Positions 1-64,000 of a DNA stretch of 64,000 nucleotides are shown in pieces (position 1 is the stretch's first letter; each line of letters starts with the position of its first letter). Source of the stretch: Thiohalorhabdus denitrificans (GTDB taxonomy: Bacteria; Pseudomonadota; Gammaproteobacteria; Thiohalorhabdales; Thiohalorhabdaceae); contig NZ_LJCP01000007.1 of the NCBI RefSeq assembly GCF_001399755.1, positions 310,001 through 374,000 on the forward strand, read 5' to 3'. A program made the translations under genes and the position numbers. The notes under the pieces are model-generated. The model ran no database searches and was not told where the DNA came from. It worked only from the letters and a program-made list of their open reading frames with translations.

Positions 1-603
1 GACATGAGCCAGTACACCTGGAAGACCAACTCCAGCCAGATCCTCGACAACTCCCGGAACTTCCAGATCGGCAGTATCCTGTTCCACGCCGGGGTGATCT
101 TCCTGTTCTTCGGCCACCTGATCGGCCTGCTCTTGCCGCACTCCATCTACCCCTACGTGGGCCTCACCGTAAGCGGCAAGCAGATCCTGGCCATGGTCTC
201 CGGCGGCATCGCCGGGGTGGTGATGCTGGTGGGCGCGGTCATCCTCCTCTACCGGCGGCTCTTCCACCCCCGCGTCCGCGCCCACTCCACGCGCATGGAC
301 ACCTTCATCCTGCTCCTGCTATCCGCGCAGCTGGTGCTGGGGCTGTTCACCATCCCCCTGTCCATGGAGCACCTCGACGGCGCCGTGATGCTCCAGCTGT
401 CGGAATGGGCGCAGCGCATCGTCACCTTCCGTCCCGACGCGGGCCAGTATATTTCCGGGGTGCACTGGATCTACAAGCTGCACATCTTCCTGGGGATCAC
501 CACTTTCCTGGTGTTTCCGTTCACCCGCCTGGTGCACATCTGGAGCATCCCGGTGGCGTATTTGTCCCGGCAATACCAGCTGGTCCGCCAGCGCCGCACT
601 TGA
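1..603 (+). CDS. narI: Respiratory nitrate reductase gamma subunit NarI (5' partial)
   Basis: This is the di-heme b membrane anchor that takes electrons from quinol and passes them to NarGH at the inner membrane. The reading frame is open at base 1 and aligns with about residue 30 of E. coli NarI, so roughly the first 30 residues, including the first helix, lie outside the window. Counting from the Met codon at base 4, the four heme-ligating histidines of the family are seen at about residues 28, 38, 160 and 178. The end, with RLVHIWSIPVAYLSRQYQLVR, is typical of NarI. narG, narH and narJ are expected upstream. The stop lies directly before the ribosome-binding site of the following peptidyl-prolyl isomerase, as in Pseudomonas-type nar operons. 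Confidence 0.96.
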   Translation, partial: DMSQYTWKTNSSQILDNSRNFQIGSILFHAGVIFLFFGHLIGLLLPHSIYPYVGLTVSGKQILAMVSGGIAGVVMLVGAVILLYRRLFHPRVRAHSTRMDTFILLLLSAQLVLGLFTIPLSMEHLDGAVMLQLSEWAQRIVTFRPDAGQYISGVHWIYKLHIFLGITTFLVFPFTRLVHIWSIPVAYLSRQYQLVRQRRT

Positions 604-618
604 GGAGGAGGCCTGTTG

Positions 619-1371
619 GTGCGCATCAATCAGGTGGAGCTGCCCGAGGACGAGATCAACCTGGAGTCCGCCTACGTGGAGGGCGGTGGCATCGACGAGC
701 GGAATCGGGAGGCGGCCCGGCGCCTGGCGGTCCGTGAGCTCCTGCGCCAGCGCGCCGATGAGCTGGGGTACGCCACGGAGGGCCGGACCGAGGCGGCCGT
801 CGAGGAGGTCCTGGAGGCGGAGGTGCGGGTCCCGGAGGCGGACGAGGAAGCCTGCCGGCGGTACTTCGACGCCAACCGGGAGCGCTTCCGCACCCCCGAG
901 GAGCTGGAGCTCCGCCACATCCTGCTGGCCGCCGCCCCCGACGACCCCCACGAGCGCACCCGGCAGCGGGACGCGGCGGAGGCGCTGGTGGGGGAGCTGC
1001 AGACCGATCCGGGCCGCTTTCCGGAGCTGGCGCGGACCCGCTCCGCGTGCCCGTCCGCCGAAGAGGGCGGCCACCTGGGGCTGATCGGCCGCGGCCAGAC
1101 GGTTCCCGAGCTGGAGGAGGTGGTCATGCGGCTTCCGGTGGGCCTGGCGGAGCGCCCGGTGGAGACCCGCTACGGCTTCCACGTGGTGGAGGTTCTTGGC
1201 CGCAGCGGGGGAGAACCGTTGGCCTACGAGGACGTGCGGCACCTGATCGCCGACTACCTGCGGGAGCGTGGCTGGCGGCGGGCGGTAAGCCAGTATGTTC
1301 GGCTCCTGGCCGCCCGGGCGGAGATCGAAGGGGTGGACCTGGAGGCCGCGGACAGCCCGCTGGTGCAGTAA
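619..1371 (+). CDS. Parvulin-type peptidyl-prolyl isomerase of the nar operon (PpiC/NifM-like)
   Basis: This is a 250-residue protein whose middle, about residues 95-190, is a PpiC rotamase domain: it has an ELELRHIL start, the conserved EGGHLGLIGRGQ stretch and a GFHVVEVL end. The N-terminal part is a charged helical SurA/NifM-like arm. There is no signal peptide, so it is probably cytoplasmic. A PPIase gene directly after narI is a known arrangement in Pseudomonas nar operons, which suggests a role in folding or assembling the nitrate reductase; that role is inferred. The GTG at 619 lies 7 nt after AGGAGGAGG (603-611). A TTG at 616 is also in frame but is only 4 nt from that site. Confidence 0.88.
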   Translation: MRINQVELPEDEINLESAYVEGGGIDERNREAARRLAVRELLRQRADELGYATEGRTEAAVEEVLEAEVRVPEADEEACRRYFDANRERFRTPEELELRHILLAAAPDDPHERTRQRDAAEALVGELQTDPGRFPELARTRSACPSAEEGGHLGLIGRGQTVPELEEVVMRLPVGLAERPVETRYGFHVVEVLGRSGGEPLAYEDVRHLIADYLRERGWRRAVSQYVRLLAARAEIEGVDLEAADSPLVQ

Positions 1372-1407
1372 AAGGCTGGGGGGGTAGGACCAACCGGGGA
1401 GGCGCCC

Positions 1408-2751
1408 ATGAAGAACCTGGAAGGGGTGACGCGCGGCGACCAGTACCGGGCGCTGGGACTGAGCACCCTGGCGTTCACGGTGTGCTTTGCGGTGTGGACG
1501 ATCTTCTCCGTGATCGGGGTGAAGATCCAGCAGGATCTGGGCCTGAGCGAGACCCAGTTCGGCGTCCTGGTGGCGACGCCGATTCTGACCGGCTCCATCA
1601 GCCGTATCTTTCTGGGCATATGGACGGAGCAGTACGGCGGGCGGCTGGTGTTCACGCTGCTGATGCTGATCACCGCGGTGTGCGTATATCTGCTCAGCTT
1701 CGTCGAAAGCTACCCGATGTTTCTGCTCGCCGCGCTGGGCATCGGTCTGGCGGGCGGCTCGTTCATCGTCGGCATCGCCTACACCAGCTACTGGTTCGAG
1801 CAGGAGCGCCAGGGCACGGCGCTGGGGATCTTCGGCGCCGGCAACGTGGGCGCGGCGGTGACCAACTTCGGGGCGCCGTTCCTGCTGGTGGCGATGGGCT
1901 GGGAGCGGACCGCGGTGGTGTACGCCACGGTGCTGGCGGCCATGGCGGTGGTGTTCTTCCTCACCACCAAGGAAGACCCCGTCACCGCGGCGCGTCGGCG
2001 CGAAGGCGGCAAGGGGACCTCGGCGTTGCTGCAGCTCGAGCCCTTGAAGTACCTGCAGGTGTGGCGCTTCGCGCTGTACTACTTCTTCGTGTTCGGCGCC
2101 TTCGTGGCGCTGGCCTCCTACCTGCCGCGCTACTACGTGGGGGCCTACGGCCTGGAGATCGCCGCCGCCGGCACCTTGGCCGCCCTGTACTCCCTGCCGG
2201 CGAGCGTGTTCCGGGCCTTGGGGGGCTGGCTGTCCGACCGCTTCGGCGCGCGCGCGGTGATGTATTGGACCTTTCTCGCCTCCCTGGCCTGCCTGTTCCT
2301 CCTGTCCTACCCCGAGACCAGCTACACGGTGATGGGCAAGGAAGGGCCCATCGAATTCAGCTTGGCCATGCCGCTGTGGGGCGCGGTGGCGCTGACCGTG
2401 GTGCTGGGCTTTTTCATGTCGCTGGGCAAGGCGGCGGTCTACAAGCACATCCCGGTGTACTACCCGGAGCACGTGGGCTCGGTGGGCGGTCTGGTGGGCA
2501 TGATCGGCGGCCTCGGCGGCTTTTTCCTGCCCATCGTGTTCGGGGTCGTGCTCGACCTTACGGGAGTTTGGACGAGCTCGTACATGGTGCTGTTCGTGCT
2601 GGTGGCGGTGTCGCTGACCTGGATGCACTTCGCCATCCGGCGGATGGAGCGCCGGCGCATCCCCGAGCTGGGCGAGGAGCGCTACCGCTACCTGCCGGAG
2701 GTCCAGGACGTGGCGCCCGGCCAGCCTAGGCAAGGAAGGGAAAACCGATGA
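1408..2751 (+). CDS. narK1: Nitrate/nitrite transporter NarK1 (MFS), copy A
   Basis: This is a 447-residue twelve-helix major-facilitator protein of the nitrate/nitrite porter family, in the NarK1 branch that is usually a proton/nitrate symporter. Two substrate-binding arginines characteristic of NarK proteins are visible, in SISRIFLGIW (helix 2) and ASVFRALGGWLSD (helix 8). The glycine-rich nitrate signature appears as GIFGAGNVGAAVTNFG. It follows the PPIase gene by 36 nt with a GGGGAGG site, and its stop overlaps the narK2 start (ATGA), so the two are translationally coupled. A second copy of about 90% protein identity starts at 57136. Confidence 0.95.
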   Translation: MKNLEGVTRGDQYRALGLSTLAFTVCFAVWTIFSVIGVKIQQDLGLSETQFGVLVATPILTGSISRIFLGIWTEQYGGRLVFTLLMLITAVCVYLLSFVESYPMFLLAALGIGLAGGSFIVGIAYTSYWFEQERQGTALGIFGAGNVGAAVTNFGAPFLLVAMGWERTAVVYATVLAAMAVVFFLTTKEDPVTAARRREGGKGTSALLQLEPLKYLQVWRFALYYFFVFGAFVALASYLPRYYVGAYGLEIAAAGTLAALYSLPASVFRALGGWLSDRFGARAVMYWTFLASLACLFLLSYPETSYTVMGKEGPIEFSLAMPLWGAVALTVVLGFFMSLGKAAVYKHIPVYYPEHVGSVGGLVGMIGGLGGFFLPIVFGVVLDLTGVWTSSYMVLFVLVAVSLTWMHFAIRRMERRRIPELGEERYRYLPEVQDVAPGQPRQGRENR

Positions 2752-4172
2752 GCCAGGGCAAAAAGGAAGCTTCCGAGGCGGAGAAGGTCGACAAGCCGGT
2801 GCTGACGGACTGGCGTCCCGAGGACGAGGAATTCTGGGAGGCGCACGGCAAGCGGATCGCCAGCCGCAACCTGTGGATCTCCATCCCGTCCCTGCTGCTG
2901 GCCTTCTGCGTGTGGCTGGTGTGGTCCATGGTGGCCACCCGGCTGAACGGCATCGGCTTCGATTTCACCACCAACGAGCTGTTCTGGCTCACGGCGCTGC
3001 CGGGGCTGTCCGGGGCCACGCTGCGGATCTTCTACAGCTTCATGGTGCCCATCTTCGGCGGCCGGCGCTGGACGGCCATCAGCACCCTGTCGCTGGCCAT
3101 CCCGGCGGTGTGGATGGGGCTGGCGGTGCAAGACCCCACCACCACCTTCACCGAGTTCGCCCTGATCGGCATCCTGTGCGGCTTCGGGGGCGGCAACTTC
3201 GCCTCGTCCATGGCCAACATCAGCTTCTTCTACCCCAAGGCGCAGTTGGGCACGGCGCTGGGCCTGAACGCCGGGCTGGGCAACCTGGGCGTGAGCGTCA
3301 TGCAGTTCACGGTGCCCATCGTCATCGGCTACGCCATCTTTGGCGCCCTGGGCGGCGACCCGGTGACCCTGCAGGCGGACGGCGGCACCCGGGAGATCTA
3401 CCTGCAGAACGCCGGCTACATCTGGGTGCCCTTCATCCTGCTGTTCGCGGTGGCCGCCTGGATCTGGATGAACGACATCGCCTCGGCGAAGGCGAGCTTT
3501 AAGGACCAGGCGGTGATCTTCCGGCGCAAGCACCAGTGGCTGATGAGCTGGCTCTACATCGCCACCTTCGGCTCCTTCATCGGCTACTCGGCGGGCTTCC
3601 CGCTGCTGATCGCCAACCAGTTCCCGGCGGTGGAGGGCGTCCAGTACGCCTTCCTCGGCCCCATGGTGGGGGCCCTGATCCGTCCGGTGGGGGGCTGGAT
3701 GGCCGACAAGCTGGGCGGGGCCTCGGTGACCTTCTGGAACTTCGTAGTCATGATCGCGGCGGTGTTCGGGGTGATCTACTTCCTGCCGCTGGGGGACAGC
3801 GCCGGCAGCTTCTGGGGCTTTTTCGCCATGTTCATGGTGCTGTTCGTGACCACGGGCATCGGCAACGGCTCCACCTTCCGGATGATCCCGGTGATCTTCC
3901 GCACCCAGCACGAGCGGTGGAGCGCCGGGAAAGGCGGGCAGGCCGAGCAGGAGGCCGTCCGCAACGCCAACAAGGAGTCCGCGGCGACGCTGGGCTTTTC
4001 CTCGGCGCTGGCGGCCTACGGGGCCTTCATCATCCCCAAGTCCTACGGAACCGCCATCAGCCTCACCGGCGGCCCGGCGGCGGCGCTGTACGCCTTCATC
4101 GCCTTCTACTTCACATGCCTGGCGGTGACCTGGTGGTTCTACTACCGGAAGAACGCCGAGGTGCCCTGCTAG
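2748..4172 (+). CDS. narK2: Nitrate/nitrite antiporter NarK2 (MFS), copy A
   Basis: This is a 474-residue MFS transporter of the NarK2 branch, usually a nitrate/nitrite exchanger that avoids nitrite build-up. Its substrate arginines appear in SGATLRIFYSF and GALIRPVGGWMADK, and the nitrate signature in NAGLGNLGVSVMQF. It overlaps narK1 by 4 nt. It lies at the end of the narI-PPIase-narK1-narK2 run and is followed by a strong terminator. About 93% of residues match the second copy at 58580. The first eight or so residues are unrelated between copies, while the distal half is almost identical at the DNA level. Confidence 0.95.
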   Translation: MSQGKKEASEAEKVDKPVLTDWRPEDEEFWEAHGKRIASRNLWISIPSLLLAFCVWLVWSMVATRLNGIGFDFTTNELFWLTALPGLSGATLRIFYSFMVPIFGGRRWTAISTLSLAIPAVWMGLAVQDPTTTFTEFALIGILCGFGGGNFASSMANISFFYPKAQLGTALGLNAGLGNLGVSVMQFTVPIVIGYAIFGALGGDPVTLQADGGTREIYLQNAGYIWVPFILLFAVAAWIWMNDIASAKASFKDQAVIFRRKHQWLMSWLYIATFGSFIGYSAGFPLLIANQFPAVEGVQYAFLGPMVGALIRPVGGWMADKLGGASVTFWNFVVMIAAVFGVIYFLPLGDSAGSFWGFFAMFMVLFVTTGIGNGSTFRMIPVIFRTQHERWSAGKGGQAEQEAVRNANKESAATLGFSSALAAYGAFIIPKSYGTAISLTGGPAAALYAFIAFYFTCLAVTWWFYYRKNAEVPC

Positions 4173-4195
4173 CCACCCTAGCGAAACGGTCCGGA

Positions 4196-4245
4196 AAGGC
4201 CCCCGTCGGCCCCGGCTGGAGCCGGGGCGAGGGCGGGGGCCTTTT
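4196..4245 (+). terminator. Rho-independent terminator of the first nar operon
   Basis: A nested GC hairpin has outer arms AAGGCCCCCG (4196-4205) and CGGGGGCCTT (4234-4243). An inner GCCCCGGC/GCCGGGGC stem sits inside it, and the outer arm runs into TTTTC. It lies 24 nt after the narK2 stop. Confidence 0.85.
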
Positions 4246-4377
4246 CGTTGTATTCTATATGCATGTTTATGCAATAATACGATCACATAGGTTTTCGGTG
4301 GAAGGTAAGGCCAGGAGAGTCCGTGCTTTCCAGGCCGGGAAAAGCGATAGGTAGCTCACATCCTTGACGAGCGTCAT
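4246..4377 (+). promoter_or_regulatory. Promoter/operator region of the TetR gene
   Basis: This is a locally AT-rich stretch between the narK2 terminator and the TetR start. It contains two small inverted repeats: TGCAT-GTTT-ATGCA (4260-4273), and TGACG-AG-CGTCA (4365-4376) directly before the start codon. Either could be the autoregulatory operator of the TetR protein. No confident -35/-10 pair was found, and no clear Shine-Dalgarno precedes 4378. Confidence 0.35.
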
Positions 4378-4968
4378 ATGAGCAAGCCCCACGAGGAGCG
4401 AAAATCGGAGATCATCGAGGCCGCCCTGGAGATCTCGGCGGACCGCGGGGTGAGCGGGGCCACCACCAAGGCCATCGCGGAACGGGTGGGAATCGCCCAG
4501 CCCACCATCTTCCGCCACTTCCGTAACCGCGACGCCATCTTCGAGGCGGCGGTGGCGGCCATCGCCGACGCGCTGTTCCGCAACATCTCCGGGCAGTTCG
4601 AGGGCGATGAGCCGGCCGACGCCCGGCTGCGGGAGCTGATCCGGCGCCAGTTGGGCTTCATCGGGCAGCGCCGGGGGATCCCCCGTCTGCTGTTCTCCGA
4701 CCGCCTCCACCTGGAGATCCCGGTCCTGCGCCGGTCCCTGCTGGGGGTGATGGAGCGGTACACGGAGGCAGTGGCCGGCCTCATCGAGGAGGGGATCTGG
4801 GAGGGCCGGTTCCGCGCCGACCAGGATCCCCGCGAGACGGCCCGGATATTGATCTCCCTGATCCAGGGGCTGGTGGTGCGGTGGTCGCTGTCGGATTTCG
4901 CCTTCGACCTGGAGGAGGAGGCGGAGGGCATCTGGCGGGTGCTGGGGCCGGGGCTCCTGCGGAAATGA
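4378..4968 (+). CDS. TetR/AcrR family transcriptional regulator
   Basis: This is a 196-residue one-component regulator. The N-terminal helix-turn-helix, about residues 10-55, is clear (ISADRGVSGATTKAIAERVG, then QPTIFRHFRNRDAIF). The rest is the variable all-helical ligand domain. It is encoded just upstream of a cytochrome and an RND efflux system on the same strand, so the likely job is ligand-relieved repression of the pump genes and of itself. The inducer cannot be told from sequence. The start is the first Met; upstream in-frame sequence gives no better candidate. Confidence 0.85.
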   Translation: MSKPHEERKSEIIEAALEISADRGVSGATTKAIAERVGIAQPTIFRHFRNRDAIFEAAVAAIADALFRNISGQFEGDEPADARLRELIRRQLGFIGQRRGIPRLLFSDRLHLEIPVLRRSLLGVMERYTEAVAGLIEEGIWEGRFRADQDPRETARILISLIQGLVVRWSLSDFAFDLEEEAEGIWRVLGPGLLRK

Positions 4969-5020
4969 CTTCGGCGATTTCGGTAAGACATCGATTGCTC
5001 GGGAGAAGGAAGGCGCGCCC

Positions 5021-5482
5021 ATGGGCGAACGACTGAGCCGGGAAGGCCCCGCCGGGGGCGGGAGACCGTGGGGCTGGCTGGGATTGGTGGCGGTGGTGGT
5101 CTGCTGCGCCGGGCCGGCTCCGGCCTCCGGGGCCGGGCCCCTGGAACGGGTGATGGGGACCATGGAGGAGGACTTCCAGGGGCTGTCCCGTGCCCTTCTC
5201 CGGGAGGACCATGCGGAAGCGGCCGCGGCCGCCCGCCGGCTGGCCGATCACCCCACGCCCGGTTTGACGGAGAAGCTCGGCCTGCTGAGTCGGTTCGGCA
5301 CGGACGCGGGTCAGTTCCGGGAATACGATGAACGCACCCGGCGGGCGGCGCGCGACATCGCCGAGGCCGCCGATGCCAAGGCCCTGGAGCGCATGACCGA
5401 GGGCTTCCACCGCCTGGTGGACAGCTGTCTGGCCTGTCACCGCCGCTTCGGGAATCCGAGCAGCCCCGACGCCGAGGAATAG
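5021..5482 (+). CDS. Periplasmic c-type cytochrome, cytochrome c'-like
   Basis: This is a 153-residue exported protein. A hydrophobic signal segment covers about residues 17-36 and ends near ASG. A single heme motif C136-L-A-C139-H140 followed by RRFG lies close to the C terminus, which is the layout of the cytochrome c' four-helix-bundle family. The middle is helical and rich in Ala, Arg and Glu. Cytochromes c' bind NO, which would suit a denitrifier, but the ligand here is not shown. It sits between the TetR gene and the RND adaptor gene on the same strand. A second protein of similar plan is encoded at 10717, on the other side of the pump genes. Confidence 0.7.
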   Translation: MGERLSREGPAGGGRPWGWLGLVAVVVCCAGPAPASGAGPLERVMGTMEEDFQGLSRALLREDHAEAAAAARRLADHPTPGLTEKLGLLSRFGTDAGQFREYDERTRRAARDIAEAADAKALERMTEGFHRLVDSCLACHRRFGNPSSPDAEE

Positions 5483-5491
5483 GAGCCAGCG

Positions 5492-5536
5492 ATGGTCGCG
5501 CGCATCGGCTGGAAGCACGGAAAGGGTGAGCGGTAA
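5492..5536 (+). CDS. Possible 14-codon leader peptide before the RND adaptor
   Basis: A short frame (MVARIGWKHGKGER) starts at an ATG 5 nt after AGGAG (5482-5486). Its TAA overlaps the ATG of the adaptor gene (TAATG), so translation of the adaptor could be coupled to it. It is basic and has no family. It may be only a chance frame; the coupling geometry is the main support. Confidence 0.3.
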   Translation: MVARIGWKHGKGER

Positions 5537-6903
5537 TGGCTAAGGGGTCTTCATTCCTCCGCCGCTGGATCTGGGTGGTGCTGGGCCTGGCGGTCGGCCT
5601 GGCCCTGGTGGCGCTGCTCGTGGCCAACCGCCAGTCCCCCGGCCAGGGGGAGGCGGCCCGGGACGTTCCCACCCTTTCGGTGATCGAGGTTCAGCCGCTC
5701 GAGCTCCGGCTTGTGGCCCGCGGCCACGGCGTCGCCCGCGCGGCCGAGAGCTGGCGGGCCACTGCCAACGTCGGCGGGCGCGTGGTGGAGCGCCACCCCG
5801 AGCTGGAAAGCGGCAACATCCTGCCCGAGGGCACGGAGCTGCTGGCCCTGGACCCCACCCGCTACCGCCTCGCCATTGCCGAAGCCGAGGCCGAGCTGGC
5901 CTCGCTGGATGCGGAAAAGCGGCAGCTCGATACCGAGGAAGAGAACACCCGGGAGCTGCTGGCGCTGGAGCGGGAGCGCCTGGACCTGGAGGAAAAGGAA
6001 CTGGAGCGGGTCCAGCGGCTGGCCGATCGAGGTCAGATCTCGCGCTCGGCCCGCGACAAGCAGCGGCGCGCCACCGTGACGCAGCGCCAGGCGGTGGCGA
6101 AGCTGGAAAACGAGCTGGCCCTGATCCCCACCCGCCGCAAGCAGCTGCAGGCGCGACGGGAGCAGGCCCGGACGCGCCGGGAGCAGGCCCGCGAGGACCT
6201 CGCCGACACCCGCTTCGAGGCCCCCTACGACCTGCGTGTCGGGGAGGTGGACATCGAGCTCCACGACCGGGCCTCGCCGGGGCAGCTGCTGTTCCGGGCG
6301 GATAGCACCGAGTCGGCGGAGGTGGAGGCCCACGTCCCCCTGCCCATGCTGCGCCGGGTGGTGGGCGGCGTGGCCGATCTGGAGGGCGCGCCCGGGGCCC
6401 TGGACCTGCAGGAGCGGGTCGGCCTCCAGGCCCTCGACGCCCAGGTGGTTCTGGCCGGCGTCCGGGATGTGCGCTGGCGGGGGCGGGTGACCCGGATCGC
6501 CAGCGGCCTGGACCCCACCACCCGCACGGTACGGGTGGTGGTCACCGTGGACGCCCCCTACGAAAAGGCCGAGCCTCCGGAACGCCCGGTCCTGCAGCCG
6601 GGCATGTACGTGCGTGTCCGGCTGTCCGCCCCGAGCCCCGAGCCGCGGCTGGTGGTTCCGGCCTCCGCCGTGCACGACGGCGCCGTCTATCTCGCCACCG
6701 GGGAGGATCGCCTTGAGCGGCGCCCGGTCACGGTGGCCTTCGAGCAGGACGATCTGGCCGTGATCGCCGACGGGCTCGCCCCCGGCGACCGGGTTATCGT
6801 CGACGACCCCGTCCCCGCGGTGGACGGCATGGCGGTGGATCCCCGCCACGACGAAGCGCTGGAGGAGGAGCTGCGGCGGCGCGCCGAGGGGGCGGGGGCG
6901 TGA
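5536..6903 (+). CDS. RND efflux periplasmic adaptor (membrane fusion protein, HlyD/AcrA family)
   Basis: This is a 455-residue inner-membrane-anchored adaptor. One N-terminal helix (about residues 12-32) is followed by a lipoyl half (RVVERHPELESGNILPEGTE) and a long alpha-hairpin coiled coil (about 115-225) rich in Glu, Arg and Gln. The second lipoyl half and the beta-barrel come next (FEAPYDLRVGEV, then TRTVRVVVTVD), and finally a membrane-proximal domain. It links the inner-membrane pump to an outer-membrane channel, but no TolC-type gene is seen in the window. Its TGA overlaps the GTG start of the pump gene. Control by the upstream TetR protein is likely from position. The substrate is unknown. 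Confidence 0.9.
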   Translation: MAKGSSFLRRWIWVVLGLAVGLALVALLVANRQSPGQGEAARDVPTLSVIEVQPLELRLVARGHGVARAAESWRATANVGGRVVERHPELESGNILPEGTELLALDPTRYRLAIAEAEAELASLDAEKRQLDTEEENTRELLALERERLDLEEKELERVQRLADRGQISRSARDKQRRATVTQRQAVAKLENELALIPTRRKQLQARREQARTRREQAREDLADTRFEAPYDLRVGEVDIELHDRASPGQLLFRADSTESAEVEAHVPLPMLRRVVGGVADLEGAPGALDLQERVGLQALDAQVVLAGVRDVRWRGRVTRIASGLDPTTRTVRVVVTVDAPYEKAEPPERPVLQPGMYVRVRLSAPSPEPRLVVPASAVHDGAVYLATGEDRLERRPVTVAFEQDDLAVIADGLAPGDRVIVDDPVPAVDGMAVDPRHDEALEEELRRRAEGAGA

Positions 6904-9900
6904 TCCGCTGGTTCGCCGGCCACCCCACCGCGGCCAACCTGCTGCTCGTCGTGCTGCTGGCCACGGGGCTGTTCGCCGCGCCTGAGCTCAAGCGCGAGAC
7001 CTTCCCGGACTACCGGCCGGTGGAGGTGAGCGTCGAGGTGGAGTACCGCGGCGCCACGGCCGCCGACGTGGAGGACGAGGTCTGCCGCCGCATCCACGAC
7101 GCGGTCCAGGGTGTGGACCGCCTCGACGAGCTCACCTGCACCGCCCGGGACAACCGGGCCAGCGCCGTGGCCACCATGGCCGCGGGCGGCGATCCCATCC
7201 GCTTCCTCAACGAGATCGACACCGAGGTGGCCGCCATTACCGACCTGCCCGAGCGGGCGGAGGAGCCTGTGGTGCGCGAGCTGCACCGCAGCGACCTGGT
7301 GGCGGCGGTGGCGGTGGCCGGCGACATGCCGCGGGACCGGCTGGAGGACTACGCCTACCGGCTGGAGGAGCGGATCATGGCCCTGCCCGGCGTGGCCGGG
7401 GTGGCCCTCCACGGCGTCTCCCAGCGGCAGTGGGAGGTGACCGTGCCGCGGGAGGTGCTGGGGCAGCACGGGCTCTCCGCCCAGGCGCTGGCCGGCCGCG
7501 TGGCGCGCCAGAACGTGGACATGCCGCTGGGCACCCTGGAGACCCCGGAGCGCGACATCCAGCTGCGCTTCACCGACCAGCGCCGGTCCCTGCGCGAGCT
7601 GCGGGACCTGGTGGTGGTCTCCGATCCCGAGGGCGGCGAGCTGACCCTGGGCGATATCGCCACCCTGGAGCAGGTGGGCGAGCGGGACGAGGAGAAGATC
7701 CGCTTCGACGGTGAGCGGGCGGTGGTGCTGGAGGTCAGCAAGACCCTGCGCGATGACTCGCTGCGGGTGATGGAGCGCCTCAACGGCCTGGTGGACGAGG
7801 AGCGCCGGCGCTTCGAGGGCGGGGTGCGCCTGGCCGTCACCCAGGACATGACCAGCATCGTGCGCGACCGCCTGCAGATGCTGGTGGAGAACGGCGTACT
7901 CGGCCTGCTGCTGGTAATGGCGGTGATGAGCCTGTTCTTCCGGCCGCGGCTGGCCCTGTGGGCGGTGCTGGGGCTGCCAGCGGCCTTCATGGGCGCCTTC
8001 TTCGTCATGGCGGTGAGCGGGCTGTCCCTGAACATGATCACCCTGGTGGCGCTGCTCATGGCCATCGGCATCGTCATGGACGACGCCGTGGTGATCACCG
8101 ACAACATCGCCGTCCACGCCGGGGAGCAGCGCACGGCCCTGGCGGCGGTGACCGAGGGCACCCGCCAGGTGCTGCCCGGGGTCCTGTCGTCGTTCCTGAC
8201 CACGGTGGCCGTGTTCGCGCCCCTGTCCTTCCTGGCCGGCGAGCTGGGCGCCGTGCTGGAGGTGCTGCCGGTGGTGCTCATCGCCGCCCTGGCCGCCAGC
8301 TTGATCGAGGCCTTCTGGATCCTGCCGCACCACCTCAAGGGCAGCGTGCCGAGGCTGGCCGCCGGCCACGACTCCCGCTTCCGCAGCGCCTTCGAGCGGG
8401 GCTTCGCCGCCTTCCGGGAGGCCGTGGGCCGGGCCGCCGACCGGGCCGTCCGGTGGCGCCACGCGGTGCTGGGGCTGCTGCTGGCGGTCCTGCTGGGCTC
8501 GGTGGGTTTCCTGGCCGGCGGCCACATCGGCAGCGAGGCCATGCCCGAGATCGACGGCGACGTCCTGGAGGCGCGCATCCTCATGCCCCAAGGCACGCCG
8601 CTGGCGCGCACCGAGGCGGTGGCCGACCGGGTCGAGGCGGCCATGCGCCGGCTCGACGAGCGCCTCACCCCGGAGCAGCCCGACGGCGCCCCGCTGGTGG
8701 AGGCCGTGCAGACCCGCTTCAACCACAACCTCAGCGCCGGGGAGGCCGGGCCCCACGTGGCCACGGTCATGGTGGACCTGCTCACCGCCGAGCGGCGCAC
8801 GGTGACCCTGGACGAGCTGACCGCGGCCTGGCGGGAGGAGATCGGATCCGTCCCCGGCATCCACAGCCTGATCATCCAGGAGCCGGGCTTCGGTCCCGCC
8901 GGCATCCCGGTGGAGATGCGGCTGCGGGGCGAGGATCTGGACGCCCTCAAGGCCGCCGCCGTGGACGCCGCCGAGTATCTCGCGGACTACAACGCCACCT
9001 ACAACGTCATGGACGACCTGCGCCCGGGCAAGCCGCAGCGCAGCCTGGCCCTGGCCCCCGGCGCCCACGGCCTGGGCCTCACCGCCGAAGAGGTGGGCGC
9101 CCAGCTGCGCGCCGCCTGGTTGGGGCAGATCGCCGACACCCAGCGTATCGGTGAGCGGGACGTGGAGGTGCTGGTGCGCGAGCCCGAAGGGGACCGCGAC
9201 AGCCTCGGCGACCTGGCCGACCAGACCATCACCCTGCCCGGCGGCGAGCGGGTGCCGCTCGGGGAGGTGGCCGAGATCCGCGAGCACCGCGACTGGGCGC
9301 AGATCAACCGCATCGACGGCCGGCGCACGGTCACCGTGGAGGCCAACGTGGACGCCCGGAAGAGCAGCGGCCAGGAGGTCGTTGCCGATCTGCGCGAGGG
9401 TTGGCTGCCGGAGTTCGTGGAACGCCACCCCGCGGTGGACGTGGTCTTCGAGGGCCAGGTGGCCCGCTCCGCGGAGACCGGCGCCTCCATCGCCCGCGGC
9501 CTGCTCATCGGCCTGGTGGGGATCTTCGTGATCCTGTCCTTCCAGTTCCGGAGCTACGTGGAGCCCCTGATCGTCATGCTGTCCATCCCGCTGGCCTTCC
9601 TGGGCGCCATCTGGGGCCACGTCCTGACGGGCTATTACCTGTCCATGCCCTCGCTCATCGGCGCCGCGGGTCTTGCGGGCATCGTGGTCAACAACGCCAT
9701 CCTCCTGATCCACTTCATCAAGGCCCACCGCGCCCGGGGGCTGCCGGCGGCGGAGGCCGCCGGCCAGGCCAGCCGCGACCGGCTGAGGGCCATCCTGATC
9801 TCCTCGTCCACCACCATCGCCGGGCTGCTGCCCATTCTGCTGGAGACCAGCACCCAGGCGGACGCCATCAAGCCCCTGGTGGTGTCGGTGGTGTTCGGCT

Positions 9901-10007
9901 TGCTCACCGCCACCGTGCTGGTGCTGCTGGTGATCCCGGCGCTGTACGTGCTGTTCGACGACTGGGGGTGGGCGCGGACGACCGGGCCGGGGGAGGAAAA
10001 CGAATGA
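6900..10007 (+). CDS. RND efflux transporter, inner-membrane pump (AcrB/MMPL superfamily)
   Basis: This 1035-residue proton-driven efflux pump has the normal length for a hydrophobe/amphiphile-type RND protein. It has one N-terminal helix, a first periplasmic loop, a helix bundle around residues 320-480 with ITLVALLMAIGIVMDDAVV (the family motif carrying the proton-relay acidic pair), a second periplasmic loop and a C-terminal bundle with GAAGLAGIVVNNAILLI. The divergent loops (RETFPDYRPVEVSVEVEYRG) resemble the subgroup found with short adaptors in environmental proteobacteria. It starts with GTG overlapping the adaptor stop, and its own stop overlaps the MOSC start (ATGA). Confidence 0.93.
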   Translation: MIRWFAGHPTAANLLLVVLLATGLFAAPELKRETFPDYRPVEVSVEVEYRGATAADVEDEVCRRIHDAVQGVDRLDELTCTARDNRASAVATMAAGGDPIRFLNEIDTEVAAITDLPERAEEPVVRELHRSDLVAAVAVAGDMPRDRLEDYAYRLEERIMALPGVAGVALHGVSQRQWEVTVPREVLGQHGLSAQALAGRVARQNVDMPLGTLETPERDIQLRFTDQRRSLRELRDLVVVSDPEGGELTLGDIATLEQVGERDEEKIRFDGERAVVLEVSKTLRDDSLRVMERLNGLVDEERRRFEGGVRLAVTQDMTSIVRDRLQMLVENGVLGLLLVMAVMSLFFRPRLALWAVLGLPAAFMGAFFVMAVSGLSLNMITLVALLMAIGIVMDDAVVITDNIAVHAGEQRTALAAVTEGTRQVLPGVLSSFLTTVAVFAPLSFLAGELGAVLEVLPVVLIAALAASLIEAFWILPHHLKGSVPRLAAGHDSRFRSAFERGFAAFREAVGRAADRAVRWRHAVLGLLLAVLLGSVGFLAGGHIGSEAMPEIDGDVLEARILMPQGTPLARTEAVADRVEAAMRRLDERLTPEQPDGAPLVEAVQTRFNHNLSAGEAGPHVATVMVDLLTAERRTVTLDELTAAWREEIGSVPGIHSLIIQEPGFGPAGIPVEMRLRGEDLDALKAAAVDAAEYLADYNATYNVMDDLRPGKPQRSLALAPGAHGLGLTAEEVGAQLRAAWLGQIADTQRIGERDVEVLVREPEGDRDSLGDLADQTITLPGGERVPLGEVAEIREHRDWAQINRIDGRRTVTVEANVDARKSSGQEVVADLREGWLPEFVERHPAVDVVFEGQVARSAETGASIARGLLIGLVGIFVILSFQFRSYVEPLIVMLSIPLAFLGAIWGHVLTGYYLSMPSLIGAAGLAGIVVNNAILLIHFIKAHRARGLPAAEAAGQASRDRLRAILISSSTTIAGLLPILLETSTQADAIKPLVVSVVFGLLTATVLVLLVIPALYVLFDDWGWARTTGPGEENE

Positions 10008-10699
10008 GGAGTCGCCTCAAGGCCCTGCTCATGGGCACCGTCCAGCCCCTCACGGAGCGGGGGCCGGCAAGCGGCATCCACAAGACCCCCGTCGCCCGGT
10101 CCCTCTGGCTGGGGGAGGAAGGGCTGGAGGGTGACGCCCAGGGCAACCGGCGCCATCACGGCGGGCCGGACAAGGCCCTCCACCACTACCCCTGGGAGCA
10201 TTACGCCCATTGGCGGGGACTTCCCCACCCGCCGGAGATCCTTGGGGCCCCGGGCGCTTTCGGGGAGAACCTGAGCACCGAAGGCCTGACGGAGGCGGAG
10301 GTCTGCCTCGGCGACATTCTTTCGCTGGGGGAGGCCGTCCTTCAGGTCTCCCAGCTGCGGCAGCCCTGCGCCACCCTCAACGTGCGTTTCGGGATTCCGG
10401 ACATGGCGCGGCGGGTTCAGGAATCGGGGCGTGTCGGTTGGTACTACCGGGTGCTGAAGCCGGGCTCCGTTTCCCCGGATAGCTGTCTGGTCCTTCTCCA
10501 GCGCCCGCGCCCGGAATGGCCACTGAGCCGGGTCGCGCACCTGCTGTTCCACGATCCCGGGGATCTCGCCGGGATCGAAGGCCTGCTGGCCGTTTCCGAG
10601 CTGGCGGCGGTCCAGCGGGGCCTGCTCCAGAAGCGCCTGGCGACGGGTCGCGTGGAAGACTGGTCCGGGCGGCTGGGCGAGCCTACACCCAACACGTGA
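10004..10699 (+). CDS. MOSC domain protein (YiiM-like)
   Basis: This 231-residue protein consists of a MOSC (molybdenum cofactor sulfurase C-terminal) domain plus a C-terminal helical tail. Typical features are the IHKTPV segment, GDAQGNRRHHGGPDKALHHYP, and FGENLSTEGLTEAEVCLGD followed by the conserved cysteine in SQLRQPCATL. In E. coli YiiM this fold serves Moco-dependent reduction of N-hydroxylated bases; the substrate here is not known. The ATG overlaps the pump stop. Being co-transcribed with an efflux pump suggests a detoxification unit, which is inference. Confidence 0.85.
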   Translation: MRSRLKALLMGTVQPLTERGPASGIHKTPVARSLWLGEEGLEGDAQGNRRHHGGPDKALHHYPWEHYAHWRGLPHPPEILGAPGAFGENLSTEGLTEAEVCLGDILSLGEAVLQVSQLRQPCATLNVRFGIPDMARRVQESGRVGWYYRVLKPGSVSPDSCLVLLQRPRPEWPLSRVAHLLFHDPGDLAGIEGLLAVSELAAVQRGLLQKRLATGRVEDWSGRLGEPTPNT

Positions 10700-10716
10700 T
10701 TGCAAGGAGACCACCC

Positions 10717-11193
10717 ATGTATCAAAAAGCGATCCTGGCCTCTGCCCTGGCTACGGTGGCCCTGGCTAGCCCGGGAGAAGCGGCCCCGGACCAGGAGGGA
10801 ACCCCTCGGGACCCGGACCAGCGCCAGGTGCTGGAGCTGCCGCCCGACGAGCGCCATCTGGTGCTGGAAGAGATGCGGAATTTCCTGGTGGCCATGCAGG
10901 AGATCACCGCGGGACTGGCCGTCGAGGACATGCAAAAGGTGGCCGACGCGGCCCGGCGGATGGGCGGGCAGGCCGCCAACGAGATCCCGCCGCGGGTGGT
11001 GGAAAAGCTCCCGGACACCTTCAAGCGGCTGGCCGGCAAGGTGCACACCACCTTCGACCGCATCGCCATGGATGCCGAGTCCATGGGGGATCGGGCCCTG
11101 TCCCTGGAGCAGCTGGCCCGGCTCCAGCAGCAGTGCGTGGCCTGCCATGCCACCTACCAGATCGAAAAGAGGCCCTTCGGGACCGCCAAATGA
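10717..11193 (+). CDS. Periplasmic c-type cytochrome, cytochrome c'-like (second)
   Basis: This 158-residue exported protein has a short signal peptide (about residues 1-22, ending SPGEA). A helical body follows, with the heme motif C140-V-A-C143-H144 near the C terminus, as in cytochrome c' proteins. It starts at an ATG 6 nt after AAGGAGA and follows the MOSC gene by 17 nt, so it is likely the last gene of the TetR-linked block. The protein encoded at 5021 has the same plan but low visible identity, so the pair are probably diverged relatives rather than a recent duplication. Confidence 0.72.
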   Translation: MYQKAILASALATVALASPGEAAPDQEGTPRDPDQRQVLELPPDERHLVLEEMRNFLVAMQEITAGLAVEDMQKVADAARRMGGQAANEIPPRVVEKLPDTFKRLAGKVHTTFDRIAMDAESMGDRALSLEQLARLQQQCVACHATYQIEKRPFGTAK

Positions 11194-11481
11194 TGCCAGG
11201 CTTTTGCCTTTTTTGAGATTTGCGCGGGGCGGCTGATCCCCGGGGGGGGTCCGCAAAGGAGTGGTCGGACCCTTTTCCGGGAAAACAATGGCCGGTTGCG
11301 GGGCCCGGTAATGTAGAGCACAGAACTGGATGGTCGCGCACGCGAGGAGAACATCCCTTCCAAAGCAGAAAGGGGTATGCGGAGCCACGCTTGTTTTTCC
11401 GGCGTGATAATGATTTGATCGAGCCGGGAACTACATGCCGGCAAGCAAACGGGCCTTGCCTGCCGAAAGGAGACGCCTCCG
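11194..11481. other. Intergenic stretch without a recognisable gene
   Basis: These 288 nt follow the second cytochrome gene. I see G-rich runs and short T runs but no hairpin with a U tract, no promoter I can defend and no open frame with a good start site. A ribosome-binding site (AAAGGAG) for the next gene is at its end. Confidence 0.4.
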
Positions 11482-12105
11482 ATGGTGGATGTGGAATACG
11501 GCTACGTGGGCAACGGCAAGCGTGTCCATATTGTGCGGGCCGACAGCACGACTTATTGCGAGCGCACCATTTCCAAGCGGGTGCCGGACCCCGCGGCGGT
11601 GGATCCCGAGGAGGTCTGCAAGACCTGCGTGCAGCGGCGCGAGGAGGTGGTTTCCCCGGAGGAGGACGGGCACCCCGAAGGGCAGGGGGTGGCCGAGGTT
11701 GCGGCGGACCCGGCCCCCGAGCCGGCCGGCGCCGCGGAGGAGGCGGTCGCCGCCGAGGGCGCTGGACAACCGGAGGACGACGGGAAGGAAACCGCCGCCC
11801 CGTCCGCAGGCGCCGGTGCTCCCGCCGCCGCGCAGGGCCCCTGGGAACGGATGCGGGCCCTCTGCGAGGAGCGGCTGGGCAGCCTGTGCGCCCCCGCCCT
11901 CGCGGCCGCCGTCCTGGTGGTCCTGATCGGGGCCGTTCTGGCCGCCGGATTCCTGACCGTGGTCGTGGTGCTGGCGGTGGCCGTGGCTGGCGTCTACGGC
12001 TACCTGCACCTCACCGGGCAGGAGGAGCGGTGGGGCCGGCTGATGAGCGCTGCCGCCCGTCTGCTCAGCGACGTGCGGCAATGGGCCCGGGGCCTGCTGC
12101 GGTAG
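11482..12105 (+). CDS. Hypothetical membrane protein with N-terminal Cys pair and acidic linker
   Basis: I do not recognise this 207-residue protein. The first 60 residues hold a compact segment with C27 and a C-x2-C pair (EEVCKTCVQRR), which could be a small metal-binding or disulfide element. Residues about 65-125 form a low-complexity Ala/Glu/Gly/Pro linker with strong negative charge. Residues about 140-180 form one long or two short transmembrane helices (ALAAAVLVVLIGAVLAAGFL, then TVVVVLAVAVAGVYGYL), followed by a basic tail. The start has AAGGAG about 10 nt upstream. The downstream neighbour is convergent. Confidence 0.6.
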   Translation: MVDVEYGYVGNGKRVHIVRADSTTYCERTISKRVPDPAAVDPEEVCKTCVQRREEVVSPEEDGHPEGQGVAEVAADPAPEPAGAAEEAVAAEGAGQPEDDGKETAAPSAGAGAPAAAQGPWERMRALCEERLGSLCAPALAAAVLVVLIGAVLAAGFLTVVVVLAVAVAGVYGYLHLTGQEERWGRLMSAAARLLSDVRQWARGLLR

Positions 12106-12122
12106 GAGCGGGGCCCGCCGCG

Positions 12123-12668
12123 CTACCAGAGGGTGTAGCGGTAGCCGAGGAAGAAGCTGTCCACGTCGAAGGAAGCGGAGGCGGTTCGGGTCTGCGTCTG
12201 GTCGGCGGGGTTGGTGGACTCGAAGGAATGTTCGGCGCTGTAGCGCTGATAGCGCAGGAAGACGCCGTGGTAGGACACCTCCGCCCCCAGCGCCGAGACC
12301 TGCTCGCTGGACTCCCCGTCCGGAAAGGGGGCGCCGAAGCTGTAGTCGGCCTGGTGGGTGGCCATGTAGGCCCCCGCCTGGAGGCGTAGCGGCCCGAACC
12401 AGCGGGTGGCTCCCACCCCGGCGAAGGGGGCCTCGTCGGTGCCCCCCAGTTCCAGGAATACCCCCCAGTCCCCGTAGAGCCGGCCGGTGAACAGGAAGGA
12501 GGCGCCGAAGCCGGGCTCCTGCTCCTCCAGGGCGGAGCCGCAGTCCCCCGAGCAGGAGCTGCTCTCCGCCACGCCGAACGCGCCCAGGTGGGTGCCCCCC
12601 TGGGCCTGGCCCGCGGCGGCCAGGGATCCCGCCAGAACCAGCCGCGCCCACCGCGCTCTCGCCGCCAT
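12123..12668 (-). CDS. Secreted outer-membrane beta-barrel-like protein
   Basis: This 181-residue protein has a signal peptide (about residues 1-23, ending AAAGQAQG). Alternating amphipathic strands follow (GASFLFTGRLYGDWGVFLELGG, then LRLQAGAYMATHQADYSFG) and it ends in YRYTLW, so the terminal aromatic residue expected for Bam-inserted barrels is present. Two cysteines (SSCSGDCGS) near the N terminus could form a disulfide. No named family is recognised. It lies 23 nt after another barrel gene on the same strand, so the two are likely co-transcribed. Confidence 0.65.
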   Translation of the reverse strand: MAARARWARLVLAGSLAAAGQAQGGTHLGAFGVAESSSCSGDCGSALEEQEPGFGASFLFTGRLYGDWGVFLELGGTDEAPFAGVGATRWFGPLRLQAGAYMATHQADYSFGAPFPDGESSEQVSALGAEVSYHGVFLRYQRYSAEHSFESTNPADQTQTRTASASFDVDSFFLGYRYTLW

Positions 12669-12691
12669 ATCCCGATCCCCTCTGCTCGTGC

Positions 12692-13474
12692 TCAGAACTG
12701 GTAGCCCACCTGATACAGGGTGTAGGTGGTGTCCGCGGTGCCGTCCGTCCAGTGCTGGACAATGGCACCCAGGGTGAGTCCGGTGCTTACGAACCGCAGC
12801 TCCACCCCATATTGGGTGATCTCGTAGGTACGGTCGAGCGTGGGGTTGCCGCCCGCGGTGCGGCGCTCCCGGGCCCGCGCGTCCAGGGCCTCGTAGGACA
12901 GGAACGGCGTGAGGCGCAGGTCGCCCCCCGCCTTCACCGGGGCCCGGACACCCACCAGGTAGCCGTAGGTCTCCTCCCGACCGTCCACATGCTCCTCCGG
13001 GAGGGTGGCAACGGGGCGGTAGTCCATTTCGTACTCGCCGTAGCCCACCTTGGGCCCGGCGAAGAGAACAGCGCCCAGGACCGGCGTGAAGCGGTGGCGG
13101 TACTCCCCAATGGCGTAGAGCGTGGTCCGCCACAGGGTGAGGTCATCGTCCGCGGTTTGGATCCGGGCGGTGCCGCTGACGTAGTCGAACTGTCCGCCGA
13201 GGGTGAAGGCGAAGGGGTCCTCCAGGGCCTGGCGCCGGGCCACGCCGAGGGTCAAGCCCGTGAGGTCGGCGTCGGACGAGCTGTACTGCTGGAGCCCGCC
13301 GCTGACCCGGTAGCGGGCCTCCCCCGTGGGGGCAACCGGCGGATCCAGGGGCGGGGTGGAGATGATGAACCGGCTGCCCAGGGCGGCGGCGGACCCGGGC
13401 AGGAGCAGGCCGAGCAGCAGGAGGAACAGGGACGGCAGCAGGACGGGGCGGGGCAAGGGGCTCCTCCAGGACAA
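12692..13474 (-). CDS. Secreted outer-membrane beta-barrel-like protein (larger)
   Basis: This 260-residue exported protein has a long hydrophobic signal (about residues 8-32, with an LLLLGLLLPGSAAA core). It has repeated amphipathic strands with Tyr/Gly-rich turns and ends in YQVGYQF, the classical C-terminal Phe of an outer-membrane barrel. Strand pairs such as YRVSGGLQQYSSSDADLTGLTLG suggest an 8-10-strand barrel. Function is unknown. Its RBS (GGAGGAG) precedes the ATG at 13474. It is the first gene of a two-gene unit with the barrel protein at 12123. Confidence 0.65.
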   Translation of the reverse strand: MSWRSPLPRPVLLPSLFLLLLGLLLPGSAAALGSRFIISTPPLDPPVAPTGEARYRVSGGLQQYSSSDADLTGLTLGVARRQALEDPFAFTLGGQFDYVSGTARIQTADDDLTLWRTTLYAIGEYRHRFTPVLGAVLFAGPKVGYGEYEMDYRPVATLPEEHVDGREETYGYLVGVRAPVKAGGDLRLTPFLSYEALDARARERRTAGGNPTLDRTYEITQYGVELRFVSTGLTLGAIVQHWTDGTADTTYTLYQVGYQF

Positions 13475-13536
13475 AGGGTATCCGGGAGCAGGATACCAGG
13501 AGGTTGCGGATGTGCCCGCCGGGAGCGCCCTTGCGA

Positions 13537-14157
13537 TCAGTGCCCCTTGGATTCGATCCGGGCCCGCCGCTCCTGCACGCCCGGGATGTCCCGGGTGGGC
13601 CGCTCGAACCGGCCCTGCAAGGCGTCGGCGCCGCTCTGCGGGTGGGCATGGTCGACGAGGTCCTCCCTGGAGGCGCGCCGCGCCTCGGTGTTGATGCCCA
13701 GCTCACGGTCGCGCAGCGCCTGCAGCCAGGGCTGGAGCTCCCCGGCGTGGTTGAAGGACCAGGCCAGCTTGGGCTCGCCGAAGGGGAGGTCGTCCCCGGG
13801 CTGGCGGTCCGTCCCCGTGTCCCATAGGTGCCAGGTCTTGCCGTCGAACATCACGCACTCCGCGAATTCGTCATTGGCCAGCCGGCACCAGTGGTGGGCT
13901 ATCCACTGGCGCTCGGGGTTCTCCTTCATGGGGTGGAAGCCCACAAGGTAGGTGTGGAAGCCACGCAGGGGTGGCCGTAGCTGCGTGGCCGTGGCCCCTG
14001 TTTCCAGCAGGCGGGTCAGGGGGGTCTTGCGGTCCCCCCAGGGCCGGGTGGGGTTGTGGGAGCGGCCGGGTCGAAGCAGCAGGTAGGCGGCCGCCAGGGA
14101 AAGCCCCGTGGCCACCCCGAACGGCGTGATTCGAAGCGCTGAGATCCAGTTCAGCAT
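13537..14157 (-). CDS. DUF1264 (oil-body-associated-protein-like) family protein
   Basis: This 206-residue protein has one N-terminal hydrophobic segment (about residues 10-28) and a DUF1264 core at about 60-150. Matching features are GFHTYLVGFHPMKENPERQW, AHHWCRLANDEFAECVMFDG and the WHLWDTGTDRQPGDDLPFGEP stretch. The family is best known from plant oil-body proteins and has many uncharacterised bacterial members, so the biochemical role is unknown. The N-terminal segment suggests export or membrane anchoring. The RBS (AAAGGAGG) lies 5 nt before the ATG. Confidence 0.75.
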   Translation of the reverse strand: MLNWISALRITPFGVATGLSLAAAYLLLRPGRSHNPTRPWGDRKTPLTRLLETGATATQLRPPLRGFHTYLVGFHPMKENPERQWIAHHWCRLANDEFAECVMFDGKTWHLWDTGTDRQPGDDLPFGEPKLAWSFNHAGELQPWLQALRDRELGINTEARRASREDLVDHAHPQSGADALQGRFERPTRDIPGVQERRARIESKGH

Positions 14158-14229
14158 GGCTGCCTCCTTTCGCGGGAGGGAACGTCCATACAGCCGCGGA
14201 CCGGCGGTAGGACAGGCCCGCAGGCCGGT

Positions 14230-14682
14230 CTAGTGGTTGTGCCGGTTGATGTAGTCCTTCACGAACTGCTCCATCTCGGCGTTCTCGCACCGGAAGCCCA
14301 TGGACTCCGCCTGCCCCACTGCCTCCTCGCCCGACTGGCCCCGCTCGCTGGCGGTGTGCATGAGGGTGAGGGCGCCCGAGCGTTTGCCCGATTTGCAGTG
14401 TACGAGGACCGGCTTGGGCAACTGCTGCAAGACCTCCCGGAACTCGTCCACCCGCTCCTCGCTCAGGTCGTCGGTGCTGACGGGGGTGTGGAAGTATTCC
14501 ATGTCGTTACGCCGGGCCTGCTCCTCCTCTTCCCGGGGGCTGAGGTATTCCTTCTCCTCCCCGGCCTCGCGGAGGTTGGCCACGGCGCGGAAGCCCTTTG
14601 CCGCCAGCTCCTCCATTTCCTCGGGATCGGGAACGGACAGTCCGACCACATAGTTTTCGTCCATCTGGATGATCTGCATCAT
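14230..14682 (-). CDS. DUF442/Blh-type dual-specificity phosphatase-like protein
   Basis: This 150-residue protein has the Cys-X5-Arg phosphatase loop (VHCKSGKRSG) and a preceding general-acid region (HTPVSTDDLSEERV). The fold matches the phosphatase-like domain found in beta-lactamase-hydrolase-like (Blh) proteins, where it is often joined to a metallo-beta-lactamase/persulfide dioxygenase domain; here it stands alone. It is strongly acidic overall. Two adjacent Met codons open the gene, with AGGAG upstream, and 14682 is taken as the start. The substrate is unknown. Confidence 0.8.
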   Translation of the reverse strand: MMQIIQMDENYVVGLSVPDPEEMEELAAKGFRAVANLREAGEEKEYLSPREEEEQARRNDMEYFHTPVSTDDLSEERVDEFREVLQQLPKPVLVHCKSGKRSGALTLMHTASERGQSGEEAVGQAESMGFRCENAEMEQFVKDYINRHNH

Positions 14683-14914
14683 GGCCGCGCTCCTGGGGGG
14701 TTCCTGCGCTGATCCTGTCTGAGGGGCCGGGGGAAGAGCAGCTCCGTGGTAAAGGTTTTGGCACGCGGGGGCGGAGCGGCAATTGGCTTTCACCCTATAG
14801 GCGTTGGGGAGAGGGCGGGCGGCCCGGTACGGCCCGTACCGCCAAGCGCAGGTTTTTGTTGCCCTTGCCGCCCAAACCTGGGACCTTCGAAAGCGGTAAC
14901 CAGAGGAGGTCGGC

Positions 14915-15586
14915 ATGCTGGTGCTGGGGCATCGCGGCGTGATGGGGGAGGGGTTCACGGAGAACACCCTGGCGGCCTTCCAGGCGGCGGTGGATCTGGG
15001 GGTGGACGGCATCGAGACGGACGTGCGCCTCACTCGGGACGGACGGCTGGTGCTCTTCCACGATCGCCTGGACGCCGCGGGGACCCCCGTGGCCGAGCTC
15101 GACCACGCCCAGCTCGAGGCCGCGGAGGGCCACCACGTTCCGGAGCTCCATGAGGTGCTCGCCCGCTGGCCGGACCTCCTCTGGGACCTGGAGATCAAGA
15201 GCCCCCACTTCATCGAGCCCCTGCGGCGCGCCCTGGACGGGATCGAGGCCCCCCGTCTGATCCTGTCCTCCCCCTACCACGACTTCCTCCACGCGCACGG
15301 GCGGGACCTGGGGCTGCCCTTCGGGCTGGTGCTGAACCATCGGCCCGTGTCGGCGGAGGCCCTGCTGCGGGCCTGGGTGGGGAGGATGCCGGAATACTGC
15401 ATCTGGAACCTGGACTACGTGGATAGGGGAATCCTGGAGGCGGTGGGGGCGTCCGGGGTGGCCAACCTGGTGTACAACGTCCACACCCCCGCGGACGTGC
15501 GGACGGTGCGGGACTGGGGCTGCGCGGGGGTGATCCTGGACCAGCCCGAGGTGGCGCTCGCCGCCCTGGGGAGGGACGCCGGATGA
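14915..15586 (+). CDS. Glycerophosphodiester phosphodiesterase (GDPD)
   Basis: This is a 223-residue cytoplasmic GDPD that hydrolyses glycerophosphodiesters to glycerol-3-phosphate and an alcohol. The family start HRGVMGEGFTENTLAAFQAA, the metal ligands in GVDGIETDVRLTRDGRLVLFHD, and the DLEIKSPH strand are all visible. No signal peptide is present. AGAGGAGG precedes the ATG, and the stop overlaps the next start by 4 nt. The product, glycerol-3-phosphate, is the substrate of the enzyme encoded immediately downstream, so the pair forms a two-step phospholipid-headgroup salvage route. Confidence 0.92.
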   Translation: MLVLGHRGVMGEGFTENTLAAFQAAVDLGVDGIETDVRLTRDGRLVLFHDRLDAAGTPVAELDHAQLEAAEGHHVPELHEVLARWPDLLWDLEIKSPHFIEPLRRALDGIEAPRLILSSPYHDFLHAHGRDLGLPFGLVLNHRPVSAEALLRAWVGRMPEYCIWNLDYVDRGILEAVGASGVANLVYNVHTPADVRTVRDWGCAGVILDQPEVALAALGRDAG

Positions 15587-16647
15587 GGGTGGGCGTGGTG
15601 GGCGGAGGCATCAACGGCCTGAGCACCGCCTGGGCCCTGCTGCAGGCGGGCCACGAGGTGGAGCTGTTCGAGCGCGGCGAGCTGATGCGGGCCACGAGCA
15701 GCGCCTCCACCAAGCTGCTGCACGGCGGCCTGCGCTACCTGGAGCACGGCGAGCTGCGCCTGGTGCGCGAGTCCTTGCAAGAGCGCAACTGGTGGCTGCG
15801 CCACGTGCCGGATCTGGCCCGGCCGCTGCGGCTGGTGCTGCCCGTCTACCGCTCCGCATCGCGGTCGCGCTGGAAGCTGAAGGCTGGCCTGTGGCTCTAC
15901 GACCGCCTGGCGGGGCGGCAGGGCATTGGCGCCCATGGCTGGCGGTCGACCGCGGAGCTCACGGCCCTGGCGCCCGAGCTGCGCGCCTCCGGGCTGCGCG
16001 GTGGCTATGTCTTCTACGACGGCCAAATGGACGACTACTGCCTGGGCCTGTGGGTGGCGGAGCGGGTGCGGGAGCTGGGTGGGGTCCTCCGCGAGCATGC
16101 GGAGGTGCGGCGGGTCAGCGAGCGCGGTGCCCTGGAGACGGCTGAGGAGAGCCACGATTTCGACCGGGTGGTAAACGTGGCCGGACCCTGGGCGGAGCGG
16201 CTCAACGCCGCCAGCGACATCGAGGGCGGCTGCCGGATGGACCCGGTGCGCGGTAGCCATCTCCTGCTGGAGCGGCCCCTGGCGGTAGGGTTCCTTCTGG
16301 AAGCGCCGCAGGATCGCCGGCCCTTCTTCGCCCTGCCCTACCAGGGCCAGACCCTGGTGGGCACCACCGAGGTGCGCCAGGGCCTGGACGAGCCCATCCG
16401 GTGCAGTCCGGAGGAGCGGGACTACCTGCTGGAGGCCTACAACCACTACTTCCGCCAAGCGGTGCCGGAGGAGGTGGCCGAGACCTTCGCCGGCCTCCGT
16501 CCCCTGATCCGCTCGGGGCCGGACGTGAACCGGGCGAGCCGGGAGTACCGGATCGAGCAGCGGGGGCGGCTGGTGACCGTCTGCGGGGGCAAGTGGACCA
16601 CCGCCCGCCGACTGGGCCAGGAGGTGGCGCGCACGGTCGGCGGTTAG
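15583..16647 (+). CDS. FAD-dependent glycerol-3-phosphate dehydrogenase-like oxidoreductase
   Basis: This 354-residue DAO-family flavoprotein has an N-terminal Rossmann FAD motif (GVVGGGINGLSTAWALLQAG). The GlpD-like substrate region SSASTKLLHGGLRYLEHGEL and the C-terminal CGGKWTTARRLGQE are also present. It is much shorter than E. coli GlpD (501 residues) because the C-terminal helical cap is absent, so it belongs to the short GlpD/GlpA-like group. Coupling to the upstream phosphodiesterase gene (ATGA overlap) supports oxidation of glycerol-3-phosphate to dihydroxyacetone phosphate with electrons to quinone. Confidence 0.85.
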   Translation: MRVGVVGGGINGLSTAWALLQAGHEVELFERGELMRATSSASTKLLHGGLRYLEHGELRLVRESLQERNWWLRHVPDLARPLRLVLPVYRSASRSRWKLKAGLWLYDRLAGRQGIGAHGWRSTAELTALAPELRASGLRGGYVFYDGQMDDYCLGLWVAERVRELGGVLREHAEVRRVSERGALETAEESHDFDRVVNVAGPWAERLNAASDIEGGCRMDPVRGSHLLLERPLAVGFLLEAPQDRRPFFALPYQGQTLVGTTEVRQGLDEPIRCSPEERDYLLEAYNHYFRQAVPEEVAETFAGLRPLIRSGPDVNRASREYRIEQRGRLVTVCGGKWTTARRLGQEVARTVGG

Positions 16648-16700
16648 CTGGCGGTCGTCGAAGGACGCCAAGCACCATCGGCCTTATCCCGTATGGGGCA

Positions 16701-16735
16701 GGGTTTCCGGCCGTGCTAACAATGGCCGGAAACCC
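16701..16735. repeat. Perfect 12-bp inverted repeat between operons
   Basis: Arms GGGTTTCCGGCC (16701-16712) and GGCCGGAAACCC (16724-16735) flank an 11-nt loop. It follows the glycerol-3-phosphate oxidase stop by 53 nt and precedes the AI-2E gene start by 20 nt. There is no U tract on either strand, so it may be a factor-assisted terminator or a protein-binding palindrome. Confidence 0.6.
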
Positions 16736-16755
16736 TCCCGCCCCGGACCCCTACC

Positions 16756-18564
16756 GTGCAGTCGTCCTCCTCCTTCCGCTCCCTCCTCCCCGGCATGGCG
16801 CCCAGCCTGCTGGGGGCGGTCGCCGTGGTGGGGCTGCTGTACGTGGGCCGCAACGTGCTGATCCCCATCGTGATCGCGGCCCTGCTGAGCCCCCTGCTCG
16901 CCCCGGTGGCCGGCCTGCTGGAGCGCCTGCGCCTGGGGCGCATCGGCAGCGCCCTGATCGTGGCGGCGCTCCTGGCGGTGGTGGCGGCCTCGGTGGCGGG
17001 GGTGGTCTCCCGGCAGCTGGTGGTGCTGGCGGATTCCCTGCCCGATTACCGCGCGAACATCGTGCAGCGCATCGAGGGCCTGCAGCCCGAGGGGAGCACG
17101 GTGCTGGGGCGGATCATGGAGGCCGCGCAAGGCGTCCGCGAGGAGGTGGGCGGGGAGGAGGAAGAGCCGCCGGGGGCCGGCGAGGGCGAGGCCGGAGCGG
17201 GGGAGGAACGGGAGCCCGTGCCGGTGCAGATCCACCAGGAGCCCGCATCGGAGGTCCTTGCCATCCTCCGCACCTATGGCGGCATGTTCCTGCAGCCCGT
17301 GGGCATGGCCGGCCTGGCCTTCGTCTACCTCATTTTCTTTCTGATCTACCGCGAGGACCTCCGGGAACGGGTGATCCGCCTGGCGGGGGTCGGGCGCCTC
17401 AGCCTGACCTCCCGGGCCCTCGACGACGCCGGCCGCAAGATCACCCACTACCTGCGCGCCCAGGCGATCATCAACGTGACCTACGGCATTCCCGTGGGCA
17501 TCGGTCTGTGGTTCATCGGCGTCCCCAACGCCGCCCTGTGGGCGATCCTGGCCATCCTCCTGCGCTTCATCCCCTTCATCGGCCCCTGGGTGGGGGCCGG
17601 CCTGCCCGTGATCCTTTCCTTTGCCGTGTTCGACGGCTGGATCCAGCCGCTGGGGGTGCTGGGGCTCTTCCTGGTCCTGGAGCTGTTCTCCAACAACGTG
17701 CTGGAGCCCTGGCTGTACGGGGCCAGCACAGGTCTGTCGCCGGTGGCCGTACTGTTCGCGGTGGTCTTCTGGAGCGCGCTGTGGGGCCTGGTGGGTCTGG
17801 TGGTGGCCATCCCCCTGACCGCCTGCCTGGTGGTGCTCGGACGCTATGTGCCTGCCCTCCAGTTCTTCCCGGTCATCCTGGGCCGGGAGCCTCCCCTGCC
17901 GCCCGCTGCGGGCTTCTATCACCAGCTCCATGATCTGGACGTGGACGAGGCCGGCCGTCTGTTGGCCGACCACCGCGAACGGCACGGCCTCCTCGTTACC
18001 CTGGACGAGGTGGTACTCCCTGCCCTGCGCCTCGTCCAGGAAAACCACATCGGGGGCGAGCTGACCGCCGGGCAAGTGGACGGGATGCTGCGCGCGGCCC
18101 GCAAGGCCCTCCGTCCCCTGGTGATGGGCGAGGAGCCGTTCCCCGAGCCCGCCCTGGAGGTACCCGACCAGGCGGGGCTGGTCTGTATCCCTGCCCACGA
18201 CGATCTGGATGAGCTCCCCGCCCAGCTCCTGGTGGCCCTGCTGCGCTCGAAGGGCATGCCGGCGGTGCACATGCCGGCGGATACGCTGGCCGGGGACCTG
18301 GCCGCCCGGCTGCCGGGTGGCCATCGCGCCGTGCTCTGCCTCTCCACCGTTCATCCCGCCGACGACGCGCGGGTCCGCTACCTGTGCAAGCGCCTGCACG
18401 GAAGGGATCCCGCCTGGTCCATCCTCGTGGGGGCCTGGGGGCAGGACCCCGATTCCCTCCAGTCCTTGCGGGAGGCCGGGGCGCATTTCGTCACGGGCAG
18501 CCTGGCGGAGGCCCGCGAGTGGGCCCTTCGCAAAAGGCAGGAGCTGGAAACCCTGGAAACGTAG
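16756..18564 (+). CDS. AI-2E family (PerM/TqsA-like) permease fused to a B12-binding-like C-terminal region
   Basis: This is a 602-residue protein. Residues about 1-375 are an AI-2E/PerM permease: hydrophobic segments at the N terminus, an acidic hydrophilic insert (about 125-165), and the conserved GVPNAALWAILAILLRFIPF and FSNNVLEPWLYG motifs. Residues about 380-470 are helical with DEVVLPALRLVQENHIGGEL. Residues about 475-600 resemble a cobalamin-binding-type Rossmann domain (VCIPAHDDLDELPAQLLVAL, then GAHFVTGSLAEAREW), but the DxHxxG cobalamin ligand motif is missing. The GTG start is uncertain: no good RBS precedes it, and an ATG at 16795 is an alternative. Confidence 0.8.
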   Translation: MQSSSSFRSLLPGMAPSLLGAVAVVGLLYVGRNVLIPIVIAALLSPLLAPVAGLLERLRLGRIGSALIVAALLAVVAASVAGVVSRQLVVLADSLPDYRANIVQRIEGLQPEGSTVLGRIMEAAQGVREEVGGEEEEPPGAGEGEAGAGEEREPVPVQIHQEPASEVLAILRTYGGMFLQPVGMAGLAFVYLIFFLIYREDLRERVIRLAGVGRLSLTSRALDDAGRKITHYLRAQAIINVTYGIPVGIGLWFIGVPNAALWAILAILLRFIPFIGPWVGAGLPVILSFAVFDGWIQPLGVLGLFLVLELFSNNVLEPWLYGASTGLSPVAVLFAVVFWSALWGLVGLVVAIPLTACLVVLGRYVPALQFFPVILGREPPLPPAAGFYHQLHDLDVDEAGRLLADHRERHGLLVTLDEVVLPALRLVQENHIGGELTAGQVDGMLRAARKALRPLVMGEEPFPEPALEVPDQAGLVCIPAHDDLDELPAQLLVALLRSKGMPAVHMPADTLAGDLAARLPGGHRAVLCLSTVHPADDARVRYLCKRLHGRDPAWSILVGAWGQDPDSLQSLREAGAHFVTGSLAEAREWALRKRQELETLET

Positions 18565-18903
18565 CGGATCGGTGTTCACTTGGCCGCCATGCCGTCGCCG
18601 GGTCTTACGGGCCATCAGGTCATTCGAGTACCCAAAATGGTTCGTTTGCGGCCGGGGTGGTTGGCAAAAGGCGGGGAATTCCGAGCAACCATCATTATTA
18701 TCTGTGTGATGATGGTTTTGGCTTTGCCTGGCGGCCCTTTTCTGGTCTTTTAATTGTAAAAATATATTTCTAACTTTCGGAAAAATTTACAATAAAAATT
18801 CCCGACTGCAATGCAATATAGCTTGGTTTGTATTTGGGTTTTCGTGTAATAGTGGGCAAGCGTAGTCATCATTTATGGGCTTGAAGACCGATAAGGAGCG
18901 GTG
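18565..18903. other. AT-rich intergenic region, probable promoter for the next gene
   Basis: These 339 nt contain no convincing gene. Bases about 18700-18860 are far richer in A+T than the rest of the window and include the separated inverted arms ATTGTAAA and TTTACAAT. A weak promoter-like pair (TTGGTT, then TAATAG about 18 nt later) and a good RBS (AAGGAG) precede the start at 18904. The base composition suggests a protein-bound or horizontally acquired regulatory stretch. Confidence 0.4.
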
Positions 18904-19236
18904 ATGGATACACCCGCAGGCTTGCCCCGGGTTCCGGAGGTTCTGCTCCCCAAGGTGGAGGAGCTGGGGGAGGGCAGGGATGGGTGGCTGGGGGGAGGCC
19001 TGGGCGTACGGCAAGAGGCGTCCCAGGCCGTGGGGCCGCCGGTCCTCATGGGCGAGATGGAGCTGACCGAGCAGGAGGCCAGGGAGCTCAACCTGCTCTT
19101 CCATCGCTACAAGGGACGCCCGGTCTGCAAGGATCCGGGCGACGCGCGCCCAGGGCTGCTGGTTTCCCCCCGTACCCTGCGCTGGAACGGCGCCGACCGG
19201 GCCTATGTGGAGTTCAACATCCTGGGGATCCTGTGA
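18904..19236 (+). CDS. Hypothetical protein
   Basis: This is a 110-residue protein with no recognised family. The N-terminal half is Gly/Pro/Glu-rich. The C-terminal half looks folded (MELTEQEARELNLLFHRYKG, then WNGADRAYVEFNILGIL). There is no signal peptide or membrane segment. AAGGAG lies 6 nt before the ATG; a GTG three bases earlier is in frame and would add one residue. It converges with the gene at 19254. Confidence 0.5.
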   Translation: MDTPAGLPRVPEVLLPKVEELGEGRDGWLGGGLGVRQEASQAVGPPVLMGEMELTEQEARELNLLFHRYKGRPVCKDPGDARPGLLVSPRTLRWNGADRAYVEFNILGIL

Positions 19237-19253
19237 GCCCCTGATCCCCGATT

Positions 19254-19607
19254 TCAGGCCGTGTCGGCCTGGGGCGCGGCGGCCCGCGTCCCCATGGCGC
19301 GCTCTTCCAGGAGCGCGTCCAGGGCCTGGAGGGCCCGTGGCGATGCGTCCTGGAACACCGCCTGGGCCCGGTTGTCCACCACCCTGTCCACCCGCACCGG
19401 GAGGCGGTGGCGCTCCAGCCCCTCGGCCGTCTCGCGGGTGAGCTCAACCTCGTCGATGGCGTGGGGATAGAGGGTCCAGGCGCTGAGGCAGATGCGCAGC
19501 GCCTCCCGGCTCGCCCGTTCGGCGACGCACATGGCGACGGGCAGGCCCTGCACGTATATGGTAACCAGCATGTTCAGCTCGTGGGACGGGTTGGTGGGCT
19601 GGCTCAT
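19254..19607 (-). CDS. Hypothetical protein
   Basis: This is a 117-residue soluble protein of unknown function, with predicted mixed alpha/beta structure (LVTIYVQGLPVAMCVAERAS, then AIDEVELTRETAEGLERHRL). The ATG at 19607 has CCAGGAGAA about 6 nt upstream, which is why this start was chosen over upstream in-frame codons. No family assignment can be made from sequence alone. Confidence 0.55.
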   Translation of the reverse strand: MSQPTNPSHELNMLVTIYVQGLPVAMCVAERASREALRICLSAWTLYPHAIDEVELTRETAEGLERHRLPVRVDRVVDNRAQAVFQDASPRALQALDALLEERAMGTRAAAPQADTA

Positions 19608-19927
19608 GACATTCTCCTGGGAATCGGCTGTCCGCACCCAGGACAAAAGCAATTCCCGTGCCCATCATTGAAATAGTTTTAATTTCAGTGTGTTATTTGG
19701 TAGATCGGGCCGGCCTCCGGGCCTTTTCCCATCGCGACCGTCGCCGCCCGCCGACAGCGCCCCGGATACCCTGGTCCATTTGTCCGAAAAGCCACGCCAT
19801 GTCGCGGATTTCCGGTTGCATCGCGGGCTCTGGGAGGTGATGCTTTGCGGCGACAGGGGGGAGCCGGGGCCGCATGGGCCGTCCGGCACCGGAGCCGTCT
19901 TGGCAATCGGACAGTGGCGAGGAAGAC
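19608..19927. promoter_or_regulatory. Divergent intergenic promoter region
   Basis: These 320 nt separate two divergently transcribed unknown genes. An AT-rich core at about 19660-19700 carries the inverted arms TGAAAT (19669-19674) and ATTTCA (19682-19687), which could be an operator shared by both directions. The remaining sequence is GC-rich with no gene I can support. Confidence 0.35.
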
Positions 19928-20284
19928 ATGGGTATATGGGAGTCCCTTCGGGGAGAGCGGGTGGAAGTGGAGCTAACCGACGCCCGGGGCCGCAAACGGC
20001 GGAAGCGGGTGCGGGTCGAGCGGATTCCCCGCCTGGAGAAGAAGGGCTATAGGGTTCGGCGCCTGGACCGGGTGAAGGTCCACGTCCTCGACGCCTTTCA
20101 GGGGCCCTTGGAGGCGGAGTGGGTGGTCGGGCGGGATGTCACGCGGGACGTGGTGGAGCGTTTCGTGGATCCCGAGACCGACGCCCTGTACGCCGTGGTG
20201 CTGTATGAAGGCGCCGAGGTCCGGGACACCAAGATCACCAACCGGGCGAAGTGGGAGGAGCTGCGGGCCTCCATGGACCGGTAG
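19928..20284 (+). CDS. Hypothetical basic protein
   Basis: This is a 118-residue, highly charged protein. The N-terminal half is basic (ARGRKRRKRVRVERIPRLEK) and the C-terminal half contains a beta-rich segment (DALYAVVLYEGAEVRDTKIT). No family is recognised. The ATG at 19928 follows GAGGAAG; an upstream in-frame ATG at 19874 lacks a ribosome-binding site. It is followed after 46 nt by the YheT-like hydrolase gene and may be co-transcribed with it. Confidence 0.55.
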   Translation: MGIWESLRGERVEVELTDARGRKRRKRVRVERIPRLEKKGYRVRRLDRVKVHVLDAFQGPLEAEWVVGRDVTRDVVERFVDPETDALYAVVLYEGAEVRDTKITNRAKWEELRASMDR

Positions 20285-20330
20285 CCGTCCGCGCGGCCGG
20301 CAGCCGGAGCCGAGGGGCCCGCACGGAGCG

Positions 20331-21368
20331 ATGAGCGGATTGGAGAAGCGGTACCGAGCGGCCTGGTGGCTCCCCGGCGGCCACCTGCAGACCCTGTGGC
20401 CCGCCCTGATGCGGCGGCCACCCAAGGCGCGGGTGCGGCGGGAGCGCCTGGAGCTGGAGGACGGCGACTTCCTGGACCTCGACTGGCTGGCGGATGGGCC
20501 CGCCGGGGGCCCGGTTGTGGTGCTCCTGCACGGCCTGGAGGGCTCCCTGGAGTCGCACTACCTGCCGGGGCTCATGCGGGAGCTGGGGGAGCAGGGGCTG
20601 CGGCCCGTGCTCATGTACCACCGCGGCTGCAGCGGCGAGCCCAACCGCACCCACCGTTGCTACACCGGCGGGGATGCCGACGACCTGGCCCGGGTGGTGG
20701 CGCTCCTGCGGGAACGGGAGCCGGACACGCCACTGGCGGCGGTGGGCTTCTCCCTGGGCGGCAACCTGTTGCTCAAGTGGCTGGGGGAGACGGGGCCCGA
20801 CAACCCCTTGGCCGCGGCGGCGGCCGTCTCCCCGCCCTTCCGCCTCGACCGGGCCGCGGCGCGGCTGGAGGGTGGCCTGTCCCGGTTGTACCAGGGCCAC
20901 CTGCTGCGGACCCTGGTGGGCTCCCTGGAGCGCAAGTACGCGGGGCGGCCCGAGGCCTCTCCCGTGCCCCTGGAGCGGGTCCGCGCGGCCTCCTCCTTCC
21001 GCGCCTTCGACGACGTCTTCACCGCCCCCGTGCACGGCTACGCCGGGGTGGATGACTATTACCACCGAGCCAGCTGCCGTTCCTACCTGGGCGACATCAC
21101 CGTCCCCACCTTGATCCTGCATGCCCTGGACGATCCCTTCACCACCCCCGACGCCGTGCCGGAAACCGGTGAGCTTTCCCCCTCGGTGCAACTGGAGCTG
21201 CACGCCCGCGGCGGCCACGTGGGCTTCGTCACCGGGGGAATGCCCGGGTGCTCCGGCTACTGGATCGAGGAGCGGGTACCCCGGTTTTTGAGCGGGGCGT
21301 TGTCATCGAACTTTCACGTCCCTGACCAAACCCTTTCATATTTCGCCACTAGCCTCTGGCCCCGGTAA
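20331..21368 (+). CDS. yheT: YheT-family alpha/beta hydrolase
   Basis: This is a 345-residue hydrolase of the YheT/ABHD1-3 group. Visible features are the N-terminal GGHLQTLWPAL signature, VVLLHGLEGS (oxyanion loop), the nucleophile elbow GFSLGGNLLLKWLG, the acid in LILHALDDPFTT and the catalytic His in HARGGHVGFV. The group includes esterases and phospholipase-like enzymes; the substrate here is unknown. There is no signal peptide, so it is cytoplasmic. Confidence 0.9.
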   Translation: MSGLEKRYRAAWWLPGGHLQTLWPALMRRPPKARVRRERLELEDGDFLDLDWLADGPAGGPVVVLLHGLEGSLESHYLPGLMRELGEQGLRPVLMYHRGCSGEPNRTHRCYTGGDADDLARVVALLREREPDTPLAAVGFSLGGNLLLKWLGETGPDNPLAAAAAVSPPFRLDRAAARLEGGLSRLYQGHLLRTLVGSLERKYAGRPEASPVPLERVRAASSFRAFDDVFTAPVHGYAGVDDYYHRASCRSYLGDITVPTLILHALDDPFTTPDAVPETGELSPSVQLELHARGGHVGFVTGGMPGCSGYWIEERVPRFLSGALSSNFHVPDQTLSYFATSLWPR

Positions 21369-21408
21369 GGCAATCCCGCCGAACCGCGACCAATAAGGAG
21401 GCTAGTTC

Positions 21409-22539
21409 ATGCCTGAATTGGCGAACCGGGCGGTTACCGCCCTGTTCTTGGCCGGGGTGGCCGCCCCCGCCTCGTCCCCCGCTGGCGTGACCGTCTACGA
21501 CAAGGGCGATACCCACCTGGAATTCGGTGGTCGCCTCCAGGCCCAGTACCATCTGGAGAACCCGGACGCAGGCGACAGCACTGATGAGCTGTTCTTCCGC
21601 CGCATGCGCCTGTACATGGAGGGTGGTGTGACGGAGGACATCTCGGGCAAGTGGCAGGTGGATTTCGGCAAGGCCGGAGTCAGCGTGAAGGACGCCTATA
21701 TCGCCTACTCGTCCCTGGGCCCCGGCCAACTAACCGTCGGCAACCACTACGTGCCCTTCTCGCGCGAGTCCAATACCTCCTCCAAGCGCCAGCAGCTGGT
21801 GGAGCGGACCTTCGTCGGGGACCACAACTATGGCACCCCGGACCGTCAGCTAGGTGTTTCCTACGCCGGCGGCACCGACTTGGTCGGCTACCAATTCGGG
21901 GCCTACGAGGCCTATATCGATGCCGACACCGACAAGCTGGATTTCGGCTCGGGCGCCAACAAGGACGACGATTGGTACGGCGGTAAGATGGTCGCCGGAG
22001 GCCTGGATTTCTTTCTCGTGGGAGGGTCGTTCAAGAAGGCTCAGGGTGATTTCGTCCGCGATCCCAGGCTGGCCCTGGGGATTAACGGGTTCACCTGGGA
22101 GAATGACGATGACGAGCCGGGGATTGCCACCCTCACCCAGGCCCAGCAGTACGATTCCGTAAGCGGCTTCAGTGCCGATGCGGCGTTCCGGGGTGGCGGA
22201 CTGTCGGTGGACGCCCAGTACAACCGTTTCGCCACCGAGACCAACGGGGATAACGTTACCTCCGGCATTATCGAGGGTGGAGAGGGCGACTTCGGGACCT
22301 ACGCGGTGGAGGGTGGCTACATGCTGATCCCGTCCCGGGCGGAGCTGGTTGCCGGCTACCAGGCACTCGACGCCGATGCCTACGACGAGACGTGGACCCG
22401 GGCCTCCGCGGGCCTGAATTTCTTTATCAACGGGCACACCGACAAGCTTCAGGCCACCTACCGGGTGGGGGCCAACCGGGAGGGGGTTGACGGGAATGAC
22501 GTCAACGAGCTGTTTGTGCAGTTCCAGCACGTGATTTAG
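21409..22539 (+). CDS. Outer-membrane porin, OprO/OprP-like
   Basis: This is a 376-residue exported porin. A signal segment covers about residues 8-26. The mature part begins with the usual VTVYDKGDTHLEFGGRLQAQ strand, and FFRRMRLYMEGGVTEDISGK is the hallmark of the phosphate-selective porin O/P family. Most of the rest is amphipathic strands, ending in LFVQFQHVI. Selectivity cannot be assigned, as many family members are not phosphate-specific. A strong AAGGAGG precedes the ATG and a terminator follows. Confidence 0.85.
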   Translation: MPELANRAVTALFLAGVAAPASSPAGVTVYDKGDTHLEFGGRLQAQYHLENPDAGDSTDELFFRRMRLYMEGGVTEDISGKWQVDFGKAGVSVKDAYIAYSSLGPGQLTVGNHYVPFSRESNTSSKRQQLVERTFVGDHNYGTPDRQLGVSYAGGTDLVGYQFGAYEAYIDADTDKLDFGSGANKDDDWYGGKMVAGGLDFFLVGGSFKKAQGDFVRDPRLALGINGFTWENDDDEPGIATLTQAQQYDSVSGFSADAAFRGGGLSVDAQYNRFATETNGDNVTSGIIEGGEGDFGTYAVEGGYMLIPSRAELVAGYQALDADAYDETWTRASAGLNFFINGHTDKLQATYRVGANREGVDGNDVNELFVQFQHVI

Positions 22540-22573
22540 CCGCTTTCGCACAGGAGCTTTCTCCCTCAGCAGG

Positions 22574-22602
22574 GCCCCGGGCAACCACCCCGGGGTTTTT
22601 TT
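22574..22602 (+). terminator. Rho-independent terminator after the porin gene
   Basis: Stem CCCCGGG (22575-22581) and CCCGGGG (22589-22595) with a 7-nt loop is followed by seven T residues. It lies 35 nt downstream of the porin stop. Confidence 0.9.
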
Positions 22603-22735
22603 GCAATTGAAGGGTGCCTTGCGGGGAGACCGGCCAGGGGGGGAGGTGGCGGAGGTCGGTTCCCCGCTCTAGTGGCCCGCGGCTGGTGCCCGGTACAATG
22701 GGGGATCTTCTCCCTAGCTAAGACGGTATCCAGGA

Positions 22736-23857
22736 ATGGAACGGTTTCGAGCCGGGCACGCCGGGGGCGCCCTGTGGCGGGATGCGGCGGATTCCTGCCT
22801 TCGGCAGGTGGGCGAGCTGCCGGCGGACGCCAACCTCGGTTTTGTATACATCACGGACGACTGGAGCGACGAGTTCGCCGCCATCGTCGACTACCTCAAG
22901 GCCCACACCGGCATCGAGCAGTGGGTGGGCACCCTTGGGGCTGGGGTCTGCGGGTCCGGCCAGGAGTACCACCTGATGCCGGCCATGAGCGTTCTGGTGG
23001 CCACCTTCCCCCCGGACGCCGTGCGCCTGTTGCCCACCCAGCGGGAGGACCTGTCGGATCTGCGCGCCGAGCTGGGGTCCTGGTACCAGGGGCACGCGGC
23101 GGTCCGGGGGGTGGTGCACGGTGATCCCCGCAACGCCGAGGTGCCCGAGCTGATCGGCCGGCTGGCCGCGGAGCTTCCCGACGGCTTCCTGGTGGGCGGG
23201 CTCACCTCCACCCGGCGTCGGGCCTATCCGCAGGCGGTCGGACCGGTGACCGAGGGCGGGCTCTCGGGGGTGCTGCTCACCGAGGAGGTCCCCGTGGTCA
23301 CCGGGCTCACCCAGGGCTGCACCCCCATCGGCCCGCGTCGGGAGATCACCTCCTGCGACGGCAACGCCCTCATCGAGCTGGACGGACGGCCCGCCCTGGA
23401 TGCGTTCTACGAGGACATCGGCGAGTTGCTGGCCCGCGACCTCAACAAGGCCGCCGGCTACATCTTCGCCGGGTTCCCCCAGGGCGGCGCGGACAGCGGG
23501 GACTACCTGGTGCGCAACCTGGTGGGGGTCAACGAGGCCAAGAAGGTAGTGGGCGTGGGCGAGGAGGTCAGCGAGGGCCAGGAGATCATGTTCTGCCGCC
23601 GGGACGGCAACACCGCCCGCGAGGACCTGATCCGCATGGTCCGCGAGGTGCGCGAGCGGGCGGGCGGCGACGCGCGGGGGGCGCTGTATTTCTCCTGCGT
23701 GGGCCGCGGCGCCAGCCTGTTCGGCGAGGACTCCAACGAGCTGCGCCTGGTGCGCCAGGAGCTCGGCGACGTGCCCCTGGCCGGTTTCTTCTGCAACGGG
23801 GAGATCCACGACAGCCGCCTGTACGGCTACACCGGCGTACTGGCCCTGTTCCCTTAG
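22736..23857 (+). CDS. FIST domain sensory protein
   Basis: This is a 373-residue soluble protein with an N-terminal FIST_N domain (about residues 15-200, with GTLGAGVCGSGQEYHLMPAM and GFLVGGLTSTRR) and a C-terminal FIST_C domain (about 205-360, with FSCVGRGASLFGEDSNELRL and FFCNGEIHD). FIST domains are thought to sense small ligands such as amino acids and usually feed signalling proteins. Here no kinase or methyl-accepting domain is attached or adjacent, so the output is unknown. Confidence 0.9.
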   Translation: MERFRAGHAGGALWRDAADSCLRQVGELPADANLGFVYITDDWSDEFAAIVDYLKAHTGIEQWVGTLGAGVCGSGQEYHLMPAMSVLVATFPPDAVRLLPTQREDLSDLRAELGSWYQGHAAVRGVVHGDPRNAEVPELIGRLAAELPDGFLVGGLTSTRRRAYPQAVGPVTEGGLSGVLLTEEVPVVTGLTQGCTPIGPRREITSCDGNALIELDGRPALDAFYEDIGELLARDLNKAAGYIFAGFPQGGADSGDYLVRNLVGVNEAKKVVGVGEEVSEGQEIMFCRRDGNTAREDLIRMVREVRERAGGDARGALYFSCVGRGASLFGEDSNELRLVRQELGDVPLAGFFCNGEIHDSRLYGYTGVLALFP

Positions 23858-23918
23858 GGGTTCGCTTCCGGAGCCGGATGACTCGCTCTGGCCGCCGCTG
23901 CGAAGGCGGAGGAAGGCA

Positions 23919-23941
23919 CTGTGGGAGCGGTCCGTGACCGG
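23919..23941. repeat. REP-like element (single)
   Basis: TGTGGGAGCGGTCCGTGACCG is a palindromic GTGGGAGCGG-type repeat in the gap between the FIST gene and the next gene. The same core recurs at 40513, 42971, 44596, 46925, 52098 and 54740. Confidence 0.6.
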
Positions 23942-23994
23942 GCTCGTCAGGGACGGGCGCCGCGCGACGCCCGCGAAAGGGGTCAACCGAGGCC

Positions 23995-24477
23995 ATGTCC
24001 TTTTCCGATCTTCCCGTGCCCAAGGTAATCTCCGGCGGCCAGACGGGGGTGGACCGCGCCGCCCTGGACGCCGCCATGGCGGCGGGGCTGGCCGTGGGCG
24101 GCTGGTGCCCCACGGGGCGCCGCGCCGAGGACGGCCCCCTCGACGCCCGCTATCCGCTGGTTGAGACCCCCTCCCGGGACTACCGGCAGCGCACGCGCTG
24201 GAACGTCCGGGACGCCGACGCCACCCTGGTGCTCGGCTGGGGGCGCCTGACGGGGGGGACGGCCCTGACCGTGGGCTTCATCCGGGAATACGGCCGGCCC
24301 CACCGGGTGGTGCCCCTGGACGGGGATCCCGATCCCGGCCCCGTGCGCGCCTGGCTCCGGGAACAGGAGGTGACGACCCTGAACGTGGCGGGGCCGCGGG
24401 GCGACGCCGAGGGCCGGATCTACGCGGCGGCCCGGGCCTTTCTCACGGCGCTTTTCGAATACGCGAAGGAGGCTTGA
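23995..24477 (+). CDS. Putative molybdenum carrier protein (SLOG/Rossmann family)
   Basis: This is a 160-residue protein of the putative Mo-carrier family (PF12694 type). It opens with the nucleotide-binding signature VISGGQTGVDRAALDAAMAA, followed by GGWCPTGRRAEDGPL and the TRWNVRDADATLVL strand. The fold is a lysine-decarboxylase-like Rossmann domain. The molybdenum link is known mainly for one family member and is not shown here. GAGG precedes the ATG. The stop is 2 nt before the ROK kinase start. Confidence 0.8.
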   Translation: MSFSDLPVPKVISGGQTGVDRAALDAAMAAGLAVGGWCPTGRRAEDGPLDARYPLVETPSRDYRQRTRWNVRDADATLVLGWGRLTGGTALTVGFIREYGRPHRVVPLDGDPDPGPVRAWLREQEVTTLNVAGPRGDAEGRIYAAARAFLTALFEYAKEA

Positions 24478-24479
24478 GC

Positions 24480-25415
24480 GTGACGGTCATCCGGCTCGGG
24501 GTGGACCTGGGCGGCACGAAGACCGAGGTCATCGCCCTCGACGGGGAGGGCCGGGAACGCCTGCGGCGGCGGGTGGATAGCCCCCGCGGGGACTACGGTG
24601 CCACCCTGGATAACCTCGCCGGCCTGGTGGCCTGGGCGGAGGCGCAGCTGGGCACCCGTGCCACGGTGGGCGTGGGCACGCCCGGGGCCCTGTCCCGGGC
24701 CACCGGCACCATCAAGAACGCCAACTCCACCTGGCTCAACGGCCAGGCCCTGCATCGCGATCTGGAGGCGCGCCTGGAGCGCCCCGTGCGCATTGCCAAC
24801 GACGCCAACTGCTTCGCCCTGTCCGAGGCCGCCGACGGTGCCGGCTCGGATGCGCGGGTGGTGTTCGGGGTGATCGCGGGCACGGGGACCGGGGCCGGCG
24901 TGGTGGTGGACCGGGAGGTGCTGACCGGTCCCAATGCCGTCGCCGGGGAGTGGGGGCACAATCCCTTGCCTTGGCCGGCCGCGGGGGAGGTGCCGGGTCC
25001 GCCCTGCTATTGCGGGCTCCGCGGCTGCATCGAGACCTTCCTGTCGGGGCCGGGGCTGGCGGCGGACCATGAGCGGCATACGGGGAACGCCCGCGACGCC
25101 CGGGCCATCGTCGCCGCCGCCGAGGAGGGCGATGCGGACTGCGCGGCCACCCTGCGCCGCTACGAGCACCGCATGGCCCGCGCCCTGGCCCATGTGATCA
25201 ACATCCTGGATCCCGACGTCATCGTCCTCGGCGGCGGCATGGGCAACATCGGCCGCCTCTACGAGCGTGTCCCGGCGCTCTGGGGCCGCTTCGTCTTCTC
25301 CGACCGGGTGGATACCAGGCTGGTGCCACCCCGCCACGGGGACTCCAGCGGGGTGCGCGGCGCCGCCTGGCTCTGGGGGCCCCGGGAGGCCGCCCGGGCC
25401 GTGGGAAGCGCCTGA
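24480..25415 (+). CDS. ROK-family sugar kinase (fructokinase/N-acetylhexosamine kinase-like)
   Basis: This is a 311-residue ROK kinase. Features are the phosphate loop GVDLGGTKTEVIALD, the NDANCFALSEA strand, the ATP loop GVIAGTGTGAGVV, and the ROK zinc site GEWGHNPLP followed by CYCGLRGCIETFLSGPGL. This pattern is closest to bacterial manno(fructo)kinase (Mak) and NagK-type enzymes; the exact sugar is not decided. The GTG at 24480 has AAGGAGG 7 nt upstream. A TTG at 24474 is too close to that site. Confidence 0.88.
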   Translation: MTVIRLGVDLGGTKTEVIALDGEGRERLRRRVDSPRGDYGATLDNLAGLVAWAEAQLGTRATVGVGTPGALSRATGTIKNANSTWLNGQALHRDLEARLERPVRIANDANCFALSEAADGAGSDARVVFGVIAGTGTGAGVVVDREVLTGPNAVAGEWGHNPLPWPAAGEVPGPPCYCGLRGCIETFLSGPGLAADHERHTGNARDARAIVAAAEEGDADCAATLRRYEHRMARALAHVINILDPDVIVLGGGMGNIGRLYERVPALWGRFVFSDRVDTRLVPPRHGDSSGVRGAAWLWGPREAARAVGSA

Positions 25416-25523
25416 AGGCCCGCCCCGCATACTGCCTGCCGGAAAAATCTGCCAAAATGGTCGGTTTCTCGGCCCGCGCCACCGGCCACCCGTTTCAGCC
25501 ACCGCTAAGGACCTCAAGGCCCT

Positions 25524-26648
25524 ATGTCCGGCGCCACCAAATACCTGCACCTGGACGGCCCCTTCGAGCTGGCACGCGGCGGGGCCCTGCCCGAGGTCAC
25601 GCTGGCCTACGAGACCTGGGGGGAGCTCTCCCCCGAGCGGGACAACGCCATCCTGCTCTTCACCGGCCTCTCCCCCAGCGCGCACGCTGCCTCCTCCATG
25701 GAGGACCCCTCCCGCGGCTGGTGGGAGTTCATGATCGGCCCCGGGCGCGCCCTCGACACCAGCCGCTACTTCGTCATCTGCATCAACAACCTGGGCTCCT
25801 GCTTCGGCTCCACGGGGCCGGCCACCACCAACCCGGAGACCGGGCGACCCTACCGCCTGGACTTCCCGGAGCTCTCCGTGGAGGACATCGTCCGCTCCCA
25901 GCGTCAGGCCCTTCACAAGCTGGGCATCGAGCGGCTGCACGGGGTGGTGGGCGCGTCGCTGGGCGGTATGTCGGCCCTGGCCTTCGCGGTGATGTATCCC
26001 GACGACGTGGACGAGCTGGTGGTGATCTCGGCGGCCACCAGCGCCACCCCCTTCGCCATCGCCATCCGCTCCTTGCAGCGGGACTGCATCAAGAGCGATC
26101 CGGCCTGGAAGGGCGGGTTCTATCCGGAGGGGCAGCAGCCGCAGGAGGGCATGCGGCTGGCGCGTAAGATGGGGCTCATGTCCTATCGCTCGCCGGAGGA
26201 GTGGCAACAGCGCTTCGGGCGGGAGCGGGTGGAATGGCTGGACGAACCGGGCAGCCAGCCCTTTGACATCGAGTTCCAGGTGGAGTCCTACCTGGAGGCC
26301 AACGCCCGCAAGTTCGTGAAGGTGTGCGACGCCAACTGCTACCTGTACCTGTCGCGGGCCATGGACCTGTTCGATCTGGGGGAGCACGCCGGGGACGGCG
26401 ATCCCGACACGGCCCTCAAGCAGATCCGGGCCCGGCGGGCGCTGGTGCTCGGCGTGGAGACCGATTTCCTGTTCCCGGTCTGGCAGCAGAAGGCCGTCGC
26501 CGACGGCCTGAAGGATGCCGGCCTGTCCACCCACTACATGCCGCTGCCCTCCCTCCAGGGCCACGACGCCTTCCTGGTGGACAAGGCCCGGTTCATTCCC
26601 GTGGTGGGGGAGTTCTTCTCCAGCGGCGGGGACGCCTCCGAAGCGTGA
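25524..26648 (+). CDS. metX: MetX-type homoserine/serine O-acyltransferase
   Basis: This is a 374-residue alpha/beta-hydrolase-fold acyltransferase. Visible are the nucleophile elbow GVVGASLGGMSALAFA, the acid in LGVETDFLFP and the catalytic His in SLQGHDAFLVD. Classical homoserine O-acetyltransferases read GCKGSTGP near residue 95, whereas this protein has LGSCFGSTGPAT, a form I associate with the succinyl-using MetX relatives, including serine O-succinyltransferases. The product feeds methionine or cysteine synthesis. Substrate and acyl donor remain open. Confidence 0.85.
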   Translation: MSGATKYLHLDGPFELARGGALPEVTLAYETWGELSPERDNAILLFTGLSPSAHAASSMEDPSRGWWEFMIGPGRALDTSRYFVICINNLGSCFGSTGPATTNPETGRPYRLDFPELSVEDIVRSQRQALHKLGIERLHGVVGASLGGMSALAFAVMYPDDVDELVVISAATSATPFAIAIRSLQRDCIKSDPAWKGGFYPEGQQPQEGMRLARKMGLMSYRSPEEWQQRFGRERVEWLDEPGSQPFDIEFQVESYLEANARKFVKVCDANCYLYLSRAMDLFDLGEHAGDGDPDTALKQIRARRALVLGVETDFLFPVWQQKAVADGLKDAGLSTHYMPLPSLQGHDAFLVDKARFIPVVGEFFSSGGDASEA

Positions 26649-26663
26649 CCCGCCGCCTCGGGG

Positions 26664-26879
26664 CTAGCCAGCCCTCCGCCCCGTCATCTGCTGAGATCGC
26701 CACGGCGAGCGGAACCACGTCCATGGCCAGTACCCGCGCTGGCCGCCGGACTCCCGGCAGCCGGCGGATCCGCCCTGTTTGGTGATGTACTGTGGCTGGC
26801 TCCGCACCACGCCGCGGGCGGCGTCCACCTCCGCCTCCAGCCGGGCCTCCCGCTCGGACCGTTCCTGGTTATCGCTCAT
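26664..26879 (-). CDS. Small hypothetical protein
   Basis: This is a 71-residue protein convergent with metX. The first half is a charged helix (QERSEREARLEAEVDAARGV). The second half is Gly/Arg/Trp-rich and looks disordered. The ATG has AAGGAGG 8 nt upstream, which is the main reason to accept it. No family is recognised. Confidence 0.45.
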   Translation of the reverse strand: MSDNQERSEREARLEAEVDAARGVVRSQPQYITKQGGSAGCRESGGQRGYWPWTWFRSPWRSQQMTGRRAG

Positions 26880-27065
26880 CGGACTCGCCTCCTTGGGGAT
26901 CCACCACGCGGCGCCCTTCCGGCCGCCCCCTGCTTTTTTCACCATCCTCTCTTAACTCGCTAGCATCCATTCGGATTCCCCGCAATGGGCGCCCCGGTCC
27001 TCCTCCCCGTAGACTTCTCCGAGGCCTTGGGTATGGCGGGCCGGGGGCAAGGTGGAGGAGGTTTC

Positions 27066-28049
27066 ATGAGCCGGGAGCACCGGGGGCGGCAGGCCGCCCG
27101 CCCGGGCGAGCTGGGCACGGCCGACTGGAAGGCGGTGGCCCGGCGGGTCTGGCGGGGGATAAGCCGGGACAACCTGAGCGTGGTCGCCGCGGGGGTGGGC
27201 TTTTACGCCTTCTTCGCCCTGTTTCCCGCCCTGGCCGCCGTGGTCTCCCTTTACGGGCTGGTAGCCGATCCCGGGGACGTGGAGCGCATGGTCCGGCAGG
27301 TCCAGGACGTCCTCCCGGAGGCGGTAACCGGGATCCTGTCCAGCCAGCTGCGGAAGCTGGCGGAGAACACCGGCGCCCGCCTGGGGGTGGGCGTGGTGGT
27401 CGGCATCCTCATCGCCCTCTGGAGCGCCACCAAGGGGACCAAGGCCCTGATGGTGGGCCTGAACATCGTCAACGGGGAGGAGGAGAAGCGGGGGTTCCTG
27501 CGTCAGAACGCGGTGGCGCTGGGCCTTACCCTCGGGGCGGTGCTGGCCGTGATCCTGGCCCTGGCCATGGTGGTGGTGGCCCCGGCGGTGCTGGCCGCTT
27601 TTCCCCTGCCCGACCTCCTGCGTCCCCTCATCGCCTGGGTGCGCTGGCCGGTGCTGGCCGTCCTGATGGCGCTGGGACTGTCGGCGCTCTATCGCTACGC
27701 CCCCAGCCGCCGGCCCCCCCGCTGGCGCTGGCTCACCCACGGGGCGGTGCTCGCGACCGGGCTGTGGCTGATCGCCTCGGGCTTGTTCTCCTGGTACGTG
27801 GCCAATTTCGGCGCCTACAACAAGACCTACGGCTCCATGGCGGCTATCGCCATCCTGCTCATGTGGTTCTTCCTCTCCGCCTACGTCATCCTCCTCGGGG
27901 CGAAGGTGAACAGCGAGCTGGAGCACCACACGGAGCGGGATACCACGGTCGGCGCGGATCGGCCCATGGGCCGGCGGGAAGCGGTGGTGGCGGACACGGT
28001 GGCCGGCTCGACGGACACGGAGGGGGAAGGGGGCGTTCGGGCCGAATGA
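27066..28049 (+). CDS. YihY/virulence factor BrkB family membrane protein
   Basis: This is a 327-residue inner-membrane protein with about six helices. Family signatures are DNLSVVAAGVGFYAFFALFP near the N terminus, SATKGTKALMVGLNIVNGEE in the middle and NKTYGSMAAIAILLMWFFLS before the last helix. It was once misannotated as ribonuclease BN; the true function is unknown. The tail after residue about 285 is hydrophilic and variable. The ATG at 27066 follows GGAGGAGG, so a longer upstream reading was not used. Confidence 0.9.
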   Translation: MSREHRGRQAARPGELGTADWKAVARRVWRGISRDNLSVVAAGVGFYAFFALFPALAAVVSLYGLVADPGDVERMVRQVQDVLPEAVTGILSSQLRKLAENTGARLGVGVVVGILIALWSATKGTKALMVGLNIVNGEEEKRGFLRQNAVALGLTLGAVLAVILALAMVVVAPAVLAAFPLPDLLRPLIAWVRWPVLAVLMALGLSALYRYAPSRRPPRWRWLTHGAVLATGLWLIASGLFSWYVANFGAYNKTYGSMAAIAILLMWFFLSAYVILLGAKVNSELEHHTERDTTVGADRPMGRREAVVADTVAGSTDTEGEGGVRAE

Positions 28050-28090
28050 TGGACCCTACCCGACCGGGCGGGGCGGGGCCTCGAACGCAC

Positions 28091-28118
28091 TTGTCCGGGA
28101 GCCGTCGCTCCCGGACAA
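28091..28118. terminator. Bidirectional hairpin between convergent genes
   Basis: A perfect 12-bp stem, TTGTCCGGGAGC (28091-28102) and GCTCCCGGACAA (28107-28118), has a CGTC loop and lies between the convergent yihY-like and thioredoxin genes. It has only short A/T flanks, so it may terminate both transcripts weakly. Confidence 0.6.
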
Positions 28119-28146
28119 AGAGGACGGGCGGAAGCCTACAAAGGCC

Positions 28147-28722
28147 CTACAGGTACTCCTCGCGGATCTCCTGCTTGATGCCGGTGGTGGCTTCCCGCTT
28201 GTAGTTGAAGAAGTCCTTGCCTTCCTCGTAGGCGCCGTCCACCACGAATTTTCCCAGGGCCAGCATCTCGGGGGTGCTGGGGTTGGAGATGAAGCGCACG
28301 GCTTCCTCGCCTTCCTCGTCGTAGACGATCAGGGTCGGGGTGGCGCGGGCTCGGTTCTGCACGGCGAAGTCCCCCTGGGAGAGGGAATCGCCGTCCACGT
28401 CCACGAACTGCGCGTCACCTTTGATGTTGACCTTGTAGACGTCGAAGTACTTGTGGAAGAAGTCGTGGACGATGGGCTGGGTGAAGACCTCCTCCTCCAT
28501 CTTCTGGCAGAAGGGGCATTCGTCCTGGTGGAAGTAGAGCAGCATGCCCTTCTTGCCCGAATCCACGGCGTCCTGGAGGTTCCGCTGGAAGTCCCCGAAC
28601 GCGGGGATGTTGTAGAAGGACTGCGGGTCGGCGCGTTCGGCCTGGACGGGCGCTGCCGCCAGCGCCAGGAGCGCGCCGAGCCCCAGGGTGAGGATCCGCT
28701 TCCATGGGCGCGTGCGTTTCAT
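28147..28722 (-). CDS. Periplasmic thioredoxin-fold protein (SoxW/DsbD-gamma-like)
   Basis: This is a 191-residue exported protein. It has a signal peptide (about residues 1-28, ending VQAE) and a thioredoxin fold with the redox pair in HQDECPFCQKMEEEVF and the cis-Pro loop ARATPTLIVYDEEG. The CPFC site and the FxDFQRNLQDAVDSGKKGMLLYF opening resemble SoxW and related thioredoxin-like proteins of sulfur oxidisers. It probably reduces or isomerises disulfides in the periplasm. GGAGGA precedes the ATG. A small inverted repeat (GCCTAT/ATAGGC, 28783-28800) separates it from dusA. Confidence 0.82.
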   Translation of the reverse strand: MKRTRPWKRILTLGLGALLALAAAPVQAERADPQSFYNIPAFGDFQRNLQDAVDSGKKGMLLYFHQDECPFCQKMEEEVFTQPIVHDFFHKYFDVYKVNIKGDAQFVDVDGDSLSQGDFAVQNRARATPTLIVYDEEGEEAVRFISNPSTPEMLALGKFVVDGAYEEGKDFFNYKREATTGIKQEIREEYL

Positions 28723-28816
28723 TGCTGCGTCCTCCGGGGCTGAGGGGACGGGCAGGCCGTCTCCGGAAAATGGGAACCGAACGCCTATTCGGTTATAGGC
28801 CACAAGGCCTGCGGCG

Positions 28817-29818
28817 TCAACCGTCTGCCGCGAGGGCGGCCTCTTCCCGGCAGCCGGGGGCTACCTTCTCCAGGGCCTCCCGGATCACCTCCACTCCGGC
28901 GTCCCGGCGGGGAGCGTTCTCCGAGATGTGGCGTCGCCAGGCGCGGGCGCCCGGCATTCCCTGGAACAGCCCGAGGATGTGGCGGGCCATGGCCTGGAGC
29001 CGCACGCCCCGGTCCAGCTCCCGTTCCATGTAGGCCATGTAGCGCTCCACCACCTCGCGGCGAGGAAGAAGGGCGGGGTCCTCGCCCAGGAAGCGGCGTT
29101 CCGCCTCGGCCATGATCCAGGGCCGCTCGTAGGCGGCGCGGCCGATCATGGCGCCGTCCAGGTGGGGCAGCTGCGCGGCCATGTCCTCGACGCTGCGCAG
29201 CCCACCGTTGGTGATGATCTCCAGCTCCGGGAATTCCCGCTTGAGGCGGTGTACCTCCTCGTGGCGCAGGGGCGGTTTCTCCCGGTTCTCCTTGGGGGAT
29301 AGGCCCTGCAGCCAGGCCTTGCGGGCGTGGACGATGAAGGTGCCGCAGCCGGCCGCGGCCACCCGGTCCACGAAAGCATGCAGATGGGCGTAGTCGTCCT
29401 GGTGATCGATGCCGATGCGGTGCTTGACGGTCACGGGGAGGGCAACGGCCTCGCGCATGGCGGCCACGCATTCGGCCACCAGGCCGGGCTCCGCCATGAG
29501 GCAGGCGCCGAAACGGCCGTTCTGCACCCGGTCGCTGGGGCAGCCCACGTTGAGGTTCACCTCGTCGTAGCCCCATTCCTCCGCCAGGCGCGCGCAATGG
29601 GCCAGCTCGGCCGGCTCGGAGCCGCCGAGCTGCAGGGCCACGGGGTGCTCCTCGGGGTTGTAGGCGAGATGGCGCGCCACGTCGCCGTGCAGCAGCGCCC
29701 CGGTGGTCACCATCTCCGTGTACAGCAGGGTCCGCGGCGCCACCAACCGCATGAAGTAGCGGTGGTGGCGGTCGGTGCGGTCCATCATGGGGGCCACGGA
29801 GAGGGTGCGGTCGAGCAT
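28817..29818 (-). CDS. dusA: tRNA-dihydrouridine synthase A
   Basis: This is a 333-residue FMN-dependent enzyme that reduces uridine in the tRNA D-loop (U20/U20a in E. coli). Diagnostic DusA segments are SVAPMMDRTDRHHRYFMRL, YTEMVTTGALLHGD, the catalytic Cys in VNLNVGCPSDRVQNGRFGAC, and KHRIGIDHQDDY. Length matches E. coli DusA. No clear Shine-Dalgarno precedes the ATG at 29818. Confidence 0.94.
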   Translation of the reverse strand: MLDRTLSVAPMMDRTDRHHRYFMRLVAPRTLLYTEMVTTGALLHGDVARHLAYNPEEHPVALQLGGSEPAELAHCARLAEEWGYDEVNLNVGCPSDRVQNGRFGACLMAEPGLVAECVAAMREAVALPVTVKHRIGIDHQDDYAHLHAFVDRVAAAGCGTFIVHARKAWLQGLSPKENREKPPLRHEEVHRLKREFPELEIITNGGLRSVEDMAAQLPHLDGAMIGRAAYERPWIMAEAERRFLGEDPALLPRREVVERYMAYMERELDRGVRLQAMARHILGLFQGMPGARAWRRHISENAPRRDAGVEVIREALEKVAPGCREEAALAADG

Positions 29819-30028
29819 GGCGGAGCGGCGGTCTTCGGGGTGAAAGGGCGCGGTTCGGGCTTGCCAGCCGCATCGGGCGCTCGCCCAACACGGGACCCCG
29901 ATCCATTCGGGATCCGGGAGGCAGGATAGCCGGGCTGGGAGGGGCCTACAAGGGGAAGGAGCCGGCCTCCCGGCAGGGCGGGAGGGGGAGGGAAGGGCCC
30001 GAGAGGCCGGCTAACGCAACCGAAAGGG

Positions 30029-30280
30029 TCAGGCCTGCAAGCGCTCGAACTTGGCCTCCAGGTCGGCCCGGCTCTCCTGATTGTCCGGGTCGGGCTCGAT
30101 GCAGTCCACGGGGCACACCTCGATGCATTGCGGGTCGTCGTGATGGCCCACGCACTCGGTGCAGCTGGCCGGGTCCACCTGATACAGATCCAGATCCTCG
30201 TCGTAGAAGATGGCCTCGTTGGGGCACTCCGGCTCGCAGACCGTGCAGTTGATGCAGTCCTCCGTGATCAGCAGGGCCAT
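30029..30280 (-). CDS. 2x[4Fe-4S] ferredoxin (YfhL type)
   Basis: This is an 83-residue low-potential ferredoxin with two cluster motifs: C-x2-C-x2-C-x3-C (CINCTVCEPECP) and the YfhL-type second motif with an eight-residue insert (CTECVGHHDDPQCIEVCPVDCI). The C-terminal acidic helix (ADLEAKFERLQ) is typical of this group. The ATG at 30280 is 6 nt after AAGGAGG; the ATG at 30286 directly abuts that site and was not chosen. It lies downstream of the small membrane protein gene and its sigma-54 promoter, and may be read from it. Confidence 0.92.
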   Translation of the reverse strand: MALLITEDCINCTVCEPECPNEAIFYDEDLDLYQVDPASCTECVGHHDDPQCIEVCPVDCIEPDPDNQESRADLEAKFERLQA

Positions 30281-30361
30281 GCCCATCCTCCTTAGATGTG
30301 TGGGTGTGATCCGGGGCTCCGGCGCCACCTTCCGCGGCCCGCCCTTCTACCCCTGGCCGGC

Positions 30362-30466
30362 TCAGAAGCAGGGCCATGCCAGGGCCCCGATGGCGCCGAT
30401 GAGGAAAATGGCTCCGCCGGCCCGCAGGACACGCCGGAGGCCGGGAACAGCGATGGGTACGCACAT
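30362..30466 (-). CDS. Small single-pass membrane protein (34 residues)
   Basis: This short gene encodes a basic N-terminal half (VPGLRRVLRAG) and one transmembrane helix (GAIFLIGAIGALAWP) ending Cys-Phe, with a second Cys at residue 2. CCGAGGAG lies about 7 nt before the ATG. Its reality is supported by a near-consensus sigma-54 promoter 75 nt upstream (30540-30555) and an activator-type palindrome at 30676-30689. Function is unknown. It would be a target of the neighbouring FisR-like regulator, possibly a membrane subunit or modulator in sulfide metabolism. Confidence 0.6.
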   Translation of the reverse strand: MCVPIAVPGLRRVLRAGGAIFLIGAIGALAWPCF

Positions 30467-30539
30467 GGAGTGCTCCTCGGTAGCTGATCCGGTTCCATGA
30501 TGGTACAGCCGGGGGCGGGCCGAAGGGCTCCACCCCTCT

Positions 30540-30555
30540 AGCAATCTCCTTGCCA
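30540..30555 (-). promoter_or_regulatory. Sigma-54 promoter reading towards the 34-residue protein and ferredoxin
   Basis: On the minus strand the sequence TGGCAAG-GAGA-TTGCT matches the -24/-12 consensus TGGCACG-N4-TTGCW with one mismatch and correct GG-GC spacing. Transcription would start near 30530. Confidence 0.75.
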
Positions 30556-30569
30556 GAAATAGGCTGAAA

Positions 30570-30601
30570 GGGCCCATGCCCCGGAATCGGCGCATGGGCC
30601 C
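30570..30601 (-). terminator. Hairpin downstream of the sigma-54 activator gene
   Basis: Arms GGGCCCATGC (30570-30579) and GCATGGGCCC (30592-30601) enclose a 12-nt loop. On the minus strand the stem is followed by TTTC. It lies between the activator stop and the outward sigma-54 promoter and probably ends the activator transcript. Confidence 0.55.
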
Positions 30602-30675
30602 GTGCGGCGCGGGGCCGCTTACCGGGAGGCACGCCGGGTTGGGCGGGAGCGGGTGTCGTTCGGACGGGCGGGCAC

Positions 30676-30689
30676 TGCCATCCTTGGCA
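30676..30689. promoter_or_regulatory. Activator-binding palindrome (left UAS)
   Basis: TGCC-ATCCTT-GGCA is the same TGCC-N6-GGCA form seen twice on the other side of the activator gene. Its centre is 128.5 bp upstream of the -24 GG of the minus-strand sigma-54 promoter. Confidence 0.7.
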
Positions 30690-30722
30690 CCGGCCGGGGA
30701 GCGAGCCGACACCGTGGGGGAC

Positions 30723-32048
30723 TCAGGCCTCACCCCTCCGGGCGGCCCTGAGCTTGCGGTAGAGGGTGCGCTCGCTGATCCCCAGGCGCGCCGCGAGCTC
30801 CTTGCGATCGTTTCCGGCGCGGGCCAGGGCCCAGCGCAGGTAGCGGTGCTCCACCTCGTCGAGGGGCAGGATTTCGTGGGGCCAGGGTTCGCCTCGACCC
30901 CCCGGAAGCCCCCGGCCGCAGACGCCCGGAAAGTGCTCGGGAAGCAGGGCCGCCCCATCGGCGAGGATGGTCGCCCGTTCCAGGAGGTTGCGCAGCTCGC
31001 GCACATTGCCGGGGAAGGCGTAGGCCTGCAGACAGGATACGGCCGTTTCGCTAAGGGTATGGCCCCGCCCCTGCTCCATGCGGCGGAGCAGGGCATCGGC
31101 CAAAAGGGGGATATCCTCGGGTCGCTCGCGCAGCGGGGGCAAGGGGATGGGGAAGGGGCTGAGCCGGTAGAAGAGGTCGGCCCGGAAGCTTCCCTCGGCC
31201 ACCATCTCCTCCAGGTTCCGGTGGGTGGCGCACACCAGCCGAAAATCGGTCTTTCTTGGCTCCACCCCTCCAACGGGGCGAAAGGTCCGGGTCTCAAGCA
31301 GGCGAAGAAGCTTCACTTGCATGGAAAGGGGGATGTCGCCCACCTCGTCGAGGAACAGGGTGCCCTGGTGGGCCGCTTCCACCAGCCCCGTCTTCTGGTG
31401 ATGGGCGCCGGTGAAGGCGCCTTTCACGTGCCCGAACAGCTCCGACTCGAACAGGCTTTCGGTGAGCCCGGAGCACTCCACCGGCACGAAGGGGCCGCCG
31501 GAGCGGCGGCTCCCCTCATGCACCGCCTTGGCCACCAGCTCCTTCCCGGTTCCCGATTCCCCCAGCAGCAGAACGGCGGTCTCGGCGGGGGCTACCCGCT
31601 CCACCAGCTCCACCATGTGGTTGAAGGCCGGGGAACGTCCCACCAGGCCCGGTCCGTCCTCGCGGGGTGAGGCGGTCCGGGCCTGATGGAGGACCTCCAG
31701 GAAATGGGTGACCTCTCCCGACCCGTTCCGGAGGGGATGGACCTCCACATCCACGTGCTCCTTTCCGGCGGGGGTGTGGTGGATGTGCAGGACCCGGCTG
31801 GGCGCGTCCCGTTCCAGGCTCGATTTCAGGGGGCACTCCTCCCCCGTTTCGTCGCAGGGGCGGGAATAGCCGTGGGACACCTCGTAACAGTGGCGTTGGG
31901 CAAGGGGCTCCCCCTCGCCGTAGATCCCCTGGTACGCCGGGTTGGCGGCAACGATGCGGTAGTGCCGGTCGAGCAGGATGGCCGGTTGCCGGAAGGCGTT
32001 AAGCAGGTCGGCCGGTTCCGGGGAGGCGCTACGGGCGGGTGCCTTCAT
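30723..32048 (-). CDS. fisR: FisR-like sigma-54-dependent activator with PAS-type Cys sensor domain
   Basis: This is a 441-residue bacterial enhancer-binding protein. The PAS-like N-terminal domain (about residues 12-125) carries C54, C65 and C72 (C-X10-C-X6-C). The AAA+ domain has Walker A GESGTGKE (163-170), the sigma-54 contact loop GAFTGA (210-215) and Walker B LFLDEV. A C-terminal Fis-type helix-turn-helix ([20 protein letters not shown]) follows. The cysteine spacing equals that recalled for Cupriavidus FisR (C53, C64, C71), which reads sulfane sulfur and turns on sulfide-oxidation genes. Outward sigma-54 promoters lie on both sides. The start at 32048 leaves one palindrome in its own leader, consistent with autoregulation; an ATG at 32081 is possible. 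Confidence 0.88.
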
Positions 32049-32066
32049 GCTATTGGTCCGGTGGGG

Positions 32067-32112
32067 TGCCAAATTTGGCATGAATTCTACCCGGTTTTTG
32101 CCGCCAATGGCA
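32067..32112. promoter_or_regulatory. Pair of activator-binding palindromes (right UAS)
   Basis: Two TGCC-N6-GGCA palindromes, TGCCAAATTTGGCA (32067-32080, fully symmetric) and TGCCGCCAATGGCA (32099-32112), are 32 bp apart centre to centre, about three helical turns. The second is centred 128.5 bp from the -24 GG of the plus-strand sigma-54 promoter. Confidence 0.75.
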
Positions 32113-32232
32113 GGCAGGGCACGGGTTCTGGTGGTGGGGGGGCCGCGTCCGGTGGCGGGCAAGACGGCACCGCGACCCGCGGGCAGGGACTATTCCGTGT
32201 ACCGGGATCGTGCCCCCACCAAGCTTCCAAGG

Positions 32233-32247
32233 TGGCACGGGAGTTGC
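32233..32247 (+). promoter_or_regulatory. Sigma-54 promoter reading towards the DUF3365 cytochrome
   Basis: TGGCACG-GGAG-TTGC is a perfect match to the -24/-12 consensus with correct spacing. Transcription would start near 32258 and give a leader of about 180 nt before the ATG at 32441. Confidence 0.85.
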
Positions 32248-32440
32248 CAATTCCTCGGTCGGCTCAAGGGCTTGTCCGGGTCATGGCCTTCGCCAACGGT
32301 GGGTTTGACCCCGGGAAACCAGATGGCCGATGCTCAATAAGGGACCCTGGGGTTTTCGGTGGAAATTCCGCCGGGAAGCCGGAGGGCGGAAGGCCGGTCC
32401 TGCCGGGTATCGTCACGGGACCGTTCACGAGGAGGTGGCA

Positions 32441-33028
32441 ATGAAATCGACGATTCCAGGCGGATTTCTGGTAGCCGGTCTGCTCGCCGCGCTGCCGGCG
32501 TGGGCGGCGGAGGAGATGCCCGAGCGCGAGCAGGCCGCCAAGGAGGCGGCGAGCGCCCTCATGAAGGAGCTCGGCGGGGAGCTCAAGCAGGCCATGAAGG
32601 AAGGGGGACCGCCCGAGGCCGTCAAGGTGTGCACGCAGAAGGCGCCCCGGATCACGGCCCGCCTGTCCCGCGAGCGCGGCTGGCAGGTGACCCGCGTCTC
32701 CAACGATTTCCGCAACCCCCTCCTGGGCATGCCGGACCCCTGGGAGCAGGAGGTTCTGAAGGAGTTCGAGAGCCGGGCCGAGGAGGGCGAGTCCCTGAAA
32801 GGGATGGGCTACGGCGAGGTGGTGAACGAGCCGGAGGGCAAGTTCTACCGCTACATGCAGGCCATTCCCACCCAGGAGATGTGCGTCGCCTGCCACGGCC
32901 CCGAGGACCAGCTGGACCCGACGGTGCGCGAGACCCTGCAGGAGCGCTACCCCCACGACCGGGCCACCGGTTTCCAGCCCGGGGACCTGCGGGGCGCTTT
33001 CAGCATCAAGCAGCCGGTGGAGGAGTGA
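32441..33028 (+). CDS. Periplasmic DUF3365 (Tll0287-like) c-type heme protein
   Basis: This is a 195-residue exported protein. It has a signal peptide (about residues 1-22, ending AWAA), a long helix with VCTQKAPRI, the family segment VTRVSNDFRNPLLGMPDPWE, and a single heme motif C148-V-A-C151-H152 followed by the PHDRATGFQPGDLRGAFSI end. Tll0287-like proteins are heme-binding PAS-related sensors or electron carriers. The ATG has GAGGAGG just upstream and a clear signal peptide, so a longer in-frame reading was rejected. It is the first gene behind the perfect sigma-54 promoter. Confidence 0.88.
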   Translation: MKSTIPGGFLVAGLLAALPAWAAEEMPEREQAAKEAASALMKELGGELKQAMKEGGPPEAVKVCTQKAPRITARLSRERGWQVTRVSNDFRNPLLGMPDPWEQEVLKEFESRAEEGESLKGMGYGEVVNEPEGKFYRYMQAIPTQEMCVACHGPEDQLDPTVRETLQERYPHDRATGFQPGDLRGAFSIKQPVEE

Positions 33029-33094
33029 CCCGGTAGCGATGCGTGCCAACGGGCCGTTCGGAGGCAGTACGAACGGCCCCCAAGGGAGGAGCCC

Positions 33095-33418
33095 ATGACC
33101 GGGCGGCGACCGGATTCCCCGAGCTTCTTCTACGGCTGGCTGCCCCGCCTGGTGTCCGTTTCCCTGGTGGTGGCGGTGGTCCTGGTTGGGCTGGCGGCGC
33201 CGTGGTCCTCGATGGCGCGGGGCGGGGTGGGCGTGGTCCTGCCCTGGCTGGTGATCCTCTGGGGGCTGGCGGCCGGTTTCGCCCATGCGCTGGACTTCGT
33301 TCCCGCCCGGCCCCTCCCCAGGCTCCTGCTGGGGCCGGGGCCGGCCTGGATCCTGCTGCTCGGGGGGCTGCTTTGGATGCTGGTGCTGAGCGGGGCTCCG
33401 CCCGGAAGGCCCGAATGA
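33095..33418 (+). CDS. YbgE-like small membrane protein of cytochrome bd loci
   Basis: This is a 107-residue protein with three hydrophobic helices. The segment LWGLAAGFAHALDFVPARP resembles the CAGVIHGVGFRP region of E. coli YbgE, a protein encoded in the cyd operon whose role is unclear. The cydAB genes lie 1.4 kb further on the opposite strand, which supports the assignment. AGGGAGGAG precedes the ATG. It is probably co-transcribed with the DUF3365 gene. Confidence 0.65.
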   Translation: MTGRRPDSPSFFYGWLPRLVSVSLVVAVVLVGLAAPWSSMARGGVGVVLPWLVILWGLAAGFAHALDFVPARPLPRLLLGPGPAWILLLGGLLWMLVLSGAPPGRPE

Positions 33419-33425
33419 GTCTTGG

Positions 33426-33466
33426 TTGACCCGAATCAAACGCAGGGGTGATTAGTAGGGTCTAAT
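33426..33466 (+). promoter_or_regulatory. Class II FNR/Anr-type promoter of sqr
   Basis: TTGAC-CCGA-ATCAA (33426-33439) matches the FNR/Anr palindrome with one mismatch. A -10-like TCTAAT (33461-33466) sits where a class II promoter with the box at about -41.5 would place it. The sqr ATG follows at 33509. Confidence 0.65.
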
Positions 33467-33472
33467 CTGTAA

Positions 33473-34792
<1,320 letters not shown>

Positions 34793-34819
34793 GCCCGGCC
34801 CGCGTTGGGACCACCCGGC

Positions 34820-34851
34820 GGCCGGCCCCCTTGCGGGGCCGGCCTTTTTTT
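34820..34851 (+). terminator. Rho-independent terminator of sqr
   Basis: Stem GGCCGGCCCC (34820-34829) and GGGGCCGGCC (34835-34844) is followed by seven T residues, 28 nt after the sqr stop and directly before the convergent cydB stop. Confidence 0.92.
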
Positions 34852-34856
34852 GTCCC

Positions 34857-35861
34857 TTAGTGGTACCCCGTGTCGCGGGTGACCTTGCCCCGGAACACCC
34901 AGTAGGACCAGGCCGAGTAGCCGAGGATGACCGGAAGCAGGATGGCCAGACCGATCAGGGTGAAGCCCTGGCTCGACGGGTGGGCCGCGGCCTCCTCGAT
35001 GGACAGGTCGGGCGGGACGATATGCGGCCAGATGCCAATCAGCAGGCCGATGTAGCCCAGCCCGAACAGGGCCAGGGACAGGAGGAAGGGCAGCACCTCG
35101 CGCCCCTCCTGCACGGAACGCCACAGCAGCCAGGAGGTGACCCCCACCAGGATCGGCAGGGGAGCCAGCCAGAGGGCGTCGGGGAAGGTGAACCAGCGCT
35201 CCAGGACCTGGGTGTGCAGGACCGGCATCCAGACGCTCACCAGCACCAGGAAGATGATGACGAGCATGGCCAGCGGCCGGGCGAAGGTGAAGGCCAGCCG
35301 CTGTACCCCGTTCTCGGCCTTGAGGATCACCCAGGTGGCTCCCAGCAGGGCGTAGCCGCAGACCAGGGCGAAGCCGGTCATCACCGTGAAGGGGGCGAAC
35401 CAGTCGAGGGGGCCGCCGGCGTACTGGCCGTTCTCCAGGGGCAGGCCGCGTACGATGGCCCCCAGGATAACCCCCTGCGCGAAGGCGGCGACGATGGAGC
35501 CCACCATGAAGGACACGCCCCACAGCCACCGCGAGCGCCCCGCCTTGAAGCGGAACTCGAAGGACACCCCCCGGAAGATCAGGGCGATCAGCATCAGGAT
35601 AACCGGCAGATACAGCGCCGAAAGCACCAAAGAGTAGGCCCGGGGGAAGGCCGCGAGCAGGCCCGCGCCGCCCAGTACCAGCCAGGTCTCGTTGCCGTCC
35701 CAGATGGGGGCGGCGGTGTTCATCATCAGGTCGCGGTCGTCCTCGTTGTCCACGAAGGGCATGATGATGCCGATGCCCAGCACGAAGCCGTCCAGCAGGA
35801 CATACATGATGACGCCCAGGCCGATGACGCCGAACCAGATGTAGGGCAGGAGCTCGATCAC
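34857..35861 (-). CDS. cydB: Cytochrome bd-type quinol oxidase subunit II
   Basis: This is a 334-residue eight-to-nine-helix subunit. The start MIELLPYIWFGVIGLGVIMYVLLDG and the segment PIWDGNETWLVLGGAGLLAAFP are hallmarks of CydB/CioB. The GTG at 35861 follows the cydA stop by 1 nt, after GGAGGAGGG, so the two are coupled. No CydX-like small subunit gene was found downstream. Cytochrome bd oxidases keep working in sulfide better than heme-copper oxidases, which fits the sqr neighbour. Confidence 0.95.
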   Translation of the reverse strand: MIELLPYIWFGVIGLGVIMYVLLDGFVLGIGIIMPFVDNEDDRDLMMNTAAPIWDGNETWLVLGGAGLLAAFPRAYSLVLSALYLPVILMLIALIFRGVSFEFRFKAGRSRWLWGVSFMVGSIVAAFAQGVILGAIVRGLPLENGQYAGGPLDWFAPFTVMTGFALVCGYALLGATWVILKAENGVQRLAFTFARPLAMLVIIFLVLVSVWMPVLHTQVLERWFTFPDALWLAPLPILVGVTSWLLWRSVQEGREVLPFLLSLALFGLGYIGLLIGIWPHIVPPDLSIEEAAAHPSSQGFTLIGLAILLPVILGYSAWSYWVFRGKVTRDTGYH

Positions 35862-35862
35862 C

Positions 35863-37242
35863 TCAGCCCTCCTCCGGGGTATCGTTGGAGGCGGACAGGG
35901 GCCGACCCGGGGCCCCGCGGGGCGCCTCGGGGGCCGGGCGCCGGATCCCGCCGCGGATGAGCCGGAGCATGTACCAGATCCCCGCGCCGAACACCACGAA
36001 GTAGACCAGGACGAACACCGTGAGCGACACCGCCACGCTCACGGGGTCGATGGCCGAGTGCGCGTCCGAGGTGCGCAGCAGGCCCTGGATCACCCAGGGC
36101 TGGCGCCCGATCTCGGTGGTGTACCAGCCCATAAGGATGGCCACGAGACCGGAAGGGGCCATGAGGACCCAGGCGCGCTGCAGCCGCGTCGCGCGCTCCA
36201 GCCGGCCGCGCCACGCCGCCCACGCGCTCCCCCACGCCACCACCAGCATGAGCACCCCCAGGGCCACCATGATCCGGAAGGACCAGAACACCGGCTGCAC
36301 GGGCGGCCGGTCCTCCGGGGCGAAGGCCTTGAGCCCCGTCACCTCCCCGTCCAGGTCGTGCTTGAGGATCAGGCTGGCCAACTTGGGGATGGCCACCTCG
36401 TAGTGGTTCTCCTCCGCTTTTTCGTCCGGCCACGCCGCCAGCACCAGCGGCGCGCCGCGCTGGGTCTCCCAGTGCCCCTCCATGGCCGCCAGCTTGGCCG
36501 GCTGGTGCTCCACCACGAACAGGCCGTGCAGGTCCCCCGCCACGATCTGCGCCGGAACCACCAGCGCCGTGAAGGCCGTGGCGAGTTTCAGCATGCGCAG
36601 GGACTCCTCCCGGTGCCGCCCCCGCCGCAGGTACCACGCCGACACGCCGCCCACGAAGAAGGCGGTGGCGAGGAAGGCCGCCAGGACCATGTGGACGAAC
36701 CGATAGGGGAAGGAGGGATTGAAGACGATCTCGAACCAGTCCACCGGCATGAACACCCCGTCCTCCAGGGCGTAGCCCGCCGGGGAGTGCATCCAGCTGT
36801 TGGCGGAGAGGATCCAGAAGGCCGAGATCAGGGTCCCCAGGGCCACCATGCAGGTGGAGAAGAAATGCAGCCGGGGCGACACCCGCCGCCAGCCGAACAG
36901 CATCACCCCCAGGAAGGTGGCCTCCAGGAAGAAGGCGGTGAGCACCTCGTAGCTCAGAAGCGGGCCGAGGATGTTGCCCGCGGCGTCGGTGAGCCGGCTC
37001 CAGTTGGTGCCGAACTGGAAGCTCATGACGATGCCCGAGACCACCCCCATGCCGAAGCTCAGGGCGAAGATCTTGAGCCAGAAGAAGTACAGGTCCAGAT
37101 AGACCTGCTCCCGCGTCCGGAAGTAGGCCGCCTGCAGAAAGGCCAGCCAGCACGCCAGGCCGATGGTGAGCGCCGGGAAGAGGATGTGGAAGGAGACCAC
37201 GAACCCGAACTGGATGCGGGACAGCATCAGCGCGTCGAGCAT
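35863..37242 (-). CDS. cydA: Cytochrome bd-type quinol oxidase subunit I, short Q-loop
   Basis: This 459-residue subunit carries hemes b558, b595 and d and the quinol site. With the start at 37242, the conserved heme-ligand His falls at position 19 (LSRIQFGFVVSFHILFP), as in E. coli. GGAG lies 6 nt before that ATG, while the ATG at 37254 has no ribosome-binding site. GWYTTEIGRQPWVIQGLLRT is the conserved C-terminal signature. The protein is about 60 residues shorter than E. coli CydA, as in the short Q-loop group that includes cyanide-insensitive CioA. Confidence 0.94.
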   Translation of the reverse strand: MLDALMLSRIQFGFVVSFHILFPALTIGLACWLAFLQAAYFRTREQVYLDLYFFWLKIFALSFGMGVVSGIVMSFQFGTNWSRLTDAAGNILGPLLSYEVLTAFFLEATFLGVMLFGWRRVSPRLHFFSTCMVALGTLISAFWILSANSWMHSPAGYALEDGVFMPVDWFEIVFNPSFPYRFVHMVLAAFLATAFFVGGVSAWYLRRGRHREESLRMLKLATAFTALVVPAQIVAGDLHGLFVVEHQPAKLAAMEGHWETQRGAPLVLAAWPDEKAEENHYEVAIPKLASLILKHDLDGEVTGLKAFAPEDRPPVQPVFWSFRIMVALGVLMLVVAWGSAWAAWRGRLERATRLQRAWVLMAPSGLVAILMGWYTTEIGRQPWVIQGLLRTSDAHSAIDPVSVAVSLTVFVLVYFVVFGAGIWYMLRLIRGGIRRPAPEAPRGAPGRPLSASNDTPEEG

Positions 37243-37525
37243 GCCGCTCTCCATCCGCTTGTGGCCGGAGCGGGAGTCGTACGGACCCCGCCCTCCGGGG
37301 CTGGCGGTCTACCCGTGGTCGGGCCGGCCCCCACCGTGGGTCGGATAGGCTAGCTTCCGACCATGGCAAGGGGGACCCGCCTTGCCAATCCGGGTTGTTC
37401 TTTATGGGGGGAGCTCTTCCGGCCGCTTTCGCTGATCCGTCCCGGCCGTGGCGCTTGATCATGCGGGGGCGTAGCGGGTCCAAATGGTAGGAGGGTGCGG
37501 ATTCGGCAACGGTCGGGAGATAACC

Positions 37526-39817
37526 ATGGGCAAGGCGCACAACCTGGGCTTCCCGCGCATCGGCGCGCACCGGGAAATGAAACGGGCGGTGGAGGCGTAC
37601 TGGGCCGGTGAGAGCAGCCTGGAGGAGCTGGAGGCCACCGGCCGCGACCTGCGCGCCCGGCACTGGCGTCGGCAGGCGGAGGCCGGTCTGGACTACGTGC
37701 CGGTGGGCGACTTCTCCTGGTACGACCACATGCTGGAGATGAGCGCGCTGCTCGGCGCGGTGCCGGAGCGCTTCGGGCAGGTCAGCGGCAACGTGGACCT
37801 GGACACCTTCTTCCGCATGGCCCGGGGTCGGTCCGCGGACGGCGTGGAGACCACGCCCTGCGAGATGACCAAGTGGTTCGACACCAACTACCACTACCTG
37901 GTCCCCGAGCTGCACGCCGACATGGCCTTCGAGATCAGCTCCGAGCGCCTTTTCAGCGAGACCCGGGAGGCCCTGGACCAGGGCTACAACCCCAAGCCCG
38001 TTCTGGTGGGGCCGCTCACCTGGCTGTGGTTGGGCAAGGTCAAGGGGGGCGATTTCGACAAGCTGACGCTGCTCGACCGGCTCCTGCCGGCCTACGAGCG
38101 CATCCTGGACCGGCTCGCCGGACAGGGCGCGGAGTGGGTGCAGCTGGACGAGCCCGTCCTGGTGCTGGATCTGCCCGAGGCATGGCGCGCGGCCTATACC
38201 CGCGCCTACAACCGGCTCACCGGTCGCGGCCCCAGGGTCATGGTGGCCGCCTATTTCGGCGGCCTGGGGGACAATGTCGATCTGGTTCCTTCCGCCCCGG
38301 TGGATGCCCTCCACGTGGACGGCGTGCGTGGCGTCCGGGAGCTGGAGGGGGTGGCCGCGGCGCTGCCCGCCGACGCCGTCCTCTCGGCGGGCGTCATCGA
38401 TGGCCGCAACATCTGGCGGACCGACCTGGAGGCGGCCCTGGAGCGGCTCCGGCCCCTGGAGCAGATCCTGGGGAACGAGCGCCTCTGGGTGGCGCCGTCC
38501 TGTTCCCTCCTGCACGTGCCCGTGGACCTGGCGGAGGAAACCGGCCTCGACGAGGAGCTCAAGGGCTGGCTGGCCTTCGCCGCGCAGAAGCTGGAAGAGG
38601 TGGGGGCCCTGAAGCGGGCCCTGAACGAGGGGCGGGACGCCATCGCCGAGGCTTTGGCCGCGAGTTCCGCGGCCGTCGCCTCCCGTCGGCGGTCGGCCCG
38701 AACCCGCAGTCCCGCGGTGCGCGAGCGGGTCGCCGGGCTGACCGGGGACATGACCCGGCGGGACAGCCCCTACGCCGAGCGCCGGCCGCGCCAGCGGGCC
38801 AACCTGGACCTGCCGGAGCTTCCCACCACCACCATCGGCTCCTTTCCCCAGACCGCGGAGATCCGCCGGGCGCGGCGGGATTTCAAGGCCGGGCGCCTAT
38901 CCGAGGCGGAATACCTCCAGGCCATGCGCGACGCCATCGCCGAGGACGTGCGCATTCAGGAGGAGATCGGCCTGGACGTGCTGGTGCACGGCGAGCCCGA
39001 GCGCAGCGACATGGTGGAGTACTTCGGCCAGCGGCTCGAGGGCTTCGCCTTCACCACGGGCGGCTGGGTGCAGAGCTACGGCTCGCGCTGCGTGCGTCCG
39101 CCGGTCCTCTACGGCGACGTGGCCCGGCCCGAGCCCATGACCGTGGATTGGTCCGTCTACGCCCAGTCCCTGACGGACCGGCCCATGAAGGGCATGCTCA
39201 CCGGGCCGGTAACCCTGCTGCAGTGGTCCTTCGTGCGCGACGACCAGCCGCGCGCGGACACGGCGCGGCAGCTCGCCCTCGCCCTGCGCGACGAGGTGGC
39301 CGACCTGGAGGCCGCCGGCCTGCGCGCCATCCAGGTGGACGAGCCGGCCCTGCGCGAGGGTCTGCCGCTGCGCCGCGGCGAATGGGGCGACTACCTGGAC
39401 TGGGCGGTGGAAAGCTTCCGCCTCGCCACCAGCGGCGTCTCGGACGCCACCCAGATCCACACCCACATGTGCTACGCCGAGTTCAACGACATCATCGAGG
39501 CCATCGCCGCCCTGGACGCCGACGTTATCTCGGTGGAGGCCTCGCGCTCGGAGATGGAGCTGCTGGAGGTGTTCCGCGAGTACGAGTACCCCAACGAGAT
39601 CGGCCCCGGCGTCTACGACATCCATTCGCCGCGCGTGCCCACCACTGACGAGATGGCGGAGCTGCTGGCCAAGGCCGAGCGGGTCATCCCGCGCGAGCGG
39701 CTGTGGGTGAACCCGGACTGCGGCCTTAAGACCCGGGGCTGGGGGGAGGTGCGCCCGGCGCTGGAGAACATGGTGGAGGCCGCGCGCCGGATGCGGGAGC
39801 CTCAGCCCGTGCGCTGA
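37526..39817 (+). CDS. metE: Cobalamin-independent methionine synthase
   Basis: This is a 763-residue zinc enzyme that transfers a methyl group from 5-methyltetrahydropteroyl-triglutamate to homocysteine. The N-terminal start [19 protein letters not shown] and the C-terminal [12 protein letters not shown] motif mark the two barrels. The zinc ligands are in [10 protein letters not shown] and [11 protein letters not shown], with the acid in [14 protein letters not shown]. The ATG at 37526 was chosen for the family N terminus. The 271-nt region before it shows no cobalamin or SAM riboswitch that I could recognise. Confidence 0.96.
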
Positions 39818-39830
39818 GCGCCGGCCGGTT

Positions 39831-40355
39831 TCAGGCCCGTTCCCGCAAGCCGAGGTGCTCGACCAGGTCCTCCAGATGGGCTTCCCGCACCCCGATGGCC
39901 CGCAGGCCTTCCCAGGTTCTCGCCACGTACTCGGTGTTGGGGCCCGACCGTCCCCTGGCCCGCCGGACGATGGTGGCGGCTTGCGAGGCGGAGAGATCGA
40001 GCCGGCAGCGGGGGTGGTGGGGGTTGGCCACGTAGGTCAGGGCGGTCTCCTCCCGGTCGGCCACCGACACGGTCAGCCAGGCCCGCTCGTACACGGAGTC
40101 CCCCAGCTCGCGCCGGTCCAGGTAGTCCTGGACCTCCGCCTCCCGCTCGGGGGCCACGCGGAATCCCAGCCCCCGGCAGACGCCGCCCTCGGCGGGGACG
40201 AGCCCCAGGACGAGGCCCGGGTGCTCCCAGGTCCCGCGGTGGTCGTGGGTGTAGACGCAAAAGCGGCGGGCGAATCCCCGGAGAGTGGCTACCTGCGCCT
40301 CCTCATACGGGAACCCCGGGTTCCAAACCAGGCTGCCGAAACCGAAGACCCACAT
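39831..40355 (-). CDS. chaC: ChaC-family glutathione-specific gamma-glutamylcyclotransferase
   Basis: This is a 174-residue protein with the ChaC start WVFGFGSLVWNPGFPY (substrate-binding YGSL-type loop), RGFARRFCVYTHDHRGTWEHP, the catalytic Glu region in RELGDSVYERAWL, and LTYVANPHHP. Such enzymes split glutathione into 5-oxoproline and Cys-Gly. It is convergent with metE, with only 13 nt between the stops, so glutathione cysteine could feed sulfur amino-acid metabolism; this link is only positional. Confidence 0.9.
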   Translation of the reverse strand: MWVFGFGSLVWNPGFPYEEAQVATLRGFARRFCVYTHDHRGTWEHPGLVLGLVPAEGGVCRGLGFRVAPEREAEVQDYLDRRELGDSVYERAWLTVSVADREETALTYVANPHHPRCRLDLSASQAATIVRRARGRSGPNTEYVARTWEGLRAIGVREAHLEDLVEHLGLRERA

Positions 40356-40475
40356 GAAGGAACGCCTCGCTGCTGCTGGGGAGGGGGGTAGGTCCCTCCG
40401 CTTGGTGAATGCCCAGGATCGGTAGTCTACCCCCTCATGGGTAGGCAGTCAGGGGGACTTCTTGGGGGCATCGAA

Positions 40476-40511
40476 CGCAAGCAGGCCCGCCGAATGGCGG
40501 GCCTGCTTGCG
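40476..40511 (-). terminator. Perfect 16-bp hairpin downstream of thiC
   Basis: Arms 40476-40491 and 40496-40511 are perfect complements around a GAAT loop, 39 nt beyond the thiC stop. There is no U tract, so it may act as an mRNA 3' stabiliser or a factor-dependent terminator. Confidence 0.6.
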
Positions 40512-40512
40512 G

Positions 40513-40541
40513 GTCGCGTCCGGGACGGCCGCTCCTACAGG
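40513..40541. repeat. REP-like element (single)
   Basis: This palindromic element carries the CCGCTCCTACAG core of the repeat family seen elsewhere in the window, here between the hairpin and the thiC stop. Confidence 0.5.
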
Positions 40542-40549
40542 GGCGGGGG

Positions 40550-42599
<2,050 letters not shown>

Positions 42600-42838
42600 C
42601 ACTCTTCCTGCGCCGGTATTACCCGGTTCAGGTTCTAAGGGTCGTCCCGCCCTTGTAGCCTGCCGAGAACCTGTTGCGGAGGCCGTCTGCGGCGTTGCGC
42701 ACTGCTCGCTCCTTCACCTACCTGACCAGGTATGCTTCAGTCGCTGCGCAGTGTGCGCCTTGCAGCCGGCCTTCCTCTCGACGGTTCTCGGCAGGCTCCG
42801 TGGGACCTCTCAGCCGGTCTTCCCGGCTCCCCCGAGTG
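42600..42838 (-). promoter_or_regulatory. TPP riboswitch with a 165-nt insertion, upstream of thiC
   Basis: Read on the minus strand: P1 CACTC (42834-42838) pairs with GAGTG (42600-42604). Then come GGGGGAGCC, a short P3 (GCCGG/CCGGC) and the T-loop element CTGAGA (42808-42813). The second half, ACCCTTAGAACCTGAACC followed by GGGTAATACCGGCG (42611-42642), holds the pyrophosphate-binding helices. Between the CTGAGA and ACCC elements lie 165 nt instead of the usual few. This insert begins and ends with complementary GTCCC/GGGAC and a perfect 15-bp stem (42657-42671 with 42783-42797), so it can be looped out. All core nucleotides I can recall are present, so the aptamer is probably functional. 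Confidence 0.88.
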
Positions 42839-42970
42839 GTAGCCGCCCATGTTGCCGCAGCCTTTCCTCCCAGGCAAGTAGGCCCCCTACCGAGGTACAA
42901 CCGCGGGGCACGCGGAGGGCACGGATGGCCCAAAGACGATCGGGACCAAGGCCCGGCCGGCCGGCGAGCC

Positions 42971-43044
42971 CTGTGGGAGCGGTCCGGAACCGCGACCGGC
43001 AGCGAGCCCAGGCAACCGGTCGGGGTCGCGGACCCCTCCCACGG
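42971..43044. repeat. BIME-like pair of inverted REP elements
   Basis: TGTGGGAGCGGTCCGGAACC at the left and a degenerate complement ending in CCTCCCACGG at the right form a large imperfect palindrome between the thiC leader and the nosL stop. Confidence 0.6.
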
Positions 43045-43111
43045 TTTTCTCGAGCAGGGTGGCTTTCCTGCGGACCTTGATAGTCGGTCGGCAGGCCGAA
43101 GGATGCGATGC

Positions 43112-43654
43112 TCAGTGTCCTCCGTGGCCACCCTTCGGGGGGCCACCGCCGGGCAGCTCCGCCACCAGGTCCCGCTCGATGTCCGCGAATCCAAGGACCT
43201 CGCCGCCGTGCTCGGCTGCGAAGGTTTCCGCCTCCGACCGCTTACCGAAGGAGGCCAGCGTGGGGCCCATGGCGCCGCGGCGGTCGCTGCCCACCACGTA
43301 GTGGGCCTCCCTAGCCGGGATCCAGGCGCCCTCCGCCTTGTGCGGACGCTCCCAGGCGCTCTTCCCCATGTCGTTCACGTACATGACGGCGATCCGGTGG
43401 TCCTGCGGGCTGTCCTCCTCCAGCAGGAAGGCGAAGAAGTCCCGCGTGGAGCAGAAGTGCAGGGGGCGGTCCTCCCCCTTGAGGTGGAGCTGGGCCTTGG
43501 GCCCGGGGTAGTCCACCACGGTCATGCCGCAGACGGCGCAGCTGGCCGAACGGTCCGGGATCTGCGGGTCGGGCGTTGCGGTCTCCTGCCCGCCGCCGCT
43601 GCAGGCGGCGAGCAACAGGGTCAGGATCAGGGCGAGTAGGGGGGCTTTGGGCAT
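43112..43654 (-). CDS. nosL: Nitrous-oxide reductase accessory lipoprotein NosL
   Basis: This is a 180-residue outer- or periplasm-facing lipoprotein that delivers Cu(I) for NosZ maturation. The lipobox LLLAACSG sits at about residues 13-20. The NosL signature CAVCGMTVVDYPGPKAQLHL and the later FCSTRDFFAFLLE and YVND segments are visible. The C-terminal tail is Gly/His-rich (PPKGGHGGH) and may bind metal. It is the last gene of the nosRZDFYL order on the minus strand. No ApbE/NosX gene follows. Confidence 0.93.
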   Translation of the reverse strand: MPKAPLLALILTLLLAACSGGGQETATPDPQIPDRSASCAVCGMTVVDYPGPKAQLHLKGEDRPLHFCSTRDFFAFLLEEDSPQDHRIAVMYVNDMGKSAWERPHKAEGAWIPAREAHYVVGSDRRGAMGPTLASFGKRSEAETFAAEHGGEVLGFADIERDLVAELPGGGPPKGGHGGH

Positions 43655-43705
43655 GGTTTCTCTCGTTCTGGAAGTCGATGGGCGCCGCCGGGCGGTTTCG
43701 CCGTC

Positions 43706-44539
43706 CTAGGAGGACTCGCCCCGGTTGAACAGCCAGGCGGCCAGGGCCAGGGGCACGGCGGCCCAGGCGGCCAGGACCCCGATGAGCAGCGTCCGGGAGA
43801 ACAGGGCCTCGGGCACCACCGAGGCCAGCCCGGAGCTCAGGGCCACGGCGTCGAAGCCGGTCAGGTTGAGCAGGCGGTAGACGTCCGCCGGGTTGAGCAG
43901 CAACAGATAGGGGAACACCCCGCCGCCGATGGCGCCCTCCGTGGCCACCAGCGAGCCCAGCAGGAGCAGGTCGAAGACCAGCACGAAGACCAGCCACAGC
44001 AGCAGGGCCAGGCCGGCGGCGCGGGTCTTCTCGGCGACGGCCGCGGAGACTACGTAGGCCAGGCTCTGAAAGGCCAGGGCCAGCAGGATGGAGGTGGCCA
44101 CGAACAGGACGTAGGCTCCCCAGGCGCCGGACTCGCGGGCCTCGGGGGCCAGCATCGCCAGCAGGGCGCCGGCCACGGTGAACCCCAGCAGGATGGACAG
44201 GGACAGCACGGCCGCCTGCCCCAGGAACTTGCCCACGAAGATCTGCCAGCGCTGCACCGGGTGTCCCAGCAGCAGAAGCAGGGTGCCGGCCTCGCGCTCG
44301 CCGACGATGGCCCCGTAGCACAGCACCAGGGCGATCAGCGGGATCAGGTAGATGGCCAGGCTGGTGAGGCTGGCGATGGTCACCCCCATGGGGGTGAAGC
44401 CCACCTCGCCGCTCGGCGCGGCGCCGAAGTAGGCCAGCCCCAGGGCCAGCAGCGCCAGCATGAGCGACACCGCCAGCACCCAGCGGTTGCGGACGCCGTC
44501 GCGGAACTCTTTGCGGGCCAGGGCGAGAATCGGGCTCAT
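43706..44539 (-). CDS. nosY: NosY, ABC transporter permease of the nos system
   Basis: This is a 277-residue inner-membrane permease with six hydrophobic helices. It opens MSPILALARKEFRDGVRNRW and contains GEREAGTLLLLLGHPVQRWQ, both typical of NosY. With NosF and NosD it forms the ATP-driven unit needed to supply sulfur for the CuZ centre of NosZ. The ATG at 44539 has AGGAAG upstream, with an in-frame GTG one codon earlier. A 151-nt gap with a BIME separates it from nosF, unlike the tight nosD-nosF junction. Confidence 0.92.
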   Translation of the reverse strand: MSPILALARKEFRDGVRNRWVLAVSLMLALLALGLAYFGAAPSGEVGFTPMGVTIASLTSLAIYLIPLIALVLCYGAIVGEREAGTLLLLLGHPVQRWQIFVGKFLGQAAVLSLSILLGFTVAGALLAMLAPEARESGAWGAYVLFVATSILLALAFQSLAYVVSAAVAEKTRAAGLALLLWLVFVLVFDLLLLGSLVATEGAIGGGVFPYLLLLNPADVYRLLNLTGFDAVALSSGLASVVPEALFSRTLLIGVLAAWAAVPLALAAWLFNRGESS

Positions 44540-44595
44540 CACACTTCCTATCCGGTTCGGTCGGGGAGGGGGCGATAACCGCCCGCAAAGTTGCC

Positions 44596-44663
44596 GTGGG
44601 AGCGGTCATCGGCCCCGACAAATGCGCCACCGCAGGAAGTCGCGGCTGGTAGCCGCTCCCACA
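44596..44663. repeat. BIME-like inverted REP pair within the nos operon
   Basis: GTGGGAGCGG (44596-44605) and CCGCTCCCAC (44654-44663) are inverted copies flanking a spacer that fills most of the gap between nosF and nosY. Confidence 0.65.
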
Positions 44664-44690
44664 AGAGCGCTGGCATGGCGAAGCTGGCCA

Positions 44691-45629
44691 TCAATCGGCG
44701 CCCTCCCCGGTGAGGCCGAAATGGGTGTATATGTCCGCCAGGGAGGGCGGGGTCATGTCCACATCGGTGACGTGTTCGGCGGCGGTTGCCCGCTGCAGCA
44801 CGGCCAGCTTCTGTTCCTCGCCGCAGGTCACCGTCAGCCCTGTGTCGTCCGCTTCCGCCGCGACGCCCGTCAGGGCGGTCAGCTCGTCCCGGAGATCGCC
44901 CAGCCCGGTGCCGGAGATGCGGATCCGGAGCTGCAGGCCAGTGCGCCGGCGTAGGTCGCGCAGATCGCCCTGGGCCAGCAGGTGCCCCCGGCCGAGGATG
45001 GCCAGGGTGTCGGCGCGATCCTCGATCTCGGCGAGGATGTGGGAGGAGAGGATCACGGTGGTGCCGCGCGCCCGCAGGTCCTCCAGGCGGGCGTAGAACT
45101 CCTCGGTGGCCTGGGGGTCCAGGCCCACCGTCGGCTCGTCGAGCAGCAGGAGGTCGGGCTCGCCCAGCAGCGCCTGGGCCAGGCCCAGGCGTTGGCGCAT
45201 GCCCTTGGAGTAGGTGCGCACCTTGCGGTGGGCGGCGTGGGCGAGCCCCATCTCCTCCAGCATGGGGCCGCACCGGCGCCGGTCCACCCCCTTCAGGTCG
45301 GCGTAGAAGGCCAGCACCTCGGCACCCGTGAGCTGGTCGTAGAAGGCCACGTTCTCCGGCAGGTAGCCCACCCGGCGGCGGATGCGGGCCCCCTCGGCCC
45401 CCCGCGGCTCGCCGCCGAGCAGCCGCACCCGGCCGGTGGTGGGGGCGAGGATGCCGAGCAGCATCTTCATGACCGTGGTCTTGCCGGCGGCGTTGTGGCC
45501 GAGCAGACCCAGGATCCGGCCCCGGGGGATGGCCAGATCCATCGCCCGCACCGCCTCCACCCGCCCGAAGCGCTTGCCGACGCCCTCCAGCTCGGCGGCC
45601 GGCGATTCCGGTTGCTCCGCGCGGCTCAT
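44691..45629 (-). CDS. nosF: NosF, ABC transporter ATPase of the nos system
   Basis: This is a 312-residue ABC ATPase. Walker A is GLLGHNAAGKTTVMK, the signature is YSKGMRQRLGLAQALLG, Walker B is LLLLDEPTVGLDP and the switch His is in ILSSHILAEIED. A C-terminal extension of about 90 residues is typical of NosF. It energises NosY. The ATG overlaps the nosD stop by 4 nt, showing translational coupling. Confidence 0.94.
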   Translation of the reverse strand: MSRAEQPESPAAELEGVGKRFGRVEAVRAMDLAIPRGRILGLLGHNAAGKTTVMKMLLGILAPTTGRVRLLGGEPRGAEGARIRRRVGYLPENVAFYDQLTGAEVLAFYADLKGVDRRRCGPMLEEMGLAHAAHRKVRTYSKGMRQRLGLAQALLGEPDLLLLDEPTVGLDPQATEEFYARLEDLRARGTTVILSSHILAEIEDRADTLAILGRGHLLAQGDLRDLRRRTGLQLRIRISGTGLGDLRDELTALTGVAAEADDTGLTVTCGEEQKLAVLQRATAAEHVTDVDMTPPSLADIYTHFGLTGEGAD

Positions 45630-46879
45630 GGGGTGACTCCTTCCGGGTCCATGAGGGGATGGCGGTCGGTGACGCCGGGGCTGCGCAGGGCGGGGAACTG
45701 CTGCTGGATCCAGCGCAGGGTCTGCACCGCCGGGCTGTTCATGAGGATGCGCACCAGGGGGTACTTCCAGATGAGCTTGTCCACCATGTCGTTGGGGCGG
45801 TAGGGCACGTCGCCGATGCCGTCGCCGTCCGTGTCCCAGCCCAGGTAGTCGCTCCAGTAATTGCCTCGCCCGTCCCGCGACCACTCCTGCTCGCGGTTGC
45901 CCACGTATTTCACCTGGTTGCGGGAGTGCAGGAAGGCGTTCTGGTGGATGCGGTTGTGGAAGGAGCCGGCGGTGAGGTGGATGCCCACCTCGCAGCCCCG
46001 GAAGCGGTTGTGGTGGAAGTCGTTGTACTGGGCGTTGTAGACGAAGGCGCATTTCTCCGGGCCCGGGTCCACGCGGTTGTGGTGGATGGCGCTCTGCTTC
46101 ACGTAGTTGAGCAGGAGGCCGTAGTCCTCGTCGTCCGCGGAGCGGTTGTGGTGGACCTCCAGGTTGTCCGACATCATCAGGGCGTAGCCGGCCCGGGTGT
46201 CGTGGGTGCGATTGTTGGTCACCTCGTTGCGGTGGGAGTACATGTAGTGGACCCCGTAGCGGAGGTGGTGGAGGTGGTTGTCGTGGAGCACGTTGCCGCC
46301 GTGGGAGACCTCGATGTAGATGCCGTCGCGCGTCTCCCAGATCTCGTTGCCGGTGACCAGGGCCCCGGATACGTCCCATAGCTGTACGCCGTTGCCGCGA
46401 TCCGGGGAGACCACCTCGGCGTTGCCGTGGATGCGGTTGTCCCGGATCACCGGGGAGGCGGCGCCGTCCACCCAGATGCCCCAGGCGGTACGGTCGATGA
46501 AGCAGTCCTCGATGCGGGTGCCGGTGGCCGATCCCTCCACGAAGACGCCGGCGTTCATCTCGTTGAGGTCCATGCCGGAATGGCGGATCTCCAGGCCCTG
46601 GATGGTCACGCCCGGGGCCGTCACCCGGATCACGTCGCCGGAGCCGCCGCCGTCGAGCACCGCGTCCTCCTCGCCGGCGAGGGTCAGGGCCTTGTCGAGG
46701 CGCAGGGCCTCCACCGTGTGGGTGCCTTCGGGAACCACCACCGTGTCCCCCTCCGCGGCCCGGTCCACCACCTGCTGCAGGGCCTCCCCCGGCTGCGGCC
46801 GGAGCTCGGCGCCCCATGCGGGACAGGCGGCACCCGCGGCGAGCAGAACCAGGCCGATGATCCGGGCGGGAAAATGCAA
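45626..46879 (-). CDS. nosD: NosD, periplasmic copper-site maturation protein
   Basis: This is a 417-residue exported protein. A signal peptide (about residues 1-24, ending PAWGAE) is followed by a right-handed parallel beta-helix (CASH/NosD repeats such as IRDNRIHGNAEVV and VLHDNHLHHLRYGVHYMYSH). NosD works with NosFY to build the CuZ cluster of NosZ. The start is taken as the TTG at 46879, because it has GGAG 8 nt upstream and gives a clean signal peptide. Longer readings run through the BIME at 46925. Confidence 0.92.
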   Translation of the reverse strand: MHFPARIIGLVLLAAGAACPAWGAELRPQPGEALQQVVDRAAEGDTVVVPEGTHTVEALRLDKALTLAGEEDAVLDGGGSGDVIRVTAPGVTIQGLEIRHSGMDLNEMNAGVFVEGSATGTRIEDCFIDRTAWGIWVDGAASPVIRDNRIHGNAEVVSPDRGNGVQLWDVSGALVTGNEIWETRDGIYIEVSHGGNVLHDNHLHHLRYGVHYMYSHRNEVTNNRTHDTRAGYALMMSDNLEVHHNRSADDEDYGLLLNYVKQSAIHHNRVDPGPEKCAFVYNAQYNDFHHNRFRGCEVGIHLTAGSFHNRIHQNAFLHSRNQVKYVGNREQEWSRDGRGNYWSDYLGWDTDGDGIGDVPYRPNDMVDKLIWKYPLVRILMNSPAVQTLRWIQQQFPALRSPGVTDRHPLMDPEGVTP

Positions 46880-46924
46880 TAGCTCGACTCCGTGGAAACC
46901 GGGCAGGGCATGCCGGCAGAGCAG

Positions 46925-46995
46925 TGTAGGAGCGGCCAGTGGCCGTGATCCGGCCGGAGAGGTTCCCCATGTCGCGGCCACTGGCCGCCCCTACA
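46925..46995. repeat. BIME-like inverted REP pair between nosZ and nosD
   Basis: TGTAGGAGCGGCCAGTGGCC and its near-complement ending CCCCTACA (46988-46995) form a long palindrome in the gap after nosZ. It may stabilise the nosZ message relative to nosDFY. Confidence 0.7.
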
Positions 46996-47045
46996 GGCGG
47001 TCGATTGCGGGAAACGGGGCGGGCGGACCCGCCCCCATTTCCCCG

Positions 47046-48995
47046 TCAGGCCTTCTCCACCAGCATCCGCCCGCGCATCTCCATGTGCATGGCGTGGCAG
47101 AACCACTGGCAGTAGTACCAGTGCACCCCGGGCTCGTCCGCCACGAAGGTCACCGAGGCGGTCTGCTGGGGGCTGATCTCCATGCAGACATCGAAGTTCG
47201 TCAGGGTGAAGCCGTGGGTGAGGTCCTCGATGTTGTCCACGTTGGTCAGCACCACCGTCACCTCGTCGCCCTCTTTCACCTTGAACTCGTTGATGTGGTA
47301 CTGGGGCGCCGAGGAGGTCATGTAGACCCGCACCTTGTTGCCGTCGCGGATGACCTTGTTGGTCATGCGGAGGTCGTCGATCCCGTCCTTTTTGGCCATG
47401 GCCTTGACGTCGTCGAACCACGGATCCTCGCGGTCCCAGATCTTGTTGGGGTTGATCTGGTCGGCGCGGGCGATGACCGCGTCATGGGGCTCGGCGAAGG
47501 TGGGGCCGTCGTGGACGATGCGCATATCGCCGTCCGAGATGTCGATGAGCTGATCGTTCTCCGGCTTCAGTGGGCCGACGTTGAGGAACCGGTCCTTGGA
47601 GAACTTGCTCAGAACCATCAGCCACTTGCCGTCGGCGTCCTTGGTCTCGGCGAGGGTGGCGTTGTTGTGGCCCGGCTGGTAGTGGACGTCGAGCTTCTGC
47701 TTGATGGGATTGGTGTCGCCGCCCTGGAAGGCCGCGATGGCGTCCTCGATGTTCCACTTGGCCACCTGGGAGTCGATGAACAGGGTGGTGTAGCCGTTGC
47801 CGCGGCCGTCGAAGGTGGTGTGCAGGGGCCCCAGCCCCACCTCCGGCTCCGCCACCACGGCGTCGCGGGGGTCCTTCATGCCGCCCTTGAAGTAGTCGTC
47901 GAGCTTGTCGATCTCCACCACGGTGACGGTGGGGGAGAGCTTGCCGTTGGCGATGAAGTACTTGCCGTCGGGGGTGGTGTTGATGCCGTGCGGGCCCTTG
48001 GGCACCGGGATGTACATGGTCAGGTCCGAGCCCTTGGTGCCGTCCACCACCGGCACGTCGGAGTCGCCGATGGTCTTGTATTGCCCCTTCTTCACGGCCT
48101 CCTCGATGCGCGGGATGTTGAAGACCACCACGTGGTCGCGGTCCTTGCGCATCATGCCGTTGAGCTCCACGGCGTTCTCCGAGTTGTAGCAGGTGGAGAA
48201 GGCGTAGGTGCCCTTGAAATCGGCGTTGGTGTTGTCCAGGTTGCCGTCCACCAGCACCTGCCACTTCACCTCCATGGTCTCGGCGTCCACGCCCGCGAAC
48301 ACCGTCTTGTACTTCTCCGGGCTCTCCATGTCCCGGCCGTCATTGGGCTGCGGGATCATGAACTCGCAGTTGCAGAACAGGTAGCCCGTCTTGGGGGCCT
48401 TCTGCGGCCGCATGCCGTGGACGGCCTGGGCATTGGGGATCTGGACGATCTTGTCGGTCTTCATCACGTCCAGCCGGATGCGGGCCACCCGGGAGTTGGC
48501 CTTGTCGTTGATGAACAGGTAGCGGCCGTCGTAGCTGCCGTCGGTCATGGACAGGTGCGGGTGGTGCGTGTCGCCGTTGCGCAGCACGCCGCCCTGCTTG
48601 TCGGCGCGGCGCTTGCCGGCCGGCGTGAGGCCCTCGCGCAGGATCTTGCGCGACTCGTTGGTAATGCCCCAGCCGGTGGCGCCGTCCCAGTTGAACACCG
48701 GGATGCGCATCAGCTCGCGCATGGAGGGAACGCCCATGACCCGGACCTCGCCGCTCTGGCCGCCGCTCCAGAAGCCGTAGTATTCGTCCAGCTCGCCGGG
48801 GCCCACGTGGAAGTCCTGGTTGCCCTCGGCGGCTTGGGCCGTGCCGCCGCCGAGGCTCCAGCCGCCCGCTGCCAGCCCGGCCCCTACCACGGCGCTGGTG
48901 GCGGTGGCGTTGAAGAACTCCCGCCGGGTGAAGCCGAAGGGGGACCCCCCGTCGGTTTCCTCCTGCCGAATCGTGGTTTTCTCGTCGTCCTTCAT
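47046..48995 (-). CDS. nosZ: Nitrous-oxide reductase NosZ (clade I, Tat-exported)
   Basis: This 649-residue periplasmic multicopper enzyme reduces N2O to N2. The N terminus has the twin-arginine motif FTRREFFNATA followed by a hydrophobic stretch, so it is a Tat substrate as in clade I enzymes. CuZ histidines are seen in GDTHHPHLSMTDG and others through the seven-blade propeller. The C-terminal cupredoxin domain carries the CuA site CQWFCHAMHMEM. GGAGGGAGA precedes the ATG. It lies between nosR and nosD. Confidence 0.98.
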   Translation of the reverse strand: MKDDEKTTIRQEETDGGSPFGFTRREFFNATATSAVVGAGLAAGGWSLGGGTAQAAEGNQDFHVGPGELDEYYGFWSGGQSGEVRVMGVPSMRELMRIPVFNWDGATGWGITNESRKILREGLTPAGKRRADKQGGVLRNGDTHHPHLSMTDGSYDGRYLFINDKANSRVARIRLDVMKTDKIVQIPNAQAVHGMRPQKAPKTGYLFCNCEFMIPQPNDGRDMESPEKYKTVFAGVDAETMEVKWQVLVDGNLDNTNADFKGTYAFSTCYNSENAVELNGMMRKDRDHVVVFNIPRIEEAVKKGQYKTIGDSDVPVVDGTKGSDLTMYIPVPKGPHGINTTPDGKYFIANGKLSPTVTVVEIDKLDDYFKGGMKDPRDAVVAEPEVGLGPLHTTFDGRGNGYTTLFIDSQVAKWNIEDAIAAFQGGDTNPIKQKLDVHYQPGHNNATLAETKDADGKWLMVLSKFSKDRFLNVGPLKPENDQLIDISDGDMRIVHDGPTFAEPHDAVIARADQINPNKIWDREDPWFDDVKAMAKKDGIDDLRMTNKVIRDGNKVRVYMTSSAPQYHINEFKVKEGDEVTVVLTNVDNIEDLTHGFTLTNFDVCMEISPQQTASVTFVADEPGVHWYYCQWFCHAMHMEMRGRMLVEKA

Positions 48996-49056
48996 GACTC
49001 TCCCTCCTCTGCCGCTATGGGCGTGATGCCGCGGCCCCTGCCGGGGGCCGGTGTAA

Positions 49057-51303
49057 TCAGTCGTCGACGGGCTTTACCCGGTACTCCTCCCCGGAGGCCG
49101 GGTACCCCAGGGCCTCCTCCATCTCCTTGGCCTTCTCGCGCGCCTTGGGGCCGCGCTCGCGGCGCTTGCGGCGCTGCACCATGGGCGGGCACTTGTACTC
49201 GTTCCAGTAGGTGCTCTGGCAGTCCAGGCAGAAGTGGCACTCGTTGGGGTTGATGTGTCCCTCCGGATGGATGGCCTGCACCTCGCACTCGTTGGCGCAG
49301 ATCTGGCAGGGGGTGCCGCACTCCTTGTGCCGCTTGAGCCAATCGAACAGGCGGATGCGCGCGGGGATGGCCAGCGCCGCACCCAGGGGGCACAGGTAGC
49401 GGCAGTAGAACTTGTGCTGGAAGGCCGAGGCCACCACCAGCACCCCGGCGTAGAGGACGAAGCCCCATTCGCGGAAGAAGTGCATGGTGATGGCGGTCTT
49501 GAAGGGCTCCACCTCGGCGTACTTCTCCGCCGCCGACATGGACTGCAGGCTGATGCCGAACAGCACCAGCAGGATCACGTACTTGATGGCCCAGAGGCGC
49601 TCGTGGACCTTGAAGGGGAAGTGGATCTGGGGCAGGCGCAGGATGTAGCGGCCGATGTAGTTGGCGTAGTCCTGCAGGGCGCCGAAGGGGCACAGCCAGC
49701 CGCAGAACACCCCCCGGCCCCACAGCAGCAGGCTCACCGCCACGAAGGTCCAGAGGATGAACACCAGGGGGTCCATCAGGAAGGTGGACCAGGAGAAGTC
49801 GCCGAACAGCGCGTTGACGAAGGTCAGGACGTTGACCACCGAGAGCTGAGCCAGGGCGTACCAGCCAATCCAGAGCAGGGTGAACAGCAGGAAGCCGCGG
49901 CGGACGTAGAACAGCACCCGCGGCCGCTTGGCCAGCCACTCCTGGAAGACCATGATGGCGGTCAGCAGGGTCAGGGCCGCCACGAGGATCCCGATCTGCA
50001 CCGGCTTGTCGAGCCAGACCCGCTTCCAGGTGGACATGGGCCCGGCGGCCTGCGCCGCCGGCTGCTCCGCGGCCTCGTAGTATTCCCCGGGCAGCTGGTA
50101 GCGCGCCGTGAAGTTGACGAACTCCCGCTCCGTTGGGCTCACGGAGCGCCCCACCCGGAGGATCAGGTCCCACGCCGAGCCGGGGTCGAAGCCGAACTTC
50201 TTCCGGATGGTGAAGATGCCCACTTCCGTGAAGTCCGGATGCCCCTCGGGGGCGATGTCCCGGATACGGTCATGGTCGAGGTCCTGGAAGGTGATGGTGT
50301 CCAGGCCCTGCTCGACGCGGATGCGGTCGAAGATGCCCCCGCGCACGTAGCCACTGCCCTTGAAGGAGTAGGGCCCCGTGCCCATGAACAGGAGGGCGTG
50401 CTCGCCTTCGGCCAGCCCGTCCATGACCCGCTGGTAGCGGGAGTCCCCGAGCAGGTTGCGGCCCACGGTGGGGGCGTTGAGGTAGGTGTAGTAGAGCTCG
50501 ATGAAGGGATCTTCGCCCGTCAGATCGGCCAGCTCGCTCCCGGACCAGGCCTCGGCGACGTCGGCCTCCTCGAACCGCTTGCTCACCTCCCCCGCGGTGA
50601 GGTGGAGGCGGCGGATCGACCCCTCACCGAGGAGCTCCTCCCAGGACTTCTCCGCGAACCGGTCCGTTTTGATGGTGGCGGGCTCGCGCTCGGCCACCGC
50701 CCGACCGGCGATGATGTCCCGGCTGCGGGCCACCTCGCGGGCCGCGGCCATCACCGTGTCGTTCACGGCCATGACCGTCACCGTGGCGCCGCTGATGCCA
50801 TCCAGGTCCACCGATTCGTCCCCGCCCCCGCCCACCTGGGGGTGGTCCGTGGCGTGGATGCCGGCGAACTGCTCCGCGAAGTCGAACAGGGTGTGCTCGG
50901 GGATGCCGATCTTGAGGATGGGCTCCTCGTGGTGGAGCACTTTGGCTCCGGTGATGGTGCCCTCGGTGTCCATGCCCACCAGCATGTTCACCGGCTTCCC
51001 GGAGTAGGCGGGGATGTGGACCACCTGGTCGGTGACGAAGACATAGCCCACCACCTTGCCGCCACCGCCTTCGCCCCGCCCTTCCCGCTGCCCCCGATAG
51101 ACGGGGGCGGCGGGCGGTTCCCCCTCCAGCTCGCCCAGGGACCGCCCGCCCTCCGGCAGGACCTCCTCCACGGGGTAGTCCGCGGGGAAGGGTTCGGCGG
51201 CGGGCGCGGGCGGGGCCAGCAAGAGGGCCAGGAGCCCCCCGAGCAGGGCGGCAACGCGGCCGGGTGCGGCGGGCAGGCGGGCGGTGGCCAAGGTCGTCCT
51301 CAC
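49057..51303 (-). CDS. nosR: NosR, flavin and iron-sulfur membrane regulator/electron donor for NosZ
   Basis: This is a 748-residue protein needed for nos expression and for electron supply to NosZ. It has a signal-like N terminus and a periplasmic FMN-binding domain with the covalent-flavin threonine motif DGISGATVTVMAVND. Five to six helices follow (about 420-640), with CPFGALQDY and CRYLCPLGA. The C-terminal cytoplasmic domain carries cluster motifs (CQICANECEVQAIHP, then CHFCLDCQSTYW). A GTG start at 51303 is used; no strong RBS is visible. An FNR/Anr box lies 84 nt upstream. Confidence 0.95.
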   Translation of the reverse strand: MRTTLATARLPAAPGRVAALLGGLLALLLAPPAPAAEPFPADYPVEEVLPEGGRSLGELEGEPPAAPVYRGQREGRGEGGGGKVVGYVFVTDQVVHIPAYSGKPVNMLVGMDTEGTITGAKVLHHEEPILKIGIPEHTLFDFAEQFAGIHATDHPQVGGGGDESVDLDGISGATVTVMAVNDTVMAAAREVARSRDIIAGRAVAEREPATIKTDRFAEKSWEELLGEGSIRRLHLTAGEVSKRFEEADVAEAWSGSELADLTGEDPFIELYYTYLNAPTVGRNLLGDSRYQRVMDGLAEGEHALLFMGTGPYSFKGSGYVRGGIFDRIRVEQGLDTITFQDLDHDRIRDIAPEGHPDFTEVGIFTIRKKFGFDPGSAWDLILRVGRSVSPTEREFVNFTARYQLPGEYYEAAEQPAAQAAGPMSTWKRVWLDKPVQIGILVAALTLLTAIMVFQEWLAKRPRVLFYVRRGFLLFTLLWIGWYALAQLSVVNVLTFVNALFGDFSWSTFLMDPLVFILWTFVAVSLLLWGRGVFCGWLCPFGALQDYANYIGRYILRLPQIHFPFKVHERLWAIKYVILLVLFGISLQSMSAAEKYAEVEPFKTAITMHFFREWGFVLYAGVLVVASAFQHKFYCRYLCPLGAALAIPARIRLFDWLKRHKECGTPCQICANECEVQAIHPEGHINPNECHFCLDCQSTYWNEYKCPPMVQRRKRRERGPKAREKAKEMEEALGYPASGEEYRVKPVDD

Positions 51304-51386
51304 GCGTCGGGAGTGAATGGGCCCGCGGGTGTGGCATTTGCCGCAGCGGGTACCCGGGAAGGTAAACCCTGGCCTTTTGGGGGGAA

Positions 51387-51400
51387 TTGATTGGTGTCAA
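51387..51400. promoter_or_regulatory. FNR/Anr-type box between nosR and ubiT
   Basis: TTGAT-TGGT-GTCAA matches the FNR/Anr palindrome with one mismatch. It lies in the divergent gap between nosR (minus) and ubiT (plus). A weak -10-like TTTACC for nosR falls where a class II promoter expects it. Control of ubiT is possible but has no good -10. Confidence 0.6.
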
Positions 51401-51496
51401 TGTTATGCAAGTTTGCTGCGTGGATCCTCGGCACCTGACAACCCCGCCGGCTCGGCCTGGACGGGGAGGCCGGCGGAGGAGGCAAGGAGGAAGACC

Positions 51497-52072
51497 ATGA
51501 CCAACCCTTCGAGGGCGGTGCTGGACCGGGCCTTCCGGCTCCACTTGCGGTGGTGTCCCGACCGCCTCCACACGGAGGCGGTGAGCCGGGCCTGGAACCA
51601 CCTGGCGCGGGGCCAGCCCTTCGCGCGGCGGATGCGGGACCTGGACGGCCAGCGGATCGCCGTGGAGGTAACCGATACCGGCAACGCCTGGGCCTTCCAG
51701 GTGCGCGCGCCCCGGCTCCACCCCATCCGCCCGGAGGCGGGCTGGGACCTGCGGGTGCGCGGGGCGACGGACGACCTCCTCCGCCTGGCCCTGGGGCTGG
51801 AGGACGCCGACACCCTGTTCTTCCATCGGCGCCTGTCCATGGAGGGGGATACCGCCACCGGGGTGTACCTGAAGAACTTCCTCGACGCCCTGGAGGTGGA
51901 CTGGGAGGCGCACATCCGGGGAGTGACGGGGGCCCTTCCGGGCCCCCTGCGGGAGCCGGCCCGTGGGCTGGCGCGGCGCGCGCGACCGGAGCAGCGCCTG
52001 GCGGCGCTGCGGGAGGCGCTGGCCGCCGCGGTGACGGAGGACATGGGGCAGGCGGGGACGGCCCCCTGGTGA
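51497..52072 (+). CDS. ubiT: UbiT, SCP2-domain factor of anaerobic ubiquinone biosynthesis
   Basis: This is a 191-residue lipid-binding protein with an SCP2/YhbT core (about residues 35-135): LARGQPFARRMRDLDGQRIAVEV, DLRVRGATDDLLRLALG and FFHRRLSMEGDTATGVYLKN. In E. coli UbiT binds quinone intermediates for the O2-independent pathway, together with the UbiU-UbiV hydroxylase. Both partners are encoded 1.7-3.7 kb away on the opposite strand. AAGGAGG precedes the ATG. Confidence 0.88.
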   Translation: MTNPSRAVLDRAFRLHLRWCPDRLHTEAVSRAWNHLARGQPFARRMRDLDGQRIAVEVTDTGNAWAFQVRAPRLHPIRPEAGWDLRVRGATDDLLRLALGLEDADTLFFHRRLSMEGDTATGVYLKNFLDALEVDWEAHIRGVTGALPGPLREPARGLARRARPEQRLAALREALAAAVTEDMGQAGTAPW

Positions 52073-52097
52073 TGCGGGGATGGCTGCCAGAACTCCC

Positions 52098-52179
52098 GTA
52101 GGAGCCCGCTTCAGCGGGCGATTGCTGGCCTCGGCCATCCAGGCCGGCTCGGGGGTCGCCCGCTGAAGCGGGCTCCTAC
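52098..52179. repeat. BIME: two perfect inverted 24-nt REP copies
   Basis: The copy at 52098-52121 (core GGAGCCCGCTTCAGCGGGC) is exactly complementary to the copy at 52156-52179, separated by 34 nt. It lies between the convergent ubiT and ligase genes and is the cleanest member of this family in the window. Confidence 0.85.
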
Positions 52180-52196
52180 AAGTGGGCTCCAACGGT

Positions 52197-53732
52197 TTAT
52201 TCCCCGCCGGGAAGGTGGGCCAGCACCCGGCGCGTCACCTCGCCGTTCAGCTCCGCCTGGGCCTCGAAGACCCCCCGGTAGGCCTCCTCCTCGCGGCCCA
52301 GCTCGTAGCAGTTGGCCCCCGCGATATCCAGCAGCACGGCGGGCATGCCCGCCTCGCGGAAGGCGTATTCCCGCTTGAGGAAGAAATTGCCGCAGCACAT
52401 GCCCACGTAGGCGTCCACCCCCGCCGCGCTCATGGTGCCCAGGGTCTCGGTGAGGTGCTCGAAGTTGCGCACCGTGGTCACCGGCAGGCCGCGCTCCCGG
52501 GCCATGCGGTACACCTCGCCCACCTCGCACCGGCCGCAGTCGGGGCAGCCGTCCCGGTGGCGCCATTTGCACCAGGTGGGCTTGGCGCAGTAGGGCACCA
52601 GCACCCGCCGGGCCCGGGCGAGGATGGAGGCCGCGTCCGCCTCCCCCGCCGGGTCGTGGACCATGAGGGTGTTGGCGCCGTCGCGGTCCAGGTGGAAGGC
52701 CTCCTGCTGGCGGACGCGCTCGGCGGCGAGCGCCACCACCCGCGCCACCTCCTCCGGCCCGAAGCCCGCCAGCTCGCCCTCCGCATCCGCCAGAAAGCGG
52801 CGCGCCCGCTCCGGGGCTGCCTCCAGTGGGCAGCCCTCCAGGTGATCGGCCACGCGCTGGAGGAGGTCCGGGGGAGCGAGGTGCAGGGAGCCGCTCAGCT
52901 CGGCCACGGCGATGGCGCTCCCGTCCCGGGCTGGGGAGAGGGAAGCGTAGAGCACCCCGCCCCCGGTGCGCAGGAAGGCCTCCAGAGGCTCCTCCGGCGG
53001 GAGCAGGTGGGGAGGCGAGGGCGCCTGGGGCGGTGCGTCCGCCGGCCCCGGTGCCCCGCCCTCGAACCGCCGGCCAGCGGCCTGGCCCAGCCGGGCCTGG
53101 ACGACCCCGGCCACCACCTGCGGATCGGCCACCGCCGGCTGCAGCTCGGTCAGGGTGGCCAAACGCTGGCGGGCCCCCGCCAGACCCTCCGGGGTGAGCT
53201 TCTCCTTGGGCACCCGCAGCACGCGAAGCATGGTCCCCACGTCCACGTCGAGCAGCAGGGTGCCCTGGGCCAGGACCACGCCGTCCCCCGTGCGCAGGGT
53301 GAGCGCGCCGAGCTTGCGCCCGTCCGCCTCCAGGGCGTCGCTGCCGTTGAACGTCGCCGGGACGCCCAGGTCCAGCAGCGCCCGGGCCAGGGCCTGTCCC
53401 AGGCGCTTCCGCCAGATGGCCAGTTCTTCCCGGTGGCTGCTTTCCGGCAGGGCCAGGGTCCACAGCACCTGGTCGTCGTCCAGGTAGAGGGCGGCGCCGC
53501 CGGTGGGCCGGCGGACGATGGGAATGCCCCGCTGGTGGCAGAGGTCGGGGCGCAGGGCATGCCGGGCGGCCTCGAAGGCCCCCAGGCTGGCGGCGGGGGC
53601 GCTACGGTGGAAGCGCAGGGTGGACCGGCCCTCCTCGTAGGCCAGCCGCCATTGCTGCAGGTCCCGGCGGCGGTTCCGCCGGGCGTCCGCCAGGCCGTCG
53701 TCCCAGACGCGGATGCGGGCGGGTCCGCTCAA
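52197..53732 (-). CDS. Lipoate-protein-ligase-like domain fused to DUF116
   Basis: This is a 511-residue two-domain protein. Residues about 20-230 form an LplA/BPL-like domain (STLRFHRSAPAASLGAFEAA, the RRPTGGAALYLDDDQVLWTL ligase signature and a late helical part). After a Pro-rich linker, the C-terminal half is DUF116 with a cysteine cluster (CAKPTWCKWRH, then CPDCGRCEVG and GMCCGNFFLKREYAF). The DUF116 cysteines suggest metal or cluster binding. The TTG start overlaps the ubiV stop, so it is the last gene of the yhcC-ubiU-ubiV run. Its role in that operon is unknown; lipoyl transfer is only suggested by family. Confidence 0.82.
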   Translation of the reverse strand: MSGPARIRVWDDGLADARRNRRRDLQQWRLAYEEGRSTLRFHRSAPAASLGAFEAARHALRPDLCHQRGIPIVRRPTGGAALYLDDDQVLWTLALPESSHREELAIWRKRLGQALARALLDLGVPATFNGSDALEADGRKLGALTLRTGDGVVLAQGTLLLDVDVGTMLRVLRVPKEKLTPEGLAGARQRLATLTELQPAVADPQVVAGVVQARLGQAAGRRFEGGAPGPADAPPQAPSPPHLLPPEEPLEAFLRTGGGVLYASLSPARDGSAIAVAELSGSLHLAPPDLLQRVADHLEGCPLEAAPERARRFLADAEGELAGFGPEEVARVVALAAERVRQQEAFHLDRDGANTLMVHDPAGEADAASILARARRVLVPYCAKPTWCKWRHRDGCPDCGRCEVGEVYRMARERGLPVTTVRNFEHLTETLGTMSAAGVDAYVGMCCGNFFLKREYAFREAGMPAVLLDIAGANCYELGREEEAYRGVFEAQAELNGEVTRRVLAHLPGGE

Positions 53733-54622
53733 GGCTCCGCCCCCGTCCCCATGCCCGCGGTGCCGTACCAGTAGCCGTTGCACCAGCCGTCCGCCCCCAG
53801 GTGGGCCAGGTCCGCCTCGGCGTCCAGCGGATCGCGCACGCCGTCGACGGCGGCGCGGAAGGCCTCCACCACCGCCCCGGTCTCGAAGGACTGGGGCGAG
53901 ATGCGCAGCACGTCCACCCCCAGGTCACGGAGCTTGTCGTTGGCCCGCACCAGGTTGCAGGGCGCCCCGGACTGCAGCTGGACGCCGTTGATCGTGAACA
54001 GGTGCTGGTCCTCCTGGGTGTAGAGGCCCTTGCCGTCGGGGTCCTCGCCGCAGCGGAACCCGCACTGGTCCTTGGGCAGGTTGTGGGCGCGCGCCGTGAA
54101 GCAGCGGGCGGAGAAGGCCAGGGGCAGCCGGCCGAAGGCGAACACCTCCGTCTCCAGCCCCGCCGGCCGCTCCGCCTGGAGGTCGGCCAGGGTGCGGCGG
54201 GACAGCTCCACCGGGAGCACCCAGCGCCGAGCCCCCAGCTCGTGCAGCAAAGCGAGGGTCTCGCTGTTGTAGGCGTTGATGTGCGGTCCGGCCACGAAGC
54301 CCTCGGTGCCGGTAAGCAGGTGCACCGCCCCCATGTCGTTGGCCTCCACCGGGTAGCGGTCGTTGGCGCACAGCCGCTTGAGCCCGGCCAGCTCCGACTC
54401 CGCCTCCATGAGGGCCTGGGTGGACAGCACCACCTCCTTGCCGGCTGCCGCCAGCTCCCCGGCCACCTCCAGCCAGTCGTCGGGGCCGAGGGCCCGGCGC
54501 TTGCCGCATACCACCTCGCCCAGATAGACGATGTCCACCGGCCATTCCCGAACCCGGGCGTAGAAGTCCCGCACCGCCTCGGCGGACCAGAAGTACTGAA
54601 TGGGTCCCAACGCCAGCTTCAT
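53729..54622 (-). CDS. ubiV: UbiV, subunit of the O2-independent ubiquinone hydroxylase (U32 family)
   Basis: This is a 297-residue peptidase-U32-family protein with an iron-sulfur site. C39 and C174, C187, C191 match the four [4Fe-4S] ligands described for E. coli UbiV (C39, C176, C193, C197). The start KLALGPIQYFWSAEAVRDFY is diagnostic for YhbV/UbiV. With UbiU it uses prephenate as the oxygen source to hydroxylate quinone precursors without O2. The ATG at 54622 gives the family N terminus. Confidence 0.93.
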   Translation of the reverse strand: MKLALGPIQYFWSAEAVRDFYARVREWPVDIVYLGEVVCGKRRALGPDDWLEVAGELAAAGKEVVLSTQALMEAESELAGLKRLCANDRYPVEANDMGAVHLLTGTEGFVAGPHINAYNSETLALLHELGARRWVLPVELSRRTLADLQAERPAGLETEVFAFGRLPLAFSARCFTARAHNLPKDQCGFRCGEDPDGKGLYTQEDQHLFTINGVQLQSGAPCNLVRANDKLRDLGVDVLRISPQSFETGAVVEAFRAAVDGVRDPLDAEADLAHLGADGWCNGYWYGTAGMGTGAEP

Positions 54623-54739
54623 GGGTATCGCCTCATGTTCCGAATCCTTTCCAGGCCAGGTCCTTCCCGGGGCCGCCGCCGAGGGGACGGGCCGCAGGGG
54701 CGACCCGTTGGCCGCCATTCGCCGGCAGGGCGGCCATGG

Positions 54740-54764
54740 GTAGCGGCGGGGACGCCGCTCCTAC
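54740..54764. repeat. REP-like element between ubiU and ubiV
   Basis: GTAGCGGCGGGGACGCCGC then TCCTAC is a self-complementary hairpin of the REP family, placed in the 161-nt gap between two genes whose products form one complex. Confidence 0.6.
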
Positions 54765-54783
54765 TGCCGGTCGCAATGGATCT

Positions 54784-55794
54784 TCACTGCCAGGGCCGGT
54801 GCAGGGCGCCGAGGGTGTGGCTGCCGCCCTCGGATACCCGGTCCAGGGCGTCCACCCACACCTTCTGCGGCTCGTAGCCGTCCGGATCCGCCTGGGCGGC
54901 GTCCAGGGCGTGGCGCAGCACCCGGGTTACCTGGGCCACGTAGGCGGGGCTGCGCTGGCGGCCCTCCACCTTGACCGCCCCCACGCCCAGACGCACCAGG
55001 TCGGGCAGCACGTCCAGGGTGTTGAGGCTGGTGGGCTCCTCGATGGCGTGGAAGACGTGGTCGCCCACCCGGTAGCGGCCCTTGCACAGGGTCGGGTAGC
55101 CGGCGTTCTCCCCCGGGCCGTAGCGGTCGATGAGCACGCCGTTGAGCCGGGACTGGCGGGCCTCCTTCGTCTCCTCCCAGCGCACCGCGTGGGCGGGGGA
55201 GCAGACCCCGCAGGTGTTGGGGGACTCGCCGGTGACGTAGGAGGACAGGGCGCACCGCCCCTCCACCATCACGCACAGGCTGCCGAAGCCGAACACCTCC
55301 ACGTCCACCGGCGCCGTGGCCACCACCTGGCGGATCTGGGCCAGGGACAGCACCCGCGGCAGCACCACCCGCCGCACGCCGAATTGTGCGTGGTAGAAGG
55401 CGATGGCGTGGCGGTTGGTGGCCGAGGCCTGCACCGACAGATGCAGCGGCAGCTCCGGGTGGGTGCGGGCGGCGTAGCGCAGCAGCCCGGGGTCGCCGAG
55501 GATCACGGCGTCCACCCCCAGGGTGGCGGCCTCGTCCACCGCAGCCGCGGCCCGAGACCAGTCCGCCGGTTGGGGGAAGGTGTTCAGGGCGAGCAGCACC
55601 CGGGCGCCGCCGCCGTGGGCGTAGCGCACGGCCTCCTGGACCTCGCCGTCGCGGTCGAAGTTGAGGCCGGGGAAGTTGCGGGCGTTGGTCCCGTCCCGGA
55701 AGCCCAGGTAAACGGCGTCGGCGCCGTTGTCCACGGCGGCGCGCAGGGCCGCCGGGTTGCCGGCGGGGCAGACGAGCTCCACAGGGTTGATCAT
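54784..55794 (-). CDS. ubiU: UbiU, subunit of the O2-independent ubiquinone hydroxylase (U32 family)
   Basis: This is a 336-residue U32-family protein. C174, C181, C198 and C237 match the four cluster ligands of E. coli UbiU (C169, C176, C193, C232) with a constant shift of five. ELVCPAGNPAALRAAVDNGA and the LHLSVQASATNRHAI strand are family hallmarks. The ATG overlaps the stop of the upstream radical-SAM gene (ATGA). It forms the [4Fe-4S]-containing heterodimer with UbiV. Confidence 0.94.
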   Translation of the reverse strand: MINPVELVCPAGNPAALRAAVDNGADAVYLGFRDGTNARNFPGLNFDRDGEVQEAVRYAHGGGARVLLALNTFPQPADWSRAAAAVDEAATLGVDAVILGDPGLLRYAARTHPELPLHLSVQASATNRHAIAFYHAQFGVRRVVLPRVLSLAQIRQVVATAPVDVEVFGFGSLCVMVEGRCALSSYVTGESPNTCGVCSPAHAVRWEETKEARQSRLNGVLIDRYGPGENAGYPTLCKGRYRVGDHVFHAIEEPTSLNTLDVLPDLVRLGVGAVKVEGRQRSPAYVAQVTRVLRHALDAAQADPDGYEPQKVWVDALDRVSEGGSHTLGALHRPWQ

Positions 55795-56729
55795 GGGCAG
55801 GCCTCCGTGGTGGGCGCGGCGGCGGCACCCTGGCGGCTTCCACGCGCCGCCAGCTCCGCATCCAGCGCGTTCAGAACCGGCCATTTGCCCGCGCACCAGG
55901 CGGGGGCGAGCAGCACCCCGGGGGGCGCGGTGCCGGTGAGGCGATGAAAGACGATGTCGGCCGGGGTGCGCTCGATGAGGGTCGCAGCGGCGGATACGTA
56001 CTCCGCGCGGGCCAGGGGGCGGTATTCCCCCCGCCGCCAGGCGTGGGCCAGACGGGTGCCGCGCACCACGTGCAAGGGGTGGAGCTTGAGGCCGTCCACC
56101 CCCTCCGCCAGCACCCGCCGGAGGGACGCGCGGAAATGACGGTCCTTTTCCCCCGGCAGGCCAAGGATCAGGTGGGTGCATACGGGCAGTCCCCGCCCCC
56201 GCGCGGCCCGCACCGCCGTCCGGTACTCCCCGAAACCGTGGCCGCGGTTGACTCGCGCCAGGGTGGCGTCGAAGGCCGACTGCAGGCCCAGCTCCAGCCA
56301 TACCTCGAAGCCCCGCGCCCGGTACTCCGCCAGCAGGTCGAGGACCGCCGGCGGGGCGCAGTCCGGGCGCGTGCCCACCGCCAGGCCCACAACCCCGGGC
56401 TGGGCCAGGGCGGTGTCGTAGAGGCCCCGCAGGTGCCCGGGGTCGGCGTAGGTGTTGGTGTAGGCCTGGAAGTAGGCGAGGAAGCGGCGGACCCCGTGGC
56501 GGCGGCCCAGGTAGGCCGTGCCGGAGGCCACCTGCTCCTCCACCGGCCGGGGCCGGCGGCCGTTGGGGCTGAAGGAGGCGTTGTTGCAGAAGGTGCAGCC
56601 CCCGCGCCCCTTGGTCCCGTCCCGGTTCGGGCAGGTGAACCCGGCGTCGACGGCCACCTTGTGCACCCGCGTGCCGTGGCGGGCCCGCAGGTGGCTGCCC
56701 AGGGTGTGGACGCGGTCAGTGAGCGCCAT
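55791..56729 (-). CDS. yhcC: TIGR01212-family radical SAM protein (YhcC-like)
   Basis: This is a 312-residue radical-SAM protein of the YhcC group. The cluster cysteines lie in FTCPNRDGTKGRGGCTFCNN, and YFQAYTNTYAD and LELGLQSAFDATLARVNRGH are conserved segments. The reaction is unknown. Here it is the first gene of an operon with ubiU and ubiV, which suggests an anaerobic role. The ATG at 56729 gives the family start MALTDRVHTLGSHLRARHG, with only a weak ribosome-binding site. It is divergent from the second narK1. Confidence 0.9.
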   Translation of the reverse strand: MALTDRVHTLGSHLRARHGTRVHKVAVDAGFTCPNRDGTKGRGGCTFCNNASFSPNGRRPRPVEEQVASGTAYLGRRHGVRRFLAYFQAYTNTYADPGHLRGLYDTALAQPGVVGLAVGTRPDCAPPAVLDLLAEYRARGFEVWLELGLQSAFDATLARVNRGHGFGEYRTAVRAARGRGLPVCTHLILGLPGEKDRHFRASLRRVLAEGVDGLKLHPLHVVRGTRLAHAWRRGEYRPLARAEYVSAAATLIERTPADIVFHRLTGTAPPGVLLAPAWCAGKWPVLNALDAELAARGSRQGAAAAPTTEACP

Positions 56730-56889
56730 GGCTTCGTCGGTTCCGCAAGGGCCGTCCCCCGGCCGCAAGAAGCGGCGGGGGCGACGCGGCGGCGCCGGAG
56801 CGGGACTGCACGCCCCGGCACCGGTCCGTGGGTTTCAAGGGGAGCCTTGCCATGCCCGGGACTCTGCAGGAGGGCCGTGAACCGGGGCC

Positions 56890-56903
56890 TTGATGTGCAT
56901 CAA
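56890..56903. promoter_or_regulatory. Perfect FNR/Anr box
   Basis: TTGAT-GTGC-ATCAA is an exact match to the FNR/Anr/Dnr consensus. It lies 161 nt upstream of yhcC and 233 nt upstream of narK1, so it could serve either or both. Confidence 0.8.
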
Positions 56904-56939
56904 AGGGCTCCAGCCCCCCGCCTTGCCTCCCCCATCCGG

Positions 56940-56991
56940 GTAGGTGGCCGTACTCCCCCAAGGGGCCTCCCACCTACTCTTCACGGTTCTA
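56940..56991 (+). promoter_or_regulatory. Nitrate-regulon module, copy before narK1
   Basis: GTAGGTGG-N3-TACTCCC-N14, followed by the 20-nt string ACCTACTCTTCACGGTTCTA, recurs before narG with identical spacing. The TACTCCC and TACTCTT heptamers resemble NarL sites (TACYYMT) with one mismatch each. Confidence 0.6.
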
Positions 56992-57135
56992 GGACCGGTT
57001 CCCGGCTGCCCCTAGAGTTGATCCCGATACCGGAAGGGAGGGGATGACCCGTCCGGTTCGGCCCGAGGCCCGCTTCCGCCCAGCCTGCGGAAGCCTCGGC
57101 CCGCAAGCCGGCAGGCCGCAACCGAGGAGGTGGCC

Positions 57136-58533
57136 ATGAAGAATTTGGAAGGGGTGACTCGACCGGATCAGTACCGTGCGCTGGGACTGAGCACCCTGGC
57201 GTTCACGGTGTGCTTTGCGGTGTGGACGATCTTCTCCGTGATCGGGGTGAAGATCCAGCAGGACCTGGGTCTGAGCGAGACCCAGTTCGGCGTCCTGGTG
57301 GCGACGCCGGTGCTCACCGGCTCCATCAGTCGCATCTTTCTCGGCATCTGGACGGAGCAGTACGGCGGGCGTCGGGTGTTCTCAGTGCTGATGCTGGTGA
57401 CCGCGATGTGCGTGTATCTGCTCAGCTTCGTCGAGAGCTACGCCCTGTTCCTGGTGGCGGCGCTGGGCGTGGGCCTGGCGGGCGGCTCGTTCATCGTCGG
57501 CATCGCCTACACCTCCTACTGGTTCGAGCAGGAGCGCCAGGGCACCGCGCTGGGGATCTTCGGCGCCGGCAATGTGGGGGCGGCGGTGACCAACTTCGGC
57601 GCGCCGTTGCTGCTGGTGGCGCTGGGCTGGGAGCAGACCGCGGTGGTGTACGCCACGGTGCTGGCGGCCATGGCGGTGGTGTTCTGGGTCACCACCAAGG
57701 AAGACCCCGTCACCGCCGCGCGCAAGCGGCAAGGCGGCGCCGCCACCAGTGCGCTGCTGCAGCTCGAGCCGCTGAAGTACCTGCAGGTGTGGCGCTTCGC
57801 GCTGTACTACTTCTTCGTGTTCGGCGCCTTCGTGGCGCTGGCCTCCTACCTGCCGCGCTACTACGTGGGGGCCTACGGCCTGGAGATCGCCACGGCCGGT
57901 ACCCTGGCCGCGCTCTATTCCCTGCCGGCCAGCGTTTTCCGCGCCCTGGGCGGTTGGCTATCGGACAAGGTGGGCGCCCGTTCGGTGATGTACTGGACCT
58001 TCGGCGTCTCCCTGGTGGTGCTGTTCCTCCTCTCCTACCCCGAGACCAGCTACACGGTGATGGGCAAGGAAGGGCCCATCAACTTCTCCTTCGCCATGCC
58101 GCTGTGGGGTGTGGTGCTGCTGACCGTGGTGCTGGGCTTCTTCATGTCGCTGGGCAAGGCGGCGGTCTACAAGCACATCCCGGTGTACTACCCCGAGCAT
58201 GTGGGCTCCGTGGGCGGTCTGGTGGGCATGATCGGCGGCCTGGGCGGTTTCGTCCTGCCCATCCTGTTCGGCATCACCCTCGACTTCACCGGGGTCTGGA
58301 CCAGCTCCTACATGGTCCTGTTCGTCCTGGTGGCCGTGAACCTGACCTGGATGCACTTCGCCATCCGGCGGATGGAGCGCCGGCGCATCCCCGAGCTGGC
58401 GGAGGAGCGCTACCGCTATCTGCCGGAGGTCCAGGACGTGGCGCCCGGCAGCGCGCCGGAAGGCGGTTCGTCGGCCAGGCTGCGGCCCGGCGACGTGCTG
58501 CCCGGCCAAGGGCAGGCCGGGACCCCGGCGTAG
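57136..58533 (+). CDS. narK1: Nitrate/nitrite transporter NarK1 (MFS), copy B
   Basis: This 465-residue protein is about 90% identical to the one encoded at 1408, with the same arginines (SISRIFLGIW, ASVFRALGGWLSD) and nitrate signature. It differs in an unrelated C-terminal extension of about 20 residues after QDVAPGSAP. The ATG at 57136 is 5 nt after GAGGAGG and matches the N terminus of copy A. It has its own regulatory region with an FNR box, whereas copy A is deep inside an operon. A 46-nt gap separates it from narK2. Confidence 0.95.
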   Translation: MKNLEGVTRPDQYRALGLSTLAFTVCFAVWTIFSVIGVKIQQDLGLSETQFGVLVATPVLTGSISRIFLGIWTEQYGGRRVFSVLMLVTAMCVYLLSFVESYALFLVAALGVGLAGGSFIVGIAYTSYWFEQERQGTALGIFGAGNVGAAVTNFGAPLLLVALGWEQTAVVYATVLAAMAVVFWVTTKEDPVTAARKRQGGAATSALLQLEPLKYLQVWRFALYYFFVFGAFVALASYLPRYYVGAYGLEIATAGTLAALYSLPASVFRALGGWLSDKVGARSVMYWTFGVSLVVLFLLSYPETSYTVMGKEGPINFSFAMPLWGVVLLTVVLGFFMSLGKAAVYKHIPVYYPEHVGSVGGLVGMIGGLGGFVLPILFGITLDFTGVWTSSYMVLFVLVAVNLTWMHFAIRRMERRRIPELAEERYRYLPEVQDVAPGSAPEGGSSARLRPGDVLPGQGQAGTPA

Positions 58534-58579
58534 GCCCCGTCCCGATTTTCGACCGACAACCCCGCAGGGGAGAACGACC

Positions 58580-60004
58580 ATGACAACAGCAAATGCCACG
58601 GTTACCGGTGCCGAGAAGGTGGACAAGCCGGTGCTGACGGACTGGCGTCCCGAGGACAAGGAATTCTGGGAGGCGCACGGCAAGCGGATCGCCAGCCGCA
58701 ACCTGTGGATCTCCATTCCGTCCCTGCTGCTGGCCTTCGCGGTGTGGATGGTGTGGTCCATGGTGGCCACCCGGCTCAACAGCATCGGCTTCGATCTGAC
58801 CACCAACCAGCTGTTCTGGCTGACGGCGCTGCCGGGGCTGTCCGGGGCCACGCTGCGGATCTTCTACAGCTTCATGGTGCCCATCTTCGGCGGCCGGCGC
58901 TGGACGGCCATCAGCACCCTGTCGCTGGCCATCCCGGCGGTGTGGATGGGGCTGGCGGTGCAGGACCCCACCACCACCTTCGCCGAGTTCGCCATCATCG
59001 CCGTGCTGTGCGGCTTCGGGGGTGGCAACTTCGCCTCGTCCATGGCCAACATCAGCTTCTTCTACCCCAAGGCGCAACAGGGCACGGCGCTGGGCCTGAA
59101 CGCCGGGCTGGGCAACCTGGGCGTGAGCGTCATGCAGTTCACGGTGCCCATCGTCATCGGCTACTCCATCTTTGGTGCCCTGGGCGGCGACCCGGTGACC
59201 CTGCAGGCGGACGGCGGCACCCGGGAGACCTACCTGCAGAACGCCGGCTTCCTCTGGGTGCCCTTCATCCTGCTGTTCACGGTGGCCGCCTGGATCTGGA
59301 TGAACGACATCGCCTCGGCGAAGGCGAGCTTTAAGGACCAGTCGGTGATCTTCCGGCGCAAGCACCAGTGGCTGATGAGCTGGCTCTACATCGCCACCTT
59401 CGGCTCCTTCATCGGCTACTCGGCGGGCTTCCCGCTGCTGATCGCCAACCAGTTCCCGGCGGTGGATGGCGTCCAGTACGCCTTCCTCGGCCCCATGGTG
59501 GGGGCCCTGATCCGTCCGGTGGGGGGCTGGATGGCCGACAAGCTGGGCGGGGCCTCGGTGACCTTCTGGAACTTCGTGGTCATGATCGCAGCGGTGTTCG
59601 GGGTGATCTACTTCCTGCCGCTGGGGGACAGCGCCGGCAGCTTCTGGGGCTTTTTCGCCATGTTCATGGTGCTGTTCGTGACCACGGGCATCGGCAACGG
59701 CTCCACCTTCCGGATGATCCCGGTGATCTTCCGCACCCAGCACGAGCGCTGGAGCGCCGGGAAAGGCGGGCAGGCCGAGCAGGAGGCCGTCCGCAACGCC
59801 AACAAGGAGTCGGCGGCGACGCTGGGCTTTTCCTCGGCGCTGGCGGCCTACGGGGCCTTCATCATCCCCAAGGCCTACGGCACCTCCATCAGCCTCACCG
59901 GGGGCCCGGCCATGGCGCTGTACGGCTTCATCGCCTTCTACCTCACCTGCCTGGCGGTGACCTGGTGGTTCTACTACCGGAAGAACGCCGAGGTGCCCTG
60001 TTAG
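58580..60004 (+). CDS. narK2: Nitrate/nitrite antiporter NarK2 (MFS), copy B
   Basis: This is a 474-residue antiporter, about 93% identical to the one encoded at 2748. The first eight or so residues are unrelated to copy A, but from EKVDKPVLTDWRPED on the two are collinear without gaps. It carries the same substrate arginines (SGATLRIFYSF, GALIRPVGGWMADK). A strong terminator follows, so narG depends mainly on its own promoter. Confidence 0.95.
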   Translation: MTTANATVTGAEKVDKPVLTDWRPEDKEFWEAHGKRIASRNLWISIPSLLLAFAVWMVWSMVATRLNSIGFDLTTNQLFWLTALPGLSGATLRIFYSFMVPIFGGRRWTAISTLSLAIPAVWMGLAVQDPTTTFAEFAIIAVLCGFGGGNFASSMANISFFYPKAQQGTALGLNAGLGNLGVSVMQFTVPIVIGYSIFGALGGDPVTLQADGGTRETYLQNAGFLWVPFILLFTVAAWIWMNDIASAKASFKDQSVIFRRKHQWLMSWLYIATFGSFIGYSAGFPLLIANQFPAVDGVQYAFLGPMVGALIRPVGGWMADKLGGASVTFWNFVVMIAAVFGVIYFLPLGDSAGSFWGFFAMFMVLFVTTGIGNGSTFRMIPVIFRTQHERWSAGKGGQAEQEAVRNANKESAATLGFSSALAAYGAFIIPKAYGTSISLTGGPAMALYGFIAFYLTCLAVTWWFYYRKNAEVPC

Positions 60005-60038
60005 GCGCCCTGGGAACGGGAACGGTGCAAGGGCGCGG

Positions 60039-60070
60039 GGCCGGACCCTTCGGGGTCCGGCCTTTTTTTT
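60039..60070 (+). terminator. Rho-independent terminator between narK2 and narG
   Basis: Stem GGCCGGACCC (60039-60048) and GGGTCCGGCC (60053-60062) with a TTCG loop is followed by eight T residues. Confidence 0.95.
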
Positions 60071-60110
60071 GGGCGGTTTCCGCGATCGGGATAGGGACCT
60101 ACCCGTACGA

Positions 60111-60162
60111 GTAGGTGGGAATACTCCCATTCGGGACCACAGACCTACTCTTCACGGTTCTA
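60111..60162 (+). promoter_or_regulatory. Nitrate-regulon module, copy before narG
   Basis: GTAGGTGG (60111-60118), TACTCCC (60122-60128) and ACCTACTCTTCACGGTTCTA (60143-60162) have exactly the offsets of the copy at 56940. An extra ACGAGTA heptamer precedes it. A -10-like TTATAC lies further downstream. No FNR box was found here. Confidence 0.6.
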
Positions 60163-60275
60163 TCCCCGGTTTGCGGAAGTTTCTACCTTTATACCCAAGG
60201 TAAACGCATCCCGGTCCCGGGCCCCGGCGGGGAGAACATCAGGGGCTTCGGCCGGCAGCGGCTAAGGAGTCAGTA

Positions 60276-63200
60276 ATGGGTGATTTTTTGGATCGTCTGC
60301 GGTTCTTCAGCAAGAACGGCGAGGAGTTCGCCGGCGGCTGGGGGCAGGTGTCGGACGAGGATCGGGCCTGGGAGGATACCTATCGCAACCGCTTCCAGCA
60401 CGACAAGGTGGTGCGCACCACCCACGGGGTGAACTGCACGGGTAGCTGCAGCTGGAAGGTGTTCGTCAAGAACGGCCTGATCACCTGGGAGATGCAGCAG
60501 ACCGACTACCCCCGCACCCGGCCGGACCTGCCCAACCACGAGCCGCGCGGCTGCCAGCGGGGGGCGAGCTTCTCCTGGTACGAGTACAGCCCCCACCGCA
60601 TCAAGCACCCCCTGGTGCGCGGCCGGCTCCTGGAGATGTATCGGCGCGAGCGCCAGACCAAGGACCCGGTGGAGGCCTGGGCGTCCATCGTTGAGGAGCC
60701 CGAGAAGGCCCGGTCCTACAAGCGGGTCCGGGGGCTGGGCGGTTTCGTCCGCTCCAGCTGGGATGAGGTCCTGGAGGTGATCGCCGCGGCCAACGTCTAC
60801 ACCACCAAGGAGCACGGCCCGGACCGGGTGAACGGTTTCTCCCCCATCCCGGCCATGTCCATGCTCAGCTACGCGGCCGGCTCCCGCTACCTTTCCCTGA
60901 TCGGCGGCAACTGCCTGAGCTTCTACGACTGGTACTGCGACCTGCCCCCCTCCTCGCCGCAGGTGTGGGGCGAGCAGACCGACGTGCCCGAGTCCGCCGA
61001 CTGGTACAACTCCACCTACCTCATCGTCACGGGCGCCAACCTGCCCATGACCCGGACCCCGGACGCCCACTTCTACGCCGAGGCCCGCTACAAGGGCACC
61101 AAGGTGGTGTCCATGGCCCCGGATTACGCCGAGTACGTGAAGTTCGCCGACCTGTGGATGCCGGTGAAGCAGGGCACCGACGCCGCGGCCTTCCTGGCCA
61201 TGGGCCACGTGGCCCTGAAGGAATTCCACCTGGAGCGGCAGGATCCCTACTTCCACGACTACGTGAAGCGCTACACCGACATGCCCATGGTGGTGCGCCT
61301 GGAGGAGGACGCCGACGGCACCCACCGGCCCGGCCGGCTGCTGCGTGCCGCCGACTTCGACGACGCCCTCGGCGAGGCCAACAACCCCGAGTGGAAGACC
61401 ATCGTCTACGACCAGAAGGGCGGCGGGTACGCCGCGCCCAACGGTTCCATCGGCTTCCGCTGGGGCGAGGACGGCAAGTGGAACCTGGAGCAGGAGGCCG
61501 GCGGCCGCGAGATCGACGCGGCGCTCTCCTTCATCGACGGCTGCGACGAGACCGTCCCGGTGGCCTTCCCCCACTTCGCCGAAAACGAGCCCGAGGAGCT
61601 GGCGCGCAACGTGCCGGTGCGCACCCTGGAGATCAACGGCGAGACCGTGCGCGTGACCACGGTGTTCGACCTGCAGGCCTCCCAGTACGGCGTGGACCGC
61701 GGGATCGGGGGCGGCAACGTGGCCGCCAGCTACGACGACGCGGAGGTGGCCTACACCCCGGCGTGGGCGGAGAAGGTCACCGGGGTCAAGAAGGCGGACC
61801 TGATCCGCACCGGCAGGGAGTTCGCCGACAACGCCGCCAAGACCCACGGCAAATCCATGGTGATCCTCGGCGCGGCGATCAACCACTGGTACCACAACGA
61901 CATGAACTACCGCGCCATCATGAACCTGCTGCACCTGTGCGGCTGCGTTGGGCAGTCCGGCGGCGGGTGGGCGCACTACGTGGGCCAGGAGAAGCTGCGG
62001 CCGCAGGCCGGCTGGGCCCCCATCGCCTTCGGCCTCGACTGGCACCGGCCGCCGCGCCACATGAACGGCACCACCTTCTACTACTTCCACACCGACCAGT
62101 GGCGCTACGAGACCATCGACCCCAACGAGCTCAAGGTCCCCGGCGCCCGGGACAAGGACGGCGGCTATCAGCTGGCGGACTACAACGTGGTGGCCCAGCG
62201 CCTGGGCTGGCTGCCCTCGGCGCCGCACTTCAACGAGAACCCCCTGGAGACCGTGCGCAAGGCCGAGGCGGCCGGCGCCACCACCGAGGAAGAGGTGGCC
62301 AACCAGGTGGTGGAGCGGCTGAAGTCCGGCGACCTGCGCTTCGCCAGCGAGGACATCGACGCCCCGAATAGCTTCCCCCGCAACCTGTTCGTGTGGCGGT
62401 CCAACCTGCTCGGCTGCTCGGCCAAGGGCCACGAGTACTTCCTCAAGCACCTGCTGGGCACCCAGAACGGCGTCATGAACGAGGCCGACGCCCCGGCGGG
62501 TCGGCCCGAGGAGATCGAGTGGCACGAGGAGGCCCCCACCGGGAAGCTCGACCTGCTGGTGGACATCAACTTCCGCATGAACTCCACCGGCCTGCACTCC
62601 GACATCGTTCTGCCCACGGCCACCTGGTACGAGAAGAACGACCTCAACACCTCCGACATGCACCCCTTCATCCACCCGCTCTCGGAGGTGGTGAACCCGC
62701 TGTGGGAGAGCCGGAGCGACTGGGACATCTTCAAGGCCCTGTCGGCCAAGTTCGGTGAGCTGGCCGCCGACCACCTGGGCACGCAAAAGGACCTGGTGGC
62801 CATGCCCATGCAGCACGACACGGCGGGAGAGATCGCCCAGCCCTTCGAGGTGCGGGACTGGAAGAAGGGCGAGTGCGAGCCCATCCCCGGCAAGACGCTG
62901 CCCCACCTCAAGCTCGTGGAGCGCGATTTCGCCAACACCGGGCACAAGTTCATCAGCCTCGGCCCCTTGATGGAGCAGGCCGGCAACGCGGTGAAGGGCG
63001 TGGCCTGGGAGACCGGCGAGGAGATCGAGGAGCTGCGCCACCACATCGGCACGGTGAAGACCGAAGGCGTGGGCAAGGGCCAGCCCTCCCTGGAGTCGGA
63101 CGTCCAGGCGGCGGACGCGCTGATGACCATGGCCCCCGAGACCAACGGCGAGGTGGCCCACCGCACCTGGTCCCTGCTGTCCAAGAAGACCGGGCGCGAC

Positions 63201-64000
63201 CACACCCACCTGGCCGCCGACCGGCGCGGCGACAAGATCCACTTCCGCGACATCCAGGCGCAGCCGCGCAAGATCATCACCGCCCACACCTGGTCGGGCC
63301 TGGAGTCGGAGGAGGTGAGCTACACCCAGGGCTACACCAACATCCACGAGCTGATCCCCTTCCGGACCCTCACGGGCCGGGCGCAGTTCTACCAGGACCA
63401 CGAGTGGATGCGGGACTTCGGCGAGGCCTTCTGCGCCTACCGGCCGGCGGTGGACATGCAGTCCATCCAGCGCCGCTCCGCCGGCAGCCGCGACAACCCC
63501 AATCCGGGGGTGGTGCTCAACTGGATCACGCCGCACTCCAAGTGGGGCATCCACAGCACCTACAACGACAACCACCGGATGCTGACCCTCGGGCGCGGCG
63601 GGCCCATCGTCTGGATCTCCGAGGTGGACGCGGAGAAGGCGGGGATCAGCGACAACGACTGGGTGGAGGCGGCCAACGGCAACGGCGCCACCATGGCCCG
63701 GGCGGTGGTCAGCCAGCGGATCCCCGAGGGCATGGCCATGATGTACCACGCCCAGGAGAAGAACGTGAACGTGCCGGGCTCGCGGAGCACCGGCAAGCGG
63801 GGCGGCATCCTCAACAGCGTCACCCGCGTCACCGTCAAGCCCACCCACATGATCGGCGGCTACGCCCACCTGAGCTACTTCTTCAACTACTACGGCACGG
63901 TGGGCTCCCAGCGCGACGAGTTCGTGGTGGTGCGTCGGGTGGACCAGGTGGATTGGCTGGAAGGGCCGCTGACCGAGGAGCGCGAGAAGGCCACCGACGT
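60276..64000 (+). CDS. narG: Respiratory nitrate reductase alpha subunit NarG (3' partial)
   Basis: This is the cytoplasmic molybdenum-bisMGD catalytic subunit that reduces nitrate to nitrite. The window holds 1241 codons, nearly the whole of a 1247-residue-class protein, and the frame is still open at base 64000. The FS0 cluster ligands are H50, C54, C58 (THGVNCTGSCSW) and C93 (RGCQRGASFSW). The Mo-ligand Asp is D222 (FYDWYCDLPP). It is closely similar to E. coli NarG throughout (THMIGGYAHLSYFFNYYGTV near the end). AAGGAG precedes the ATG. narH, narJ and narI are expected beyond the window. Confidence 0.98.
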   Translation, partial: MGDFLDRLRFFSKNGEEFAGGWGQVSDEDRAWEDTYRNRFQHDKVVRTTHGVNCTGSCSWKVFVKNGLITWEMQQTDYPRTRPDLPNHEPRGCQRGASFSWYEYSPHRIKHPLVRGRLLEMYRRERQTKDPVEAWASIVEEPEKARSYKRVRGLGGFVRSSWDEVLEVIAAANVYTTKEHGPDRVNGFSPIPAMSMLSYAAGSRYLSLIGGNCLSFYDWYCDLPPSSPQVWGEQTDVPESADWYNSTYLIVTGANLPMTRTPDAHFYAEARYKGTKVVSMAPDYAEYVKFADLWMPVKQGTDAAAFLAMGHVALKEFHLERQDPYFHDYVKRYTDMPMVVRLEEDADGTHRPGRLLRAADFDDALGEANNPEWKTIVYDQKGGGYAAPNGSIGFRWGEDGKWNLEQEAGGREIDAALSFIDGCDETVPVAFPHFAENEPEELARNVPVRTLEINGETVRVTTVFDLQASQYGVDRGIGGGNVAASYDDAEVAYTPAWAEKVTGVKKADLIRTGREFADNAAKTHGKSMVILGAAINHWYHNDMNYRAIMNLLHLCGCVGQSGGGWAHYVGQEKLRPQAGWAPIAFGLDWHRPPRHMNGTTFYYFHTDQWRYETIDPNELKVPGARDKDGGYQLADYNVVAQRLGWLPSAPHFNENPLETVRKAEAAGATTEEEVANQVVERLKSGDLRFASEDIDAPNSFPRNLFVWRSNLLGCSAKGHEYFLKHLLGTQNGVMNEADAPAGRPEEIEWHEEAPTGKLDLLVDINFRMNSTGLHSDIVLPTATWYEKNDLNTSDMHPFIHPLSEVVNPLWESRSDWDIFKALSAKFGELAADHLGTQKDLVAMPMQHDTAGEIAQPFEVRDWKKGECEPIPGKTLPHLKLVERDFANTGHKFISLGPLMEQAGNAVKGVAWETGEEIEELRHHIGTVKTEGVGKGQPSLESDVQAADALMTMAPETNGEVAHRTWSLLSKKTGRDHTHLAADRRGDKIHFRDIQAQPRKIITAHTWSGLESEEVSYTQGYTNIHELIPFRTLTGRAQFYQDHEWMRDFGEAFCAYRPAVDMQSIQRRSAGSRDNPNPGVVLNWITPHSKWGIHSTYNDNHRMLTLGRGGPIVWISEVDAEKAGISDNDWVEAANGNGATMARAVVSQRIPEGMAMMYHAQEKNVNVPGSRSTGKRGGILNSVTRVTVKPTHMIGGYAHLSYFFNYYGTVGSQRDEFVVVRRVDQVDWLEGPLTEEREKATD

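Follow-up and report, generated by a model that had tools for sequence, protein, structure and literature searches.

The thiC leader and its TPP aptamer

The window, a 64,000-nucleotide stretch of DNA from Thiohalorhabdus denitrificans (genome G000), carries on its minus strand, from position 42838 down to 42600, a TPP riboswitch that could be recognised by direct reading of the sequence. It lies 160 nt before an intact thiC gene (42439-40550). The genes upstream of the riboswitch, at 43112-46981 on the same strand, resemble a nos cluster (NosL, NosY, NosF and NosD) by reading of their open reading frames. The features of the locus are as follows:

40550..42439, minus strand: thiC, phosphomethylpyrimidine synthase, 629 aa, intact (NCBIfam NF006763, 1057.7 bits)
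42440..42599, minus strand: putative expression platform, 160 nt, with a complement to the P1 3′ strand at 42530-42538 and a Shine-Dalgarno sequence, GGGGGAGG, at 42448-42455
42600..42636, minus strand: 3′ half of the aptamer, P4/P5 with the THI box (GAACCTGAACCGGGTAATACCGGCGCAGG) and the P1 3′ strand GAGTG (RF00059, 39.6 bits; model R1, 39.0 bits)
42807..42838, minus strand: 5′ half of the aptamer, with the 5′ strands of P1 and P2, the P3 hairpin and CTGAGA (model R1; fold)
42834-42838 / 42600-42604, minus strand: P1, CACTC/GAGTG (sequence reading)
42829-42833 / 42637-42641, minus strand: P2, GGGGG/CCCTT (paired in the unconstrained MFE fold)
42808-42813, minus strand: CTGAGA (sequence reading)
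42802-42806 / 42644-42648, minus strand: P3a, GTCCC/GGGAC (sequence and fold)
42657..42797, minus strand: near-palindromic insert of 141 nt in the P3a loop, assigned to a captured IS5-type MITE (dispersed copies in G000 and other gammaproteobacteria)
42783-42797 (5′ strand) / 42657-42671 (3′ strand), minus strand: perfect 15-bp stem formed by the terminal inverted repeat arms of the MITE (sequence and fold)

Both CTGAGA and the THI box (GAACCTGA...TAATACC) are present as exact pattern matches, and exactly 165 nt separate CTGAGA from ACCC, compared to 158 nt and 19 nt in the congeners G002 and G001, respectively. Among relatives from the class, the commonest spacing between CTGAGA and the P2 return strand is 3 nt, and relatives that have P3a show gaps of 11–19 nt, whereas P3a here spans about 160 nt because the MITE sits in its loop. 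The GTCCC/GGGAC pairing of P3a is also found in G001, where the insert is absent, and in G002, where it is present. A version of the pattern with a gap of 26–86 nt gave three matches in 369 genomes of the class, two of which seem, from the matched strings, to hold a nearer, true CTGAGA or TGAG. Tandem TPP aptamers were considered as a source of the long gap and rejected, since the locus has a single CTGAGA and a single THI box that are joined by the fold.

In the unconstrained MFE fold of 256 nt, P1–P5 all formed, and the insert appeared as one rod on stem P3a (−131.7 kcal/mol, z = −6.55, with none of 200 shuffles as stable). The 15-bp stem encloses a nested stem-loop of 111 nt, and the predicted helix of the rod is long and near-continuous (15 bp plus the nested stems), broken by internal loops. 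G002, with the insert, and G001, without it, folded into the same architecture. The sequence-only reading had described a TPP riboswitch with both halves intact but 165 nt apart, and this was confirmed by sequence, by fold and by an independent covariance model; its account of an insert that closes through GTCCC/GGGAC and a perfect 15-bp stem around a stem-loop of about 110 nt also held, and the facultative stem in which it had placed the insert is indeed P3a, between CTGAGA and the P2 return strand.

RF00059 of Rfam scored the window at 39.6 bits, below its gathering cut-off of 54.3, which is a curator's threshold and not a biological feature. The score is this low because the best alignment pairs a decoy P2 strand adjoining the insert, leaving the 5′ half of the aptamer unused. 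The covariance model R1, for which 16 relatives from the class but outside this genus were used, was searched without filters. It matched the 3′ half in the window and gave a separate match on the same strand to the 5′ half (42755-42843, 12.2 bits, E = 4e-4); the same two matches were found in G002, at 37.4 and 11.0 bits. The 5′ half, for which a covariance test had been proposed from the sequence, was thus not rejected by R1, although it is omitted from Rfam's best alignment. The empty-site aptamer of G001, with its 19-nt spacer, reached 72.7 bits with the Rfam model.

In each of the three species, the P1 3′ strand has a complementary stretch downstream with which it can form a duplex (G000, −14.5; G001, −13.7; G002, −19.5 kcal/mol), and a search of the 160-nt leader (42440..42599) for an intrinsic terminator found none. 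Together, the shared pairing segment and the lack of a terminator-like site make translational control the likelier mode of thiC regulation.

The insert as a copy of an IS5-type MITE

The suggestion that the insert might be a captured repeat was borne out by dispersed copies that have target-site duplications and whose terminal inverted repeats match. A copy at C10:591585-591734 of the same genome matches the insert at 84% identity over 125 bp (E = 8.5e-32), and a second copy lies at C6:72688-72891 (L211). Both are flanked by 4-bp CTAG duplications. (The middle of the element in L211 is enlarged by a further insertion of about 54 bp.) Intact copies measure about 149 bp including two 4-bp YTAR duplications, which leaves an element of 141 bp, the length of 42657-42797. 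The distant genome G064 contains at least ten copies, most of them with 4-bp YTAR duplications and the ends CAGGNNGTTGAAAAAC; an 81-bp deletion form that retains both ends was also seen there (L213, G064:C90:7752-7832). MITE matches occurred in 21 of the 369 genomes of the class sample, and a search of plasmids gave one weak partial match only.

A likely autonomous partner was found in G001, where a 1341-bp IS5-family element (C5:95324-96664) has the same ends, CAGGNNGTTGAAAAAC, with one mismatch, and YTAR flanks. Its DUF772 and DDE transposase domains lie in two frames, and IS5_4 is the best NCBIfam match. (This split of the transposase points to a frameshift pseudogene or else to programmed frameshifting; the element corresponds to 1501-2841 of L181.) The ends and YTAR flanks that the MITE has in common with this element identify the insert as an IS5-type MITE. 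The thiC copy itself has no recognisable target-site duplication, and its ends have diverged from the consensus, yet they form a perfect, GC-rich 15-bp inverted repeat. Because of this divergence and loss, its membership in the family is judged from 125 internal bp (84% identical to the C10 copy), from its length and from its position.

A set of copies (L216, L238, L239, L240, L241, L242, L244, L245 and L249) have a common internal core, GACCGAGACATATC...GATAGGCGAGG...GCGAGC, and differ in their terminal repeats. Judging from copies of different families, it looks as if the core of the MITE has been kept while the ends were exchanged. A second dispersed family, REP-like and with 40 matches in the same genome, is represented upstream of the riboswitch by a long imperfect inverted repeat at 42960-43056 of the window.

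Folded alone, the insert is strongly structured (z −6.7). When the observed substitutions were randomised, the resulting folds were far less stable than those of the real thiC inserts (z −5.7 to −7.3 in G000 and −4.2 to −4.8 in G002). However, the same randomisation applied to two ordinary genomic copies, L239 and L240, showed that these keep their fold as well (z about −3.6 to −5.4). The maintained fold is therefore a trait of the family and no proof of selection at thiC. Copying between the arms of the palindrome could be its source.

Inserts in the genus and in other lineages

The thiC gene of G000 is 92% identical to that of G001 and 86% identical to that of G002, and is intact in both G000 and G002. 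In G002, the insert occupies the same position and has the same orientation. In G001, the closer congener, the site is empty and contains only GTCCCGTTGGGCGGGAC, a short P3a hairpin. In a tree of the copies, the thiC inserts of G000 and G002 are sisters, apart from the other copies of G000 (UFBoot 85; FastTree 0.76). With this modest support, the simplest reading is probably a single insertion older than the split between G000 and G002, with later loss in G001; independent insertions in the two genomes are possible.

The genomes of about 85,000 species were scanned for CTGAGA followed by a gap of 111–171 nt and a THI box, which returned 110 stretches. Most of these were discarded as chance upstream occurrences of CTGAGA with a nearer true one, or with a variant (GTGAGA, for example), which left eight genuine long inserts in P3a. 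One of these, L087, is G002 (the same locus as L041); the other seven are:

L068 and L151: two mesorhizobia, upstream of thiB, with 5–8 insert matches per genome
L099, L158 and L128: three Geobacterales-type genomes, upstream of a thiE/thiD fusion gene, with 5–41 matches per genome
L074: an alphaproteobacterial MAG, upstream of thiC, with 58 insert matches
L125: Thiocapsa imhoffii, upstream of thiC, with a 119-nt insert that is single-copy in its genome, no dispersed copies being found there

In the mesorhizobia, the Geobacterales group and the MAG, the recurring part of the insert sits inside the P3a stem in each case. From this screen, which covered the P3a position only, at least three other unrelated lineages have independently kept dispersed palindromic repeats in P3a. 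The length of the insert had been called unusual, which holds in that such inserts are rare in the class; it is not unique, given the convergent captures in at least three other lineages. Moderate P3a lengths (gaps of 35–54 nt) were also noted in TPP aptamers of alphaproteobacteria and others (L112, L083, L069, L102 and L135).

Standard annotation misses TPP switches that bear such inserts: eight of the nine loci scanned score below the Rfam cut-off (the window, L041, L068, L074, L099, L125, L128 and L158), the only one above it being L151, with 60.6 bits over a 232-nt match.

A probably tolerated palindrome in P3a

We consider it likely, on the model that best accommodates these observations, that transposition placed a 141-bp IS5-type MITE in the P3a loop of the thiC riboswitch, that the aptamer core was kept and the switch most likely still works, and that the rod is a tolerated passenger. 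Being palindromic, the MITE is predicted to fold on itself as a rod on P3a, with P1–P5 formed and the core undisturbed. Projecting from the P3a loop, such a rod would be directed away from the binding core, and this would explain why it was tolerated. The TPP-bound RNA would then most likely still repress thiC, through competition of P1 against a helix further downstream that affects the ribosome site, and the rod would be mostly a passenger.

We considered the possibility that the insertion broke the riboswitch, leaving the aptamer halves as relics and thiC either constitutive or driven from elsewhere. The rarity of long inserts in the class and the Rfam score under the cut-off would fit such a history. 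However, the conserved bases of the aptamer are intact in both G000 and G002, in spite of a 14% difference in thiC, divergence being far greater in the insert and spacer, and the pairing of P1, P2 and P3a is perfect or nearly so; a broken switch is thus quite unlikely. Local growth of the stem from P3a by duplication or drift, with no mobile element involved, would account for the poor match of the terminal 15-bp arms to the consensus ends, but is largely refuted by the 84% identity of the 125 internal bases to a copy flanked by target-site duplications and by the length, which is that of the MITE. We regard it as extremely improbable.

Two further alternatives concern the rod itself. RNase III might cut it, by analogy with intervening sequences in 23S rRNA, so that a two-piece aptamer would be held together by P1, P2 and P3a. 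The long, near-continuous helix would suit the enzyme, which cuts transcripts at the ends of MITEs, the Correia elements (reviewed in PMC10969869), and excises the Coxiella 23S intervening sequence from helix 45 (PMC4990558); the helix is interrupted by internal loops, however, and we judge such a cut to be very unlikely. The sequence-only reading had also raised the idea of a composite regulatory RNA, in which the insert would be a second sensor or a protein-binding site that tunes thiC. The strong structure of the insert and the conservation of a core motif among distant MITE copies speak for it, but the core is conserved in the dispersed element and not only at thiC, the insert is missing from the closest congener, G001, and is elsewhere an ordinary dispersed MITE, and other lineages have different repeats at the same site. 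No Rfam family matched the insert above threshold, and no sigma-70 promoter-like or terminator-like site was found within it. The idea found no support and seems highly improbable.

To return to the tolerated MITE, a broader extension of this reading is that P3a is a recurrent site for the landing and retention of mobile palindromes, giving rise to working, possibly RNase III-nicked, two-piece TPP aptamers, a class expanded by transposons that annotation misses; we think this rather unlikely. Through its empty site and autonomous partner, the locus shows that a riboswitch can take up a hairpin of transposon origin in its ligand-binding domain and retain it with the core intact, with parallels in several bacterial groups. 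This supplies an origin for at least some variable riboswitch insertions and points to P3a as a natural place for grafting large RNA modules.

The riboswitch and the MITE are each of a known kind; what is new is their combination, the empty site, the autonomous partner and the repeated occurrence. A search of the literature, which covered few subscription papers, turned up no description of a MITE or other repeat within a TPP aptamer, and a 2024 review of MITEs treats riboswitches as a matter of speculation only (PMC10969869). Barrick and Breaker (PMC2258182) treat P3a as optional and predict that it stacks on P2; 552 of their 907 sequences have it. The thiC riboswitch resembles the RF00059 aptamers with P3a in having P1–P5, CTGAGA, the THI box, thiC downstream and P3a at the optional position; it differs by the MITE in the P3a loop and the score below the Rfam cut-off. 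With other IS5-family MITEs the insert has in common the 141-bp length, the inverted ends CAGGNNGTTGAAAAAC, YTAR duplications in other copies, the lack of a transposase and an autonomous partner, but the thiC copy lies inside an aptamer, its ends now pair without mismatch as a GC-rich stem of 15 bp, and a duplication can no longer be recognised.

Of the two nearest precedents found, one is in the pneumococcal trp operon, where a BOX element lies between two T boxes (PMC3049150). There, too, a mobile palindromic repeat is part of a composite leader in which the riboswitches seemingly still work, but the BOX repeat sits between two aptamers, whereas the MITE is inside one. The other precedent, the intervening sequences of 23S rRNA, likewise consists of selfish sequences that a functional RNA tolerates in one of its peripheral helices, but they are removed by RNase III (PMC4990558), which for the thiC insert is hypothetical. 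The common principle with the variable riboswitch insertions, as set out in the passages of Barrick and Breaker on such insertions (PMC2258182), is that particular sites in riboswitches can accommodate long stem-loops; those passages name no mobile-element origin, whereas here such an origin is shown, and in several lineages.
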